Below are positions 1 through 64,000 of a DNA stretch of 64,000 bases, piece by piece. The position numbers were made by a program, and so were the translations under genes. The stretch's first letter is position 1. Every line of letters begins with the position of its first letter. The notes below the pieces were generated by a model. That model searched no databases. It saw only the letters and a program-made list of their open reading frames with translations, and was not told the DNA's origin. The stretch covers positions 62,001-126,000 of the forward strand of contig WLXD01000002.1 in assembly GCA_012103255.1 (NCBI GenBank), given 5' to 3'. This DNA comes from Acidobacteriota bacterium. GTDB taxonomy: Bacteria; Acidobacteriota; UBA890; WLXD01.

Positions 1-245
1 TCCAAGATACTCAGTGCGCCGAGATAGACGCAGTCGGCCGGGGTTCCATCAACGGTGTAGACGGCGTCGCTGATCTGTCGGACCGCCACGGGTCGGTGCA
101 ACGTAAGTGAGTGAGCTGACGCGCTCTTCTCACGGTCCGGCGCAACCACCGTCACGTCTCCGACTTCGCGAAGAGCATCGGCGAGCGCGTGAAGACCCGT
201 CGAATGGATGCCGTCGTCATTGGATACGAGAATCGATGGGCGCAT
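1..245 (-). CDS. surE: 5'/3'-nucleotidase SurE, N-terminal part (cut by window edge)
   Basis: Reading leftward from ATG at 245, the first 81 codons are open to the window edge. The product begins [17 protein letters not shown], and the NDDG metal-binding signature of SurE is followed by [15 protein letters not shown], matching the family's conserved second block, and by [11 protein letters not shown]. SurE is a cytoplasmic metal-dependent phosphatase that releases phosphate from nucleoside monophosphates and is often linked to stationary-phase survival. A GAGGG ribosome-binding site lies 5 bases before the ATG. The terminator-like hairpin at 262-294 separates it from the gene upstream, so it may have its own promoter. 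The rest of the gene is outside the window. Confidence 0.93.
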
Positions 246-261
246 TGGACCCTCAATATGA

Positions 262-294
262 AACGAGGGCTACCGGAGACCGGCAGCCCTCGTT
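262..294 (-). terminator. Terminator-like hairpin between secreted protein gene and surE
   Basis: A 10-bp perfect stem (262-271 pairing with 285-294) encloses a 13-base loop that can itself form CCGG/CCGG pairs. It starts 16 bases after the stop of the gene at 311-904 when read on the minus strand. The downstream stretch has only a short T run, so termination may be partial. Confidence 0.55.
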
Positions 295-310
295 AGAGCG
301 ATGGTCGAGC

Positions 311-904
311 CTACTGTTCGACCCGGATGTTCCGGAGCCGCATTGGCTGCTGGTCGTAATTCTCGATAACGACCGTGCTTGCATCCGCGTCCCAACCGAG
401 GGTCACACCGGCCGCGAGCACACCTTCGCCACGCAGGTCGTCGCGAGTGATTCGAAGCTCGGCGAGAGCGACGTCGTAGTCGAGTGTCCGAGTCCGGTAG
501 TAGGACTCCCAGATATCGATATCGCGATCGGTGGCGAGCACGAGGCGATAATCCCCGTTCTCCAGCACGCTGAGCCCTGCGTACTGGATCGGGTACGAGT
601 TCTCCGTACCGATTCGAATGCGACCGGCCTCTTCAAGGCCCTGCAGCTCTTTCCTGACCGCACCAGGGCCAAGTTCGCGAAGCGCACCGAGAACCTGGTC
701 ACGCTCCGCGGGCGGCGACCAGCGCGTGATGCGAACCACCATACGGGTCTGTCCGGAGATCGAGTTACCGATGCTCTGTGCGTTCATCACGAGCGTTACA
801 GGCAACTCCGGATACGGCTCCTGCGCGGCAGGGGCTGGGGTGGCTGTGGTGACCACGATCGCGGCCAGCAGGCCGAGAACCGTTACGAGGTGGCGAAGCT
901 TCAT
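311..904 (-). CDS. Secreted protein of unknown function, 197 residues
   Basis: The N-terminus (MKLRHLVTVLGLLAAIVV, then ending APAAQ) is a classical signal peptide, cut probably after Ala27, so the mature protein is exported. The rest is a soluble mixed alpha/beta sequence with no cysteines and no motif I recognise; the phrase SGQTRMVVRITRWSPP suggests a beta-rich start, and a central helix (residues about 66-95) is Glu/Arg-rich. A GGGAGG site sits 5 bases before the ATG. It is followed by a terminator-like hairpin and surE, and stands apart from the tRNA-Pro group upstream, so it is probably monocistronic. No function is assigned. Confidence 0.8.
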   Translation of the reverse strand: MKLRHLVTVLGLLAAIVVTTATPAPAAQEPYPELPVTLVMNAQSIGNSISGQTRMVVRITRWSPPAERDQVLGALRELGPGAVRKELQGLEEAGRIRIGTENSYPIQYAGLSVLENGDYRLVLATDRDIDIWESYYRTRTLDYDVALAELRITRDDLRGEGVLAAGVTLGWDADASTVVIENYDQQPMRLRNIRVEQ

Positions 905-1017
905 GGCTCCCTCCCGGAAATTCTGTGTACAGGATTTGATGTGCGCGCCGTCGGAGCGCGAACGACCCTTTGACTCTAGTTCACGGGGACCGAGTCTGTC
1001 CGTCGTTGCTCCGACGC

Positions 1018-1051
1018 AAAAAAGGAGGGCGACCGCAAAGCGGCCACCCTC
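1018..1051 (-). terminator. Strong intrinsic terminator after tRNA-Pro
   Basis: On the minus strand, a 12-bp stem (1051-1040 with 1036-1025, two G-T wobbles) with a TTT loop is followed by CC and six T residues (1023-1018). It begins 15 bases past the tRNA-Pro 3' end and closes the der/HU/merR/tRNA transcription group. Confidence 0.88.
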
Positions 1052-1062
1052 AAGCTCGAATC

Positions 1063-1139
<77 letters not shown>

Positions 1140-1183
1140 TAAGCACGATCGGGCGGCGCCACCGGCGCTACGCGTGACCGCGA

Positions 1184-1522
1184 CTACAGAGTCTCATTGG
1201 CCTCCATCATGGTCAAGATCGCTTCTACCTCCAGTCGCGCCTCATCCACCGCGTCCAGAAGGTCCGTCGACCTCACCCCGGATGCGACATGCCGCCGAGC
1301 TCCAGCGATCGTAAAGCCGCGTTCCTGAACCAATTCCTTGATTCGCTGAATCAACTCGATGTCCTCTGGCCGGTAGAGCCGCTGTCCACCGCGACTCTTC
1401 GTAGGGCTCAACTGCGGAATCTCGGCTTCCCAATACCGCAGCACGTGGCTCTCGAGGTCAGTCAATTCACAGACCTCCCCCATGCGGTAGAAACGCTTCT
1501 GATAACCGGTCGCGAGGGCCAT
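1184..1522 (-). CDS. MerR-family transcriptional regulator
   Basis: This 112-residue protein carries an N-terminal winged helix-turn-helix of MerR type: residues about 11-60 include FYRMGEVCELTDLESHVLRYW and the wing RGGQRLYRPEDI, typical of the family. A short C-terminal helix (about residues 85-112) could dimerise, and no metal-binding cysteine cluster or effector domain is present; the single Cys is in the HTH. Such short MerR proteins downstream of IHF genes are widespread but their ligand is unknown. The ATG is one base past the stop of the HU/IHF gene, so the two are probably co-translated, and tRNA-Pro follows. Confidence 0.9.
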   Translation of the reverse strand: MALATGYQKRFYRMGEVCELTDLESHVLRYWEAEIPQLSPTKSRGGQRLYRPEDIELIQRIKELVQERGFTIAGARRHVASGVRSTDLLDAVDEARLEVEAILTMMEANETL

Positions 1523-1523
1523 G

Positions 1524-1808
1524 TCAGTCGTTGATCGCGCGCAGCAGTGCTGGTGCGGGCTGGAAGGTAAGCGCCTTGTGGGCCGGAATCATCATGGGTT
1601 CTCGGGTTGCGGGGTTCACGCCTTGTCGAGCAGCCCTTTCGACCACCTCGAACGTACCGAAGTTGGTCACCATCACCTTGCCGTCCGCCACGAACCCATC
1701 CTTGACCTGGTCCATGAGGACATCCACGAGGGCCACGGCCTCCGTCAAGGAGATCCGTGGCTCTGCTTCGTGAATCGCACGCGCGATGTCTCGCTTTTTG
1801 AGGCTCAT
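1524..1808 (-). CDS. HU/IHF-family DNA-binding protein (IHF-alpha-like by position)
   Basis: A 94-residue histone-like protein starting MSLKKRDIARAI. It has the family's helix-helix body, then GTFEVVERAARQGVNPATRE, the beta-arm region whose R-x-G-x-NP motif inserts into the DNA minor groove. An upstream in-frame start at 1862 would add 18 unlike residues, so ATG at 1808 was chosen. Its place directly before a merR gene and tRNA-Pro is the classical context of ihfA, but pheST, the usual upstream partner, is replaced here by der. HU and IHF subunits are hard to tell apart from sequence alone. Confidence 0.88.
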   Translation of the reverse strand: MSLKKRDIARAIHEAEPRISLTEAVALVDVLMDQVKDGFVADGKVMVTNFGTFEVVERAARQGVNPATREPMMIPAHKALTFQPAPALLRAIND

Positions 1809-1890
1809 GGCTCGCGGCGAGGGGATCGACCCGGAATCAACGCTCAACGCAGTATAGCCCACGGGCTGACGCCTCCGACAAGTCGATCAC

Positions 1891-3228
1891 CTACTCGGGG
1901 CGACGTCGGCGTTGGCGGATGTTGAGGCGCAGGGGTGTACCCGAGAACTCGAAAGTGCGGCGCAGCCGATTCTCGAGATAGCGGCGATAACTCGCCGGAA
2001 GTTCCCGACTCCCCTTTCCCGTAAAGATCACGAACGTCGGTGGTGCGACTGCGGCCTGAGTCAAGTATTTCAGCTCGGGTGAACCTGGCGGGCCCTGCAT
2101 ACCGCGCTCCTTGAGGTACTCGAAGAGGCCATTGAGTTCCCCGGTGGGCACTCGGCGACTCCGATTCGCGGCGACGCTATCGATCACCCCAAACAACCCC
2201 GGCACGCCGTCGCCCGTGAGCGCCGACGTGTAGGCCACTTCAGCAAACGACATGCGCCCTAGTCGTTCCGCCAGCTCCTTCCGCCAACTTCGCTGATCGC
2301 CGCGTTCGACATCGACGAGATCCCACTTGTTGACCACGATGATTAGACCGCATCCCGCGTTCTGGGCCTCGTCAGCAACCGTTCGGTCCTGCCGTGACAG
2401 GCCCACCACAGCGTCAATCACCAGCAACGCCACGTCGGCGCGGGCCATGCGGCGACGGGCGATCGAGACGCTGACCATTTCGGCGAAACCCTCCTGACGG
2501 GCGCCACGCCGAATGCCCGCCGTGTCGACCAACAAGTAGTCCTGGCCGTCCACCTGCAGTTTGGTGTCAATCGCGTCGCGAGTCGTTCCAGAGACATCGC
2601 TTACGACCAACCGGTCCTCGCCAAGCATGGAGTTCACCAGCGACGATTTGCCTACGTTCGGCCGTCCAACGACCGCGACGCGAATCGTTCCGTCCGCCTC
2701 GGTGACCTCAGCCGGCCCATCGGGTATTCCGCGAACGATGACGTCAAGCATGTCGCCCACCCCGTGACCCTGCTCTGCGGACAGGCCAAACGTCGGGTCG
2801 ATCCCGAGAATCGCGAAATCGGCGCTCACGGCCTCCGCCGTTTTCCAGTCATCGCACTTGTTGACGACCAACATGACGTTGAGCCCACGTCGATGGAGTT
2901 CCATCGCAAGTTCCTGCTCGATCGAAACCGGGCCTTCCCGCCCATCGACAACAAAGAGGACCGCCGTCGCGTCGTCGAGAGCGCCGAGCGCTTTGGCCTC
3001 TACCGCTGCCGCCAGACCGTCCTTCTCGCGCCACTCCACGCCGCCCGTATCGCTCAGTTCGAAGGCAACCCCGTTCCAGTCCGCAACGGCGATATTGCGA
3101 TCTCTGGTGAGCCCGGACTGCTCCCCAACGATTGCCTGGCGCCTCCCAAGGATCCGATTGAATAACGTCGACTTGCCAACGTTCGGGCGGCCAACAATTA
3201 CGACTTGTGGGAGGGGCGGAGAAGTCAT
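1891..3228 (-). CDS. der: Ribosome-assembly GTPase Der (EngA)
   Basis: Der is a double-GTPase required for 50S subunit maturation. The 445-residue product has two complete G domains: the first with GRPNVGKST (13-21), DTGG (60-63) and NKCD (123-126), the second with GRPNVGKSS (188-196), DTAGI and NKWD, followed by a C-terminal KH-like domain ending in a basic tail (RQRRRRPE). Length is normal for the family. It is transcribed away from the HU gene at 3340 and is followed after 82 bases by the other HU/IHF gene, probably in one transcript with merR and tRNA-Pro. Confidence 0.97.
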   Translation of the reverse strand: MTSPPLPQVVIVGRPNVGKSTLFNRILGRRQAIVGEQSGLTRDRNIAVADWNGVAFELSDTGGVEWREKDGLAAAVEAKALGALDDATAVLFVVDGREGPVSIEQELAMELHRRGLNVMLVVNKCDDWKTAEAVSADFAILGIDPTFGLSAEQGHGVGDMLDVIVRGIPDGPAEVTEADGTIRVAVVGRPNVGKSSLVNSMLGEDRLVVSDVSGTTRDAIDTKLQVDGQDYLLVDTAGIRRGARQEGFAEMVSVSIARRRMARADVALLVIDAVVGLSRQDRTVADEAQNAGCGLIIVVNKWDLVDVERGDQRSWRKELAERLGRMSFAEVAYTSALTGDGVPGLFGVIDSVAANRSRRVPTGELNGLFEYLKERGMQGPPGSPELKYLTQAAVAPPTFVIFTGKGSRELPASYRRYLENRLRRTFEFSGTPLRLNIRQRRRRPE

Positions 3229-3274
3229 GGAGCGATCAGCTGAAGCGTTTGTGGGTCGGAGAAGGAATCCGAAA

Positions 3275-3311
3275 GAACGGGGTCAGGTTATGCTAAGGCC
3301 CGCCCCCGTTC
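3275..3311. promoter_or_regulatory. Inverted repeat in the der/HU divergent promoter region
   Basis: An 8-bp perfect inverted repeat, GAACGGGG (3275-3282) and CCCCGTTC (3304-3311), encloses a 21-base centre containing TATGCT (3289-3294), a possible -10 element for the HU gene at 3340. It could be an operator or a leader hairpin; no matching -35 box is evident. Confidence 0.35.
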
Positions 3312-3339
3312 ACTCGCCCCAAGCACTTGAGTTCGTTGC

Positions 3340-3618
3340 ATGGTCAAGGCCGACATCGTTGATCGTATCGCCGCCGAGTCCGGGATCACCAAGGTTCAGG
3401 CAGAACGAGCGGTTGAACGCGTTATCGAAGCGGTCAAAGCGTCCCTCGCGCGAGGCGAACGAATCGAACTCCGTGGCTTTGGCGTCTTCGAGGTGAAGCG
3501 CCGCAAAGAAGGTGTTGGGCGAAATCCGCGTACCGGAGAAGAGGTGATTGTGCCCTCTGCCCGCACGACCCGTTTCAAGCCGGGCAAACAACTCACGAAT
3601 CTCCCCGCCGAACGCTGA
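3340..3618 (+). CDS. HU/IHF-family DNA-binding protein (second copy)
   Basis: A 92-residue nucleoid protein starting MVKADIVDRIAAESG, with the dimerisation helices, the GFGVFEVKRR strand and the DNA-binding arm GVGRNPRTGEEVIVP, followed by the conserved RTTRFKPGKQL end. It resembles IHF-type subunits (RNPRTGE, PSARTTRFKPGK) more than the copy at 1524-1808, so the two could form a heterodimer or serve separately. No clear Shine-Dalgarno sequence precedes the ATG. The M50 protease gene follows after 16 bases and is probably co-transcribed. Confidence 0.93.
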   Translation: MVKADIVDRIAAESGITKVQAERAVERVIEAVKASLARGERIELRGFGVFEVKRRKEGVGRNPRTGEEVIVPSARTTRFKPGKQLTNLPAER

Positions 3619-3634
3619 GTTACCGGACGCGCGT

Positions 3635-4675
3635 ATGAGCCACGACGGCAACGAGACCGAAGGCCCTCTCGACGATCGCCCGCCGGCCGCCATACCGATT
3701 GGGGTCCCGCCGGTCGCACCGGAGACGTCGCAGCGCGATCCATTCTCTTTCGAGGCCCCCCGTACAGTCGAAATTCCGCAAGACCCACCGGGCCTGCCTC
3801 GTCGGAACTTGCTCCTCTTTCTGCTGACGCTGGCCACGACGAGCTATTGGGGCTTTCTGCAGTATCAGTATTTCTACCTCGAGCCTGAGGTCGGCATCAC
3901 GCTGAACCCGTTTCGTGAACCGATGCTCCTGCTCGCCGGCCTGCCTTTCGGTATCGCGGTGATCGCCTTCCTCGCCGCGCATGAGATGGGTCACTACCTG
4001 GCCTGCCTGTACTACGGGATTCGCGCGACGCTTCCCTACTTCATTCCGATTCCGCCCATCGGTCCGGTGCTCCTGCCGGGGACGATGGGCGCGGTGATCC
4101 GGATCAAGAGTCCGATCACGACACGTCGAGCGCTGTTCGACATCGCCGTCGCGGGCCCGCTTGCGGGGTTCGTCGCTGCGATGCCGATCCTCGCCGTTGG
4201 CCTGGCGCAATCGCGCGTCGTGGACGAAAGCAGTCTCGGTCCGAGCATCGGACTTGGGGAGCCCCTCATATGGGCTCCCCTGCAAGTGCTATTCGCTCCG
4301 CCGCTCTCTCAGGGGGAAACCCTGCTGGCCCATCCACTGGCGTTCGTCGGCTGGTTCGCCCTGCTCGTCACGGCGATGAACCTGCTCCCGATCGGGCAAC
4401 TCGATGGCGGACATCTGCTCTATTCGATCACGCCTCGACATCACCGGAAGATCTCGCTGCTCCTGATCGCCGCAATGTTCTATGCAGGATGGCGCTTCTT
4501 CACCGGGTGGTTCATCTTCGCGATCCTGATCCTCGTAGCACTGGGCACGAAGCATCCCCGCCCACTCAGCTTCGAAGGTTCACTTGGGCCCCTGAGGCTG
4601 TTGTTGCTCTGGATCTCGATCCTGATCTTCGTAACCTCGTTCATGATCGAGCCGATCACGATCGACCTTCTCTAG
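3635..4675 (+). CDS. Site-2-protease-family (M50) membrane metalloprotease
   Basis: The 346-residue product is an intramembrane zinc protease. After a proline-rich cytoplasmic N-terminus (1-57), a first membrane helix (about 58-76) is followed by a helix holding the zinc motif HEMGH (116-120) and, further on, the second motif LDGGH (256-260), whose Asp is the third ligand. At least five other hydrophobic segments are visible. There is no PDZ domain as in RseP; the layout (HExxH helix, loop rich in Pro/Ile, then LDGGH) is like the EGY-type proteases. ATG at 3635 was preferred because upstream codons read through the HU gene. The substrate is unknown. Confidence 0.88.
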   Translation: MSHDGNETEGPLDDRPPAAIPIGVPPVAPETSQRDPFSFEAPRTVEIPQDPPGLPRRNLLLFLLTLATTSYWGFLQYQYFYLEPEVGITLNPFREPMLLLAGLPFGIAVIAFLAAHEMGHYLACLYYGIRATLPYFIPIPPIGPVLLPGTMGAVIRIKSPITTRRALFDIAVAGPLAGFVAAMPILAVGLAQSRVVDESSLGPSIGLGEPLIWAPLQVLFAPPLSQGETLLAHPLAFVGWFALLVTAMNLLPIGQLDGGHLLYSITPRHHRKISLLLIAAMFYAGWRFFTGWFIFAILILVALGTKHPRPLSFEGSLGPLRLLLLWISILIFVTSFMIEPITIDLL

Positions 4676-4678
4676 GTC

Positions 4679-5908
4679 TTACAGACCGTCGATCAGGTCC
4701 TGGATCTCGTTGTCGGTGAGGGTGCGAGGCGACTCTTTTGCCGCGGCGAACACCGCCTCAATCCGCTCCGGAGTCGGCTCGACGCCGTGTGTCTCCATCC
4801 AAAACGTCACATTCGAGACACCACTCATCGGACCGACTTCGATGCCTTGGCCCCTGCCGACCATAGCGGCAGGAACGCCCGAGTAGATTCGGTCGGCTAG
4901 CCACGCGTCGCCCTTTGCCCGTGCCTTGATAACCGCCGCAGCATGGACGCCCGTAGCCGTCTTGAAGGCGTCGTCTCCGACTACCGGGTAGTTGATCGGT
5001 ATCTCGTGACCAGTTGCCTCGGCGACCACTCGGCAGTACTCAGGCAGACGGGAAAGATCGTGGTCGATGTGCCCCTCCAGAACGCAGTTCACCAGGATGA
5101 GGTCCATCGGCGTATTACCAGAGCGCTCGCCAATGCCGAGCGCTGTTCCGTGCACCCGGTCGACGCCGGCCGCGATCGCAGCCATGGTATTGGCCACGTC
5201 CAGACCGCGATCACGGTGACCGTGCCAGTCGACCTTCACCGCTTCTCCCGAGTCGGCCACGATCTGACGAACGAACCCCACCAGGGCGCGAACGCCGGCC
5301 GGCGTGGCATGCCCAACGGTGTCGCAAACGCAGATACGTCGCGCTCCGCTCTCGATCGCCGTTGTGTAGAGAGCTCGGATCGTGTCGGGATGCGCCCGAA
5401 TCGTGTCCTCGGTCACGTACATCACCGGCATGCCGCGTCCGACGGCCAGGCTGACCGCGTCCGCGGTATGTCGGACCATCCGTTCGAGGGGCCAATCTTC
5501 GGCATACTGCCGAATCGGGCTCGAGCCGATGAACGCGGACACCTCGATCGGCATCCCGACCTTGTCGGCAACATCGCAGATTGGGGTGATATCGGTTGCC
5601 AGAGTTCGCGCTGCGCAGTTCGGCGCAATCGCCAGGCCCGCGTCCTGGATCTCGCGACACATACGTGTGACGTCACTTGTCTGGCGCACCGAGGCGCCCG
5701 GCAGCCCGAGATTGGCAGCGTGAATCCCGAGATCCGCCATCAGATGCAGGATTCGGAGTTTCGTATCGATGTCGGGGTCGAGAACCGATGGCGACTGGAG
5801 GCCGTCCCTCAACGTCTCGTCATCAAACTCCACGGCCCGGGCAGGGACCGCGCCTTCGGCCCGGTTCCAATCGTGGATCAACTCGCTGTGTGACGGGTGT
5901 TCGCTCAC
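4679..5908 (-). CDS. DRE-TIM metallolyase family enzyme (LeuA/homocitrate-synthase-like)
   Basis: The protein of about 409 residues belongs to the family of 2-isopropylmalate, homocitrate and citramalate synthases and HMG-CoA lyase. It shows the opening motif DDETLRDGLQSPS, with the catalytic Arg-Asp pair, and the metal site HGHRDRGLDVANTMAA; the central part CDTVGHATPAGV is also typical. It lacks the long C-terminal LeuA regulatory domain. GTG at 5908 overlaps the upstream stop by 4 bases (GTGA); another GTG at 5920 is possible. Downstream of thiolase and enoyl-CoA hydratase, a role in acyl-CoA-derived acid metabolism is likely, but the acceptor acid cannot be named. Confidence 0.85.
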   Translation of the reverse strand: MSEHPSHSELIHDWNRAEGAVPARAVEFDDETLRDGLQSPSVLDPDIDTKLRILHLMADLGIHAANLGLPGASVRQTSDVTRMCREIQDAGLAIAPNCAARTLATDITPICDVADKVGMPIEVSAFIGSSPIRQYAEDWPLERMVRHTADAVSLAVGRGMPVMYVTEDTIRAHPDTIRALYTTAIESGARRICVCDTVGHATPAGVRALVGFVRQIVADSGEAVKVDWHGHRDRGLDVANTMAAIAAGVDRVHGTALGIGERSGNTPMDLILVNCVLEGHIDHDLSRLPEYCRVVAEATGHEIPINYPVVGDDAFKTATGVHAAAVIKARAKGDAWLADRIYSGVPAAMVGRGQGIEVGPMSGVSNVTFWMETHGVEPTPERIEAVFAAAKESPRTLTDNEIQDLIDGL

Positions 5909-6690
5909 TTGCCTTTCCACTCCGGTCGCCGTTTCTCGAGGAACGCCTCCATCCCCTCTGTTTGATCGTCAGTGGCAAAGGCAAGGCCGAAGTAGGCAGC
6001 TTCAATCGCTTGGCCCTCCGCCAGGCTGCACTCAAGCCCTTCGTTCACAGCCTGGATGCAATACCGCATGGCCAAGGGTGCTTTCTGTGACAGTTCGGCA
6101 GCCAGTGCAGCGACGGTCTCGCCCAGTTCATCGTGCGCCACGACCTGGTTGACCAATCCGACATCGAGCGCCTTGGCGGCATCGATGGTCTTGCCGCGAC
6201 ACATCAACTCCAGGGCACGCCCCTTTCCGACGATTCGAGGTAGCCGTTGCGAGCCGCCATGGCCAGGAAGCACGCCAAGAGTGATCTCCGGCAACCCGAT
6301 CTTGGCTCGATCCGATGCGACGCGGAGATGGCACGCGAGGGCGAGCTCGCAGCCTCCGCCCAGCGCAAAGCCATTGATCGCGGCGATGACGGGCTTGCCC
6401 ATCTGCTCGATCGCGTCGAATGCACGCTGACCAGCGCAGGCGGCACGGCGCGCCTCCTCGGGGCCAAGTGTGGCGAGCATGCTGATATCAGCGCCGGCTA
6501 CAAAGGCCTTGTCCCCTCCGCCGGTGACGATCACGGCCCTAACGTCGGAGTCCGCATCAAGTTCGGATGCCGCGCGGGCGATCTCGGCAATCGTGTTCGC
6601 ATCAAGCGCGTTCAGCACCGGCTGACGATCTACCGTCAGCGTGGCAACGCCATCCGCGATTTCGACCCGGATGTTCTCGTAGTTACTCAA
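5905..6690 (-). CDS. Enoyl-CoA hydratase (crotonase family)
   Basis: Enoyl-CoA hydratase adds water to trans-2-enoyl-CoA in beta-oxidation. The 261-residue product has the full crotonase fold signatures: AFVAGADISML, AINGFALGGGCELALACHLRVA with the first catalytic Glu, and GLPEITLGVLPGHGGSQRL with the second catalytic Glu, so hydratase activity is expected rather than only isomerase or dehalogenase activity. The start is TTG at 6690 with GGAG about 10 bases before it. It lies 63 bases after the thiolase and overlaps the next gene by 4 bases. Confidence 0.93.
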   Translation of the reverse strand: MSNYENIRVEIADGVATLTVDRQPVLNALDANTIAEIARAASELDADSDVRAVIVTGGGDKAFVAGADISMLATLGPEEARRAACAGQRAFDAIEQMGKPVIAAINGFALGGGCELALACHLRVASDRAKIGLPEITLGVLPGHGGSQRLPRIVGKGRALELMCRGKTIDAAKALDVGLVNQVVAHDELGETVAALAAELSQKAPLAMRYCIQAVNEGLECSLAEGQAIEAAYFGLAFATDDQTEGMEAFLEKRRPEWKGK

Positions 6691-6753
6691 CGTCGGTAGT
6701 CTCCAATATCTCTGATCAATGGCGGCCGAGCGAAGTCCCCGCCGTCACGCGAG

Positions 6754-7932
6754 TCATCGGGATTCCAGGGCGAGAGCGATTCCCTGACCGCCCCCAATAC
6801 ATGCTGTTGCGACGGCTTTGCCGCCACCTCTACGACGAAGTTCACGCGCGGCCGAGTAGGCGATCCGTGTGCCCGTCATTCCCAGGGGATGTCCAAGTGC
6901 GATCGCGCCACCGTTCACGTTGACCTTCTCACGACTGAGTCCGAGCTCCGACTCGACCGCGAGATACTGACCCGCAAACGCTTCGTTGACTTCGAACACA
7001 TCGACGGCCGCCACGTCCCAGTCCAGGGACCGCAGGAGCTTCTCCGTGGCCGGTGCCGGACCGATACCCATGTGCGCTGGATCAACTCCTGCGTGTGCCC
7101 ATCCGCGAATTCGCGCGAGCACCTCCAGTTCCCGTTCTTGGGCCCAGTCTCCCGACGCGACGACGGTCGCAGCACCGCCGTCCACGATGCCGCTCGCGTT
7201 GCCCGCCGTAACGAAGGAATCTTCACCGAACGCCGAAGTCAGCTGCGCCAGGCTCTCAAGCGTAGTCTCCGGTCTCAGGTGGTTGTCCGAGTCGATGATC
7301 ACGCTCCCCTTGCGGCTCACAATCTCCACGGGAACGATCTCTTCGCCGAGAATGCCGGCGGATTGTGCCGCGCTCGCTCGCTGCTGGCTCAGTAGTGCGA
7401 ACTCGTCTTGATCCTCACGCGTGATCGAGTAGCGGCGTGCCAGGTTGTCCGATGTCGTGGACATAGCGCAGCCGCAATAGCTGTCCGTCAACGCGCCAGT
7501 CAGGGAGTCCCGTAAGGGAGCGTCGCCCATTCGGAGGCCGCCGCGCGCGCCGTAGAGAACGTGGGGCGCTTGAGTCATGTTCTCCATTCCGCCAGCGAGC
7601 CCTACGTGAATTTCGTCGCTCTGGATCATTCGGCAGACCTGAACGATCGCTTCGATGCCCGATCCGCACAGACGGTTCACTGTGAGTGCGGGTGTGGTGT
7701 CCGGCAGGCCTGCCTTCAGTGCGACATGACGTGCGCCATAGGGGGCGTCCAGCGAGGTTTGCTGGGCATTCCCAACGACAACGTGCTCCACGTCCTGTGG
7801 GGCAATGCCGGCCCGCTCGATGGCTCCGGCGGCCGCGGTCGCACCAAGTTCGATTGCCGACACCGTGGAGAGGTCTCCGAGGAACCGGCGCATGGGCGTG
7901 CGTGCTCCCTCGACAAGAACAGCTTCCGGCAT
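6754..7932 (-). CDS. Acetyl-CoA acyltransferase (thiolase)
   Basis: This 392-residue thiolase cleaves or forms 3-ketoacyl-CoA. The nucleophilic Cys is in VNRLCGSGIEAI, the acid/base His in GGAIALGHPLGMTGTRI and the second Cys in CIGGGQGIAL, all in the usual order. ATG at 7932 is preceded by GGAGG at an ideal distance; codons further upstream lie in the intergenic region and the VanZ gene. With the enoyl-CoA hydratase and the LeuA-like enzyme downstream it forms an acyl-CoA group, but no 3-hydroxyacyl-CoA dehydrogenase is beside it. Biosynthetic or degradative specificity cannot be decided. Confidence 0.94.
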   Translation of the reverse strand: MPEAVLVEGARTPMRRFLGDLSTVSAIELGATAAAGAIERAGIAPQDVEHVVVGNAQQTSLDAPYGARHVALKAGLPDTTPALTVNRLCGSGIEAIVQVCRMIQSDEIHVGLAGGMENMTQAPHVLYGARGGLRMGDAPLRDSLTGALTDSYCGCAMSTTSDNLARRYSITREDQDEFALLSQQRASAAQSAGILGEEIVPVEIVSRKGSVIIDSDNHLRPETTLESLAQLTSAFGEDSFVTAGNASGIVDGGAATVVASGDWAQERELEVLARIRGWAHAGVDPAHMGIGPAPATEKLLRSLDWDVAAVDVFEVNEAFAGQYLAVESELGLSREKVNVNGGAIALGHPLGMTGTRIAYSAARELRRRGGGKAVATACIGGGQGIALALESR

Positions 7933-7960
7933 CGGCGCCTCCAGCCAGACGGGCGTGGAC

Positions 7961-8374
7961 TCAAGCAGAGCGTCGATCTTCCCATAGGCCCCAGAGCCCG
8001 GCAAACGAGGCTCCCAGGCAACTGAGGAGTCCGACTAGCACGCCGAGTCCGTCAGCGACGATGTCGCCAACCGACGGATCACGGCCCGGGACGATGCTCT
8101 GATGAAGCTCATCAAGCGCCCCAGCCAGGACGCCAATAGTCAACAGCGCCACGAACCAACCGATCGTTTGCACACGTCTTCTTCCTGCACCGATGGCAAG
8201 AAAGGCTCCCAGCAATCCGTATCCGGCGACGTGCAATAGCCAGTCCGGGTACTGCCGCGCGGGCACTGGCCACTGAGGCTGGTGTGAAAGCCAGGAGATG
8301 ACCCCGTACCACGCCAACGCCGGCACCCAGCGGAGATACGCTCGGCTCACAACGGGAATATGTACAGGATCCAT
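7961..8374 (-). CDS. VanZ-like membrane protein
   Basis: A 137-residue membrane protein with about four hydrophobic helices. The third loop carries DELHQSIVPGRDPSVGDIVADGLG, split here as DELHQSIVPGRDPS and the following DIVADGLGVLVG, which is the hallmark of VanZ-like proteins. VanZ modifies teicoplanin resistance in enterococci, but the wider family has no firm function and is common near envelope genes. The start at ATG 8374 lies inside the preceding small gene (28-base overlap), arguing for coupled translation. Upstream in-frame codons look non-coding in composition. Confidence 0.82.
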   Translation of the reverse strand: MDPVHIPVVSRAYLRWVPALAWYGVISWLSHQPQWPVPARQYPDWLLHVAGYGLLGAFLAIGAGRRRVQTIGWFVALLTIGVLAGALDELHQSIVPGRDPSVGDIVADGLGVLVGLLSCLGASFAGLWGLWEDRRSA

Positions 8375-8517
8375 CCCAAGACGACGGCGCTGAAGACAAG
8401 CCCACCGGTGATCCAGGCGGCCAGTCGAAGCACACGCCGGATGCCCCGGCGGAGGATCGCCGCGAGCACGAGGCCCACCGCACCGCAGAAAGCGACCAAG
8501 AACACGAAGTGGATCAC
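8347..8517 (-). CDS. Small two-helix membrane protein, 56 residues
   Basis: A GTG-started reading frame encodes MIHFVFLVAFCGAVGLV at its N-terminus and ends WILYIFPL. Two hydrophobic helices (about 2-21 and 34-54) flank a short basic loop, LRRGIRRVLR, which would face the cytoplasm by the positive-inside rule. The GTG overlaps the stop of the upstream gene as GTGA, and the gene itself overlaps the VanZ start by 28 bases, which strongly suggests a real, coupled gene. I recognise no family. Being embedded in an envelope gene cluster, it may be an accessory subunit. Confidence 0.68.
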   Translation of the reverse strand: MIHFVFLVAFCGAVGLVLAAILRRGIRRVLRLAAWITGGLVFSAVVLGWILYIFPL

Positions 8518-9080
8518 AGGCTCTCCGCCGCCGGTGTCTTGGCGCGCCGCGCGTGGTGGCGCAGTAGGGCGTGATCGAAGGCATCCAGGATGATCAGCAG
8601 GTTGAGCAAGCCGGCTACGAGCGTGAAGGTGCTGCCGTACTCGTGGTACGCGGCCTGTTCGTCGCCGTCGCCGTACCCGAGGGCGTGTCCGACGACGTAG
8701 AAGCCGCCTACCCCGCTAGCACCCAGCGATGCGGCATAGCTAAGAACGTCGTCTTCCTCGATTCGATAGATCCGGCCATCCAGCGCCAGACCACCCACGA
8801 ATAGCCCGCTGATGAGCCCGCCAAAGACGATCGCTCGACGCCACTGTCCGACAAAGGCATGCCCCGCTCCGGGAATCAGCCACGCCAACACGGTGGCGGT
8901 GAGGCAATAGAACATGCCGCCCCCCGGTGGCTCGGCGGGTGTCGCCTCCGCTGACGACGCGAAAGCGTCGACGGTCTCTCCGTCGCTCGAGGGATCCTCC
9001 AACGGCTCGAGTTCCGGGGCCTCCGTCACTGTGTCAACGCGCGTATTGCCGGACGACCGAGGCCAACCGTTCGATCGCAT
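8514..9080 (-). CDS. Multi-pass membrane protein of unknown function
   Basis: The 188-residue product has an acidic, disordered N-terminus (to about residue 52) followed by hydrophobic helices near 56-72, 84-98, 114-134 and 151-168. The phrase AWLIPGAGHAFVGQWRRAIVFG resembles the turn found in several small bacterial membrane-protein families in which a Pro-Gly-Ala-Gly-His step precedes a basic loop; I cannot name the family with certainty. The ATG at 9080 has GAGG upstream but overlaps the previous gene by 47 bases; GTG at 9029, 4 bases past that gene's stop, is an alternative. It ends in a GTGA overlap with the 56-residue protein. Confidence 0.75.
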   Translation of the reverse strand: MRSNGWPRSSGNTRVDTVTEAPELEPLEDPSSDGETVDAFASSAEATPAEPPGGGMFYCLTATVLAWLIPGAGHAFVGQWRRAIVFGGLISGLFVGGLALDGRIYRIEEDDVLSYAASLGASGVGGFYVVGHALGYGDGDEQAAYHEYGSTFTLVAGLLNLLIILDAFDHALLRHHARRAKTPAAESL

Positions 9081-10365
9081 CCAGCGCCTCTGACCCGGTT
9101 ACGGGCTCGAGGAGGTCGAAACTCCCGTCGCTGTTGGCCGCCAGAATGTCCAGCCCTACGACCGCCTGAACCTGTCTGTAAAGGAGATGCTCCGGCGGGG
9201 GTTCGACGAGCGCTGGCGAAGGGGCCGAGTCCGCGGCACCCACGATCTCGAGTACGCGGTAGGCAGCCTCTACGAGCATGCTCCGTAGCACGTCCATCCG
9301 CGGGTAGAACTCGTTGTTCTGATAGACATCGAGGACACCCCACTCCACGGTCCTGAGAATGAACGGCGTCGTCCAGCGATCTCCAGCGTCGGCCACGATC
9401 ACCCCGACTCTACCGGCGGCGATCCGTTCCAGATCGTCGAGCTGGATCGCTAAGACCGCCGCGAGTTCTTCGCGAGTTAGTGACTCGCGCGCGGCCAATC
9501 CCCTGTACTCGGACGGTAGTGCAGCGCGCTCGTAGGCATCGCGCGCTTCCCTCGCACGCGCGGCGACGGCCTCATCGCCCGGCATGCGGTCCGCCAGTCT
9601 GCGGTATGCGTCTGCGGCCTCGGCATAGCGCCCCTGATCCATCAGGAGATCCCCCAGGATCCGCAGGACTGCCGGATCGTCGCCCAGATTGCGCCGCGCC
9701 CCTTCGAGCACGTCGATCGCCCGGTTGGGATCGCCGGCCGCAACTCGGAGCTCCGCGATTCTGATGTACGGCCCCGCCAGGAACGGTGCGCTCAAGAGCA
9801 CCTCTCGATAGGCCGCTTCCGCGGCGGCCGTGTCCCCTGCGTCGACCGCCTGTTCCGCGCGGCGGAGCGTCGGGCTCACAGCATCCAGCGACAGACGATT
9901 AAGCTCGACCGCAGCGCGGGTCAGCCCGGGATCAGATCGCAGCGCAGCCTCGTACCAATCCTGTGCAAGGTCACCGCGGCCCTGAGCGTCGGCTGTGAGG
10001 CCCATGCCGTACTGCGCTTGCGCTAGTGCCGGATCGCTGCCGAGGGCGGCGCCGAATGCGTTCTGCGCCCCAATGAGATCGCCGATCCGGAGCGCTCGAA
10101 AGCCCTCGTACGTCTGGCCTTGCGCGGTGGCCCGCTCCGTCGGGTCGATCGCGGTTGCCGGTGGGACGGTCCCGGAAATCCTAAGGCTAGCCCACGCAGC
10201 GGTTACGGAGGCCGAAGCTTCCGCCGGTGCCGCCGGCACGCGTTCCGCGGTCAGACCGGCACGCGGCGTCGTTACGGGGCCGGCCGCTGGGGCCGTGCAT
10301 CCCGCCGCGACCACGCTCATGGCGAGGATCAGTACTGCGGCATCGGAAATTCTGTTGCGCCTCAT
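9034..10365 (-). CDS. TPR lipoprotein with an SLH-like C-terminal region
   Basis: A signal peptide ending in the lipobox VAAGC (Cys23) marks this 443-residue protein as a lipoprotein. Residues about 75-290 contain tetratricopeptide repeats (for example QNAFGAALGSDPALAQAQYG and the block around AEAAYREVLLSAPFLAGPY), a protein-protein interaction scaffold. The C-terminal part, with LTREELAAVLAIQL, then DRWTTPFILRTVEWGVLD and FYPRMDVLRSMLVEAAYRVL, has the spacing of an S-layer-homology module, which binds cell-wall polymers in other bacteria. It follows miaA after 39 bases. A role in outer-envelope assembly is plausible but unproven. Confidence 0.82.
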   Translation of the reverse strand: MRRNRISDAAVLILAMSVVAAGCTAPAAGPVTTPRAGLTAERVPAAPAEASASVTAAWASLRISGTVPPATAIDPTERATAQGQTYEGFRALRIGDLIGAQNAFGAALGSDPALAQAQYGMGLTADAQGRGDLAQDWYEAALRSDPGLTRAAVELNRLSLDAVSPTLRRAEQAVDAGDTAAAEAAYREVLLSAPFLAGPYIRIAELRVAAGDPNRAIDVLEGARRNLGDDPAVLRILGDLLMDQGRYAEAADAYRRLADRMPGDEAVAARAREARDAYERAALPSEYRGLAARESLTREELAAVLAIQLDDLERIAAGRVGVIVADAGDRWTTPFILRTVEWGVLDVYQNNEFYPRMDVLRSMLVEAAYRVLEIVGAADSAPSPALVEPPPEHLLYRQVQAVVGLDILAANSDGSFDLLEPVTGSEALDAIERLASVVRQYAR

Positions 10366-10404
10366 CTCCCCATTGTGGCGTCCAGCCGTGTGGGCGGCAA
10401 CACA

Positions 10405-11346
10405 CTAGGGCGACTCCAAGGCCTCGATCGCGCGAACCGTCAGCGATTCAACCTCACCGTCGGACGCCGACTCGGCATCGAGCCACGTCACGGGGCGGCG
10501 TCGAAAGTAGGTCATCTGTCGCTTCGCGTATCGGCGTGTATCTCGCGCGATACGTTCCCGCGCAGCCTCCAGGTCGACCGCTCCTTGCGTTGCCGCGACC
10601 AGATCCCGATACCCAATCGCCTGCATAGCGTGGGCCGACTGTTTAACACCAGATTCGAGCAGGGACTCGACCTCCGCCACCCATCCCGCCTCGATCATCG
10701 CGCCCACCCGCGCGTCAATGCGGGAGTAGAGCTCAGCTCGCGGCCATCGAAGTCCGACCCAGGTTGCGGGAATCGTCCGCTGCTGCTGGCCATTGGGCAT
10801 GGTATTCAAGTCGGCCACCGGTCGGCCCTCGCGGAGAATCACTTCGACCGCTCTCAGGATTCGGTGCCGATCCGAGGGCGCAACCGCCGCAGCCCGCTCG
10901 GGATCCAGCCTACTCAGCCAGCGATGCAGCTCCGGCGTCCCTCGCCGCCGGTCTACGGCTTCAAGCGATTCTCGCCAGCGCGAATCACTTGCAGGGAGTG
11001 GATCGAGGCCGCCCAACGTCGCGTCCACATAGAAGCCACTGCCCCCAACAAGCAGCGCGAGGCGGCCGCGTTGGTTGATTTCGTGAATCGCCTTGCGTGC
11101 AAACCGGGCGAACCTCGCTGCGGTGAAGCGATCGTCCGGATCTACGAGATCGACGCCGTGGTATCGATACTGCCGTTGCTCTTGCGGCGCAGGCTTGGCG
11201 GTACCGATGTCGAGCCCCCGGTACACCTGGAGCGCATCCGCCGAAATGATCTCGGCATCCAGCGACTCAACGAGCGATTCAGCCAGGGACGATTTTCCCG
11301 ATGCTGTCGGACCGACGATGACGCCGACCCGAGTCGCGCGAGTCAC
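10405..11346 (-). CDS. miaA: tRNA dimethylallyltransferase
   Basis: MiaA transfers a dimethylallyl group from DMAPP to N6 of A37 in tRNAs that read UNN codons. The 313-residue product has the P-loop VGPTASGKSSLAESL, the DSxQVY-equivalent ISADALQVYRGLDIGTAKP, DPDDRFTAARFA, and the C-terminal block RRYAKRQMTYFRR typical of the family. It begins with GTG, overlapping the exbD stop by four bases (GTGA). The insertion of a tRNA-modification gene between exbD and a TPR lipoprotein is not obviously functional and probably reflects operon packing. Confidence 0.96.
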   Translation of the reverse strand: MTRATRVGVIVGPTASGKSSLAESLVESLDAEIISADALQVYRGLDIGTAKPAPQEQRQYRYHGVDLVDPDDRFTAARFARFARKAIHEINQRGRLALLVGGSGFYVDATLGGLDPLPASDSRWRESLEAVDRRRGTPELHRWLSRLDPERAAAVAPSDRHRILRAVEVILREGRPVADLNTMPNGQQQRTIPATWVGLRWPRAELYSRIDARVGAMIEAGWVAEVESLLESGVKQSAHAMQAIGYRDLVAATQGAVDLEAARERIARDTRRYAKRQMTYFRRRPVTWLDAESASDGEVESLTVRAIEALESP

Positions 11347-11747
11347 TGCTGCCGCGGCACCATGGGCAGCGAGACTCCCCCGGCCCCCGCCCTGCGCAAT
11401 GCATCGACGACCTCGATCACGAATCCATACTCCATGGTTCGGTCGGCGCGCACGGTAACTCGGGCGCTGTCCTCCGACGAGAGCGCGCCTACGCGCTCCT
11501 CCAACTGCTGGAGCGTGACCCCCTCTCCTTCAAAGCGGATCTCTCGGTTGGCACCGACTTCGACGAGAATGCTGGCGGTCTCCGTTGCTCCTGCCGTCGA
11601 TGACTCCGGCAACTCGAGGTCCATCCCCGACTGCTCGAGAAAGGTCGTGGTCACAGCGAAAAATATGAGCAGCAGGAAAACGATGTCGATCAGTGGAGAC
11701 ATGTCGACTCGGGCGCGCCGAACCGTGTTGCGAGCTTCGGCGAACAT
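11343..11747 (-). CDS. ExbD/TolR-family biopolymer transport protein
   Basis: The 134-residue protein has a short cytoplasmic start, one membrane helix (about residues 19-37) and a periplasmic domain. The helix begins VDMSPLIDIVFLLLIFF, with the essential proton-channel Asp at position 21. It starts immediately after the exbB stop, and tonB lies upstream of exbB, so this is an ExbD that with ExbB converts proton-motive force into TonB movement, rather than TolR (no tolA, tolB or pal is nearby). It overlaps miaA by 4 bases. Confidence 0.92.
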   Translation of the reverse strand: MFAEARNTVRRARVDMSPLIDIVFLLLIFFAVTTTFLEQSGMDLELPESSTAGATETASILVEVGANREIRFEGEGVTLQQLEERVGALSSEDSARVTVRADRTMEYGFVIEVVDALRRAGAGGVSLPMVPRQQ

Positions 11748-12386
11748 CTAGTCCAGCCCGCCGGCAGAGGACTCCGCGGCCGCTCGGCGCTCAACGATCA
11801 GCTTGATCAACTCGAGGACCATGCGCTCGATCTCCAGCACAATCGCCTCTGCCTTGCCAACGTAGTAGTTGTACGCAGCCAGTGCCGGGATTGCGATCGC
11901 CAGACCCGTTGCGGTCGTGATCATCGCCTGCGAAATGCCACCGGCGAGCGCATCGGCTTGCCCTACGCCCTGCTGAGATACCACAGCGAACACCTGGATC
12001 ATGCCCAGCACGGTGCCGAGTAGGCCGAGAAGCGGCGCCACGCTTGCGATCGTGCCAAGGACTCCCAAGTAGCGCTCGAGTCCGGGAATTTCCTGGCGCC
12101 CGGCATCACGAACGATCTCTCGGATGTAGTCGCGTGACTCATGTCGCGCCTGAAGCGCCGGCAGTAGCGTGTTGTTCAGCGCGCCGGGACGGGCGGTAGC
12201 GTATTCCTCGGCTCGGGTGAACTCACCGGAGTCGACCAGCGCGTACAGTCGCTCGACCTCGTCCGGCGGCAGGATCTTGGGTTCGCGCAGATTCCACGAC
12301 CGTTCCACGATGATGGCCACTGCCAGGATCGACGCGATCCCAAGCGGGATCATCACCGGGCCGCCGTTGCTGATTACCTCGAGCAT
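11748..12386 (-). CDS. MotA/TolQ/ExbB-family proton channel protein
   Basis: The 212-residue product has three membrane helices: about 11-29, 106-130 and 140-165. The conserved segment LGTIASVAPLLGLLGTVLGMIQVF and the following GGISQAMITTATGLAIAIPALAAYNYY (quoted in parts) are the ExbB/TolQ channel signatures. ATG at 12386 is used; longer readings run antisense-like through the tonB end. It forms the stator with ExbD, encoded directly after it, and lies 43 bases behind tonB, so the three genes are one energy-transduction operon. Confidence 0.94.
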   Translation of the reverse strand: MLEVISNGGPVMIPLGIASILAVAIIVERSWNLREPKILPPDEVERLYALVDSGEFTRAEEYATARPGALNNTLLPALQARHESRDYIREIVRDAGRQEIPGLERYLGVLGTIASVAPLLGLLGTVLGMIQVFAVVSQQGVGQADALAGGISQAMITTATGLAIAIPALAAYNYYVGKAEAIVLEIERMVLELIKLIVERRAAAESSAGGLD

Positions 12387-12429
12387 GTTTCTACCGACTC
12401 GTACGTTGAACTGGACGAAGGAGGTGGAT

Positions 12430-13446
12430 CTAGCGGTCTTCCGGGAAGACCACACTCTGCGGGTCCAAGTTATAGATGAATCCGAGTCGACCCGTGATCG
12501 CCTCGTGCGGATAGTGATCAGGGATCGCCGGCAGCGCGTTCGACAACTCGAGCGCGAACACGGCCGCGGAGTCATACGCGGGCTGCCCCGAGCTGTACGT
12601 GTGCTCGGCAATGATCATCGCGACCTCTTCGCCAGCTGCGTTTCGCTCACGGCGAATTGAGAGATTCACGAAAGTCGCCCCACCAATGCCGGTCTGAATG
12701 AGCGGCGGCATGTTCGAGCGCCAATTGGTCTCGATCTTGCGCAACACTTCGCTCAAGTAGGCTCCAAGGTCATAGCCCCGGGTGTCGAACTGAGCCATGG
12801 CGCGGTCGCCGCCAACACCGCCCTCGCGATTGTCGTGCACCTGCGGATCCACAAACGACTCGGGGCGCGCGGCCAGAGATCTGCGCAGGTTGCGCCTCCG
12901 AGGTGGCAGCTGAGTCGCTGTCGGCGGCGCCGTGTCCTCCGAAACCTCGGCTGCCTCTTCTGCCGGGGTCTCCGTCGCACTATCCGTCGACTCGCTCGTT
13001 TCGGCCGGATCTTCCTCAGTGACCTCTTCGGGCTGGGGCTGCTCTGTAGCTGGCTCGACCGGTTCCGGCGTGGGCTGCGCTGCCTCTGACGCTTCGGATG
13101 CTTCCGACGGTTGTGGCGTCGGTCGAATCACTTCTGCGACCGTATTGCCTTCGGAGAAGGGCGTGTTCTCTGGCGTCGGCTCGGCATTGTCTACCGCTTG
13201 CCGATCGATGTCGGACAGAACCTCGGTGTCGGGTGGCTCCGGCGGCGGTTCGGTTTCCGGAGTGTCCACGAATCTGAACTCGAGCGGAGGCTCTTCCGGG
13301 GAAGCCATCACCTGCGCCGGGGTCAGGAGCCCGGGCCAGATCGTGACGGCCGCACCAAACAGCAGGTGCAGGGCCACTGCCAGGACCGTGGCCCGACCTA
13401 ACGTGAAGCGCGACGGGCGCTCTCGGCGTTCGCTTGGGTGATTCAT
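12430..13446 (-). CDS. TonB-family energy transducer
   Basis: A 338-residue bitopic protein: a short basic cytoplasmic tail, one membrane helix (about 20-41), a long Pro/Glu/Thr/Ser-rich periplasmic spacer (about 50-195) and a folded C-terminal part (about 222-338). The acidic spacer, with EPVEPATEQPQPEEVTEEDP, is unusually negative compared with the Pro-Lys spacer of enteric TonB. The C-terminal region, with YLSEVLRKIETNWRSNMPP, fits a TonB_C-like fold. It heads the exbB-exbD operon. No TonB-dependent receptor gene is in the window, so its cargo is unknown. Confidence 0.86.
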   Translation of the reverse strand: MNHPSERRERPSRFTLGRATVLAVALHLLFGAAVTIWPGLLTPAQVMASPEEPPLEFRFVDTPETEPPPEPPDTEVLSDIDRQAVDNAEPTPENTPFSEGNTVAEVIRPTPQPSEASEASEAAQPTPEPVEPATEQPQPEEVTEEDPAETSESTDSATETPAEEAAEVSEDTAPPTATQLPPRRRNLRRSLAARPESFVDPQVHDNREGGVGGDRAMAQFDTRGYDLGAYLSEVLRKIETNWRSNMPPLIQTGIGGATFVNLSIRRERNAAGEEVAMIIAEHTYSSGQPAYDSAAVFALELSNALPAIPDHYPHEAITGRLGFIYNLDPQSVVFPEDR

Positions 13447-13567
13447 CGGAAGGACAGCACTTCGCGCATGGCGCGTTCAGCGGCCGTCCCAGAAGCCCAC
13501 GGTGGCAGGCGGACGACGCAAGTTGGAGATTATCATGCTGCGTGCCCTCCTATCTGGGCAGAACGGC

Positions 13568-14356
13568 CTAGCGGCGGTGCGTGAAAGCCGAGTCGAGATA
13601 GGTGTATCGCAGCCTGCGCGCGAGCCGAAGTTCCGCGCCGGAAAGGCCGGACACGCGTCGAGTTCCATCAATCTCTGCGGCCAGGCCCCGAGCCAGCTCA
13701 CTCTGCACCCGGCGGAGTCCAGCGGCTGCACCGACAAGTTCGTTCAGTCCGACCGAAGCCTCCGCGGCCGCGGGCCCGGAAGTCCCGAGGACGCGCCAGA
13801 GCACAGGATCGGGCCGACTCAGTAAGATCGAGCCGTGCTGTAGCACGCGCCCCGACGCCCGTCGCTGAGCGCTCCCTACGAGTTTCCGTGAATCAGCGAC
13901 GATCTCGTTGAGCGCACGTGCCGCGAAGCAGGCGCCCGCTTCCTCGCGCTCCTGGCGACCCCGATTCCGAACAACCTCAACCTCGACACCGAGCCGGGCA
14001 AAGCCGCGTGCGAACCCCCGGGCGATGAGGTTGTAGGTTGCTTGGATTCCTCCGGTGAGAGGGCCGGACTCAGAATCGCCCGTTACCGAGTAGGTAAGTT
14101 CGGCGGCGTGAAGTACGGCACGACCACCCGTGCGACGGCGGACAACGTGCATCCCGTATCGCCGGCCGACTGCACGGTCGAAACCTGTCGCCCAGGGTTG
14201 CGCATAGCCGAGTGAAACGGTCGGCCGAAGCCACCCGTAGAACCGAATCGTCACCTCGTTGGCCGGCCGGATCGACGCCAGCAGAGCCTCGTCGACGGCC
14301 ATATTGGTCGCCCCGTCGGCGCGTCCGTGCGCCAGGACCCGGACTGTGGCGCTCAA
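13568..14356 (-). CDS. LipM-like octanoyltransferase / lipoate-ligase family protein
   Basis: Family features are the RRRTGGRAVLHAAELTYSV block, then GACFAARALNEIVADSRKLVGSAQRR. The Cys at residue 143 and Lys at 158 occupy the places of the catalytic Cys and Lys of LipM, which moves octanoyl groups from acyl carrier protein to the H protein; LplA-type ligases lack this Cys, so LipM is favoured. The start appears to be TTG at 14356, 3 bases after the ald stop, since the first internal ATG would delete the conserved N-terminus. No lipA, gcv or 2-oxoacid dehydrogenase genes are adjacent. Confidence 0.82.
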   Translation of the reverse strand: MSATVRVLAHGRADGATNMAVDEALLASIRPANEVTIRFYGWLRPTVSLGYAQPWATGFDRAVGRRYGMHVVRRRTGGRAVLHAAELTYSVTGDSESGPLTGGIQATYNLIARGFARGFARLGVEVEVVRNRGRQEREEAGACFAARALNEIVADSRKLVGSAQRRASGRVLQHGSILLSRPDPVLWRVLGTSGPAAAEASVGLNELVGAAAGLRRVQSELARGLAAEIDGTRRVSGLSGAELRLARRLRYTYLDSAFTHRR

Positions 14357-14359
14357 CTT

Positions 14360-15472
14360 CTAGAGAAGTGTCTCGAGCGCGGTGTATGGCCGACCCTGGT
14401 GATCAGCCACTGGCTCGCAGGTGATGTGCCCCTTGTAGGTGTTCACGCCTGCGGCAAGCAGCGAGTCGCTGCGCAGCGCGGCCTCGGCACCTTCATCAGC
14501 CAGCTTCTCCAGATACGGCGCGGTGACATTTGTCAGTGCGAACGTCGACGTACGCGGAACAGCTCCGGGCATGTTGGTCACGCCGTAGTGAACGACGCCG
14601 TCGACGAGGAAGATGGGCTCCCCGTGCGTGGTTGGCCGCGTCGTGGCGATGCATCCGCCCTGATCCACCGACACGTCCACGATAACTGCACCCTCTTTCA
14701 TCGCCGTGACGTGCTCGGCAGTCACCACGTGAGGCGCGGCAGCTCCCGGAATCAGAACGGCCCCGATGAGCAAGTCCGCGCGTGCGCTCCACGCGGCTAC
14801 AGTTCCGGCGTGGGACATGATGGTGTTCACCCGACCTCCGAAGAGATCATCGATGTACTGCAGCACACGAGGATTGCGATCGAGGATCGTGACGTGCGCT
14901 CCCAGTCCGTAGGCCATGCGGGCGGCGTTCCGGCCGACGATACCGCCGCCCACGATGACAACATCCGCCGGATTGACGCCCGGCACTCCGCCCAGGAGCA
15001 CTCCGCGGCCACCGTTGGCGCGCTCCAGGAAGTGCGCACCGACCTGCACCGACATCCGTCCCGCGATCTCACTCATCGGAACGAGCAGCGGGAGGCTTCC
15101 GTCCGCGGCCTCGATAGTCTCGTAGGCGATCCCGGTCACCTGCGCTTCGGTGAGCGCTGCGGTCAGCTCCGGGAGTGGAGCCAGATGTAGGTAGGTGTAG
15201 AGGATCAGATCGGGCCGAAAGTAGTCATATTCGGCCTCGACCGGTTCTTTCACCTTCACAATGAGGTCCGATTTCTCCCAGACCTCGGCAGCGCCGTCCA
15301 CGATCGTGGCCCCGGCGGCAACGTAATCCGCGTCGGAGAGACTCGAACCCAAGCCTGCACCGGATTGCACCAGCACTGTGTGGCCACTGCTCACCAACTG
15401 CTGGGCGACCGAGGGCACCAGGCCGACCCGGTTCTCCTGTGGTTTGACCTCTGTTACCGCGCCAACGATCAC
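14360..15472 (-). CDS. ald: Alanine dehydrogenase
   Basis: Ald interconverts L-alanine and pyruvate plus ammonia with NAD. The 370-residue product shows the family start (GAVTEVKPQENRVGLVPS), the pyruvate-site Lys/His region VKVKEPVEAEYDYFRPD and YLHLAPLPELT, the NAD-binding VVIVGGGIVGRNAARMAYGLG, and DVSVDQGGCIATTRPTTH. Length is normal. It starts with GTG overlapping the bactofilin stop (GTGA), so the two are co-translated, and the LipM-like gene follows 3 bases later. Catabolic use of alanine or NADH recycling are the usual roles. Confidence 0.96.
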   Translation of the reverse strand: MIVGAVTEVKPQENRVGLVPSVAQQLVSSGHTVLVQSGAGLGSSLSDADYVAAGATIVDGAAEVWEKSDLIVKVKEPVEAEYDYFRPDLILYTYLHLAPLPELTAALTEAQVTGIAYETIEAADGSLPLLVPMSEIAGRMSVQVGAHFLERANGGRGVLLGGVPGVNPADVVIVGGGIVGRNAARMAYGLGAHVTILDRNPRVLQYIDDLFGGRVNTIMSHAGTVAAWSARADLLIGAVLIPGAAAPHVVTAEHVTAMKEGAVIVDVSVDQGGCIATTRPTTHGEPIFLVDGVVHYGVTNMPGAVPRTSTFALTNVTAPYLEKLADEGAEAALRSDSLLAAGVNTYKGHITCEPVADHQGRPYTALETLL

Positions 15473-15822
15473 TGTTCCGAGCCTCCGGAATTGCGTGCGG
15501 TTCGCATCTCTACGTTGCCTTCAAAAATCGCGCCTTCGCCGAAGGCGACGCTTGGTGCGCGGATATCCCCGGTGACCTGGCCGGACGCGCCTACCTCGAC
15601 GCGTTCCGTGCCGGTGGCGTTCCCCACTAACACCCCATCTACGACCACCCGCCCACCGTGCAAGTCGGCATTCGCGTTGCCGCGCTCACCCACAAGAACT
15701 TCGCCATCCAGTCGGATGCTGCCGGTGACGGTACCGTGGCATTCGAGAGACCCCGAACCGCTGACCTCGCCGTCGAGCACGCAGCCGGGCCCGAGATACG
15801 ACCGTGTTGCCGGATCCGCCAT
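15469..15822 (-). CDS. Bactofilin (polymer-forming cytoskeletal protein)
   Basis: The 117-residue protein is almost entirely a right-handed beta-helix of the bactofilin type: repeating Gly- and Val-rich turns such as GSLECHGTVTGSIRLDGEVLV and VEVGASGQVTGDIRAPSVAF (each shortened here) with short polar ends. Bactofilins self-assemble without nucleotides into filaments that locate cell-wall enzymes. ATG at 15822 is preferred over TTG at 15825. It is the first gene of a three-gene set with ald and the LipM-like gene, and follows tRNA-Gly by 67 bases. Confidence 0.9.
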   Translation of the reverse strand: MADPATRSYLGPGCVLDGEVSGSGSLECHGTVTGSIRLDGEVLVGERGNANADLHGGRVVVDGVLVGNATGTERVEVGASGQVTGDIRAPSVAFGEGAIFEGNVEMRTARNSGGSEQ

Positions 15823-15889
15823 CAATCAAACCTCGTGCGGGAAACCGCGACTGAAACCGGGAGCGCGGTGGTGCGCCGCCGGTCGAGAA

Positions 15890-15962
15890 AGCGGGTAACG
15901 GGAATCGAACCCGTGGCCTCAAGCTTGGGAAGCTTGCGCTCTACCAACTGAGCTATACCCGC
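15890..15962 (-). tRNA. tRNA-Gly (anticodon CCC)
   Basis: The 73-base cloverleaf has acceptor stem GCGGGTA/TACCCGC with discriminator T, D-arm GCTC/GAGC, anticodon stem CAAGC/GCTTG with loop TTCCCAA (anticodon CCC) and T-loop TTCGAAT. No CCA is encoded. It lies between the glutaryl-CoA dehydrogenase and bactofilin genes. Confidence 0.97.
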
Positions 15963-16029
15963 GATTGCCGTGCGCCACGGCGAGGCAGATTTAGCCACGC
16001 CCGATCACGGCGGTCAATGTACGGGGCTT

Positions 16030-17199
16030 CTAGCCGAACGCGGGCAACCCGGTCAGGGCATTGCCGACGATCAACGTATGAATCTGGTGCGTGCCTTCGT
16101 AGGTGTAGACCGATTCCAGGTTCACCATGTGACGGAACGCTTGGTACTCGTCGAGAATGCCGTTCCCACCGAGAATCTCGCGGCAACGACGGGCCGTATT
16201 TCGTGCCATCTCGATGTTGTTCCGTTTGGCCATCGAGATCTGCTCCGGGCGCGCCCTACCCGCGTCCTTGAGCTCACCGAGGCGCCAGCAAAGCGTCTGC
16301 GCCTTGGTGATCTCGCTTGCGATTTCCGTGAGCAATTCCTGGACGAGCTGTGTCTGGGCAACCGGCTTGCCGAACGTGATCCGAGCCTTCGCGTATCGCA
16401 ACGCTTCGTCGAAACATGCTTGCGCAGCGCCGATCCCGCCCCACGCGATGCCGTACCGCGCCTGATTGAGACACATCAATGGCGACCGTAGTCCGCCAGA
16501 CTTCGGAAGCAGGGCGTCGCCCGGAACACAGACGTCCTCCAAGACGAGCTCGGCGGTATCGGAGGCTCGAAGCGAATACTTGCCCTTGACCTCAATCGCC
16601 TGGAAACCGGGCAGATCAGTCGGAACGACGAACCCTCGAATCCCGTCATCCGTCTGGGCCCAGATGATGGCGATCTTGGCCATCGTGCCGTTGGTGATCC
16701 ACATCTTGACGCCGTTGATGATCCAATCGTCGCCATCTTTCACAGCCGTGGTTCGCATCGCACCGGGATCTGATCCGGCATCCGGCTCGGTAAGACCGAA
16801 GCACCCGATCACCTCGCCCGATGCCATACGGGGAAGCCATTCGCGGCGCTGTTCCTCGGAGCCGAATTCAAAGATCGGGTACATGCAGAGAGCGCCCTGG
16901 ACCGATACGAACGAACGCAGGCCAGAATCACCCCGCTCAAGCTCCTGCATCATGATCCCGTACGTACTGCTTTCAAGACCCGCGCAGCCGTATTCCTCAG
17001 GCAAGTTGGCGCCGAGCATTCCGAGTTCAGCTACCGGTCCGATGAGGTCGGTCGGGAATGTACCCGCCGCCTGGTGTTCCTCAATGATCGGTAGACACTT
17101 CTCAGTTACGAACTGCCGAACGGTGTCACGAATGAGGCGCTGCTCGTCGGAGAGCAGTTCGTCCATCAGATAGAAGTCGAGCGCTTCGAACTCAGACAT
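16030..17199 (-). CDS. Glutaryl-CoA dehydrogenase (acyl-CoA dehydrogenase family)
   Basis: The 389-residue flavoenzyme matches glutaryl-CoA dehydrogenase more closely than generic acyl-CoA dehydrogenases. It keeps YGCAGLESSTYG, the substrate-carboxylate Arg95 in DSGLRSFVSVQ, the FAD-binding CFGLTEPDAGSDP, and the catalytic-base Glu368 in TYEGTHQIHTLIVG. The enzyme oxidises and decarboxylates glutaryl-CoA to crotonyl-CoA, late in lysine and tryptophan degradation; crotonyl-CoA would then enter the hydratase/thiolase route also encoded in this window. GAGG lies 8 bases before ATG. It is divergent from the cysteine desulfurase gene. Confidence 0.92.
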   Translation of the reverse strand: MSEFEALDFYLMDELLSDEQRLIRDTVRQFVTEKCLPIIEEHQAAGTFPTDLIGPVAELGMLGANLPEEYGCAGLESSTYGIMMQELERGDSGLRSFVSVQGALCMYPIFEFGSEEQRREWLPRMASGEVIGCFGLTEPDAGSDPGAMRTTAVKDGDDWIINGVKMWITNGTMAKIAIIWAQTDDGIRGFVVPTDLPGFQAIEVKGKYSLRASDTAELVLEDVCVPGDALLPKSGGLRSPLMCLNQARYGIAWGGIGAAQACFDEALRYAKARITFGKPVAQTQLVQELLTEIASEITKAQTLCWRLGELKDAGRARPEQISMAKRNNIEMARNTARRCREILGGNGILDEYQAFRHMVNLESVYTYEGTHQIHTLIVGNALTGLPAFG

Positions 17200-17263
17200 C
17201 AGCGAGCCTCACGAATCAGAGAGCCGGTAGCGGCGGAAATGTTTGAAAGATCGATCGAGGCTA

Positions 17264-17280
17264 CCACGGGGATACCGTGG
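17264..17280. promoter_or_regulatory. Operator-like palindrome between divergent gcdH and desulfurase genes
   Basis: CCACGG (17264-17269) and CCGTGG (17275-17280) form a 6-bp perfect inverted repeat with a GGATA spacer, 58 bases upstream of the desulfurase ATG and 65 bases upstream of the dehydrogenase ATG. It could bind a dimeric regulator or be a short hairpin. No good promoter boxes are seen beside it. Confidence 0.35.
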
Positions 17281-17337
17281 CTACTCGCCCTCAGATCGGC
17301 GCTTTTCGACCCTCGACGAACGTGGCATTCTGGCGAG

Positions 17338-18492
17338 ATGGCACACCCGATTTACTTCGACTACAACGCCACCACGCCCCTCGCGCCAGAAGTGCGGGAA
17401 GCGATGGATCCGTGGCTCGACTCGATCCCCACCAATCCGGGTGCCGTTCATAGCTTCGGGCGGGCGGCGCGAGCCGCGGTCGAACAAGCCCGCGAGCAGG
17501 TGGCGGACCTGTGTGGCGGTGGCGACGTCATTTTCACCAGCGGTGGTACCGAGGCCGACAACCTGGCGCTCAGTTGTCGCCTCGGGTGGCCGCCGCGCGG
17601 TCATGTTGTTGTCTCCGATATCGAGCACCCCGCCGTGCTAGCGGCTTGCGCTTCTCTTGCGGCGCTGGGCGTCGAAATCTCGACGTTGAGCCCCTGCGAC
17701 CAGGGTCGCGTTTGCGCAGAGGATCTCGAGTCGGCGATCCGTGAGGACACGCGGATCGTTTCGGTGCAGGCTGCAAACAATGAGACCGGAACGGTTCAAC
17801 CCGTGGCAGAGCTCGCAGCCGTCGCGGAGCGCCATGGTGTGCCCTTGCATACGGATGCTGTTCAGGCGGCTTCGTGGTTCAACCTTCCGGAACTGCTCGG
17901 CGGCGCGTCAATGATCTCTCTAGCGGGGCACAAGATCGCCGGCCCAACCGGGGTGGGTGCGCTGGTGCTAAGGACACCAATGGAAGTGCAGCCCACTCTT
18001 CATGGCGGTGGGCAGCAGCGCGCCCGCCGCCCCGGCACTGAGCCAACCGCGCTGCTCGTCGGATTCGGCGCGGCGTGCGAGCGAGCGTCGCGTGAGCGAG
18101 TGGAGCAGGCGGAACGTGTGGGTGTACTCGCCCGCGAGTTGGTCGGCATGCTGAAGACCCGTATTCCGGAGGTGCGAATCACGGTCACTGAAGCCGATCG
18201 CATGCCCAACACCGTGCATGTCGCATTTCCCGATTGTCCGGCCGACCTACTGGTAGCGCGAGCCGACCTGGACGGACTCGCGATTTCGGCCGGTTCCGCG
18301 TGTGCGAGCGGCCTGAGTCACGGGTCGCATGTACTCGCGGCCCTCGGCGTGCCAGCGCGGTATCGAGATGGCGCGGTTCGAATCTCCCTCGGCTACGGTT
18401 CTACGCGTGAGGAAGTCGAGGGCGCCGCGCTGATTCTCGCTGCCTCGGTCGACGCAGTTCGATACGCGACGCCCGACGTGGCTCCCGCATGA
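17338..18492 (+). CDS. Cysteine desulfurase (IscS/NifS family)
   Basis: A 384-residue PLP enzyme that removes sulfur from cysteine. It opens IYFDYNATTPLAPEV, has the PLP-phosphate region GGTEADNLAL, the Schiff-base Lys in SLAGHKIAGPTGVGALVLR, and the catalytic persulfide Cys in AGSACASGLSHGSHV. ATG at 17338 is chosen over a longer reading from 17239 because the family starts here and the extra segment lies in the promoter region. It overlaps mnmA by 4 bases, so its main job is probably to feed sulfur to tRNA thiolation; no iscU or suf genes are adjacent. Confidence 0.95.
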   Translation: MAHPIYFDYNATTPLAPEVREAMDPWLDSIPTNPGAVHSFGRAARAAVEQAREQVADLCGGGDVIFTSGGTEADNLALSCRLGWPPRGHVVVSDIEHPAVLAACASLAALGVEISTLSPCDQGRVCAEDLESAIREDTRIVSVQAANNETGTVQPVAELAAVAERHGVPLHTDAVQAASWFNLPELLGGASMISLAGHKIAGPTGVGALVLRTPMEVQPTLHGGGQQRARRPGTEPTALLVGFGAACERASRERVEQAERVGVLARELVGMLKTRIPEVRITVTEADRMPNTVHVAFPDCPADLLVARADLDGLAISAGSACASGLSHGSHVLAALGVPARYRDGAVRISLGYGSTREEVEGAALILAASVDAVRYATPDVAPA

Positions 18493-19574
18493 GTGAGCGC
18501 ATTGCGGTGGCGATGAGCGGCGGCGTTGACTCCAGCGTGGCAGCCGCGCTCCTGGCCGAGGCCGGCCATGACGTCGTCGGAGTCACCCTGCAGCTCTGGG
18601 ACTACAGCGAAGCGAACCTCGCGGAGGGCAAGGGACGCTGCTGTTCTCCTGCTGACATCGCCGACGCGCGCGCCGTGGCCGCCCAGGTCGACTTCCCGCA
18701 CTACGTCTTCGATCACACCGAGCACTTTCGAGAGCAGATCGTTGAACCCTTCCTTGACGACTACACCGCCGGCCTGACGCCCAGCCCCTGCATCAGCTGC
18801 AATCGACACGTGAAGTTCGATCTACTCTGGCGCATGGCTGAGGCCCTGGGGGCTACCCGACTGGCCACAGGACACTACGTTCGAATCGAGGACACCGACG
18901 ACAGACCGCGAATCCATCGCGCCGTCGACAAGGACAAGGACCAGTCGTACTTCCTGTTCGACGTCCCGAGAGCGCAACTCGGGCACGTCATGTTTCCCCT
19001 TGGCCATCTCGACAAGAACGAAGTGCGCGATCATGCGCGACGCCTCGGTCTCACTGTTGCGGACAAACCCGAGAGCTTCGAACTCTGCTTCATCCCCGAT
19101 GGCGACAAGGATGAGTTCATCAACCGGGAACGCCCACAGGAGGCGGGGCGTCCGGTCTCGATCAGCGGAACCGATGGTGAGCGCATGGGCACGGCTTCAG
19201 GTCTGCACCGCTACACGATCGGGCAACGCAAGGGACTCGGCGTGTCCTCCAGCCAGCGCCTGTACGTTCTTGACGTGGCTCCTGAGACGGACACCATCGT
19301 GGTCGGTGCAGAGGATGGTCTGTACTCCTCAAGCCTGACAGCCGTCCGCTGCAACTGGGTCGCGATCGAAGCGCCCACTGAGTCGTTGCGAGTCCAGGCG
19401 AAGATCCGCCATCGACACACCCCGGCCGAGGCCACGCTGCAGCCAAACTCCGATGGCACGTACGACGTGCGGTTCGATGACGAGCAACGCGCGGTGACCC
19501 CCGGCCAGGGCGTTGCCTTCTATGACCACGGGCTGCTGCTTGGCGGCGGCTGGATCGCGCGAGCTACTCCGTAG
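18489..19574 (+). CDS. mnmA: tRNA-specific 2-thiouridylase MnmA
   Basis: MnmA adds sulfur to U34 of tRNAs for Lys, Glu and Gln. The 361-residue product has the ATP-pyrophosphatase loop AMSGGVDSSVAAALL, the catalytic-cysteine segment SPCISCNRHVKF, the second active Cys in ELCFIPDGDK, the KDQSYFLF tRNA-binding block, and the C-terminal beta-barrel. Its ATG overlaps the desulfurase stop (ATGA), pairing sulfur donor and acceptor enzyme. The last 11 bases overlap the convergent rnc gene on the opposite strand, leaving no room for a terminator between them. Confidence 0.97.
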   Translation: MSERIAVAMSGGVDSSVAAALLAEAGHDVVGVTLQLWDYSEANLAEGKGRCCSPADIADARAVAAQVDFPHYVFDHTEHFREQIVEPFLDDYTAGLTPSPCISCNRHVKFDLLWRMAEALGATRLATGHYVRIEDTDDRPRIHRAVDKDKDQSYFLFDVPRAQLGHVMFPLGHLDKNEVRDHARRLGLTVADKPESFELCFIPDGDKDEFINRERPQEAGRPVSISGTDGERMGTASGLHRYTIGQRKGLGVSSSQRLYVLDVAPETDTIVVGAEDGLYSSSLTAVRCNWVAIEAPTESLRVQAKIRHRHTPAEATLQPNSDGTYDVRFDDEQRAVTPGQGVAFYDHGLLLGGGWIARATP

Positions 19575-20316
19575 CGGCTCCTTCGCCCTCTGTGTTGCGC
19601 GACCCCAAGGTGTCGAGAATCTGTCGCGCCGCGCGCTGCTCTGCGCGCTTCTTGGTTCGTCCTTTACCTCGTGCCCGGTCGCGCCCCACAGTTACCTCGA
19701 CGTGGAAAATCTTGTCGTGGTCGGGGCCATCCTCGGCAACGACCTCGTAGCGGGGTAGAGGTCGCCCGAACGCCTGCACAGCTTCCTGCAGCGTGGACTT
19801 GAAGTCGTGAGTGGGTTGCGCCGGAGCAATTGCGGTACCGAGAAGCGGCTCGACGCGGCCCAGCACAAACCGAGACGCCTGTTCGAGCCCGCCGTCGAGA
19901 TAGAGGGCTGCGATAAGAGCCTCGAGCGCGTTCGCCAGGATCGAGTTCTTCTCGCGGCCGGCGGTCTTCTCCTCGCCCTTTCCCAGCAGGATGAAGTCGC
20001 CGAGCCCCAACTCATCTGCCAGGCGGCCAAGGGTTTCCGCGGACACCAGGTACGACTTGAGTTTCGACATGTCTCCTTCGGACATGTCGGGGTGTCGAGC
20101 GCAGAGAAGATCGCTCACGACAAGCCCGAGCGCCGCGTCGCCAAGGAACTCCAGGACCTCGTTGTCTGCCGCATCGCCTCCCCGCTCGTTGGCATACGAG
20201 CGGTGCGAGAGCGCACGTACGAGCAGATCGCGATCTTCGAACGTGTGGTCGATCCGACGCTCAAGCGTCGTCTCATTCGTCCAGTCGATCGACGCGAGTA
20301 GTTCAGCCGTCGACAA
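19564..20316 (-). CDS. rnc: Ribonuclease III
   Basis: RNase III cuts double-stranded RNA in rRNA and mRNA processing. From TTG at 20316 the protein has 250 residues: a nuclease domain with the signature NEVLEFLGDAALGLVVSDLL (about 52-71) and the metal-binding Glu region LANALEALIAALYLDGG, then a dsRNA-binding domain with DFKSTLQEAVQAFG and a KKRAEQRAARQIL end. GGAGG sits 6 bases before this TTG, inside the end of pyrF (14-base overlap). An ATG at 20346 is the alternative, adding 10 unlike residues. It is the last gene of the pyrK-pyrD-rlpA-pyrF set. Confidence 0.93.
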   Translation of the reverse strand: MSTAELLASIDWTNETTLERRIDHTFEDRDLLVRALSHRSYANERGGDAADNEVLEFLGDAALGLVVSDLLCARHPDMSEGDMSKLKSYLVSAETLGRLADELGLGDFILLGKGEEKTAGREKNSILANALEALIAALYLDGGLEQASRFVLGRVEPLLGTAIAPAQPTHDFKSTLQEAVQAFGRPLPRYEVVAEDGPDHDKIFHVEVTVGRDRARGKGRTKKRAEQRAARQILDTLGSRNTEGEGAATE

Positions 20317-21007
20317 ACGCCGCCTCCATCTCGCGGCGGATTGCATCGGCCGCCGCGGCGGGATCCGTGGCTCGCATAATCGGACGTCCGACCACCAGAT
20401 AGTCCGCGCCTGAGCTGACCGCCAGCGCGGGCGTTGCCACGCGGGCTTGATCGTCGTGCGCACTACCCGCTGGACGAATCCCGGGAGTCACTACAAGGAA
20501 ATTTCTTGAAGTAGCCGCCTTGATGGCCGCCGCTTCGTGCACGGAGGCTACCACGCCATCGCAACCGTTCTCGTGCGCCACGCGGGCGAGTCGCTCGGCA
20601 GCCACGGCAGGACTGCCTTCGAGCCCCACAGCCTGCATCTGTGCAGCGTCCATGCTCGTCAGAACCGTTACGCCGAGAAGGCGCGGAAACTCCGAGTCCC
20701 CTCGCCCTGTCGCCGCGCCTGCCAACATGGCCGGCCCGCCGGACGCGTGCAGAGTCAGAAGTTCTACCCCGAGATCCACTGTTCTCGATACCGCACGCTC
20801 GACCGTCGCCGGGATGTCATGGAGTTTCAGGTCTAGAAAGACCCCCCAGCCCGCATCGGTGAACTCCCGAACGAGGGTTGGGCCCTCCGCGGCGAACAGT
20901 TCCAAACCGATCTTGAGAACGTCCGCGTGCCCATGGAGACCCGCGGCAGCAACTCGTGCACTGGCAGCATCCGGAACGTCTAGAGCAACTACAAGTCTGC
21001 TGCTCAC
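20303..21007 (-). CDS. pyrF: Orotidine 5'-phosphate decarboxylase
   Basis: PyrF makes UMP from OMP, the last step of de novo pyrimidine synthesis. The 234-residue product has the short (group I) form with VVALDVPDAASAR, the catalytic DLKLHDIPATVERAV carrying the Asp-Lys-Asp triad, GVTVLTSMD, and the phosphate loop VVGRPIMRATDPAAAAD. The start is GTG overlapping the rlpA stop by 4 bases (GTGA). It lies with pyrK and pyrD, so UMP synthesis genes occupy both strands of this region. Confidence 0.96.
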   Translation of the reverse strand: MSSRLVVALDVPDAASARVAAAGLHGHADVLKIGLELFAAEGPTLVREFTDAGWGVFLDLKLHDIPATVERAVSRTVDLGVELLTLHASGGPAMLAGAATGRGDSEFPRLLGVTVLTSMDAAQMQAVGLEGSPAVAAERLARVAHENGCDGVVASVHEAAAIKAATSRNFLVVTPGIRPAGSAHDDQARVATPALAVSSGADYLVVGRPIMRATDPAAAADAIRREMEAAFVDG

Positions 21008-21372
21008 TTGAGGCGCTCGATCTTCACGCGGGCCACACCCTGCTCCACCATTCCCAGCTCCTTTGCCGCGCCGTAGGAAAGATCCAGTTCGCGTCCACGA
21101 ATGAATGGGCCGCGATCATTCACCACTACGACAACCGTGCGTGACGTACTCGGATAGGTGACGCGGAGCTTGGTACCAAACGGGAGCGTCTTGTGCGCCG
21201 CCGTGAGGCCGTTCATGTCGAACACCTCACCTGAAGCCGTTTGGCGTCCGTGGTACTTCGGCCCGTACCAGGAAGCGACCATCGACGTGGCAGAGCGTCC
21301 AGGCCGGATCGCAGGGCTCGATGCGCAACCCGCGACAAGGGCGAGCAAAAGCAAGATCGCCGCGCCGCGCAA
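21004..21372 (-). CDS. RlpA-like lipoprotein, double-psi beta-barrel
   Basis: From a TTG at 21372, 11 bases after the pyrD stop, the 122-residue product has a lipoprotein signal peptide (LLLLALVAGC, Cys16) followed directly by a double-psi beta-barrel: SWYGPKYHGRQTASGE, AAHKTLPFGTKLRVTY and VVNDRGPFIRGRELDLSYGA. The Glu, His and Asp used by RlpA lytic transglycosylases, which cut peptide-free glycan at the septum, are all present; the C-terminal SPOR domain of enteric RlpA is missing. An internal pyrD ATG at 21441 is another possible start. It sits between pyrD and pyrF, an unrelated pathway. Confidence 0.86.
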   Translation of the reverse strand: MRGAAILLLLALVAGCASSPAIRPGRSATSMVASWYGPKYHGRQTASGEVFDMNGLTAAHKTLPFGTKLRVTYPSTSRTVVVVVNDRGPFIRGRELDLSYGAAKELGMVEQGVARVKIERLK

Positions 21373-21382
21373 TACGCTGCCG

Positions 21383-22324
21383 CTAGAAGCCGGCCGGCAG
21401 CTGGAGACTACCCACAAGCTCTTCGATGGAATCCACGTCATGTTGCGCGCACCACTCGATGAGTTCGTCGACCATCTTCCCGGTGAACCCCGGATTGTAG
21501 AAGTTGGCCGTTCCAACCTGGACCGCGCTGGCCCCGATGGTCATGAACTGGAGGACATGGTCCAGTTCATTGATACCACCGATACCGATCAGGGGCAACG
21601 GAGTCGCCCTCTTGACCTCGAAAAGCAAGTAAAGCGCAACAGGAAGCAGTCCTGGCCCCGAATAGCCTCCGAACACCGTCGAGAGGACTGGCTCCCGTCG
21701 GGCAACATCGACCATCATGCCCCTGATCGTATTGATCGCCGAAAGCGCGTCTGCGCCCGCTTCTTCGGCGGCCCGTGCCAGGAGTCCAATGTCGGTGACG
21801 CCCGGAGCAAGTTTGACCCATAGCGGCTTCGACGTGGCCGCCCGAGCCGCCGACGTTACCCGGTGGAGTTGACGCGCATCAGTACCAAAACTGATACCGC
21901 CTTCCTTGATGTTCGGACAGGAGACGTTCAGTTCCAGCGCGTGAACCCCCTCCTCTCGATCGAGCCGTGCAGCAACACCCGCGTAGTCATCCACCGTCGT
22001 CCCCCAGATATTGGCGACAACGCACGTGTCGTACTGGCGGAGTTTCGGGAGCTTTTCCTCCACGAAGGCTTCAACACCGATGTTCTGCAGGCCGATCGAG
22101 TTCAGCATCCCGCCTGGCGTCTCGGCGATGCGTCGCGGCCTGTTGCCACGCACGGGCTCAAGCGACAGGCCCTTGACCACGATTCCGCCTAGCTTGTCGA
22201 GCGAGACGAATTTGCTGATCTCATCGCCGTAGCCGACCGTTCCCGACGCCAACATCACAGGGTTCGACAGCGCCAGAGAACCGACCTTTACGGTCAAATC
22301 GGGGTTTCTCGTCGGCTCAGGCAT
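21383..22324 (-). CDS. pyrD: Dihydroorotate dehydrogenase, class 1B catalytic subunit
   Basis: This 313-residue flavoprotein oxidises dihydroorotate to orotate. The active-site base is the Cys in LNVSCPNIKEGG, which together with the adjacent pyrK gene marks the NAD-linked class 1B type; class 2 membrane enzymes use Ser. FMN-binding features include GTVGYG, VKGLSLEPVRGNRPRR and IGIGGI near the C-terminus, followed by VQVGTANFYNPG. The ATG overlaps the end of pyrK by 8 bases, so the two subunits are translated together. Confidence 0.96.
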   Translation of the reverse strand: MPEPTRNPDLTVKVGSLALSNPVMLASGTVGYGDEISKFVSLDKLGGIVVKGLSLEPVRGNRPRRIAETPGGMLNSIGLQNIGVEAFVEEKLPKLRQYDTCVVANIWGTTVDDYAGVAARLDREEGVHALELNVSCPNIKEGGISFGTDARQLHRVTSAARAATSKPLWVKLAPGVTDIGLLARAAEEAGADALSAINTIRGMMVDVARREPVLSTVFGGYSGPGLLPVALYLLFEVKRATPLPLIGIGGINELDHVLQFMTIGASAVQVGTANFYNPGFTGKMVDELIEWCAQHDVDSIEELVGSLQLPAGF

Positions 22325-23132
22325 CAGGGTGCTCCCAGATCAGCGAGTCGGCGTCGAACACGGGCCCTTCGCGGCAGATGCGTTGATACGACCAACCTCC
22401 ATCTGCCTCCTGGACGGGGACAACGCACGAAAGACAAACGCCGATCCCGCACGCCATGGGAGCCTCGAGGCTGACCTGGTGCGGCAGTCCGCGCGCACGG
22501 GCAATGTCGTCCACGGCTCGCATCATGGGCGTAGGACCGCACGAATACACCGTTACGCCTCCCGTAGCTTCGTCCAGGTGGTGCTGCAACGGTTCTGTGA
22601 CGAGACCGTGGTGGCCGGCCGACCCGTCGTCGGTGGCGAGAACGACCCGAGCCCCGAGACGGTCGAGATCATCCGCACAGAGAAGATGGTCGGCCGTCCG
22701 CCCGCCGATGAAGGCCGTCACGTCGTGGCCGGCTGCGATGAGGTCGCCTGCCAGCAGGGGAAACGGCGCTGAACCCACGCCACCCATCACGAGGCAACAC
22801 TGATCCTCGGCGTCCGAAGGCGGGCGAAATGCCGTTCCAAGAGGAGCGAGAACCTCCAGCTCAGTTTCGGGCTGAAGGCGAGACATCAGCGTCGTTCCTC
22901 GTCCGGTGCGCTCCACCAGTATGGAGAATCCGGTACGCGCGGTGACGGGGCCAAGCAGCTCGCAGAACGCCATCGGCCGCCTGAGGAGCGGATCGATCGC
23001 ATCGGTCACGGACACCATCAAGAACTGGCCGGCGCGGGCGGCCGCGGCGACCTCGCCAGAGCGAAACGCCACAACGAAACAGCGGGCGTTCAGGTGCCGT
23101 ACGGAGTCGACGACGAGTCGTTTTTCGAGCAT
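22317..23132 (-). CDS. pyrK: Dihydroorotate dehydrogenase electron-transfer subunit PyrK
   Basis: PyrK carries FAD and a [2Fe-2S] cluster and passes electrons from dihydroorotate dehydrogenase to NAD. The 271-residue product has the flavin-binding block GQFLMVSV..DPLLRRPMAF, the nucleotide-binding GGVGSAPFPLLAGDL, and the C-terminal cluster motif ACGIGVCLSCVVP with a fourth Cys about 16 residues later. The ATG at 23132 was chosen because the extra upstream codons fall in the divergent promoter region. It heads the minus-strand pyr operon, starting 265 bases from pyrR. Confidence 0.94.
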   Translation of the reverse strand: MLEKRLVVDSVRHLNARCFVVAFRSGEVAAAARAGQFLMVSVTDAIDPLLRRPMAFCELLGPVTARTGFSILVERTGRGTTLMSRLQPETELEVLAPLGTAFRPPSDAEDQCCLVMGGVGSAPFPLLAGDLIAAGHDVTAFIGGRTADHLLCADDLDRLGARVVLATDDGSAGHHGLVTEPLQHHLDEATGGVTVYSCGPTPMMRAVDDIARARGLPHQVSLEAPMACGIGVCLSCVVPVQEADGGWSYQRICREGPVFDADSLIWEHPDA

Positions 23133-23179
23133 CGGCGCGAGGCTAGCATGGGTACCCGGGGCCGGCAAATCGGCTGCTT

Positions 23180-23198
23180 GATCGCCGAAGTGGCGATC
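23180..23198. promoter_or_regulatory. Palindrome in the shared pyr regulatory region
   Basis: GATCGCC (23180-23186) and GGCGATC (23192-23198) form a 7-bp perfect inverted repeat with a GAAGT spacer. Its right end is 2 bases from the -35 box of the pyrR promoter and its left end 47 bases from the pyrK start. It could be a DNA operator for both operons or a hairpin in the pyrK leader; it does not carry the PyrR hexaloop. Confidence 0.4.
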
Positions 23199-23200
23199 GT

Positions 23201-23228
23201 TTGACAGCAAAATCTGGTCTGCTAACCT
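23201..23228 (+). promoter_or_regulatory. Promoter of the pyrR-pyrB-pyrC-pyrE operon
   Basis: A perfect -35 box TTGACA (23201-23206) is followed after 16 bases by TAACCT (23223-23228) as the -10 element. Transcription would begin near 23235, giving a leader of about 165 bases that contains the PyrR hairpin and the attenuator. Confidence 0.68.
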
Positions 23229-23251
23229 CTGCCCGTCGACCTTTTAAGTAC

Positions 23252-23267
23252 TGGCCCGGTGAGGCCA
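23252..23267 (+). promoter_or_regulatory. PyrR-binding anti-antiterminator hairpin
   Basis: The leader RNA can fold UGGCC (23252-23256) with GGCCA (23263-23267) around the hexaloop CGGUGA. This matches the known PyrR recognition loop CNGNGA exactly. Binding of PyrR with UMP would hold this hairpin and let the downstream terminator form. The competing antiterminator pairing is not obvious by eye. Confidence 0.75.
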
Positions 23268-23301
23268 ACAAGGGACGCAGCGAAATGACGATTTGCACCG
23301 C

Positions 23302-23338
23302 AACCCCGCGCCAAGCGCCCGCTTGGACGGGGTTTTTT
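23302..23338 (+). terminator. Attenuator terminator in the pyrR leader
   Basis: AACCCCG (23302-23308) pairs with CGGGGTT (23328-23334) and CCAAGC (23311-23316) with GCTTGG (23321-23326), around a GCCC loop, followed by six T residues (23333-23338). It lies 60 bases before the pyrR start and just after the PyrR hairpin, so it is an intrinsic terminator used for attenuation of the pyr operon. Confidence 0.86.
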
Positions 23339-23382
23339 GCTGCCCCGCGACCGCGCCGTATCGCTGCGTCGGACCGCGATAG

Positions 23383-24921
<1,539 letters not shown>

Positions 24922-24941
<20 letters not shown>

Positions 24942-26211
24942 GGGAGGACGCGTCGTCGATCCGGCCAACGGGCTCGATGACGAACTTGACGTGCTCGTCG
25001 TTGACGGGGCGATCGCGGCGATCGCACCCGAACTCGACTCCGAGGATTGCGACGCCCTTGAGGCAACCGGCATGATCGTAGCGCCGGGATTCGTGGACAT
25101 GCACGTTCATCTGCGCGAGCCGGGTTTCGAGTACAAGGAAACGATCGAGAGCGGGATGCGGGCTGCCGCCGCCGGTGGATTCTGCGGCATCGCTTGCATG
25201 CCGAACACCGAGCCGATCAACGATCATCGTTCCGTCACGGAATTGATCCTTGATCGCGCGTCCGTGCACAGGGTTCACGTCTACCCGATCGGCGCCGTCA
25301 GTGTCGGCCAACGAGGCGAAGCCCTGGCGGAGATCGGCGAGCTCGTCGACGCCGGGTGTCGAGCCGTATCGGATGACGGATTCCCGGTCGCCACGGCGCA
25401 ACTCATGCGCAAGGCCCTCGAGTACACGCAGATTTTTGACATTGTCGTGATCGACCACTGTGAAGAAGTCTCGATGACTCACGGCAGCGTGATGCACGAG
25501 GGCGCGGTGTCGGCAGAGCTGGGTCTACGTGGCTGGCCGGCGGCCGCAGAAGAGATCACCGTGTCGCGCGATCTGATCCTTGCGGACTCCGTTGGAGGGA
25601 GACTGCACCTCGCTCATCTGTCGACCCGGGGCTCGATGGACCTGGTCCGAAACGCCAAAGCCGGAGGCAGCCGGGCTACGTGCGAGGTGATGACCCATCA
25701 CTTCAGCCTCACGGAAGAGGCCGTCCGCCACTTCGACACCAATACCAAGATGAATCCCCCGCTTCGGTCGGAAGATGATCGTCAGGCGATTCTCGACGCT
25801 ATCGCGGACGGCACGGTCGATATCATCGCGACGGATCACGCTCCGCACCATGCGGATGAGAAGCTCCTGGAGTTCGATCACGCTCCGTTCGGAATCGTTG
25901 GACTCGAGACTGCGATTCCGTTGGCCTGCACCCATCTCGTCCACGCGGGCGTGATCGACGTCGCGCGACTCGTCGAGATGATGTCAACCAACCCGGCGCG
26001 CATTCTGGGGGTCGACCGCGGCGGGCTCCGCGTAGACGCCCCAGCCGATATCACGATCATCGATCTGGACGCGGAACGTGCGGTGAACGCCGACACATTC
26101 GAGAGCAGATCGAGCAACACACCGTTCCACGGCACCGTGCTGAAGGGCTGGCCGGTAGCCACCATCATCGACGGTGAAGTGGTGTACAGCGCGAAAGAGT
26201 CATCATCGTGA
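24922..26211 (+). CDS. pyrC: Dihydroorotase, class I
   Basis: Dihydroorotase closes the pyrimidine ring. The 429-residue product is the class I (longer) type with metal ligands in [16 protein letters not shown], the ligand His in [19 protein letters not shown], and the catalytic Asp/His stretch [16 protein letters not shown] at 24922 has a GGAG-type site upstream inside the end of pyrB; the in-frame TTG at 24901 would add 7 residues. It is fully conserved, so it is presumably active and not a PyrB-stabilising pseudo-subunit. Confidence 0.96.
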
Positions 26212-26783
26212 GCGCCGAATCTCTGCTGCATGAGTCACAGGCCCTGCTCGAAGGGCACTTCCAACTCTCGTCCGGCAAACACTCGCCCCGCTACCTACAG
26301 TGCGCGGTTGCACTGCAGCACCCGCGCATCGCAGCGGCCCTCGGCGAACGAATCGCCGGCGCCGTGACCGATGTACTTGGCGACGGACCGGATGTTGTCG
26401 TCTCCCCTGCTCTGGGCGGGTTGATCATCGGCCACGAAGTCGGCCGGGCACTGGGGGTGCGTGCCTGTTTCACCGAGCGAGTCGATGGCAGCATGACGAT
26501 GCGTCGCGGCTTCGGCCTCGCCGAAGGTGAGCGCGTCCTCATGGTTGAGGATGTCATCACCACGGGGCTCTCGAGCCGCGAGACGCTCGCCGTGATTCGA
26601 GACCTCGGCGGCGAGCCGGTTGCAACCGCGAGCATCGCCAACCGCTCTGGCAAGGACGCGCTCGATGGCTTGCCGCTCGTCTCGCTTCTTCAGCCAGACT
26701 TCCCAGTATGGGATCCAGAGGCCTGCCCGCTGTGCGCGGATGGTGGAACGGCCATCAAGCCAGGGAGCCGCCCGGCAGCCTAG
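26208..26783 (+). CDS. pyrE: Orotate phosphoribosyltransferase
   Basis: PyrE joins orotate and PRPP to give OMP, the substrate of PyrF encoded on the opposite strand. The 191-residue product has the orotate-side FQLSSGKHSPRYLQC and the PRPP motif VLMVEDVITTGLSSRE, and ends with a cysteine pair (CPLC) in a short tail. It starts with GTG, overlapping the pyrC stop (GTGA). It is the last gene of the operon and stops 12 bases before the convergent mutL stop. carAB is the only de novo UMP step missing from this window. Confidence 0.95.
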   Translation: MSAESLLHESQALLEGHFQLSSGKHSPRYLQCAVALQHPRIAAALGERIAGAVTDVLGDGPDVVVSPALGGLIIGHEVGRALGVRACFTERVDGSMTMRRGFGLAEGERVLMVEDVITTGLSSRETLAVIRDLGGEPVATASIANRSGKDALDGLPLVSLLQPDFPVWDPEACPLCADGGTAIKPGSRPAA

Positions 26784-26795
26784 TTCACACGAACG

Positions 26796-28544
26796 TCAGT
26801 GCCTGCCGATGTCCTTTTCGATCTGCGAGAGGCTCATCCGGAGCATCACTGGGCGGCCGTGAGGGCAGTGCATCGGGGTTTCGCACGACGAGAGCTCGGT
26901 GATCAGGCTGGACATCACCTCGAAGCTGAGCGGCTGATTGGCGCGAACGGCGGAATGGCACGCAATGGAGGCGGCCACATCGTTCTCGAGCACCTCGGCC
27001 GCGCGCGCACCACGCCCTTCTGACAGCGAAGCCAACAGATCCCGAACCAATCTCTCGCCACTCTTCTGGCGAAGAATCTCCGGCACGGCGCGTAGCGACC
27101 AATCTGATCCACCGAACGGCTCGATCTCGAAGCCGAAGGCGGCGAGTGTCTCCGAGAACTGCTCTGCGGCCGCCGATTCCGCACTGGTCAACTCCAGAAC
27201 CTCAGGCACGAGCAGACGCTGAACACGGACACCTTCTGCCTGTCGCTGCGCCAGGACGCGCTCGAAGAGCACGCGCTCATGCGCGACATGCTGATCAATG
27301 ATCAGCAATCCCTCCTCGTCGGCGGCGAGGATGTAGGTATTGGCGTACTGGCCGAGCGGCTGCAGCGAACCACGCACATGCAACCGTTCGGAGTCCATCG
27401 GTATAGGCCGGCGATCTGGTGCATCGCCGTGAACCGACTTCCACTTACCAAGGGGAAGAGACGGCGACGGGCGTATGGCCGGAATCGGCATCTCGTTCAC
27501 GGTCCCGGAGTCGGAGGGCATCGGTAGCGGCGGTGCATACCCTCGGGTAGGCGGCGCCACCTGGCGGGCTACTGCCTGCGTGACCGCGCGGCGGAGGGTG
27601 CCGTAGATGGCACCGGGCTCCACAAAACGGACCTCCGCCTTACGTGGATGCACGTTCACGTCGACCTGCGCCGGATCCAGCTGAATGAAGAGCGCGGCTA
27701 GCGGATAGCGGCCGCGCGGCAGTGTCGTGTCGTACGCAGTTGTGACGGCATGAACCAGGCGTCCATCGGCAACTGCTCGGCCGTTCACGAACAGATGGAC
27801 ATGCGATCTCGTCGCACGGTTCTCTTCGGGCCTGGTCGTTCCCCCGACAACTTCACAGTGATTGCCCTGGTCCTCGACCGCGAGCCAGTTGTCGGCTACA
27901 GCGCCGCCCAGCACCTGGTGCACTCGTTCCACGAGCGAACCGACTGGGGCTGCTGCCATCCTCTCCCGCCCGTCATCCGTGAGGACGAAATGCACGTCCG
28001 GCCGGAGAAGTGCGAAGTCTTCCATCGCCGCCGCGACCCGGCCAGATTCGGTTCGGTCCGTACGCAAGTGCTTCTGCCGGGCGGGAGTGTTGTAGAACAG
28101 GTCGCGCACCGCGATCCGCGTGCCCACCGGCGCTGCGGCATTCTCCAATCGGAGACCTTCGCCCTCGGCGACGCGCGCTCGAATCCCCGGCCCATCGCCC
28201 GTAGCGGTCAACAACTCCACACGCCCCACGGCGGCTATCGACGCCAGCGCCTCACCACGAAAGCCAAGCGTGCCAATGCTGTCGAGATCGTCGACATCCT
28301 GGATCTTACTCGTCGCATGCTGAGTGAATGCCAGAGTGGCATTCGCCTCGTGCATCCCGTGCCCATCGTCGATCACTTCGATCAGGGCGCGGCCGCCAGC
28401 CTCGATTCGGACCTCGACGCGAGACGCTCCCGCATCCAGCGAATTCTCGACCAGTTCCTTAACTACCGAGGCGGGGCGTTCGACAACTTCGCCAGCGGCG
28501 ATCCTATCCACCACCGCGGAGTCGAGTATTCGAATTAGATCCAT
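26796..28544 (-). CDS. mutL: DNA mismatch repair protein MutL (endonuclease type)
   Basis: MutL links mismatch recognition to strand removal. The 582-residue product has the GHKL ATPase region (ELVENSLDAGA, DDGHGM, ATSKI, GFRGEALASI), a Pro-rich linker (about 330-385) and a C-terminal dimerisation domain. The nuclease motif DQHVAHERVLFE (417-428) matches DQHA-x2-E-x4-E with Val for Ala, and ACHSAVR and CPHGRP, which complete the metal site, are also present; so it should nick DNA itself and the organism need not have MutH. mutS is not in the window. Confidence 0.96.
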   Translation of the reverse strand: MDLIRILDSAVVDRIAAGEVVERPASVVKELVENSLDAGASRVEVRIEAGGRALIEVIDDGHGMHEANATLAFTQHATSKIQDVDDLDSIGTLGFRGEALASIAAVGRVELLTATGDGPGIRARVAEGEGLRLENAAAPVGTRIAVRDLFYNTPARQKHLRTDRTESGRVAAAMEDFALLRPDVHFVLTDDGRERMAAAPVGSLVERVHQVLGGAVADNWLAVEDQGNHCEVVGGTTRPEENRATRSHVHLFVNGRAVADGRLVHAVTTAYDTTLPRGRYPLAALFIQLDPAQVDVNVHPRKAEVRFVEPGAIYGTLRRAVTQAVARQVAPPTRGYAPPLPMPSDSGTVNEMPIPAIRPSPSLPLGKWKSVHGDAPDRRPIPMDSERLHVRGSLQPLGQYANTYILAADEEGLLIIDQHVAHERVLFERVLAQRQAEGVRVQRLLVPEVLELTSAESAAAEQFSETLAAFGFEIEPFGGSDWSLRAVPEILRQKSGERLVRDLLASLSEGRGARAAEVLENDVAASIACHSAVRANQPLSFEVMSSLITELSSCETPMHCPHGRPVMLRMSLSQIEKDIGRH

Positions 28545-28553
28545 TGGTCGATC

Positions 28554-29312
28554 TTACCGGACCCCGCCGCGCAGCCGGCGCAGCACACGCAGGGAACGTG
28601 GCGTCCGATCCAACTGCGCACGAATGAAGACCCCAGTCGCCCCCTCAAGAGCACGCACGGCTCCACGGCTCACCTCCCCTCCGGCAAGTTCGCGAGGGGA
28701 GTGCGCGAGTACCACCGCCAGTAGAGTGCGGGCGGGAGGAGCGAGCCGCGTTACGGAGCCCCCCCCACCGCATTCGCGCCCGCAGACGAATCCATCGACG
28801 GCTTCCGCCACCCAGGCGTCGCGGGCGAGATCCCGGCCGCAGTTCGCGCAGTGTGAAAGATCGGGCAGCAGGCCCGAGATTCGAAGTATCCAGATCTCGA
28901 AGTATCTGGCCATGAGCTCGGGATCCGCGCCGGATTCCAATGAATCGAGCACCGCGCTGGTCAGCCGAAACAGTGTCGGCGCAGGGTCATGCTCCGGGGT
29001 GAACCCGATGATCAGTTCCGCCATGTACGCCGCGAGCGGTGCCGTCTCGAGCGTGGCGAGACACTCGAAGTAGGAACGCTCGATCTCGGCCGAAGAAAGG
29101 CGTCCGAGGTCATCCTTTTCGCGCTGAAAGTAGACGACGTGTGAACGCGTGAACGGCTGAAGAGCTGAGCCAAACCGGCTCTTCGGGCGACGCGCCGAAC
29201 GCGCCACAACGCGAATTCGGCCTCGCTCCAGACTGAACATCTCCACGATGAGATCAGCCTCGCCGAGCGGCCAGGTACGGAGCGCGAACGCGCTCGCGTG
29301 GCGGAGGGCCAT
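28554..29312 (-). CDS. recO: DNA repair protein RecO
   Basis: RecO helps load RecA on SSB-coated DNA. The 252-residue product has the N-terminal OB fold (FALRTWPLGEADLIVEMFS, GRIRVVARSARRPKSRFG), a helical middle and a zinc-finger-like set CANCG...C...C near residues 158-185. Length is typical. It lies 2 bases after mgtE and 9 bases before mutL on the same strand. recO downstream of era is an old gene order; here mgtE sits between them. Confidence 0.92.
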   Translation of the reverse strand: MALRHASAFALRTWPLGEADLIVEMFSLERGRIRVVARSARRPKSRFGSALQPFTRSHVVYFQREKDDLGRLSSAEIERSYFECLATLETAPLAAYMAELIIGFTPEHDPAPTLFRLTSAVLDSLESGADPELMARYFEIWILRISGLLPDLSHCANCGRDLARDAWVAEAVDGFVCGRECGGGGSVTRLAPPARTLLAVVLAHSPRELAGGEVSRGAVRALEGATGVFIRAQLDRTPRSLRVLRRLRGGVR

Positions 29313-29314
29313 GA

Positions 29315-30676
29315 TTAACGCGCGAGCAACGCGCTGGCGATCGAGAAGTACGCGATGATTCCCAACACGTCAATAGCCGTGGTCACGAACGGACCGGTTG
29401 CGATCGCCGGGTCCACACCGAGGCGACGCAGGAGCATCGGGACCGAGGCCCCGACCGAGGACGCGATTGCCATCGAGGTGATCAATGAGAGCCCCACGGC
29501 GATCGCCAGGTTCTGATTTTCCGTGGTGACCAGGATCGCTGCTCCCAGAAGAACCCCGAAGATCGCCCCGAGGGCCAGCGAGACCCGGACCTCACGAAAC
29601 AGTGTCACGAGGCGCTGCGCACCAGTCAGGCGTCCGGTGGCCATCCCACGGACGACGATTGTTGCCGCCTGCGTACCGACATTGCCACCCATCCCGACGA
29701 TGATCGGGACGAACGGCGTCAAAAGCATGAACAGCATGGGCTCTTCTTCGTACAGCCCGATGACTTCGGCGGCCAGAATGCCGCCGACCCAGGCAGCGAA
29801 GAGCCAGGGCAGTCGCAACATGACGTTGCGCCAGAGCGGCGCCGTCAGGACCTCCTCCTCATCCTCGCCGACACCCGCCATCAGGAGGATGTCCTCGGTC
29901 TCCTCCTCGCGAATGATGTCAATCACGTCATCGACGGTAATCAAGCCGACGAGTTTGTTCCCGTGATCGACAACCGGCAGCGCAAGATAGTTGTAGCGAG
30001 CCACGAGGTGGGCGACTTCTTCCTGGTCCGTGTCGACGCTGACGGCAACGATCTGCTTGTTCATCACATCGCCGAGAACATCAGCAGGGCTCCGCAAGAT
30101 GAGATCGCGCAGAGAACAAACGCCAACCAGGTGCCCGCGGCCGTCCACAACGTACAGGTAGAAGACCATTTCCAGGTCCTCTGCCCGCGATCGGAGCGCC
30201 TCGATCGCTTCGCCCACCGTGAGTTCCTCGCCGAGCGTGAAGATCTCCGGCGACATGATGCGACCGGCGGTTTCTTCTTCGTATCCGAGTAGGCCCTCAA
30301 CCTCGTCGTGGCCGGCCTGGTCCAGGAGTTCCAGAACGCCGGTGCGAATCTCGTCGGGCAAGTTGGCGGCAATCGCCGCACCATCGTCCGGATCCAGCTG
30401 CGCGAGAATCGTCGCGACTTCAGAGTCGGTGCGGCCCTCAAGGATGCGGGCCGTGTCCGGATCCTCCATTTCGGCGAGCACGTCACCCGCACGCTCCGGA
30501 TCGCGTTGCAGTAGAAGATCGAAGACCTGATCGTTCTCGGACGGGTCGAGAAGCGCGAGAAGGCGCGCCACGTCAGCGGCATGCAGCTTGGAAAGCAGGT
30601 TCGCGGCGTGAGCGCGCGCTCCACGACGGAGCAGACGACGTAGCGGGCTGACCAGCGGGGTTACCCGCTGGCGCAC
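29315..30676 (-). CDS. mgtE: Magnesium transporter MgtE
   Basis: The 453-residue product has the MgtE layout: an N-terminal helical superhelix domain (about 1-120), two CBS domains (about 128-255) that sense Mg, a connecting helix, and five membrane helices in the last 170 residues with PFVPIIVGMGGNVGTQAATIVVRG, shortened here to the key stretch MGGNVGTQA lining the pore. The start is taken as GTG at 30676, which shares a base with the era stop (TAGTG), giving normal family length; ATG at 30745 would overlap era by 70 bases. It lies between era and recO. Confidence 0.93.
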   Translation of the reverse strand: MRQRVTPLVSPLRRLLRRGARAHAANLLSKLHAADVARLLALLDPSENDQVFDLLLQRDPERAGDVLAEMEDPDTARILEGRTDSEVATILAQLDPDDGAAIAANLPDEIRTGVLELLDQAGHDEVEGLLGYEEETAGRIMSPEIFTLGEELTVGEAIEALRSRAEDLEMVFYLYVVDGRGHLVGVCSLRDLILRSPADVLGDVMNKQIVAVSVDTDQEEVAHLVARYNYLALPVVDHGNKLVGLITVDDVIDIIREEETEDILLMAGVGEDEEEVLTAPLWRNVMLRLPWLFAAWVGGILAAEVIGLYEEEPMLFMLLTPFVPIIVGMGGNVGTQAATIVVRGMATGRLTGAQRLVTLFREVRVSLALGAIFGVLLGAAILVTTENQNLAIAVGLSLITSMAIASSVGASVPMLLRRLGVDPAIATGPFVTTAIDVLGIIAYFSIASALLAR

Positions 30677-31587
30677 TACGACTGAATCTCCAGCATGTCC
30701 AATATTGGAGACTGCTCCCGCCACGACGGTTTCACCTTTACCCACAACTCAAGATGGACTGGACGACCCAGCAAATCGGCAATCTGGTGCCGTGCGGCGG
30801 CACCGACCGCGCGTAGCATCTTGCCACCTTTGCCGATCACGATCGGCTTCTGCGTGGGGCGATCTACATAGATCGTGGCATTGATCACCACCGAGCCACC
30901 TTCCTTCTCGGGCTCCGTCCACTGATCGACGCTGACGGCTGTAGTGTACGGCAGCTCCTCGCGCGTGCGATTCAGCAGCTGCTCCCGAACGAACTCTGCT
31001 GCGATAAAACGCTCGGATCTGTCCGTGAGCTCATCTTCACCAAAGAGCATCGCGCCCGGCGGCAGATGACGGAGCAGGTTCTCGACCAGGTTGTCGCAAT
31101 TGGCTCCCTTCAGCGCCGAGATCGGAATGATCTCGACGAACTCACCTTTGCCACTGAACCACTCGATGAGGGGCAGAAGCTCAGGTTTGTGCAGCTGGTC
31201 GACCTTGTTCAGCAGGAGGACCACCGGGAGGTCGGACTCCGCGACCATGTTGAGCATGTACTCGAGGCCGCGCCCACGAGATTCCGTGACATCAACCAAA
31301 ACGGCCACCAGGTCGACCTCGTGCAGGACCTGACGCGTCGTGTCCATCATCCGGCGGTTCATCTTGTAATGCGGTCGATGCACCCCGGGCGTGTCCACGA
31401 AAACCACCTGACCGCTCTCCTGGGTGACCACCCCGCGGATTCGGTGACGCGTTGTCTGCGGCTTGTCGGAGACAATCGAGACCTTCACTCCGATCATGCG
31501 GTTCAGAAGGGTCGACTTCCCGGCGTTCGGACGTCCCACCAGAGCGACCGTACCCGCGCGGAATTCCGCGCCTGCGTCGGCGTTCAT
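30676..31587 (-). CDS. era: GTPase Era
   Basis: Era is a GTPase that binds the 16S rRNA 3' end during 30S assembly. The 303-residue product has G1 VGRPNAGKSTLLNRMIG, G2 with TTRHRIRG, G3 DTPGVHRP, G4 NKVDQL, and a C-terminal KH domain with IVIGKGGKMLRAVGAAAR. The ATG overlaps the stop of the CBS/CorC gene (ATGA). The order ybeY, CorC-like, era is the classical ribosome-maturation neighbourhood, and the 16S dimethylase rsmA is not far downstream on the other strand. Confidence 0.97.
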   Translation of the reverse strand: MNADAGAEFRAGTVALVGRPNAGKSTLLNRMIGVKVSIVSDKPQTTRHRIRGVVTQESGQVVFVDTPGVHRPHYKMNRRMMDTTRQVLHEVDLVAVLVDVTESRGRGLEYMLNMVAESDLPVVLLLNKVDQLHKPELLPLIEWFSGKGEFVEIIPISALKGANCDNLVENLLRHLPPGAMLFGEDELTDRSERFIAAEFVREQLLNRTREELPYTTAVSVDQWTEPEKEGGSVVINATIYVDRPTQKPIVIGKGGKMLRAVGAAARHQIADLLGRPVHLELWVKVKPSWREQSPILDMLEIQS

Positions 31588-32834
31588 ATCTCAGCCGTCT
31601 CCGTTTCGATCACAGTGACGCGAACGCGATGGACGCGTCGCTCGTCGGCATCCACGACGTCAAATCGCAGGCCCCCATACTCAAAACTCTCGCCGCGCAG
31701 CGGCACGCGGCCCAGTTCCCTGAATACGAGCCCGCCCACGGTGTGGAATTCACCTTCCTCGATATCGATTCCGACCGCAGCCTCGAGCTCTTCGAGTTCG
31801 GCCTTGCCGGAAGCCAGAACGCCGTCGGGGCTCACCTCGACCAGGGTCTCCTCATCTTCGTCCTCGTCCTGGATCTCGCCGACTATCTCTTCCAGGACGT
31901 CTTCCAGCGTGACGACGCCCGCGGTACCGCCATATTCGTCGACGACGATCGACAGTTGCTCACGCCGCAGCTGGAACTCGCCCAGAAGCTCGTTCACCTT
32001 CTTGGTCTCGGGCACGAAGTGTGCCGGCCTGATGATTCGCGTGATCGGCTCGGCAGAGTCGGTCTCTCCCAAAGCGGTCACGAGATCCTTGAGATTCGTC
32101 ACGCCGACGACCTGATCCAGGTTGTCGCTGATCACCGGGATCCGTGAGAGACGGTGCTCGGCGATGAGTTTCTGCAGATCGCGCAAGGTCGCGTCGGACT
32201 CGATCGCCACCACGTCAACCCGGGGGGTCATGATCTCCCGAACCACCGCGTCGTCGAACTCTGCGACGCCGCGCAGCAGGGCCTCCTCCGACTCGGATAC
32301 GAGGCCCTCCTCTTCGGCCATATCAAGGAACGTTCCCAGGTCGCCGCCGTCAGGTTCGCCATCCAGAGCCCTCTGACGTTCACGTGCCTGCCGCGCGCGC
32401 CCTTGGAGGTAACCAGCGGGCAGGCTGAACACCGCTCTCTGGGCGACGAACACCAGCCGCAAGGCACCGAGAGCGACACCGGCGCCCGCGAGCGCCACGG
32501 TCCAGTAGGGAAGCAGTTTGTCGACAATCAGATAGACCAACAGCGCCACAGCCACGACCTGTCCGAGCGACCAGCCCATCGCCAGTGCCGCTACCGTGAC
32601 TCTGACGGTCAACAGAACCAGCCAGGTCTGTCGCGCGAGATTCAACGACACGAAAGCCGCGGCGACCGCATCTGGTCCGCCATCGTCCGCTGCCTCATCG
32701 CGATCCCCGGTCGCCCAGATTCTCCGCTGCACTCGATTCAGTCCGCGAGCAGCAACCGCAACCGTTGCGGTCAGCCAGAGCAGAGCCCCGAGCACCACGA
32801 GTTGCGCCACGTCGAGCGCCGAAAGGCCTAGCAT
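31584..32834 (-). CDS. CNNM/CorC-family protein with CBS domains
   Basis: The 416-residue product has an N-terminal membrane region of about three helices (4-25, 67-88, 95-130), a basic amphipathic link, two CBS domains (about 196-320, including REIMTPRVDVVAIESDATL and RIPVISDNLDQVVGVTNLKDL) and a C-terminal CorC_HlyC domain (about 332-412). This is the arrangement of the CorB/CNNM magnesium-efflux proteins; older annotations call it hemolysin. The CorC-type membrane part appears shortened or divergent compared with the usual four-helix DUF21 domain. It overlaps ybeY by 7 bases and era by 4. Confidence 0.88.
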   Translation of the reverse strand: MLGLSALDVAQLVVLGALLWLTATVAVAARGLNRVQRRIWATGDRDEAADDGGPDAVAAAFVSLNLARQTWLVLLTVRVTVAALAMGWSLGQVVAVALLVYLIVDKLLPYWTVALAGAGVALGALRLVFVAQRAVFSLPAGYLQGRARQARERQRALDGEPDGGDLGTFLDMAEEEGLVSESEEALLRGVAEFDDAVVREIMTPRVDVVAIESDATLRDLQKLIAEHRLSRIPVISDNLDQVVGVTNLKDLVTALGETDSAEPITRIIRPAHFVPETKKVNELLGEFQLRREQLSIVVDEYGGTAGVVTLEDVLEEIVGEIQDEDEDEETLVEVSPDGVLASGKAELEELEAAVGIDIEEGEFHTVGGLVFRELGRVPLRGESFEYGGLRFDVVDADERRVHRVRVTVIETETAEI

Positions 32835-33259
32835 CCGAACGCCTTGCGGAGTGCGATGGGGCGAAGGGCTTCTTCGAGTCGCGTCATCGTGCCGTCATCC
32901 GCCGTGTGGTCGAAACCTTGCAAGTGCAGAACTCCGTGAAGACACAGCACAACGACCTCGGCGAGGTAGGGCAGCCTCAGTGCGTGGGCCTGGCGCGCGG
33001 CCTGATCGGTGCAAACGATGATGTCCCCGCGATAGTCGTCTTCTTCGTCCCCATCGCTCGCAAACGACAGGACATCTGTCGTTGTGTTCTTGCCAAGGTA
33101 GTCGTGGTGAAACGCAGTCATTTCGACGTCGTCAACAAACGCGACGCCGATTGTCCCCGGCTCGGCTCCGCCGCCCGCAAATCCCACCCCGGCGATTCCC
33201 ATGAGCGCCGCCGGCGTTGGTATAGGACGCGACTGCCTGTTGCGGGTCACAACGTTCAA
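32828..33259 (-). CDS. ybeY: Endoribonuclease YbeY
   Basis: YbeY is a zinc-dependent RNase in 16S rRNA 3'-end maturation and ribosome quality control. The 143-residue product has the three-His metal motif HGVLHLQGFDH and the nearby TTTDVLSFASD, both diagnostic. It starts with TTG, overlapping the pgpH stop as TTGA. Its conserved neighbours phoH (upstream) and era (downstream) act in the same process. Confidence 0.94.
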   Translation of the reverse strand: MNVVTRNRQSRPIPTPAALMGIAGVGFAGGGAEPGTIGVAFVDDVEMTAFHHDYLGKNTTTDVLSFASDGDEEDDYRGDIIVCTDQAARQAHALRLPYLAEVVVLCLHGVLHLQGFDHTADDGTMTRLEEALRPIALRKAFGC

Positions 33260-35538
33260 GACGTAATCACGGGATTATCAGAAGCACTGTTGATGGAGTC
33301 GGGGTACTCGATCCGGCTGTGGTGCATCCCAGACAGCACGTCGAGGAAGGCCTCTTCGACTTTCGCGAGGTCTCCGAGGGTGATGTCGCACTCGTCGAGT
33401 TGACCGTCATCGAGAACGTTTCTCACCTGGTCGTGGATCATCGCTTGCAGACTGCGCGCGTTGGGGTCATCGATGAGTCGCGACCTCGCCTCCACTCCGT
33501 CCGCAAGCATGATCAGCGCCGCTTCTCTGGTCTGCGGCTTCGGACCCGGGTAGCGATAGTCGAACTCATCGACTCCCTCGTCCCCCGCTGCCTCGGCGGC
33601 CTGGGAGTAGAAGTAGCGGATCAGCGATGTGCCGTGATGCTGCGGGATCGCGTCAAGCAGCGGTCGCGGCAGCTTGTGCTCCTCAGCGTAGGCGATGCCC
33701 TCAGTAACGTGGCGTATCAGCACATCCGCGCTGGCCGATGGAGCCAGGCCTTCGTGCGGATTGCGTGCCCCCTCCTTTTGATTCTCGATGAAGTACTCCG
33801 GTTGCTTCATCTTGCCCACGTCGTGGTAGTAGGCCGCCACCCTGCAGAACAGAGCGTTCGCCCCGATTGCCTCCGCCGCCTTCTCGGTCAGCGTTCCGAT
33901 GACGACGCTGTGGTGATAGGTCCCGGGGGCCACCACCGCCAGCCGCTTCAGCAACGGCAGATTCATGTTGGACAGCTCGAGCAGCTTGATGTCGGTGAGA
34001 GTGTCAAACATGTACTCGAGAGGCGGAAGCAGGGCCGAAGCCAACAGCGCCGCCTGCACCGCACCAAAGAACGCGAGCCCGACCTGGAAGCCCGTGAGAC
34101 TCCATGGAGGCACTGGCTGTTGCATGAGGGAGAGCCCGAGGATCGTCAAGCCGTTCACGACCCCTAGCACAGCAACTGCGCGTAACATCTCGGTCCGTTC
34201 AGCGAAACGCGTCATCGCGAGGACCGCGGCGAACGAGCCGAGAAGACTGAAGAGGGCGAGTTCCACGTCCCCGGTCAGCGCTCCGACGGCTACCGTTTGG
34301 AGCGCCGCGTAGATCCAGGCAACCTCGGCGTCGGCCAGCAGCACCAGGACCAGGGCCCCCATCGCGTACGGGATGGCCAGGCGATATGACTCCGGCACGT
34401 TGTACGGCGTAGCGAGGAACGAGCCTGCTACCGCGTCGCCGATAAACATCATGATCCGGATCATCAGGACGCTGGTGACCAGCATCAAGAGCATCAGCTG
34501 ATACAGGCGAACTACCCGGCGAGGGCGAGGGCACTTGAGTCGATAGCGCGCGAAGCGCCACATCCCGAAGATCGCGAGACCAATAACAACGGTCAATCCG
34601 GCCTGAGATGTCTGGCCGGTGCCACCCGACCATTGACTCCGGAGCGCGGCCAACTCGCGCTCGATCTGCGGAGTCACCGGATCGCCTTCGCGGACAATCG
34701 TTCGGCCACGTTGAACTGTATAGAACGCCTGATCGATCGCCGCCTCCGCCGCCTGCCGGCGCATTTGCGTCTCGTTGGCGTTGAAGTTCAGGTTCGACCT
34801 CGCAAGGAGGGCCAAGAGCTCCCCGAGCGCGCGTTCCATAAGGGGATCGAGTTCAAACGCGGTCTGACTCTCGCGGCGCAGCCAGTCTCGCGCGGCGCGC
34901 AGGTCGCCCACGGACTCCGGGTCCTCGAGCACCCTTTCCTGCTGGTCTGTGATGTCGCGGATTCGGATCGCCGGCGAGACCCCGAGATCGAGGGGATTGA
35001 GCGTGCCAATCAACGAATGCTGGAGTTGCGACCGAAGCAGACGCTCAGCCTCGAGTTCAGTGACCGCGGTGAAGCCCTCCGCCCAGGCCTGCGACATGAA
35101 GTCCGCCGGCAACTGGAGGCCAAACGTGGCTTCCGCGGCCTCGCTCAACCTTGTTTGAGCCTCCTGATCGCGGTCGGCCCAACCCGCGGGCTCTTCCTCA
35201 TTGCCGAGCTCCGCCCTACCCCAGGCGTACAACGCGTTCAGTGACGCGACGGGCGCCTGCCAGGCGAACGGGTCGAAGTCGTATACGTCCACGACGCGTT
35301 GACGAGCCTCATCTCGACGAGCGGTGGTTGCCACCGGGTCGGAAACGCGAAGTTCTACCGGCGCGATCACATCCGCATCGGCGATATCCCCTTCGACAAA
35401 ATCGTAGGAGCGCACGCCGAGCTGTGTACTTGAAATGCCAACGATCGCCGCCAGGGCAACCACTGACCACAGATGCTCGGCATCGAGCAACGCGGTCAAC
35501 AATGAGCGTTGCCCCCGGCGTTTAGGGGGATCACTCAT
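33256..35538 (-). CDS. 7TM-HD phosphohydrolase, PgpH/YqfF family
   Basis: The 760-residue membrane protein has one N-terminal helix (about 24-43), a large extracytoplasmic domain (about 44-300), seven further helices (about 305-510) and a cytoplasmic HD domain (about 540-720). The HD residues are visible in TYHHSVVIGTL and YYHDVGKMKQPEYF, with a later HVTEG and QHHGTSLI. PgpH enzymes hydrolyse the second messenger c-di-AMP, so such signalling may exist here, although no diadenylate cyclase is in the window. It overlaps phoH by 8 bases and ybeY by 4, the usual order in many bacteria. Confidence 0.94.
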   Translation of the reverse strand: MSDPPKRRGQRSLLTALLDAEHLWSVVALAAIVGISSTQLGVRSYDFVEGDIADADVIAPVELRVSDPVATTARRDEARQRVVDVYDFDPFAWQAPVASLNALYAWGRAELGNEEEPAGWADRDQEAQTRLSEAAEATFGLQLPADFMSQAWAEGFTAVTELEAERLLRSQLQHSLIGTLNPLDLGVSPAIRIRDITDQQERVLEDPESVGDLRAARDWLRRESQTAFELDPLMERALGELLALLARSNLNFNANETQMRRQAAEAAIDQAFYTVQRGRTIVREGDPVTPQIERELAALRSQWSGGTGQTSQAGLTVVIGLAIFGMWRFARYRLKCPRPRRVVRLYQLMLLMLVTSVLMIRIMMFIGDAVAGSFLATPYNVPESYRLAIPYAMGALVLVLLADAEVAWIYAALQTVAVGALTGDVELALFSLLGSFAAVLAMTRFAERTEMLRAVAVLGVVNGLTILGLSLMQQPVPPWSLTGFQVGLAFFGAVQAALLASALLPPLEYMFDTLTDIKLLELSNMNLPLLKRLAVVAPGTYHHSVVIGTLTEKAAEAIGANALFCRVAAYYHDVGKMKQPEYFIENQKEGARNPHEGLAPSASADVLIRHVTEGIAYAEEHKLPRPLLDAIPQHHGTSLIRYFYSQAAEAAGDEGVDEFDYRYPGPKPQTREAALIMLADGVEARSRLIDDPNARSLQAMIHDQVRNVLDDGQLDECDITLGDLAKVEEAFLDVLSGMHHSRIEYPDSINSASDNPVITS

Positions 35539-36529
35539 CGCGCTTGGTGTCCTCCGTGCTGGCCTGCTCGTGTCGCTCGTAGGCCCGCACGATGTCCTTC
35601 ACAAGCTCGTGCCGGACGACATCGCGGCGATCGAACTTGATCTGCGCGATTCCATCTACGCCGGACAGGATACGACTGGCCTCCACCAGACCGGAACGCG
35701 TACTCGTCCCCAGGTCAATCTGAGTGACGTCACCGTTGAGGACCGCCTTGGATCCCATGCCGAGCCTGGTCAGGAACATCTTCATCTGGTCGGGCGTGGT
35801 GTTCTGGGCTTCGTCGAGAATTACGAACGCTTCGGACAATGTCCGGCCACGCATGAATGCTAGCGGTGCGATCTCGATCTGCTCACGGTCGATCAGCCGC
35901 CCCGCACGGTCGAACCCTACCAACGAGTACAGGGCGTCGTACAGGGGACGCAGGTACGGATTCACCTTTTCGATCATGTCGCCAGGCAAGAACCCCAGCT
36001 TCTCCCCAGCCTCGATCGCCGGCCGCGCAAGGATGATCCGACTCACCAGACGTGCGTTGAGTGCTTCGATCGCCATGGCCATGGCCAGGAACGTCTTGCC
36101 GGTGCCGGCCGGACCGATCGCGAAAACGACATCGTGTTTGCGAATCGCTTCGAGATACTTCTTTTGATTCGGCCCCTTCGGCCGGATTGCGCGTCCCTTC
36201 GAAGTACGGATCTCCGTGTCCTGAAGAAAGCGGCGAACCGATTCATCCGGCTGCTCAACTGCAACCCGGAGGGCTGTCTTGATCGCTGCCACGTCTACTG
36301 CGTAGCCAGACGACGCGAGTTCCCCGAGATCGCCGATGAGCTTCTCGGCGATGTCCAGGGCTTCGGGTTCGCCTTCGAGAAACACCTTCTGATCGCGAGC
36401 CGATATCCGCACGTCGAGTTCGGTCTCGAGCAGTCTGAGATTCTCGTCGTTGATTCCGAACAGCGCCTGGGCCGCATCGGAACCGAGCGCGAGTTGCCGC
36501 CCTGGCGCCTCACGAACTCGACCGCTCAC
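35531..36529 (-). CDS. PhoH-family ATPase
   Basis: The 332-residue product has an N-terminal single-strand nucleic-acid-binding region of KH type (about 1-100) and a P-loop ATPase with AIGPAGTGKTFLAMAMAIEAL, DEAQNTTPDQMKMFLTRLGMGSK, and the ILARPAIEAGEKLGFLPGD block (in part). PhoH/YbeZ proteins act with YbeY in RNA processing. It starts with GTG overlapping the aspS stop (GTGA). Whether it is an RNA helicase here is inferred from the family. Confidence 0.95.
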   Translation of the reverse strand: MSGRVREAPGRQLALGSDAAQALFGINDENLRLLETELDVRISARDQKVFLEGEPEALDIAEKLIGDLGELASSGYAVDVAAIKTALRVAVEQPDESVRRFLQDTEIRTSKGRAIRPKGPNQKKYLEAIRKHDVVFAIGPAGTGKTFLAMAMAIEALNARLVSRIILARPAIEAGEKLGFLPGDMIEKVNPYLRPLYDALYSLVGFDRAGRLIDREQIEIAPLAFMRGRTLSEAFVILDEAQNTTPDQMKMFLTRLGMGSKAVLNGDVTQIDLGTSTRSGLVEASRILSGVDGIAQIKFDRRDVVRHELVKDIVRAYERHEQASTEDTKRDE

Positions 36530-38292
36530 TCGCCATCCTCACGCGCTACAACCTCGATCCCCAGCTCTTGGAGTTGCGCCGCCGACACGCCGCCCGGCGC
36601 ATTCGTCATGAGGTCAGACGCACTGGTTGTCTTGGGGAATGCGATCACATCCCGCAAGCTGTCGAGCCCGGCTAGCATCATCACGATGCGATCGAACCCG
36701 AGGGCAATGCCGCCATGTGGAGGTGCACCGAAGCTCAGAGCTCGGAGCAAAAAGCCGAATTTCTCTCCGGCTTCCTCGACGTCAATTCCGAGCGCGGAGA
36801 ACACGCGCGACTGCACTTCGGACTCGTGAATCCGGATGCTGCCGCCACCGAGCTCAATGCCGTTGAGCACGAGGTCGTACGCCTGAGCTCGCACCGCCAA
36901 TGGCTCGGTCTCGAGCTTGTCGAGGTCTTCGACCATCGGACTGGTGAAGGGATGATGACGCGCAACCATGCGACCAGCCTCGACGTTTTCCTCGAGCAAC
37001 GGAAACTCAGTTATCCAGACGAAGCGCATTCCGTCAGCGGCCCACTCTTCGCTACGCGCGAGGTGAGTACGCAGGCCGCCAACGGCCATACAAGCTGGCT
37101 CCCATTGATCGCCGACGATGAGAAGGGCGTCGCCCTCTTCGAGTTTGGTCTGGGATTTCAGTTCGTCGATCGTCTCGGCGTCGAGGAACTTCGCTATGGG
37201 CGAAGCGATCTCCCCCTCTGAGAACTTCATCCAGACGAGCCCCTTGGCGCCGGCGTCACGGGCGACATCGGTGAGCTTGTCGAATCGTGACCTTCCCCAG
37301 GCACCGCCGCCCGGCACGCGCAGGGCCTTCACGACCCCGCCGGACGCGACCACTCCAGCAAACGCCTTGAATCCGGAGCCGCCAAACACACCCGAAACGT
37401 CAAGCAGTTCGCGCCCATACCGAAGATCGGGGCGATCGGAACCGAATCGATCAACCGCCTCGCGGAAGCTCATCTCTCCGAACTCCACATCCGGGTCGTG
37501 CCCAGCCGCCTCTAGCAGAGCCCGCATGAGGTCCTCAGTGAGCGCGCGGACGTCCTGGATCTCAGCGAAACTCATCTCGATGTCGATCTGGGTAAACTCC
37601 GGCTGGCGATCGGCCCTCAGATCTTCATCGCGAAAACACCGGACGATCTGGAAGTAGCGATCGAAGCCGGAAATCATCAGCAACTGCTTGAACAGTTGAG
37701 GGCTCTGAGGCAGCGCGTAGAACGACCCCGGAGCTTCGCGGCTTGGCACCAGGTAGTCGCGTGCGCCCTCGGGCGTAGAACGCGTCAGCATCGGCGTTTC
37801 AATCTCGTAGAAGCCAGCGGCGTCCAACACGTTGCGGGTGGCCATCGAAAGCCGATGCCTTAGGGCCAGGGATCTTTGCAGCGGCGCGCGCCGGAGATCC
37901 AAGAACCGCTCGCGCAGTCTCGTTTCCTCGGACGTGCGCGGCTCGTCTTCGATCACGAACGGTGGAGTCTCCGAGCGGGAAAGCAACCTCGCCGTATGCA
38001 CCTGAACTTCGACGTCGCCGTTCGGCAGATCGGGATTCACGTTACGTTCTTCGCGCGCGATTACTGTCCCTTCGATCTCGACGACGAATTCCGCGCCCCA
38101 CTCCGTGGACGCAGCGTGCGCACCCGGAGCAGCGGTCGGATCGATCACGCACTGCACGAATCCCGCACGATCGCGGATGTCGAGAAACTTGACGCCGCCA
38201 AAGTCACGCTCGTGCCACAGCCAGCCTTGCAGGCGGACGTCCTGGCCAAGCAGCTCGCCAGAGATTTCGCCACATCGATGAGTTCGACGCAT
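36526..38292 (-). CDS. aspS: Aspartyl-tRNA synthetase
   Basis: The 588-residue class II enzyme has the N-terminal OB fold (VRLQGWLWHERDFGGVKFLDIRD), motif 2 with FRDEDLRADRQPEFTQIDIEMSF, a GAD insertion domain typical of bacterial enzymes, and motif 3 GIALGFDRIVMMLAG. Because no asnS or gatCAB was seen, it cannot be said whether it is the discriminating or non-discriminating type. It is 28 bases after hisS and overlaps phoH by 4 bases. Confidence 0.97.
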   Translation of the reverse strand: MRRTHRCGEISGELLGQDVRLQGWLWHERDFGGVKFLDIRDRAGFVQCVIDPTAAPGAHAASTEWGAEFVVEIEGTVIAREERNVNPDLPNGDVEVQVHTARLLSRSETPPFVIEDEPRTSEETRLRERFLDLRRAPLQRSLALRHRLSMATRNVLDAAGFYEIETPMLTRSTPEGARDYLVPSREAPGSFYALPQSPQLFKQLLMISGFDRYFQIVRCFRDEDLRADRQPEFTQIDIEMSFAEIQDVRALTEDLMRALLEAAGHDPDVEFGEMSFREAVDRFGSDRPDLRYGRELLDVSGVFGGSGFKAFAGVVASGGVVKALRVPGGGAWGRSRFDKLTDVARDAGAKGLVWMKFSEGEIASPIAKFLDAETIDELKSQTKLEEGDALLIVGDQWEPACMAVGGLRTHLARSEEWAADGMRFVWITEFPLLEENVEAGRMVARHHPFTSPMVEDLDKLETEPLAVRAQAYDLVLNGIELGGGSIRIHESEVQSRVFSALGIDVEEAGEKFGFLLRALSFGAPPHGGIALGFDRIVMMLAGLDSLRDVIAFPKTTSASDLMTNAPGGVSAAQLQELGIEVVAREDGE

Positions 38293-38320
38293 GGTTATCC
38301 GATCTGCAGCGGAGGTGTGA

Positions 38321-39592
38321 TCAGTCCGAGTTTGAAGGCCTGGTCAGCCGTGCGGCGATCGCTGCGAGCTCGCCGCCCTCGACGGTCTTCTCGTACCCGT
38401 CGTCCACTCGCTTCAAAGTGTAGCGGTCGGCCGCGATCTCGTCCGGCCCGACAACGATTTGCCAGGGTGCTCCGGAGCGATGCGCTGCCTTCCCTTGTGA
38501 TCGCTTACTGCGACCATCGTAGGCCTGAGTGAGGGCTCGCACGCCGGCTGCGCGCATGCCCTGAACGATGTCATGAACTTTGCCGGAGGACTCTTCATCG
38601 AAGGCCACCACGAATACGTCGGTAATCGGCGCGGATTCAGATTCCGGCATGGCGAGCAGAATGCGTTCGACGCCAGATGCGAAGCCAACGCCTGGCACGT
38701 CGTCTCCGCCCATCCTGCCTACTAGCCCGTCGTAGCGCCCTCCGCCGAGTACGCTGTCCTGCGCACCGAGAGCACCAGAGGCGACCTCGAAGACCGTGAG
38801 ACGGTAGTAGTCGAGCCCCCGAACCATGCGCGGATCCACCACGACAGGCACGCCTGCGGACTCCAACGAGCTCTGCACTCGATGGAAATGCGCTCCCGCT
38901 TCCGCGCTGAGCGAATCGTGGATCGAAGGCATATCTGCAATGACCGCCTGGCATCCGGGCTTCTTGCAATCGAGGACGCGTAGCGGATTTGTCACGTGTC
39001 GTCGCTGACAATCGGCACATAGTTCGTCCAGACGATCCGCCTGGGCCGCCACAAGCGCGGTCCGATAGGCAGCCCACGTCTCCTCGTCGCCAACCGTATT
39101 GAGCCGGAGCGTGAGGTCGGCTACGCCGAGTGCTTGTAGCCACGCCATGGCCATCCCGATCACTTCGGCATCGACTTCAGGAGCCTCGACACCAAGAACC
39201 TCGACTCCGATCTGGTGAAACTGCCTGTAGCGCCCTTTTTGCGGCCTCTCGTACCGGAACATTGGACCGCAGTAGTAGTAGCGATCGATCGACTTCCCCT
39301 GGCCGAGACGGTGCTCGACATGGGCCCGGATAACAGGCGGCGTGCCTTCTGGCCTCAGCGTGACCTGGTTGCCTCCCAGATCCTCGAAGCTGTACATCTC
39401 CTTCTGCACGATGTCCGTGGTGTCGCCGGTACCCTTGACGAACACCTCGCTCGCTTCGAAAATCGGCGTCCGGATCTCACGAAACCCATAGCGCCCGAAG
39501 ACCTCACGTGCGCTGTCCTCGACGATATGCCAGCGCCACGTTTCCTCCGGCAGGATGTCCCGGGTTCCGCGAATGGCGCGAAACTCTTTCAT
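38321..39592 (-). CDS. hisS: Histidyl-tRNA synthetase
   Basis: The 423-residue class II enzyme starts MKEFRAIRGTRDILP, the typical opening of HisRS. It shows motif 2 FRYERPQKGRYRQFHQIGVE, the His-specific blocks RGLDYYRLTVFE and GGGRYDGLVGRMGG, and the C-terminal anticodon-binding domain. A Cys set (CADCQRRH with CKKPGC) in the insertion is also family-like. The ATG at 39592 overlaps the birA stop by 4 bases (ATGA); an ATG at 39604 would add 4 residues. Confidence 0.96.
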   Translation of the reverse strand: MKEFRAIRGTRDILPEETWRWHIVEDSAREVFGRYGFREIRTPIFEASEVFVKGTGDTTDIVQKEMYSFEDLGGNQVTLRPEGTPPVIRAHVEHRLGQGKSIDRYYYCGPMFRYERPQKGRYRQFHQIGVEVLGVEAPEVDAEVIGMAMAWLQALGVADLTLRLNTVGDEETWAAYRTALVAAQADRLDELCADCQRRHVTNPLRVLDCKKPGCQAVIADMPSIHDSLSAEAGAHFHRVQSSLESAGVPVVVDPRMVRGLDYYRLTVFEVASGALGAQDSVLGGGRYDGLVGRMGGDDVPGVGFASGVERILLAMPESESAPITDVFVVAFDEESSGKVHDIVQGMRAAGVRALTQAYDGRSKRSQGKAAHRSGAPWQIVVGPDEIAADRYTLKRVDDGYEKTVEGGELAAIAARLTRPSNSD

Positions 39593-40398
39593 CGCTTTCT
39601 CCATGCCCGTTCGAGCTCGCCGACCAGAATCGGGCGAACTTCGTCATCTCCAGTGTCGAGAAGCAGGGCGCCATCCGCAGTGACGCCACGCGAGATTCCC
39701 TGCAGCAACTCTCCGCCGACCCGCATTTCCGTCCTGCATCCTGCGCTCGACGGCGCGAGTTCCTCGAATCGATTCGCGAGGGCCTGGGCGCCGCCGCCGC
39801 GTGCCACAGCCTCCCAGGACTCCAACGTGAAGAGTAACCGACCCAGCACGTCCAGCCTGTCCGCCTCGGTTCCAGCAAGAATCCGGATGCTCCCCGCGAT
39901 GCCCTTCACGTCCGGCGCCAGATCCTCCGTTCTTTGATTGAGATTCAAACCCATTCCACAGACGAGAAACTCCACCGCATCGCCGGTGGTTTCTGCCTCC
40001 ACAAGCACCCCGGCCAGCTTGAGCCCCGCCACGAAGACATCGTTGGGCCACACCAGTTCCACCGGCTGAGGCACAAGCGGAGCGACAGTTTCAGCGATGC
40101 TGATTCCCGCGGCGAATTGCATTGCCGCGGCGTAGGCCGCAAGACCGTGCTGCGGTGGGCGAAGAACGACCGACACATAGAGACCAGTGCCGGCGGGTGA
40201 ATCCCACCGACGCTGTCTGCGCCCCCGACCTCGAGTTTGTTCGTCGGCCAGAACCAGCGTGCCATGCGAGCAGCCTTCACGACCGAGTCGTCTCGCTTCG
40301 TCGTTGGTCGACCCGATCGTCTCGAACGTCACAATGCGGCGTGCGAGCGAGCATCCGCCGAGATGCTTCTCGACGGCCGCGCGGTCTGGGATCGGCAC
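39589..40398 (-). CDS. birA: Biotin--[acetyl-CoA-carboxylase] ligase BirA
   Basis: BirA makes biotinyl-AMP and transfers biotin to carrier proteins. The 269-residue product is the short form without the N-terminal helix-turn-helix, so it does not repress biotin genes. It has IGSTNDEARRLGREG, the adenylate loop ADEQTRGRGRRQRRWDSP, and the catalytic-lysine region WPNDVFVAGLKLAGVLVE, and a C-terminal SH3-like domain. It lies 10 bases after valS and overlaps hisS by 4 bases. Confidence 0.93.
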   Translation of the reverse strand: MPIPDRAAVEKHLGGCSLARRIVTFETIGSTNDEARRLGREGCSHGTLVLADEQTRGRGRRQRRWDSPAGTGLYVSVVLRPPQHGLAAYAAAMQFAAGISIAETVAPLVPQPVELVWPNDVFVAGLKLAGVLVEAETTGDAVEFLVCGMGLNLNQRTEDLAPDVKGIAGSIRILAGTEADRLDVLGRLLFTLESWEAVARGGGAQALANRFEELAPSSAGCRTEMRVGGELLQGISRGVTADGALLLDTGDDEVRPILVGELERAWRKR

Positions 40399-40408
40399 AG
40401 CGACCAGC

Positions 40409-43078
40409 TCAGTCCTCGACGCTCGCGGCCTGACTCCGCAAGCGGTCTACCTCGGCCTTCAACTCGACCTGACGGGCGCGCACCTTTTGCACCACAGCAT
40501 CAGGTGCGTTGTTGACGAATCCCTCGTTGCTCAGGCGAGCATCCAACCCGGCGAGTTCGCCTTCGACCTTGGCGAGCGTCTTCTGCAGTCGCTCGCGTTC
40601 TTTCTCCAGGTCTACAGCTCCTTCGAGAGGCATCAGCACTTCGACGTCGCCAGTAACGCCAGCGACGCGCTCTCCCAAATCGGGCTCGGTCTCACAAATC
40701 TCGACGTTTGCCGCTCGCACCAGTCCACGGAGCAGTTCCGAGACTGCACCCAGGTCAGCTCGGCGCTCCTCGTCTGCCGCAACGAGCACGAGATCCACGG
40801 CACGACTGGGTTCGACGCTAACCTCAGCACGAAGTCGTCGGGCTTCCGTCGCGACATCCTGCAACAGCTTCACCTGAGCCTCCGCGACGGGGTCGTGCCA
40901 CTCGTCCTGAGCAGCCGCCCACGGAGCCAACGCCAGCAGGCCACGATCGCCCGGTAGGCGGGACCACAGGTCCTCGGTAATGAAGGGCATCATCGGATGC
41001 AGTGCCCGCAGGATGACTTCAAGAGCGGCCAGCAGTGTCCCGCGGGTGGCGCGCTGTGCGTCGGCGTCGTCACTATTGAGGACCACTTTTGCCATCTCGA
41101 GATACCAGTCGCAGAACTCATGCCAAATGAACTGGTAGAGGTCCTGCGCAGCCTCGTCGAATCGGTACTTGTCCAGGTTCCGCTCGATCGCCGGCAGGAG
41201 GCCCGCGAGCCGCGACAGCACCCATCGATCGGCGATGGCACGCGCCGTGGGATCGGCCGCGTCGGCAGACGCCTGAATCGCAGAATCCTCGCTTCCGAGA
41301 TTCATGAGACTGAAGCGAGTCGCGTTCCACAACTTGTTGGCGAACGCCCGGTAGCCCGCAACCCGCTCCTCGGAGAAGATCAGGTCGGTGCCCGGTGTCG
41401 CTGTGGAGATCAACATGAACCGCAGGGCATCCGCCCCGTAGGTGTCGATCATCTCCACCGGATCAACGCCGTTTCCGCGCGACTTGCTCATCTTCAGGCC
41501 GTGCTCATCGCGGATGAGGCCGTGGAGAAAGACATCGCGGAACGGAACCTCGCCGCGGAAGTGGATGCCCAGCATCACCATCCGCGCGACCCAGAAGAAC
41601 AGGATGTCGTAGCCAGTGACCAGTAGGCCTGTCGGGTAGTACCGGTCCAAATCTCGGGTGTCTTCGGGCCAACCCAACGTGGAGAACGGGAACAACCCGG
41701 ATGAGAACCATGTATCGAGCACGTCCGGATCCTGCCGGAGGCCAAGGGAGGGGTCCGGATCCTCGACGCTCACGGTGATCTCGCCGGTTTCGTCGTTGTA
41801 CCAGGCCGGAATTCGGTGCCCCCACCAGAGCTGTCGGGAAATGCACCAATCACGGATATTGGTCATCCATTCGCGGAAGACCTTGAACTGATTGTCGGGG
41901 TGAAAGACGACGTCCCCGGACTCAGCTGCCGCCATAGCCTCGGCCGCCAGAGGCTCCGTTTTCACGAACCATTGCGTCGAAATCAGAGGCTCGATGACGG
42001 CACCGGAACGATCGCTATGCCCAACGGCATGCCGGTGCGGTCGTTTGCCGGCAAGCAGTCCGGACGCCTCCAACTCGGCGATGACGCGCTTGCGCGCTTC
42101 AAACCGATCGAGGCCTTCGAAGGCACCCGCTTCGGTAGTCATCGCGCCGTCCTGTCCGATCACCTGCACCCGAGGCAGGTCGCGTCGCAACCCCGCCTCA
42201 TAGTCATTGGGGTCGTGTGCGGGAGTTACCTTGACCACGCCGGTGCCGAACTCAACGTCGACGAAGTCATCCGCGATCACGGGAATCTCGCGGCCAATCA
42301 GCGGAACGCGAGCTGTTCTCCCGACCATCTTGGCGTAGCGCTCGTCGTGCGGATTTACCGCCAGCGCCGTGTCACCCAGCATCGTCTCGGGCCGAGTGGT
42401 CTCCACTTCCAGGAATTCGGTGTCCGACTCGTCGAGCGGGTAGCGGATCTTCCATAGCGCCCCGTCGACCTCGACATGCCTTACCTCAAGGTCCGAGATC
42501 GCCGTCTGGTCCTTCGGGCACCAGTTGACCATGTACTCACCACGATAGATGAGCCCCTCCTCATAGAGATCAACGAATACGCGACGCACGGCGTCCGACA
42601 TGCCCGGGTCCAGCGTGAAGCGCAGACGTGACCAGTCCACCGAAAGGCCGAGGCGACGCATCTGCTGCAGGATTAGCCCGCCGTACTCCTCCTTCCACTC
42701 CCATGCCCTTTCGACGAACGCGTCGCGTCCCATGGAAACCCTGTCAGTCCCCTCGGACGCCAGTTGCTTCTCGACGACGTTCTGCGTCGCGATGCCGGCG
42801 TGATCGGTGCCCGGCAACCAGAGCACGTCGAACCCGTTCATTCGTTTGTAGCGAGCGACCAGATCCTGGAGGGTCAGATCGAGCCCGTGTCCGAGATGCA
42901 GAGCCCCCGTGACGTTCGGTGGCGGGATGACCATGGTGAACGGTGGTGACGACGATTCGTTGTCGGCTCGACCAACCCCTTGCTCTTCCCAGACGCGGCC
43001 CCAGCGTTCCTCGACAGCAGCGGGCTCGAACCCCTTGGGCATCCCCTCTTCGGGTGGTGCAGCTTTCCTGTCGTTCAT
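40409..43078 (-). CDS. valS: Valyl-tRNA synthetase
   Basis: The 889-residue class I enzyme has the HIGH motif in [16 protein letters not shown], the CP1 editing domain in the middle, the KMSKS loop [14 protein letters not shown], an anticodon-binding domain and a C-terminal coiled coil (about the last 70 residues). The start at ATG 43078 is the best reading; ATG 43042 ([14 protein letters not shown]) matches the usual family start and is the alternative. It is divergent from rsmA, 152 bases away, and heads the long minus-strand housekeeping run. Confidence 0.96.
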
Positions 43079-43217
43079 GAGGTTCTGATCCGGAAGGGGT
43101 GGCACGGGAGAGTCGGGCGCCGCAGCGCCAAACGAGTATGAAAACGCGGGCCTCATCAGGTGTCAATCGACCGGAGTCCGGCTGCGCCGGCGCAATACCG
43201 GTTCGCGCGACTGCCCC

Positions 43218-43223
43218 TATAAT
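43218..43223 (+). promoter_or_regulatory. -10 element of a probable leaderless rsmA transcript
   Basis: A perfect TATAAT lies with 7 bases between it and the rsmA ATG (43231). Transcription starting 7 bases after a -10 box would begin at that ATG, and no Shine-Dalgarno sequence fits in between. No -35 box is recognisable 16-18 bases upstream. Confidence 0.55.
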
Positions 43224-43230
43224 CCGCCCG

Positions 43231-44007
43231 ATGGTACGGGCAAAGAAGAAGTGGGGACAACATTGGCTGGCTAGCCGCGGCCTCGCGGATCGCCTGGTTG
43301 ACAGGATGGAACTGGGGCCCGCCGCCGAGGTGGTGGAGATCGGCCCGGGCACGGGCCTACTCACCCGTGCCTTGCTCGAGCAGGGAGCGCGGGTGACGGC
43401 GATCGAAATCGATCCGGAGCGCGCCAACGACCTGCGTGACCACGCGGCCAACAACTCGCGTTTGCGAGTGGTCGAGGGAGACGTTCTAGAGGCGCCGATC
43501 GAATGGCCGAGCGTAGCGGTTCGACTCGTTGGCAACTTGCCCTACAACGCAAGCGGACCGATTCTTGGTTGGACCTGTTCCCACGCCCAAGAACTCCAAG
43601 ACGCGCATTTCATGCTCCAGCTTGAGGTAGCCGAGCGGGTCGCGGCTGTCCACGGGAACCGTGTTTACGGGGCACTCTCAGTCCACGTGCAGTGGCATTT
43701 TGAGGTGAAACTCCTGCAGAAGCTCCCGCCGGGAGCCTTCCGACCTCCACCAAAGGTAGACTCCGCTTTCGTGCGATTGACCCCTCGCGACGCAGTCGCA
43801 CCGTCCGCCCATGCCCAACGTGTCCTTCGCGCCGGGTTCGCCCATCGGAGAAAGACTCTTCGCAAGGCACTTGCCCATGCGGGCTGGGCCCCCGACGTCG
43901 TTGCCGAGGGCCTCGCCGGCGAGGCCCTCGCAGAAGACGCGCGTGCTGAAGCCCTCGCACCCGACGTTTGGCTCCGGTTTGCCGAAAGTCTCCCGAGAGC
44001 GTCATGA
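43231..44007 (+). CDS. rsmA: 16S rRNA dimethyladenosine transferase RsmA (KsgA)
   Basis: RsmA dimethylates two adenosines near the 16S 3' end, late in 30S assembly. The 258-residue product has the opening AKKKWGQHWL, SAM-binding EIGPGTGLLTRALLEQGA with EIDPE, the catalytic NLPYNASGPIL, and the PKVDSAFVRL and GFAHRRKTLRKAL blocks of the C-terminus. ATG at 43231 is chosen over 43099 because the family begins here. The start appears leaderless. A repetitive Ala/Glu patch (GLAGEALAEDARAEALAPD) marks the last part. It overlaps uppP by 4 bases. Confidence 0.96.
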   Translation: MVRAKKKWGQHWLASRGLADRLVDRMELGPAAEVVEIGPGTGLLTRALLEQGARVTAIEIDPERANDLRDHAANNSRLRVVEGDVLEAPIEWPSVAVRLVGNLPYNASGPILGWTCSHAQELQDAHFMLQLEVAERVAAVHGNRVYGALSVHVQWHFEVKLLQKLPPGAFRPPPKVDSAFVRLTPRDAVAPSAHAQRVLRAGFAHRRKTLRKALAHAGWAPDVVAEGLAGEALAEDARAEALAPDVWLRFAESLPRAS

Positions 44008-44810
44008 CGAACCCCGGAGTGCTCATAGCCATCTTTCTCGGCGCTCTGCAGGGAAGCACCGAATTCCTTCCCGTGTCGAGCAGTGGGCACCTCGCCGCGG
44101 TCCAGGTGCTATTTCACCGTTTGTCCTACCCCGGCATAACGCTCGAACTGGCGACTCATCTCGGCACAACGGCTGCCGTTCTGATCTATCACCGTGATCT
44201 CGTCCTGAGTTTGTTTGGCCACGGCCCGCAGGACGATCCGAGCCTTCTGGGCCTGTCGCGCGCCCTGTGGTGGCGCGCAACGTTGGTCGGTAGCATCCCC
44301 ATCGCGATTCTCGGCGTGCTGCTCCAGTCGACGATTCGTCAGGCGTTCGGTGACTTGCTCTGGATCGGCCTAGGCCTGGCCTTCACGGGTGTCGTGTTGA
44401 TGTCATCACGGCTCCGCCCGGCGCCGGTGGGAGATCTCACTCTGGGCCGGGCATTGGCCATCGGCCTCGCGCAGGCCGTGGCCCTGTTCCCGGGAGTTTC
44501 CCGTTCGGGCACGACGATCACATCTTCGATGCTCCTGAATGTGCGTCCGGCGCAGGCAGTGACGTTCTCACTGCTGATGTCTGTTCCAGCGATATTGGGC
44601 GCATCACTGCTCGATACTGTGCAACTCTTTGCACAGCATCGACTCGCCACGCTCTTGTCGATCGATCTTGCCTTTGCTACGCTTGCGGCTGGCCTGGTTG
44701 GTTACTACTGCATCGGGCTTGTACATCGGGTGACCCGGATTGGTTGGTGGCACCGTTTCGCATGGTACTGCTGGCTGGCGGCGATCTTACTGCTCACGGT
44801 CGCGCATTAG
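44004..44810 (+). CDS. uppP: Undecaprenyl-diphosphate phosphatase UppP (BacA)
   Basis: UppP removes phosphate from undecaprenyl pyrophosphate, recycling the lipid carrier for cell-wall synthesis, and gives bacitracin tolerance. The 268-residue membrane protein has the two signature loops, GALQGSTEFLPVSSSGHL and LFPGVSRSGTTITSSML, and about eight hydrophobic helices. The ATG overlaps the rsmA stop (ATGA). The gene ends 42 bases before ftsK, likely in the same transcript. Confidence 0.96.
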   Translation: MTNPGVLIAIFLGALQGSTEFLPVSSSGHLAAVQVLFHRLSYPGITLELATHLGTTAAVLIYHRDLVLSLFGHGPQDDPSLLGLSRALWWRATLVGSIPIAILGVLLQSTIRQAFGDLLWIGLGLAFTGVVLMSSRLRPAPVGDLTLGRALAIGLAQAVALFPGVSRSGTTITSSMLLNVRPAQAVTFSLLMSVPAILGASLLDTVQLFAQHRLATLLSIDLAFATLAAGLVGYYCIGLVHRVTRIGWWHRFAWYCWLAAILLLTVAH

Positions 44811-44852
44811 GGGCGAAGGCCGACCGAGGCACACTCAGTCGAGAGGCTAGAC

Positions 44853-47192
44853 GTGGCTCGGAAAAAGACGCGTAAACGCGCAGTTTCACGGACAAAATCC
44901 AACAAACGTGGCGACGAAATCCTCGGATTCGTCCTGCTGATGGCCGCAGCGTTCTTTCTGGTATCGCTGTTTTCGTACGACGCGGCCGACAGCGACCTGT
45001 TTGTTCATCTTGCGGACTCCCCTGCCGACAACCTCGGTGGGCGCGTCGGCGCGACCTTTGCTGCCCTCGGGTTCCAGCTTCTGGGCCTCGGTGCCTGGTC
45101 CGCGGCGATCGCCTGCGGTTCGTTCGGCTGGTTTCGCTTCCGCAGCCGTGAAATTCCCGCTGCCTTCACCAAGGTCGTTGGGTGTAGCACCCTTCTCATC
45201 TTTGGCTGCATCCTCGTTCACTACCTGCTCGGCGCGATCTCGCTCGGTGGCACGCCGGCACCCGCGGGAGGCATCCTGGGCGCCTGGGGCGGCGACGCCT
45301 TGCTCAGCAGCTTTGGGCCAGTCGGTGGCCCGCTCGTCGCCGTGACGGCCTTCCTGCTCTCGCTGGTGGCCGTCACTAAACTCTCCCTCGCACGCCTGGC
45401 CCTGGCCATATGGAACTTCCTGGTCTCGTCGTCCCGACACCTCCGCACGACCGCTACTCGCTGGCGTGAACAGCGCCGCAAGACACGGCAACGCGCCGCG
45501 GTGATCAAGAAGTACACGGCGAAGGCCACGAAGACACCTAAAGGGATCGCTGTGGACGATGAGGCCCAGGCTCCGGCCGAGCCTGGCGCGCTCCTGACTC
45601 TGAAGGTGCCCGTAAAGAACAAACGCCCGGGCGCACCAGTTCCTGAGCCCGCCACCGAGGAAATGGCCTCGCTTGAACCCGTTATCGAGACGACTGCTGC
45701 GATGGCGGATCCGGAGCCCCTGCCTTTCGAGCAGCCTGCCGGACCCGACGGCGACTACGCGCTCCCCGAGTACGACCTGCTGACCACAGCATCCGGCAAC
45801 GTGGCGATCAATCAGAAGGAGTTGATGGAGAAAGCTCAGGCCATCACTTCGAAGGCTGCCGAGTTTCGTGTGACCGGCGAGGTCGTCGCGATTCACCCGG
45901 GTCCGGTCGTCACCACGTTCGAGTTCCGGCCAGGCACCGGCGTGAAGTACAGCCGCATTACGAATCTGGAAGAAGACTTGAGCCTGGCGCTCAAGGCTGA
46001 ATCGATCCGGATAGCCCGGCTACCCGGCAAGGCCACCGTTGGGATCGAGGTCCCGAACAACGATCGACTCACGATCGCGTTCCGCGACATCGTCGAATCG
46101 CAGGAGTTCACGAACCACAAGTCGAAGCTCGCCCTCGCCGTGGGTAAGCAGATCCATGGCGAGACGATCATCACGGACCTTGCCCGCATGCCTCACCTGC
46201 TCATTGCAGGAACCACGGGCGCCGGCAAGAGTGTAGCTCTCAACAGCATGTTGCTGAGCCTGCTCTACAAGGCGACACCAGACGAGGTGAAGCTCGTCTT
46301 GATCGACCCGAAGCGGCTTGAGTTCGGTCTGTACGAGGACATCCCGCATCTGTTGACGCCGGTGGTCGTCGAGCCAAAACTCGCGGCGAACGCACTTTCC
46401 TGGGCCGTCCGCGAGATGGAGCGACGCTACAAACTGCTCGCGGAATACGGCGTCCGCAATATCGATCAGTTCAATCTCATCCTCAAGCGAGGTGGCGAGG
46501 AACTGAGCGAGATCGATACCGAGGACATCAAACCGCTCCCCTACATCGTTGTCATCATCGATGAGCTAGCCGACCTCATGATGACCGCCTCGAACGTCGT
46601 CGAAGAAGCGATCATCAGGCTGTCTCAGATGGCTCGCGCGGTGGGAATCCACCTGATCTTGGCGACCCAGCGGCCTTCCGTGGATGTCCTCACCGGCGTG
46701 ATCAAGAACAACCTTCCGGCGCGCATGAGTTTCCGTGTCGCCTCGAAGGTCGACTCGCGAGTGATTCTCGACACTCAGGGTGCTGAAACCCTTCTCGGCA
46801 AGGGCGACATGTTGTTCCTCGCTCCCGGCACCTCCCGAATCAGTCGTGTACACGGTGCCTTCGTAACCGAGGAAGAGGTCAAGGGTGTTGTCCGTTTCTG
46901 GCGCGATCAGGCACGACCGGCCTACACCGAGGAAGTCACCAAGGCTCCGCCCGAAGCCGCCAAGAAGGGTAAGGGCGATCAGAAGCGCGACGAATACTTC
47001 GCGGACGCCGTGCGTGTGGTCGTCACGGCCGGTGAAGCGTCCGTTTCCAACATCCAGAGGAAGTTGAGCCTCGGCTACGCCAGGGCAGGTCGCATCATGG
47101 ACGCCATGGAGTCGGAGGGCATCGTCGGGCCGGCGCAAGGATCGAAACCGCGCCGCGTACTGGTAGACGCGAGCTATGTGGATCACCTCTAA
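44853..47192 (+). CDS. ftsK: DNA translocase FtsK
   Basis: FtsK pumps DNA at the division septum and activates chromosome-dimer resolution. The 779-residue product starts with GTG, preceded by GAGG at 6 bases. It has four N-terminal membrane helices (about 25-185), a basic and then Pro/Glu-rich linker (about 190-310), a RecA-like motor with Walker A GTTGAGKSVALNSMLLSLL and Walker B YIVVIIDELADLMM, and the winged-helix gamma domain (about 720-779) that reads polar KOPS sequences. The linker is short compared with Escherichia coli. Confidence 0.97.
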   Translation: MARKKTRKRAVSRTKSNKRGDEILGFVLLMAAAFFLVSLFSYDAADSDLFVHLADSPADNLGGRVGATFAALGFQLLGLGAWSAAIACGSFGWFRFRSREIPAAFTKVVGCSTLLIFGCILVHYLLGAISLGGTPAPAGGILGAWGGDALLSSFGPVGGPLVAVTAFLLSLVAVTKLSLARLALAIWNFLVSSSRHLRTTATRWREQRRKTRQRAAVIKKYTAKATKTPKGIAVDDEAQAPAEPGALLTLKVPVKNKRPGAPVPEPATEEMASLEPVIETTAAMADPEPLPFEQPAGPDGDYALPEYDLLTTASGNVAINQKELMEKAQAITSKAAEFRVTGEVVAIHPGPVVTTFEFRPGTGVKYSRITNLEEDLSLALKAESIRIARLPGKATVGIEVPNNDRLTIAFRDIVESQEFTNHKSKLALAVGKQIHGETIITDLARMPHLLIAGTTGAGKSVALNSMLLSLLYKATPDEVKLVLIDPKRLEFGLYEDIPHLLTPVVVEPKLAANALSWAVREMERRYKLLAEYGVRNIDQFNLILKRGGEELSEIDTEDIKPLPYIVVIIDELADLMMTASNVVEEAIIRLSQMARAVGIHLILATQRPSVDVLTGVIKNNLPARMSFRVASKVDSRVILDTQGAETLLGKGDMLFLAPGTSRISRVHGAFVTEEEVKGVVRFWRDQARPAYTEEVTKAPPEAAKKGKGDQKRDEYFADAVRVVVTAGEASVSNIQRKLSLGYARAGRIMDAMESEGIVGPAQGSKPRRVLVDASYVDHL

Positions 47193-47201
47193 GCGATCGC
47201 G

Positions 47202-47657
47202 CTAGCTCAGGGCCTTCACCATCCGCAGCCGAGTGCCACCGGCGTCAGGAAACGAGTACGTGACTTCGTCCATCAGTTGACGGATCAGGTAGACGCCACG
47301 GCCGCCTTCGGAGAGTAGATTCGTTTCAGAGAGCGGATCCGCGAGCTTGTCCGGATCGAAGCCTTCGCCTTGATCCTGAACGCACACTTCGATCTCGTCG
47401 GCACCCACGGAGTACTCCACGAGAACGCTCGTCCCCTCGCGCTCCTTGTTGCCGTGAAGCACAGCGTTCATCACGGCTTCGCGGACCGCGAGCACGGGCC
47501 AGTACGCCTGCTCGTCATCGATGCCAGCCATGGCGAACACTCGCTCCGCCAGCGTCTGCATGGCGTCGATCCACTCCCGACGGCTACCGCAGCTGACGCT
47601 CACGGCAAGGCGCTGTCCCTCGGCCACCATGTCCGTTCTCCGTTCTCGCGTAGTCAT
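47202..47657 (-). CDS. RsbW-type ATP-binding anti-sigma-factor-like protein
   Basis: The 151-residue product is a single HATPase domain of the RsbW/SpoIIAB type. It has the N box LAVREAVMNAVLHGNKE, the G1 box QDQGEGFDPD and the G2 box EGGRGVYLIRQLMDEV. In Firmicutes and Actinobacteria these proteins bind a sigma factor or phosphorylate an anti-anti-sigma STAS protein; neither partner is next to it here. Its ATG overlaps the stop of the propeller-like gene by 4 bases, making it the last gene of an S55-peptidase/propeller/RsbW unit. It ends 9 bases from the convergent ftsK stop. Confidence 0.9.
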   Translation of the reverse strand: MTTRERRTDMVAEGQRLAVSVSCGSRREWIDAMQTLAERVFAMAGIDDEQAYWPVLAVREAVMNAVLHGNKEREGTSVLVEYSVGADEIEVCVQDQGEGFDPDKLADPLSETNLLSEGGRGVYLIRQLMDEVTYSFPDAGGTRLRMVKALS

Positions 47658-49762
47658 TGGACGGATACCTGGTCCGCTCCGCGGTTCATCGCACCGTCGG
47701 TGACCTGAACCACCACCATCGACGTCCCGGTCGGAACCTCGAACTCGAACGCTTCGGATGCCGAATCAGCGGCACCATCGGCGGGCAATACTGTATGCCA
47801 ATCTTGCCCGTCGACGGAATACCGGATGCGAAGAACAATCGACGTCGCATCACTGGCAACACCGGTGATTCGAGAGCCGCCGCTGCCCTGACTAACCCGG
47901 AGATCGGCGATCATCGGTGGCGTATTGTCCACGAGAAATGTGGCTGCCCCGGAAGTGGCGCTCAACTCCGTCCCCGGTGCGTTGTCCGGGCCGTCGCTGA
48001 CGACTAGGCGCACCTGGTAGCGACCGTCACGCACTCTTGCCGAGTCCATGACATACACGTCGCCCTCGAGTGCGCCCGCGAGGGGCATCCAATCCAGCGA
48101 ACCCTCCTGCCGATACTCGAGTTGCTGTTCCAATGCGTCACCATCGGCGTCGCTCGCGCTCCAGGTCAGGGTTTGCTGACCGGCCACGAACAGTGGACGC
48201 CCTCGGAAGCTCGAACCTGCGGCCCCCGCGGCCGCCGCATTCGGATCTTGCTCGCGGAGTCGGGCTTCGACCGTCGCCGGCAGTTGAGCGTACGGCAGGC
48301 CGTCTTCGAAGGTCGCGTTCTCCCGATAGACCACCCCAGCCGGATGCGCTCGGATCGCGCCGATCACCGGTCGGCTGTTGCGCGGCACGTATACCAGTTC
48401 CACGCGGCGAACGTGCGGAACGGTGGAGTTCGAGTTCAACTCTGCTCTCACCTGCGCGTACCGAGCCGCCGGAACGCCGACATGCTCGACGTTCTGCTCG
48501 AACGGGCCTGCCCAGGCACTCCAGCTGTCACCCGGTTCAGCGGTGTTCCCGGAGCGCACAAAGAGTTGAACGCCGCGATCAATCTGCAGCCCGTCGCGAT
48601 CCGCCGCAGCAAAGCGGAGTTCTCCCCACTGCGCCGCGACGCCAGCGTCGCGAACGGCGCTCAAGAAGGTCGCGGTCTGACGGGGCGTCGCCGACACGCG
48701 GTACACGCCGGCCGGGTTACTGCCGAAGGCGACGAAACCTTCCGCCTGCGGCACCAACGTACCGATCTGATTCGATGCGAGCTCCTCGAGCCGTCGCATG
48801 CCGGTGCCTTCCACCAGATGGAGACTGCCTGTCTGCCCCGTCCCCACCACGACGTCGCCACCGACCACCGCCAGTGAATGGACGCTCTCTGTAGCTTCCC
48901 AGTGCTGCTCCACGACGCCGCTAGGCGCTATCCGATAGAGCGCGCCGTTCGCGGCAGCTGCGGAGCCATTCGCCGCGTCACCAGTACCCGGGTTTCCGGC
49001 GACCCAGATGTCGCCGTTGGATACACCGAGACCAGTCACCTCCTCGAACGGCGAATCGAAAAGAACGAAGGAATCGCCTGCCCCGTCGACGCGAACAACG
49101 AGCCCTTCACCTGAGGTACCGCCGTAGACACTGTTTTCGGGACCGCGCGCCAAATGGCGCACATGAGCGTCGGGGGCGCTGTAGACGATCGTCGAGCCTC
49201 CATCATCGCCGACGGCCCAGATTGCTGCAGGGTCACCGGTTGCCACCCACAAGCCCCCGTCGTCGTCCATTGGCAGGATGTCCCAAACGTAGTCAGCCTC
49301 AAGGGCAACCGGGGCCGCCGCAACACCTGCCGAGACACGGAACACGCGCGCGGGTTGCGAGGCGCCTACGGCGAGACTCCCGTCACTCAGCGCCTCCAGC
49401 GCGTGCACACTGCCTCCATCGACGGCGAAGTAGTCGCTGGTCTTCCCATCCTCACTGACTTGCGTCACGGCGCCGCCGTCGCCGGCTGCCACATAGGCCA
49501 CGGAGTCGATCCCCACCGCCCCGGCCCAGACCCGTGGGTCACCGTCGGCGAACTGATGATCCACCATCGGACCAATAGTCACGGCGCCGTCCGCAGTGAG
49601 CGCGGCGCCATCCAACTTCCCGGACCCGAAGTCAGAGCTCGCGATAACCCATGTTCGCGCCGTGCTCGCCAGTGCCGCGGCGACTACCAGGCACATGCAG
49701 AGAGCACAGGTCGTGATCCGCGAGATCCGATACCAACGTCTTGCCATCCTGTCGCCTCTCAT
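47654..49762 (-). CDS. Large secreted propeller-like protein with Ig-like C-terminus
   Basis: A 702-residue exported protein with a signal anchor or signal peptide (about 14-33). Residues about 40-360 hold recurring strands such as GGLWVATGDPAAIWAV, GDIWVAGNPG and DVVVGTGQTGSLHLVEG, which resemble the blades of a beta-propeller. The remainder has Ig/fibronectin-like segments, among them SASDADGDALEQQLEYR, RYQVRLVVSDGPDN and FLVDNTPPMIADLRVS. I cannot assign a function. Its ATG shares a base with the peptidase stop (TAATG), and its stop overlaps the RsbW-like gene, so a sensing or scaffold role beside those proteins is possible. Confidence 0.8.
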   Translation of the reverse strand: MRGDRMARRWYRISRITTCALCMCLVVAAALASTARTWVIASSDFGSGKLDGAALTADGAVTIGPMVDHQFADGDPRVWAGAVGIDSVAYVAAGDGGAVTQVSEDGKTSDYFAVDGGSVHALEALSDGSLAVGASQPARVFRVSAGVAAAPVALEADYVWDILPMDDDGGLWVATGDPAAIWAVGDDGGSTIVYSAPDAHVRHLARGPENSVYGGTSGEGLVVRVDGAGDSFVLFDSPFEEVTGLGVSNGDIWVAGNPGTGDAANGSAAAANGALYRIAPSGVVEQHWEATESVHSLAVVGGDVVVGTGQTGSLHLVEGTGMRRLEELASNQIGTLVPQAEGFVAFGSNPAGVYRVSATPRQTATFLSAVRDAGVAAQWGELRFAAADRDGLQIDRGVQLFVRSGNTAEPGDSWSAWAGPFEQNVEHVGVPAARYAQVRAELNSNSTVPHVRRVELVYVPRNSRPVIGAIRAHPAGVVYRENATFEDGLPYAQLPATVEARLREQDPNAAAAGAAGSSFRGRPLFVAGQQTLTWSASDADGDALEQQLEYRQEGSLDWMPLAGALEGDVYVMDSARVRDGRYQVRLVVSDGPDNAPGTELSATSGAATFLVDNTPPMIADLRVSQGSGGSRITGVASDATSIVLRIRYSVDGQDWHTVLPADGAADSASEAFEFEVPTGTSMVVVQVTDGAMNRGADQVSVQ

Positions 49763-51558
49763 TACCGTTCGATCTGGACGGATAGTGTCGCGCTGCCGCT
49801 GATCCGGCGCCCCATGATGAGTTCCTGACGATCCAACAGCTTCCTCGTCAGCGCCGTGCTGGACGCATCGCCTGCGTCCGCGAGCATCTTGAGTGTTGAT
49901 GGAGGCAACCCGGGCATCGCGCTTGCCCCAACTGTCGCGCCTCGAGAGGCCCGTGATACGAGTACGTGAATTCGATCGTTCTTTGGCGCTGCGTTCACCA
50001 ACGACACCAGACTGGCAATGCTGGTAACAGGTGCACCGTCCTCTCCCGTGGCTGCCAGTTCCCGTGCCGTTTCCTCGGCGCCGCCGACCAGAATCTGAAT
50101 CGTGCCCTCCGCTGCATTCTCCGGAACTCGCGCGATCAGCGAGTGCGTCTCACGGTCGCCACGATAGGGGCGCACATCGACGTACACCGGAAACTCGTCT
50201 CCAGCTCGGAGTGTGCGCCGAGGAGTCCATGCACGTTCGATCGTCGCAACACGAGGCTCGTTCGACAGATCCAGGTCAACGCTCACCTCGTTCACCTCGA
50301 GGGCCCGTAAATCGTTTGTCAGGAGCGAACCGAAAATACCGCTCAACCAGGACGCGATGCCCACAACCGCCTGTCCCTGTTGAGAGTAGAGCGCCGTAAG
50401 CTCGACGGGATCGAACCCGCCGTCCAAGTGAATCTCGCCGCGAAAATCGATGGTCGTCGGGCCGCCGACATCTTCGACCGACTGCATCAGATTAACGAGG
50501 CCGAAGAAGAGATAGAGCGGAGTCAGCAATGGGTCGTGCACGATCTCGAAATTGATGGCTCGTTGCGCTCCCGCATTCGTGAGATTCACGGTGACGGGAA
50601 CCATCTGCGGTGTGTGCCCGAGAATGCCAAGAATTCCCGGCGTCCGATCCTGGCGCAGCGCACCAATGACCTGAGTTCCGGCCGCGCTCAGCTTCTGCGA
50701 CGCAGCCTGACTGTTAAGTACCGTGATGATCTCGGCCGAAACCATCGGGTAGTCGACATCGCCCAACTGCATGAAGGGGTGACCGAACGCGTAAACGCTA
50801 TTCCCTGCGACGTGGGTGACGGTGCCTGTTGCGGTGACGTTGATATCTCCACGAACAAGCTGGACGGCAATCGCCCCGCCCGGTTCCGGGTCTGGAAAGT
50901 CCGTTTGCGCTCGGCCGGCAATTCCACCCATGGTGGGCACCCAGCCGAAAGACTCGAACATGGGCCGAAGGCGGGCGACTACGCGCGGATCGAAACCAGT
51001 GACGGCCAGGGGCGTGCCGATTCGGTGAACGCCGGCGGGCATCGGGTTTCGGGAGGATACCGAGCCAGAAGCGTCGCCGCGGAGTAGCGAACTCGCCTCT
51101 CCGAGCGCCGCCACCACCTCATCACCGGGGGCCGGGCGCTTGGCCTCGCGGTGCTGGAGTTCGAGCATGTTCCCTATCGGAACAATTCCGGCGATTGCTT
51201 CACGGCCGAAATCGACGAGGCGATAGGCGACCGCGCCGAGAAGTCTTCCGTCCACATAGACCGGGCTTCCACTCATGCCGGCCGCCACCCCGGAACTCTC
51301 CAGGTCGAGGCCACTGAGGCGTGCCACGATCAGGTCGATGCCTGGAAAGGAATCAGCCAGAACCCCGAGAAGCTCAACTTCGAAGCGCTCGGGGGTCACG
51401 CCGCGTACCACCGTCAGGCCATGACCACGCTGACCGACGCGAATCTCGTCGAGCCCGAACGTCGCGGCATTGTCGGCTTCTTGGGCCGCACTCTGCGCAC
51501 CAACCTGCCCAGACAGGATTGCCGCAACCGTCAAGATGGCAAGGAAGTATCTACGCAA
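49762..51558 (-). CDS. SpoIVB-type (S55) secreted serine peptidase family protein
   Basis: The 598-residue product has a signal peptide (about 1-21) and an N-terminal S55 domain: GLDEIRVGQRGHGLTVVRG, then VELLGVLADSFPGIDLIVAR, and GMSGSPVYVDGRLLGAV in which Ser96 should be the nucleophile. In Bacillus SpoIVB this family triggers intramembrane proteolysis of a sigma-factor precursor; diderm members are of unknown function. The long C-terminal part (about 250-598) is beta-rich with no domain I recognise. It is 38 bases after argS and is coupled to the propeller-like gene. Confidence 0.86.
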   Translation of the reverse strand: MRRYFLAILTVAAILSGQVGAQSAAQEADNAATFGLDEIRVGQRGHGLTVVRGVTPERFEVELLGVLADSFPGIDLIVARLSGLDLESSGVAAGMSGSPVYVDGRLLGAVAYRLVDFGREAIAGIVPIGNMLELQHREAKRPAPGDEVVAALGEASSLLRGDASGSVSSRNPMPAGVHRIGTPLAVTGFDPRVVARLRPMFESFGWVPTMGGIAGRAQTDFPDPEPGGAIAVQLVRGDINVTATGTVTHVAGNSVYAFGHPFMQLGDVDYPMVSAEIITVLNSQAASQKLSAAGTQVIGALRQDRTPGILGILGHTPQMVPVTVNLTNAGAQRAINFEIVHDPLLTPLYLFFGLVNLMQSVEDVGGPTTIDFRGEIHLDGGFDPVELTALYSQQGQAVVGIASWLSGIFGSLLTNDLRALEVNEVSVDLDLSNEPRVATIERAWTPRRTLRAGDEFPVYVDVRPYRGDRETHSLIARVPENAAEGTIQILVGGAEETARELAATGEDGAPVTSIASLVSLVNAAPKNDRIHVLVSRASRGATVGASAMPGLPPSTLKMLADAGDASSTALTRKLLDRQELIMGRRISGSATLSVQIER

Positions 51559-51596
51559 GGTAATGGGCTGGGGATGGAGTCGTCGGAATTGCTCGA

Positions 51597-53582
51597 CTAC
51601 ATCCGGTTCGGGACTGGAATTCCGAGAACGTCCAGGACGTCCGCAAGTCGCTTCTGAAAAGCATAGGCCACCAGGACTCGCAATGCCCGGTCGGCGTCAT
51701 CCGTGGCCTGCAGGATCGGGTACCCGTGATAGAACCGATTGAACTGCTGCGCGAGATGAAACGCGTACTTTGCGAGAGCCGAAATCTCGAGAGTGTCGGC
51801 GGCGAGTTGTACGGCCTCCTCGTAGCGGCCCAACGCAAGAATGAGATCCCATAATTCGCCATCGTCGTTCGCGAGTCTGGTTCCAACTTCCGGGGACCGG
51901 ATGCCGAGTGGGTCCTGGCCTCCGCCGAGCGCCTCGGAAACGACCTGGTTGACGTCCATCTCGAGTTCACTTCCGAGCTTGTCGAAGATGTGGGCGGCGC
52001 GAACAGCGGCATACTGGATGTACGGCCCCGTTTCCCCCTCAAAACTCAAAGCATCGTCCATGTCGAAGGCGATCACCGTGTTCCGCGCGTACTTGAGCAG
52101 GAAATAGCGCACGGCGGCGATCGCAATCTCCACGCCGGCCTGGGTACGGCCGGCGTCATCCATACCTGGATTGCGCTCCCCTACCTCCTCAGCCGCACGA
52201 CGGCCCAGCTCGTCCATCAAGTCGTCCGCTTTGACGCCGTACCCTCGCCGCCCCGACATCTCAACAAAGCTCTTGTCGCGGTCGTCGGCATCAACCGGGA
52301 TTCCGAGCTGATCAGCAGTGCGCGGTGTTAGCGCCACCATCTCGTAGGAAAAGTGCGTCAACGTATCGCCTTCCGCCGCATGGTCTGTCACCCGAAAGGC
52401 CTGGGCGACGACGGCCTGGAGGTACGACTGCCGTACGTCGATCACCGTGACAGCCCGATCGGCATTGCCGAAGTCGTGCTCAATTCCGTCTCGACCGGAC
52501 GTCTCGAATGGCGGGTCGCCCAGATCGCCGACACCCTCCACCGGCGAGTAGGTGAAGTCCCGATCAAGTAGGCCGTACTTCCAGAAATGGTAGGCGATGT
52601 CCTTCGCCACGTACGTCGCCACGCCGTTCGACCGGACAAGCACTTTGTCGGCTTCTTCGAGGTTCTCGAAACCCTTGATCCCGGTCAGGTGCATCACCCA
52701 GCATCCGGCGTGTTTGCCGTCTTCGACGAGCCTCACCTGCGGACTCGACTTCAGTCGTTCGAACGCCTCCGACCACAAGTCCAGGCGAAGGATGTCACCT
52801 TCCTTCACGAGCACGTCGTAGCGAATTCCGAGCCGCGCCATGGTTCGAATGTGTCGACGAACGATCCGCTCCGCGACGACCTGCCCCATCTTCGCCTCGA
52901 CACCATCGCCGTGCTCAAGTGCCAGCAGCACATCTCGTCGCCGCGCCTGCAGATCTTCGTCACTCGTCAGGCGATCACTGACTTCCGTGTAGAGGTCCCA
53001 GCACAGATAGTCGAAGGGCTCCGGCAACTCCCCCACGCTTTCCGGCGTATCGCCCCGGAGATCGAGGAAGCCGATCACCACATCGGCGACCTGGACGCCC
53101 GTATCGTCGATGTAGTTGTGGACCTCCACCGGGTAGCCCAAGGCGCGATAGATGCGGGCAAGCGTGTCGCCCATGCACGCATTGCGCAGGTGACCGATGT
53201 GAGCGGCCTTGTTCGGGTTGATCGACGTGTGCTCGACCAGGACCTTGGCATCTTGGGGTGACGGGGCTCCGGCCAGATCCTCGACCAGCGCTCCCAGTAG
53301 AGCGGCGCGGTCCAAACGCAGGTTGATGAAGCCTGGCCCCGCAATGCTGATCTCGCTGACACCCGTCAGGCCGGCCGCCTCAACTGCGTCCGCGACCTTC
53401 TGACCCAATTCCCGTGGATTGGTGCCGATCTCCTTCGCGATCTGAAGCGCCGCGGTGCAGGCCAGGTCCCCCATCTCTCGACGTGGCGGGTCCTCGATGC
53501 GAGGCAGGTCTACTGGCGAACCCGTCACCTCTTCGAAAGCGCGCTGCAAGGAAATCGCGAGGCGCGCGCGGGTTGTTTGCAT
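51597..53582 (-). CDS. argS: Arginyl-tRNA synthetase
   Basis: The 661-residue class I enzyme has an N-terminal Add1-like domain, the HIGH motif in INPNKAAHIGHLRNACMGD, the MSGRRG segment in place of the KMSKS loop (as in many ArgRS), and a C-terminal DALR anticodon-binding domain with YAAVRAAHIFDKL and ALAKYAFHLAQQFNRFYH. ATG at 53582 is used; a TTG lies one codon upstream. It is longer than the typical 550-600 residues because of extended middle loops. It follows rnhB after 24 bases and precedes the S55 peptidase gene. Confidence 0.95.
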   Translation of the reverse strand: MQTTRARLAISLQRAFEEVTGSPVDLPRIEDPPRREMGDLACTAALQIAKEIGTNPRELGQKVADAVEAAGLTGVSEISIAGPGFINLRLDRAALLGALVEDLAGAPSPQDAKVLVEHTSINPNKAAHIGHLRNACMGDTLARIYRALGYPVEVHNYIDDTGVQVADVVIGFLDLRGDTPESVGELPEPFDYLCWDLYTEVSDRLTSDEDLQARRRDVLLALEHGDGVEAKMGQVVAERIVRRHIRTMARLGIRYDVLVKEGDILRLDLWSEAFERLKSSPQVRLVEDGKHAGCWVMHLTGIKGFENLEEADKVLVRSNGVATYVAKDIAYHFWKYGLLDRDFTYSPVEGVGDLGDPPFETSGRDGIEHDFGNADRAVTVIDVRQSYLQAVVAQAFRVTDHAAEGDTLTHFSYEMVALTPRTADQLGIPVDADDRDKSFVEMSGRRGYGVKADDLMDELGRRAAEEVGERNPGMDDAGRTQAGVEIAIAAVRYFLLKYARNTVIAFDMDDALSFEGETGPYIQYAAVRAAHIFDKLGSELEMDVNQVVSEALGGGQDPLGIRSPEVGTRLANDDGELWDLILALGRYEEAVQLAADTLEISALAKYAFHLAQQFNRFYHGYPILQATDDADRALRVLVAYAFQKRLADVLDVLGIPVPNRM

Positions 53583-53606
53583 CAAGGCCGGATACTCCTC
53601 AGCATG

Positions 53607-54206
53607 CTAGAAAGGCAGCGTACCCTGGACACGAAATGTCTTGCGGTGACAGTCCGAGAAGCCAAGACGCATGATTGCGGCACGGTGTTCCTCCGTACCG
53701 TAGCCCATATTCTGACTCAGACCGTAGCCTCGGATCGCCCGGCCGTACCCGGCCAGCAGTGCGTCTCGGGCGCACTTCGCGACGATCGACGCCGCCGCGA
53801 TGGATTCGCACCTTGCGTCGCCTTTCACGATGGGGGTCTGCTCGAACTCGACAGCCTCGATTTCTAGCGCGTCGACGAGCAGATGATCTGGTCGATGCCG
53901 TAGCCCCGCCAGGGCCCGTCGCATGGCGAGATGAGTGGCCTGCAGGATGTTGATCCGATCGATCTCAGGGGCAGATGCAAGACCGACCGCCCAATCCACG
54001 GCGCGTTCAGCGATCGCACCGAATGCCGCTTCGCGCTGCCGGCGTGAGAGGCGCTTCGAATCGTTGAGGCCATCGATGGGCCGTGCCGGATCGAGGATCA
54101 CCGCGCCGGCCAACACTGGGCCAAACAGCGCACCGCGGCCAACCTCGTCAAGGCCTGCCGGTCGCACCACTCCCCGCGCGCGAAGGTCTTCTTCGAAAGG
54201 CTCCAT
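53607..54206 (-). CDS. rnhB: Ribonuclease HII
   Basis: RNase HII removes ribonucleotides from DNA. The product of about 199 residues has the metal-binding GLDEVGRGALFGPVLAGAVIL (quoted in part), in which Val replaces the common Ala after Glu, the second acidic group in LLVDALE, and CESIAAASIVAKCARD and GYGTEEHRAAI further on. Start: ATG at 54206, or TTG at 54218 with GGAG 6 bases upstream. It follows rplS by 27 or 15 bases, a very common neighbour. Confidence 0.94.
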   Translation of the reverse strand: MEPFEEDLRARGVVRPAGLDEVGRGALFGPVLAGAVILDPARPIDGLNDSKRLSRRQREAAFGAIAERAVDWAVGLASAPEIDRINILQATHLAMRRALAGLRHRPDHLLVDALEIEAVEFEQTPIVKGDARCESIAAASIVAKCARDALLAGYGRAIRGYGLSQNMGYGTEEHRAAIMRLGFSDCHRKTFRVQGTLPF

Positions 54207-54233
54207 CGTGCCTGGCAAGGCAGGCTCCGCGAG

Positions 54234-54581
54234 CTAGATCGTGCGCTTCTCTTCGATCCGCGCTGCCTTGCCACGCAAGTCACGCAGATAGTTCAGCTTG
54301 GCGCGGCGAACCTTGCCGCGTCGTCGCACTTCGATCTTCTCGATGCTCGGCGAGTGCAGTGCGAAGATACGCTCCACGCCAACGCCGTCCGAGATCTTCC
54401 GCACGGTGAAGGACATGCTTTCCTTACCGCCGCGGCGGCCAATAACCACGCCCTCGAAGACCTGGATGCGTTCCTTGTTCCCCTCTACGACGCGCAAGTG
54501 AACCTGTATGGTGTCACCGGCTCCGAAGTCGGGGATGTCGGTCCGAAGGTATTCCGCAGTAACTTCTTGCAGCAAATTCAT
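54234..54581 (-). CDS. rplS: 50S ribosomal protein L19
   Basis: The 115-residue protein has the typical L19 features: a start helix, then [55 protein letters not shown] and the basic end [21 protein letters not shown] (each shortened here). L19 sits at the 30S-50S interface. It is the last of the rpsP-khpA-rimM-trmD-rplS ribosomal set, with 78 bases separating it from trmD, perhaps holding its own promoter. Confidence 0.97.
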
Positions 54582-54659
54582 TGTTCGTACTCCTCCCGCC
54601 GGGCGGTCGAGAGTGGGGCCGTGCAGAGCCGGCGGGCAGAAGGGGTAGTTTAGCGCAGC

Positions 54660-55412
54660 TCAAGCATCTTCGCGGTCGCTTTTCTGCGCTAAACATCGTT
54701 CCACGAATCGTGTCTCGCTGGCGCTAAGCTCCACATCAGGCAGCAGATCGGGTCGACGGTCGACTGTGATCCTCAGAGCCTGCTCACGACGCCACTCCGC
54801 GATCCGCCCATGATCGCCAGATCGAAGCACCTCTGGCACTCGCCAATCTCTGAATTGAGCGGGCCGCGTGTAGTGCGGGTGATCGAGTGCGCCTTCCACA
54901 AACGAGTCGAGCTGAGCCGATGTGGGATCCCCGAGAACCGTAGGAACGAGCCGCAAGACCGTCTCGATCAGAACCATCGCCGGGATTTCCCCGCCGGTCA
55001 GCACGTAGTCGCCGATCGAGACTTCCCGGTCGACCGCGTGATCGCGCACGCGCTGGTCGACCCCTTCGTAGCGGCCGCACACCATCGTCAGCTGGGGTTG
55101 GACGGCAAGTTCCTTCGCCAGCTGGTGGGTTAGTCGTTCCCCCTGCGGGGACAGGAATATCACGGGTCCGGAGGTCTCAACTGAAGCCTCGACCGCTTCA
55201 ATGGCCCGCACGAGGGGCTCTGGCTTGAATACCATCCCGGCTCCGCCACCAAATGGCTCGTCATCCACTTGCCAATGCGGAGGGTCGGCGTACTCGCGCA
55301 CATCATGCGAATGCAGCTCCGCGAGACCGCGATCCAGCGCCTTTCCGATAACCCCGTGGGCGAGGGGTCCAGGAAACATCTCGGGGAAGATCGTCAAAAC
55401 GTCAAACCGCAC
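54660..55412 (-). CDS. trmD: tRNA (guanine-N1)-methyltransferase TrmD
   Basis: TrmD methylates G37 next to the anticodon and prevents frameshifting. The 250-residue product has the start FDVLTIFPEMFPGPL, the trefoil-knot SAM site DYVLTGGEIPAMVLIETVLRL (in part), MVCGRYEGVDQRV, and DHPHYTRPAQFRDWRVPEVL. It begins 2 bases after rimM, so the two are translated together. Length is normal. Confidence 0.97.
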   Translation of the reverse strand: MRFDVLTIFPEMFPGPLAHGVIGKALDRGLAELHSHDVREYADPPHWQVDDEPFGGGAGMVFKPEPLVRAIEAVEASVETSGPVIFLSPQGERLTHQLAKELAVQPQLTMVCGRYEGVDQRVRDHAVDREVSIGDYVLTGGEIPAMVLIETVLRLVPTVLGDPTSAQLDSFVEGALDHPHYTRPAQFRDWRVPEVLRSGDHGRIAEWRREQALRITVDRRPDLLPDVELSASETRFVERCLAQKSDREDA

Positions 55413-55414
55413 GA

Positions 55415-55951
55415 TCAGTCTCCGCCGCCGACTGTGTCCGCCGTGGATGCGGGATGCTCCATCAGCCCGTCCGGCAACTCCAGGCCCAGCACGCGAGACT
55501 CGTGATCGATATCAACCAGCCACTCGCGAACCATCGGGATCAGTGTCTGACTCTGGTCATCAAGGACGATGTAGTCGTGTGGACTGCCTGCAAGCACAGC
55601 GGCGACGCGACCTATGCTCGCCCCCTCGGCGAGCACGGACCATCCCACGAGATCGTCGGCGTACCACTCGCTGGCCTCCAACGCCGCGAGCGCTTCGCGC
55701 TCTACAGTGAGTTCAGCGCCGCGCAGACTCTCCGCCGCAGTGCGATCTACCACCTTCTCCAATCGGACGAGAAGTCGACCCTGGTGCGGGCGGCTCCCGA
55801 CGAGAGAATGCGACTCCCCGCCAACATGGAGAGCCGCATTTTCTTCGAGGCCGGAAAGAGTATCGCCGTAGACCTCGATCACGAGTTCGCCACGTATTCC
55901 GTGAGGCTTCACCACACGTCCTATCGAGACGAACTCGGTGTTCGAAGTCAT
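55415..55951 (-). CDS. rimM: 16S rRNA processing protein RimM
   Basis: RimM binds S19 and helps mature the 30S head. The 178-residue product has the N-terminal beta-barrel (IGRVVKPHGIRGELVIEVYGD) and a C-terminal PRC barrel with DDLVGWSVLAEGASIGRVAAV and SQTLIPMVREWLVDIDHESR. It is 4 bases after the KH-domain gene and 2 bases before trmD. Confidence 0.95.
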   Translation of the reverse strand: MTSNTEFVSIGRVVKPHGIRGELVIEVYGDTLSGLEENAALHVGGESHSLVGSRPHQGRLLVRLEKVVDRTAAESLRGAELTVEREALAALEASEWYADDLVGWSVLAEGASIGRVAAVLAGSPHDYIVLDDQSQTLIPMVREWLVDIDHESRVLGLELPDGLMEHPASTADTVGGGD

Positions 55952-55955
55952 CCGG

Positions 55956-56192
55956 CTACTCGAGAATCTCGAGTACCGCGCGCTTCTGGTTCTTGGTTCC
56001 CGCCGCGGCGAGAAGCGTTCGCATGGCGCGTGCGGTGCGTCCCTGCTTGCCGATCACCTTGCCCAGGTCATCTGACGCAACCCGCAATTCGAGAACTGTG
56101 GTCTGCTCGCCGAGCACTTCCGTGACCTGAACGTCGTCAGGGCTGTCCACGAGAGTACGGGCGATCTCTTCGATTAAGGCTTTGAGATCCAT
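55956..56192 (-). CDS. khpA: KH-domain RNA-binding protein KhpA
   Basis: The 78-residue protein is a single type-II KH domain with the nucleic-acid-binding loop [16 protein letters not shown], whose GKQG is the GxxG step. KhpA proteins bind sRNAs and mRNAs and act with KhpB. The position between rpsP and rimM is diagnostic for this family. It starts 63 bases after rpsP. Confidence 0.94.
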
Positions 56193-56255
56193 CGACTGCT
56201 ACCTCCGATCAGACTGAGTCGCTCACGTTTCGTTGCAGAAACGTGGCAGCAGTCG

Positions 56256-56651
56256 TTACTCTTCTTCGCCGCCATCGGAATCGCCCTCTGCGGCCGATTC
56301 CTCAACTTCACCGGCGCCATCTTCAGCGGCCTCAACTTCGGCTGCGGCCTCAACAGCCTCTTCGACCGGCGCCTCAGACACGGGCGCCGCAGCGGCCTTC
56401 TCAGCCGGAACACCGCCGCCTTGCACCATCTTGTATAGCGACCGGACGGTGTCCGACATCTGAGCGCCCAGGGCCACCCAGTGATCCGTGCGTTCCATAT
56501 CGAGGTTCAATTCAGCCGGTTGGCTACGCGGATGATAGTGACCAAGAATCTCGAGGAATCGCCCATCGCGGCTCGAAGTTCGGTCTGTCACAACGACGCG
56601 GTAGTGGGCGTCCTTCTTGGCGCCGGTGCGGCGCAAACGAATCGCAAGCAT
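56256..56651 (-). CDS. rpsP: 30S ribosomal protein S16 with a long acidic tail
   Basis: Residues 1-80 are ordinary S16 (IRLRRTGAKKDAHYRVVV, FLEILGHYHPRSQP, WVALGAQMSDTVRSLYKM). They are followed by about 50 residues made almost only of Ala, Glu, Val, Gly and Asp (for example APVSEAPVEEAVEAAAEVEA), ending GGEEE. Tail extensions occur in S16 of some phyla, but this one is notably acidic for an RNA-binding protein. It heads the rpsP-khpA-rimM-trmD-rplS set and follows the frameshifted ffh by 38 bases. Confidence 0.96.
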   Translation of the reverse strand: MLAIRLRRTGAKKDAHYRVVVTDRTSSRDGRFLEILGHYHPRSQPAELNLDMERTDHWVALGAQMSDTVRSLYKMVQGGGVPAEKAAAAPVSEAPVEEAVEAAAEVEAAEDGAGEVEESAAEGDSDGGEEE

Positions 56652-56689
56652 TGCTGCTTCTCCTGTGTAAAGGCCGGATTCAACGTGAA

Positions 56690-58019
56690 TCAGAAGCCCG
56701 GTAGATTTGCCCAGGGAGCATTTCTCCGGCCTTTCTTGTTGAGCTTCTTCATGAGTTTTCTGGACTGGGCAAAACGCTTCAATAGTCGGTTAACTTCCTG
56801 CACGCTCGTGCCGCTTCCGGCAGCGATGCGTTTGCGCCGGCTCCCATTGATGAGCTTGGGGTTGCGGCGCTCCACGAGCGTCATGGAATCGATGATCGCC
56901 TGAATTCTGGTGAGTTCGGCGTCATCTGGGGCCATCTGAGCCAAGCCTGGCGCCGAATTTGCCCCGGGCATCAACTCCATCAGCTTGGAGAGGGAGCCCA
57001 TCTTGCGAATCTGTTTGAGCTGGGACTGAAAGTCCTCAAGGGTAAGGTCGCCCCGCCGGGCTCTCTTTTCAAGCCCTTCTGCGTCTTCAACCGCAACTTG
57101 ATCCTGAACCTTTTCGATCAGGGTGAGGACGTCACCCATGCCCAGAATGCGTCCGGCGATGCGATCAGGGTGGAATACCTCAAAATCCCCGACCTTTTCA
57201 CCCACGCCCGCGAAGTAGATTGGCTTCCCAGTGACCGCAGCCACCGAAAGCGCCGCGCCACCACGCGAGTCACCGTCGAGCTTGGTGAGAATGTGCCCAT
57301 CCACGGGAAGGGCTTCCGCGAAAGCGGAGGCGGCCTGAACCGCATCCTGACCGACCATTGAATCGCATACGTAGAGAACGATCTCCGGGCTCACCGCGGC
57401 CGCCACCTGCTGGACCTCGGCCATCATCGCGGTCGATGTGCAGGCGCCCAGCCGTGTCCACCAGGACGACGTCGTCACCTCGACGGCGCGCCTCCTGAAC
57501 AGCATCCCGCGCTCTGACCACTGGATCATCGCTGTCAGAGGCCCATACGGGGAGCCCAGTCGATTCACCCAGCGTCGCGAGCTGCTCGCGGGCCGCGGGA
57601 CGGTGAACGTCCACGCTTACCAACATCGGCGAGCGACCTTGTCCACGGAGCATGTTGCCGAGCTTGCCGACCGTGGTCGTCTTCCCGGCGCCCTGCAAAC
57701 CGACGATCAGGACAACGTGTGGGGCGGGTCCGGAGAAGCGAAGATCCTGGCGTTCTCCGCCGAGAACGGCCACCAGCTCCTCGTTGACGATCTTGATGAC
57801 CTGCTGGCCCGGCGTAAGCGACCGCGCGACTTCCTCGCCGAGCGCCTTCTCCTTTACTGCGGCAAGGAAGTCCTTGACGACGCCAAAGTGGACGTCAGCT
57901 TCGAGTAGCGCCAGTCGCAACTCCCGCGCGACTTCGCCAAAACTAGCTTCGTCGACCTTCGCACTGCCACGGAGCTTGCGCAGCGTGGTCTGAAGTCTGC
58001 CGGTGAGCTGCTCAAACAT
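56690..58019 (-). pseudogene. ffh: ffh, signal recognition particle GTPase, interrupted by a frameshift
   Basis: Ffh (SRP54) binds signal peptides and 4.5S RNA for membrane targeting. From ATG 58019 the frame gives the N and G domains: GLQGAGKTTTVGKLGNML, DVHRPAARE and DTAGRLHID (to residue 196, base 57432). Then only 4 bases (CGCG, 57431-57428) stand where the family has two codons before MMAEVQQV, which continues in the next frame and runs through TKLDGDSRGGAALS, GVGEKVGDFE and a complete M domain (RIAAGSGTSVQEVNRLLKRF, in part) to 56690. Both halves are well conserved, and the region between them is 443 codons long, so the break is a +1/-2 shift: recent mutation, sequencing error or recoding. 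No slippery heptamer is visible. ftsY downstream is intact. Confidence 0.9.
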
Positions 58020-58030
58020 TGGGTACCGCC

Positions 58031-59233
58031 TCAGACCGAATCGAGCTGGTGGCCGAGTTTGTCCTTCTTCGTCTTCAGATAGCGCCGCGTCGTATCCGAC
58101 GCGGGGATCTCGATCGGGAGGCGCTCCACGATCTCGAGCCCATAGCCGGAGAGGCCGACGAACTTCCGCGGGTTATTGGTCATCAGCCGAAGTTCCCGAA
58201 CTCCAAGGTCCGTCAACATCTGCGCGCCGATTCCGTACTCACGCTGATCCGCCTGGAATCCCAGAGCCTCATTGGCCTCCACGGTATCGGCTCCACCGTC
58301 CTGCAGCTCATAGGCGCGGAGTTTGTTATGCAGGCCGATGCCGCGCCCCTCCTGGCGCAAGTACAGCAGCACTCCCCGCCCCTCTTCACCGATGTATTCC
58401 AGTGAACGCTCCAGCTGTTGTCCGCAGTCGCAACGGGCGGAACCGAAGACGTCGCCGGTGAGGCACTCTGAATGAACTCGCAAGAGCACGGGCTCGTCTG
58501 TATTCACGTCTCCCATCACCAGGGCGACGTGCTCCTTGCCATCGAGTTCGTTCTCGTAGGCAAAGATCTTGAAGTCGCCGTGACGGGTAGGTAGATCGGG
58601 TGATGCGACTCTGCGCACGAAGCGTTCCGTTCGGAGGCGATATTTGATCAGATCCGCGATCGCGATGACCTTGATGTCGTGCTTCTCGGCGAAGATCTCG
58701 AGATCGGGCAGTCGGGCCATCGTGCCGTCTTCGTTCATTACCTCGCAGATCACGGCGGCCGGATACAGGCCCGCAATGCGCGCAAGATCGACACCGGCCT
58801 CGGTCTGCCCGGCGCGCTGCAGTACGCCACCCTCGGCGGCACGTAGCGGGAACATGTGTCCTGGTCTCGCGAGATCCACCGGAGTAGTCGCCGGATCGAT
58901 GGCGGTGAGCACCGTTGCGGCCCGATCGGCGGCTGAGATCCCGGTCGACACCGCATGCGTGGCCTCGATCGAAACACAGAACGCGGTGGAGAACTTCGAT
59001 GAGTTCTCCGAGACCATCAGTGGGATCTCGAGTTCGTCGAGCTTCTCCTGCGTCATCGGAAGGCAAATGAGGCCGCGACCGTGGGTCGCCATGAAGTTGA
59101 TCACTTCGGGCGTGATCTTCTCGGCCGCGATAGTCAGGTCGCCCTCGTTCTCGCGATCTTCGTCATCCACAACGATGACCATGCGGCCGGCCCTGATATC
59201 GGCGACCGCGTCCTCAATCTTCGCAAGCGGCAT
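58031..59233 (-). CDS. ribBA: Bifunctional DHBP synthase / GTP cyclohydrolase II
   Basis: The 400-residue fusion makes both riboflavin precursors. The first half is the 3,4-dihydroxy-2-butanone-4-phosphate synthase with [16 protein letters not shown] and [22 protein letters not shown]; the second half is GTP cyclohydrolase II with the zinc cysteines in [21 protein letters not shown] and the GTP-site [20 protein letters not shown]. It is 2 bases downstream of the ribE gene and 11 bases upstream of ffh. No ribH was found nearby. Confidence 0.97.
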
Positions 59234-59235
59234 GG

Positions 59236-59862
59236 CTACCTCGGTTCGGTGGAATCGTCGCCGGAACCCGGCAGGTGCGGGGCGACGAAACGCGCCACAT
59301 ATTTCCCAAGAATGTCGACTTCCAGATTCAGGCTGGTCGCGCGATCCGGGTTCAACAGATTCGTTCGTTCAAGAGTGTGCGGAACGAGTTGCACGTCGAA
59401 GCCGTCGGTCTCCATCGAGGCGACGGTCAAGGAAACTCCGTTCACGGCAACCGATCCCTTCTCAACAAGATACGGCAAGTGAGCGGTCGGCACTCGCACT
59501 CGGAAACGGACGAAGTCGTCTTCTTGGGTAGTCTCACCAGCCTCGCAAATCGCGTCCACATGTCCTTGCACGAAGTGGCCACCCAGCGGGTCGCCAGCGC
59601 GCAGGGGACGCTCGAGGTTCACGGGTGTCCCGGCCCTGTACTCGCCCATGTTGGTGCGCGACAGTGTCTCCGGCGACACATCGGCGCTGAATGCTCCCGA
59701 ATCGATCTCCAAAGCCGTGAGGCAAACACCGTCGACGGCTATCGATGCGCCCTCGCCAAGCCCCTGGGTCAACGCCCCAGCCTCGATACGGAGCCGCACG
59801 CCGCCCGGCATAGGCGCCACAGCTAGAATTGTGCCCACCGCTTCGACGAGTCCGGTAAACAT
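59236..59862 (-). CDS. ribE: Riboflavin synthase, alpha chain
   Basis: This enzyme dismutates two lumazines into riboflavin. The 208-residue product shows the two homologous barrels: [12 protein letters not shown] with [12 protein letters not shown] in the first and [12 protein letters not shown] and [11 protein letters not shown] in the second. Its ATG is 39 bases after ribD and its end is 2 bases before ribBA, so ribD-ribE-ribBA form one operon. It is slightly shorter than many homologues but complete. Confidence 0.95.
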
Positions 59863-59901
59863 CGGGCATCCCTCATGCGGAGACTCGCCGAACGCCGGGC
59901 G

Positions 59902-61032
59902 CTAGCGACCGGGACGCGGGAGCCGCAGATAGCCTTCTATGACCCGATCAGCACCAAACTGGCGGTGCTCCGGTCGCATCAGGCGCGGCGCGGCGCCGAG
60001 CTCGGCGGTCCCCTCACCGCCCCACAGCTGAGGCGCAGCGCGACCGCCGATAAGAATCGGCGCGTAGAACAAAACAACGCGGTCAATTATACCAGCGTCG
60101 AAAGCCGTCGTTAGTAGCGCGCCGCCGCCTTCCACCAGGCACGTGCTGACGCCGAGGCCAGTCAATTTGCGCAGGGCCTCGCGCAGATCGACCCGACCGT
60201 GCGCGTCTACGCCAGTCACCAGAATCTGCGCCCCGGCATCCTCCAGTTGGGTCACGCGAGCAGGCGGGGCCGCATCAGTGGTGATGATCACGACGTCGCC
60301 CTGCTCTACCTCGAATACCTTTGCCGTGGGCGGCGTACGCAGCTTCGTATCCACCACCGCTCGATATCGGGGCCTGGTGGCATCGCCGGTTCTCGCATCG
60401 AGACTCGGATCATCCGCCAGCACCGTGCCGATACCAACCATGACCACGTCGTGGGAAGCGCGGACCTCGTGCGCGTACTGACGCGACTCCGGGCCTGTGA
60501 TCCATTGGGACTGTCGCAATCGTGTCGCGAGTCGTGCATCCAGGGAAAGCGCTGCTTTCCCCGTCACGCAGACCCGGCCCTCAGTCTTGACCGTCAGATA
60601 ACCCGCGTTGAGTGCCACGGCATCGTCTACGAGACCGCCCGCAGCCACGTCGATTCCCGCCTCTTCGAGCGCCGCAAAGCCGCGGCCCGCGACGCGCTCG
60701 TCAGGATCCACGTGGCACGCAACGACACGGGTCACACCAGCTTCGATCACCGCGTCGGTGCACGGCGGCGTCTGCCCCTGGTGGCAGCAAGGTTCCACGT
60801 TCACATAGAGAGTGGCATCGCGAGCTTGTTGTCCGGCTTGCTCAAGTGCATGCCGCTCCGCGTGAGGTTCCCCACAGCGACGGTGATAGCCTCGGCCCAC
60901 AACGGTTCCATCTCGCGTCACGACCAATGCCCCAACCATCGGATTGGGACTCGTCTGGCCCTTCGCCGTCGCGGCCAAATCGAGACACTCGCGCAGCCGC
61001 TGCTCGTCGGCTTCGGTGATCTTGCTTGCCAT
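59902..61032 (-). CDS. ribD: Bifunctional riboflavin deaminase/reductase RibD
   Basis: RibD performs two steps from the GTP cyclohydrolase II product. The 376-residue protein has an N-terminal deaminase domain with the zinc motif CGEPHAERHALEQAG and NVEPCCHQGQTPPCTDAVI, and a C-terminal DHFR-like reductase with VDTKLRTPP and LVEGGGALLTTAFDAG. Length is typical. It follows ftsY after 11 bases and starts the rib genes of this run. Confidence 0.96.
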   Translation of the reverse strand: MASKITEADEQRLRECLDLAATAKGQTSPNPMVGALVVTRDGTVVGRGYHRRCGEPHAERHALEQAGQQARDATLYVNVEPCCHQGQTPPCTDAVIEAGVTRVVACHVDPDERVAGRGFAALEEAGIDVAAGGLVDDAVALNAGYLTVKTEGRVCVTGKAALSLDARLATRLRQSQWITGPESRQYAHEVRASHDVVMVGIGTVLADDPSLDARTGDATRPRYRAVVDTKLRTPPTAKVFEVEQGDVVIITTDAAPPARVTQLEDAGAQILVTGVDAHGRVDLREALRKLTGLGVSTCLVEGGGALLTTAFDAGIIDRVVLFYAPILIGGRAAPQLWGGEGTAELGAAPRLMRPEHRQFGADRVIEGYLRLPRPGR

Positions 61033-61043
61033 CGTCTCCCGCG

Positions 61044-61934
61044 CTACTTCGTCGCGATTCCCAGCAGGCCGTGAACGTACTCCGTCGCGTCGAACGACGC
61101 CAGATCTGTATCACCCTCGCCGGTACCGACGAAGTGAATAGGCAGGCCAACCTGCCGAGCGATCGTCAGCGCCACGCCGCCGCGCGCCGTTCCGTCGAGC
61201 TTGGTAAGAATGATGCCCGTCACGCCGGCCGAGCGCAGAAACTCTTCCGCCTGCCGCAGACCGTTCTGTCCGGTGGTGCCATCGAGAACTAGCAAGACTT
61301 CGTGTGGTGCATCCGGGATGACCTTCTGAGTCACCCGTCGGATCTTCTCCAACTCTTGCATGAGGTTGCCCTGCGTATGCAGCCGGCCCGCTGTATCAAT
61401 GAGAATCCTGTCGACGCCACGCGCGAGCCCTGCCTGACACGCATCGAAGGCGACGGCAGCCGGGTCGCCGCCGTCATCCTGTGCGACCAACTCGACGCCG
61501 ACGCGATCCGCCCACATTCGTAGTTGATCCACCGCGGCCGCGCGGAACGTGTCTGCAGCCGCGAGCAGAACTCTCTCGCCGCCGGCCGAATGGAAGCGCG
61601 CCAATTTCGCCACACTCGTGGTCTTACCCGATCCGTTCACGCCGACCACAAGAACGACACGGGGGCCACTCACTTCCGGGGGAGTCGTTTCAACATCCGA
61701 CAGCATGGCGACCATTTCAGCCGCCAGCGCGGGAACCGCTTCCGAGTCGGAGGCACGCTCGACTACGGCGATGAGCGCGGCTGTCGTGGTCGGGCCGACG
61801 TCTGCCGCGAGCAGAGCGGCCTCTAGTTCCTCGATTGTCTCGGAGTCGGGGCGGCGCCCCGGTACCAGAGCCGAGAGCGCCCCACTGAGTCGATCGCGAC
61901 TCCGGGACAGGGCCCGCAGAAATCTGTTCGCCAA
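61044..61934 (-). CDS. ftsY: Signal recognition particle receptor FtsY
   Basis: FtsY docks SRP-ribosome complexes at the membrane. The 296-residue product has the N and G domains: VVGVNGSGKTTSVAKLARF, ADTFRAAAVDQLRMW, DTAGRLHTQGNLMQEL, TKLDGTARGGVALT and GTGEGDTDLASFDATEYV. The N-terminus lacks the long acidic A domain of Escherichia coli, as in many phyla. It starts with TTG 15 bases after the TPR gene stop. It lies upstream of ffh, its partner, which is frameshifted. Confidence 0.95.
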   Translation of the reverse strand: MANRFLRALSRSRDRLSGALSALVPGRRPDSETIEELEAALLAADVGPTTTAALIAVVERASDSEAVPALAAEMVAMLSDVETTPPEVSGPRVVLVVGVNGSGKTTSVAKLARFHSAGGERVLLAAADTFRAAAVDQLRMWADRVGVELVAQDDGGDPAAVAFDACQAGLARGVDRILIDTAGRLHTQGNLMQELEKIRRVTQKVIPDAPHEVLLVLDGTTGQNGLRQAEEFLRSAGVTGIILTKLDGTARGGVALTIARQVGLPIHFVGTGEGDTDLASFDATEYVHGLLGIATK

Positions 61935-61948
61935 AGCCCTGTTACGTC

Positions 61949-62755
61949 CTAGTTCGACTCGCTCGGCAGACTCTCGAGCGTAGAGAGGGCATCGCGACTG
62001 AGTTCGGTGCCAGGAGCGAGTCGGAGGACCCGACTCAGGTGATCCCGCGCCTGGCCGAACTCACCGAGATCCCGATATGCAAGCCCGGTCAAGTATGAAC
62101 CACGCGGATCGGGAGGAAGAACTTCCAACCGCTCGAGTGCACCCAACGCTTCCTGGGGGCGTCCGGTCTTCACCAACCCCTCAGCCAGACTCAGGTTGAT
62201 CAGTGAGAACAGTGGGTCACTCGAAGGGATGCTCACGCGGGCTGCCGCACTCAACTCGCGGACGGCTTGCTCATGCTCACCGGTTTGCATGAGAACGTTT
62301 CCGAGATTCACCTGCACGCGCGCACGGGAAATATTGGGATACGCCGGGTCAGCCAGAGCTTTGCGGTATTCGGCGATCGAGGCGTCGAAATTCCCGCGAC
62401 GCGCCCAGTAGACGCCGAACCAGTTGTGAACTTCTGTGAGCTGGGGATTGATCTCGAGGGCCCGGTGAAACTCGCCTTCGGCGGCGATGTCCTCCCCCAT
62501 CTGCGTGTAAACGACCCCGAGCCACATCCGCGTCTCGGCATTGTCTGGGTAGATCTCGAGTGCCTTCCGCAAAGCCTCCAGAGCGTTGCGCGTCTGGTTC
62601 GTCGCGATGAAGCGCACACCCAATTGCTGCAACTCTATCGGGTCGTCAGAATTCGCGACCAGCGGGTCCGTCTGCTGTGCCCAGGCGAGCCCGGGAACGC
62701 CGAGCGCGCACACTAGTGCGGCTGTGGCACAAAGCCTTCGCATATCCACCCCCAT
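61949..62755 (-). CDS. Exported TPR-repeat protein
   Basis: A signal peptide (about 8-26, ending LAWAQQ) precedes about 240 residues of tetratricopeptide repeats: EALRKALEIYPDNAETRMWL, EFHRALEINPQLTEVHNWFG and so on. The proteins of this type act as scaffolds for periplasmic complexes. Start sites are uncertain: ATG 62755 (AGGA 6 bases upstream), ATG 62743, or GTG 62809 overlapping the gpsA stop as GTGA. It follows gpsA by 50 bases and precedes ftsY. No specific function can be given. Confidence 0.85.
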   Translation of the reverse strand: MGVDMRRLCATAALVCALGVPGLAWAQQTDPLVANSDDPIELQQLGVRFIATNQTRNALEALRKALEIYPDNAETRMWLGVVYTQMGEDIAAEGEFHRALEINPQLTEVHNWFGVYWARRGNFDASIAEYRKALADPAYPNISRARVQVNLGNVLMQTGEHEQAVRELSAAARVSIPSSDPLFSLINLSLAEGLVKTGRPQEALGALERLEVLPPDPRGSYLTGLAYRDLGEFGQARDHLSRVLRLAPGTELSRDALSTLESLPSESN

Positions 62756-62805
62756 TCGGGTTCCTGCGCCCCCCAACACAAGAAATCGTAGCACGGTCGG
62801 AAGTA

Positions 62806-63840
62806 TCACTCTTCGGCCAACGCGCGTGACAACAACTTCTCGATTCCCGTCCGAGGGTCCAATCCCTCGTAGAGAACAGCATGGACACCGCGCGAGATCG
62901 GCATGTCCACGCCATGCCGTTGGGCGAGTTCGAAGGCCGACCGCGTGGTCACGGCGCCTTCCGCGACCATCGTCATCGCGGCAGTGATCTCTTCGAGCGA
63001 CTTTCCTTCCGCGATCTCGACGCCGAGCGACCGGTTGCGGCTCAACGGGCCCGTGCAGGTAAGGACCAGGTCCCCAAGCCCGGCCAGGCCCATCAAGGTG
63101 TCAGCTCTTGCTCCACAAGAAACGGCCAGGACGCTCATTTCCTTGAGGCCGCGACTGATCAACGCCGCCTGCGTATTCGAACCGAATCCGAGCCCATCCA
63201 CGATCCCCGCAGCGATCGCAATGATGTTCTTCAGTGCCCCACCCATCTCCACTCCGACCAGGTCGTCGCTGCGGTACACCCGCAGGGCTCCAGCGCTGAG
63301 CGCCCTCTGGATGTCGTGGGCACATTCCGCGTCATCGCAAGCAAGGGTCACCGCGGTTGGATGGCCTGCCGCCAGCTCCACAGCGAACGACGGGCCCGAC
63401 AAGGACGAGACGGAACCGACGTGCTCTAGAGTCTCCCCAAGGACAACGCTCATCCGCGCGCCCGTGTGTTCCTCGATTCCTTTGGACGCCGAGATCATGT
63501 GGCATCCGGCCGGCACTTCCTCACGAAGATCACGCCACAGGGCCCGCGTATGCCGCGACGGAATCGCACTGACCACGAGCTGGGCTTCTTTCAACGCTTC
63601 GCCCGAATCGGCAGTGAGAGCGACAGTTGGCGGCAGCTCTGCCCCCGGGAGGTAGTCAACGTTGCGCCGCGAACCATCCATGGCGCGCATTCGGGAAGCG
63701 TCGCGCCCCCACAGCGTCACCGAGTGACCGGCTCGTGCACAGTGCAAGGCCAGCGCAGTGCCCCACGATCCGGCGCCAAAAACCGCCACGCGTCTGGCTT
63801 GCTGAGCCGGTGTTGCGTAGCGCTCGCCCTCAATGTGCAC
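62806..63840 (-). CDS. gpsA: Glycerol-3-phosphate dehydrogenase [NAD(P)+]
   Basis: GpsA supplies glycerol-3-phosphate for phospholipid synthesis. From GTG 63840, with GGAGG six bases upstream, the 344-residue product has the Rossmann loop VFGAGSWGTALALHCARAG, SLSGPSFAVELAAGHPTAVT, the catalytic-lysine region GVEMGGALKNIIAIAAGI, and GLAGLGDLVLTCTGPLSRNR. A longer in-frame reading from 63918 is in the plsY gene. It overlaps plsY by 11 bases; PlsY uses its product, so the two form a phospholipid pair. Confidence 0.96.
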   Translation of the reverse strand: MHIEGERYATPAQQARRVAVFGAGSWGTALALHCARAGHSVTLWGRDASRMRAMDGSRRNVDYLPGAELPPTVALTADSGEALKEAQLVVSAIPSRHTRALWRDLREEVPAGCHMISASKGIEEHTGARMSVVLGETLEHVGSVSSLSGPSFAVELAAGHPTAVTLACDDAECAHDIQRALSAGALRVYRSDDLVGVEMGGALKNIIAIAAGIVDGLGFGSNTQAALISRGLKEMSVLAVSCGARADTLMGLAGLGDLVLTCTGPLSRNRSLGVEIAEGKSLEEITAAMTMVAEGAVTTRSAFELAQRHGVDMPISRGVHAVLYEGLDPRTGIEKLLSRALAEE

Positions 63841-64000
63841 GTTTGCCTCCCGCGCGACTCTCCGTTCCGGCCATGAGTCGACCGATATTCTCCCGATGCC
63901 GAACGACAACCACAACAAACACTGTCGTCGCAGCCAGCAAGTGGGGCCAGGGGCCTCCTAGCCACCACGTCGCGCCGACTAGGGCGCCTGCGGCCACAAT
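63830..64000 (-). CDS. plsY: Acyl-phosphate glycerol-3-phosphate acyltransferase PlsY, C-terminal part
   Basis: The 56 codons left inside the window end with VVRHRENIGRLMAGTESRAG, the conserved tail of PlsY, an integral membrane enzyme that acylates glycerol-3-phosphate at position 1. A hydrophobic helix precedes it (LLAATTVFVVVVV). The start is outside the window. Its stop overlaps the gpsA start by 11 bases, the common plsY-gpsA arrangement. Confidence 0.9.
   Translation of the reverse strand: MVAAGALVGATWWLGGPWPHLLAATTVFVVVVVRHRENIGRLMAGTESRAGGKRAH

Follow-up and report, generated by a model that had tools for sequence, protein, structure and literature searches.

The only ffh gene in this genome carries a frame break in the deposited sequence, and this break is probably a consensus-sequence error. 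Directly observed are the break itself, intact copies of the gene in relatives, a single copy in this genome, the absence of decay, and a background of other frame breaks in the same assembly. We infer that the deletion is missing from the organism's own DNA. Two bases would have been lost within ffh in a contiguous 9-contig draft with about 11 gene-breaking indels per Mb, and in the cell ffh would run unbroken over about 443 codons, as it ordinarily does.

The ffh junction and the gene in relatives

ffh spans 58019-56690 on the minus strand of the window (the whole stretch of 64,000 nucleotides that was analyzed), where the domains of Ffh (SRP54_N, SRP54 G domain, and SRP_SPB M domain by Pfam) occur in order but over two frames rather than one, with the frame change at 57428-57431 (Table 1). 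The upstream frame holds the first 196 codons, to 57432, covering the N domain plus the first half of the G domain, with DTAGRLHID as the last residues; past the junction, the sequence in this frame is no longer homologous and reaches a stop at 57270. The +1 frame, read from GCG at 57430, begins AMMAEVQQV and supplies the second half of the G domain, followed by the M domain up to a normal stop. Accordingly, the junction cuts the Pfam SRP54 profile (PF00448): the upstream frame matches profile positions 1-99, and the downstream frame matches 98-196. Read along the minus strand, the junction is CTG CAC ATC GAC, then CGCG, then ATG ATG GCC GAG GTC CAG (GAC at 57434-57432, CGCG at 57431-57428, ATGATG at 57427-57422), and the four bases CGCG stand where relatives have the two codons GAG GCG (six bases). 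A full-length homologue aligned to ffh without gaps over 443 codons apart from the two missing bases, which shows that the break is not due to chance. The original prediction had placed a frameshift in ffh at 57422-57434, with 4 bases in place of two family codons; the translations, the Pfam cut, and the congener alignment confirm the break and this exact interval, and CGCG against GAG GCG bears out the base count.

Table 1. Positions in the window of the two parts of ffh, the junction between them, and ftsY.
Feature	Position	Strand	Basis
ffh, N-terminal part	57432..58019	minus	own-frame translation; Pfam SRP54_N and SRP54 profile positions 1-99
junction CGCG	57428..57431	minus	congener alignment; invariant DTAGR-GQD spacing
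ffh, C-terminal part	56690..57430	minus	+1-frame translation; Pfam SRP54 profile 98-196 and SRP_SPB
ftsY (SRP receptor)	61044..61934	minus	intact frame; Pfam and genome protein match

Possible start codons in the downstream frame raise the idea that Ffh truly consists of two cooperating proteins here, the second started at GTG 57568 or ATG 57427. However, the GTPase domain would be severed between DTAGR and TKLD, the first fragment would carry 53 non-homologous codons at its end, and the split is seen in no relative. With the GTPase fold interrupted by the cut and no ribosome-binding site ahead of the junction ATG, two pieces are unlikely to make a working Ffh, and we give this arrangement very little credence.

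We found a full-length ffh match without a stop in 53 of the 59 other genomes searched, a phylum-level sample that includes two members of the same genus (G001 and G002); in the other six, the match was absent, partial, or to FtsY only. In the two congeners, ffh is 83-84% identical, forms one 443-codon frame, and is unbroken at the junction (GTC GAC GAG GCG ATG ATG). A search of named genomes returned distant homologues among the matches listed, the best at 55-56% identity. An uninterrupted frame in a relative, which the original prediction held would make the break an assembly error, was therefore encountered 53 times. In all 41 relatives that gave a sensible pattern value, 36 residues separate DTAGR from GQD. 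Because a 36-residue spacing here requires two missing bases, the loss of two bases is a more economical reading than the gain of one, and on this comparison a 2-base deletion is the preferred description of the lesion.

Possible recoding at the junction

Another reading is that ribosomes shift +1 or -2 at GAC-CGC and produce full-length Ffh by recoding. This would fit the conservation and order of both halves and the lack of a back-up ffh, and a -2 shift would restore the family length exactly (D-T-A-M-M); a +1 shift, by contrast, would leave the protein a residue short of every relative measured. The original prediction had seen no slippery heptamer or clear stimulatory structure, and this held up when codons, motifs, and folding were checked. 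GAC CGC GAT contains no slippery sequence and no slow or stop codon: its codons are common, with no repeat that would allow re-pairing, and CGC itself is used at 33 per 1000, so the A site offers neither a stop nor a rare codon. No stimulator was found at the junction, either as a Shine-Dalgarno-like sequence upstream or as a structure, with downstream RNA folding no better than shuffles (z = 0.48). The site is also not conserved, as the frame is uninterrupted in both congeners and in 51 further genomes, and the many unrelated breaks elsewhere in the genome share no evident motif.

Known programmed frameshifts include those of dnaX (-1), prfB (+1), and phage Mu gpG-GT (-2), and programmed -2 shifts are very rare. 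As in these systems, two overlapping frames of ffh jointly encode one conserved protein. Unlike them, ffh has no slippery site, stop or hungry codon, Shine-Dalgarno stimulator, or structure, and its site is not conserved in relatives. Our literature search for a frameshifted ffh returned nothing relevant. Recoding at GAC-CGC is not supported by these results, and we consider it very improbable; it is slightly harder still to credit an unconventional -2 or +1 shift that yields full-length Ffh where none of the known signals is present. A real break that ribosomes read through would amount to a recoded essential targeting GTPase without a known signal.

A single ffh without decay

The genome (4.81 Mb, 9 contigs, 95% complete) contains SRP54-type GTPase matches to ffh and FtsY only. 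We found no second ffh in it, and the M domain was counted once. A good, intact copy of 4.5S RNA is present. Loss of the SRP pathway was considered and rejected, as both 4.5S RNA and FtsY are intact; together with the lack of a second ffh, this indicates that the pathway is in use, so that a true null would come as a surprise. Purifying selection acts on each half of ffh, without acceleration (dN of about 0.1 vs dS of at least 1). Amino acid changes unique to the lineage numbered 21 here vs 25 in G001 and 21 vs 18 in G002, showing no excess, and decay of ffh was rejected on these relative-rate counts and on dN/dS. The same results, with the gap-free alignment, agree with the earlier view that the sequence flanking the break is conserved and free of other lesions. 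With a single ffh, intact SRP partners, and purifying selection, either the gene in the cell is whole or the lesion is very young.

A very young lesion would be a genuine 2-base deletion, carried by the sequenced cells or by a minority strain, that leaves ffh non-functional, with the loss tolerated or the allele unfixed. ffh is essential in most bacteria. The gene's lack of decay elsewhere is what a very recent event would leave, and several other breaks in the assembly are exact tandem duplications resembling true slippage. On the other side, Ffh is single-copy here and normally essential, and FtsY, 4.5S RNA, and the rest of ffh are all intact. Loss of Ffh can be survived by some bacteria, for example Streptococcus mutans (PMC8546722). 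Given that ffh is usually essential, though its loss is survivable in S. mutans, an error is likelier than a real lesion, and we judge a genuine recent deletion to be unlikely, if less so than either recoding or a two-piece protein.

Frame breaks across the assembly

Using a hexamer coding model trained on 800 kb of this genome, we performed a Viterbi gene-frame search that permits intragenic frame changes, scoring each junction against the alternative of two ordinary neighboring genes. At a strict threshold (a gain of 12 nats or more, 150 or more bases on either side, and 15 or more bases to the nearest stops), this resulted in 22 strong intragenic breaks in 2.0 Mb of this genome, including ffh, vs none in 0.58 Mb of G001 and G002, an elevated background of the kind expected from assembly or consensus indel error. 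At this genome's rate, 6.4 breaks would be expected in the 0.58 Mb of the congeners (p of about 0.002 by our Poisson estimate). Several thresholds were tried and the contrast with the congeners depends on strict settings: at the laxest threshold listed, which admits gene overlaps, there were 25 per Mb here vs 10 per Mb in the congeners. The strict rate of about 11 per Mb extrapolates to about 50 breaks genome-wide. Assuming 0.3 Mb of essential coding sequence, about 3 essential genes would be hit if errors are spread uniformly, so the break in ffh needs no special explanation. Judged by the proteins of relatives, only ffh and one DUF3047 gene were clearly broken among roughly 200 matched genes, and the assembly is thus not grossly poor. 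Within positions 1-64000 of the window, the scan gave no strong intragenic break other than ffh, its remaining junctions being gene ends or overlaps.

The breaks differ in kind. At least two, at C1:495291 and C1:467050 (positions on contigs C1 and C2), resemble G5 read as G4. Runs of exactly six G or C occur at 101 per Mb here vs 147-157 per Mb in the congeners at equal GC; this scarcity of about a third possibly reflects mild homopolymer compression, although it is suggestive only. Four other breaks are exact tandem duplications, of 7 bases (C1:131583), 8 bases (C2:951380), 16 bases (C1:702652), and 23 bases (C1:825492). Such duplications are typical of real replication slippage and unlike ordinary homopolymer errors; these four may reflect true slippage or have been introduced by the assembler. 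Some of the breaks may therefore mark genuine pseudogenes among the accessory genes, and the background is probably a mixture of consensus errors and true lesions.

Gene-breaking indels are known from long-read assemblies (PMC12007338). The pattern here is alike in that small indels fall in conserved genes, many unrelated genes are hit, some indels lie at short G runs, and relatives are intact. It differs in that some breaks are tandem duplications; as a counterpoint to an error in ffh itself, the 2-base loss lies outside any homopolymer. The original prediction, weighing a recent lesion, an assembly indel, and recoding, had held error or recoding to be likelier than decay. Error is supported by the intact relatives, the single ffh, the lack of decay, and the high background. 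Recoding is not supported, as the junction has no slippery site, slow codon, stop, or structure, the site is missing from both congeners, and keeping the protein length would take a -2 shift. More generally, an essential gene that looks broken in a single assembly says little in favor of recoding until that assembly's own background of frame breaks has been measured; here, this background accounts for the break.

Beyond the window, contigs C1 (1-960000) and C2 (1-1040000) of this genome carry about 20 more intragenic frame breaks. An apparent break near C2:136500, suggested by congener proteins, was a false alarm from the overlapping frames of rplM and rpsI. At several breaks, a Pfam domain continues from one side to the other (Cys_Met_Meta_PP, 2-97 and 103-380; ACR_tran, 1-180 and 184-474; DUF885, 16-272 and 321-532; Sulfatase, 1-185 and 200-301; MacB_PCD, 3-86 and 98-205). 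The broken genes include those for a Cys/Met-metabolism PLP enzyme (C1:495291), RND efflux (C1:675913 and C2:413670), a sulfatase (C1:567381), a molybdenum hydroxylase (C1:131583), and several MacB/FtsX-type permeases.
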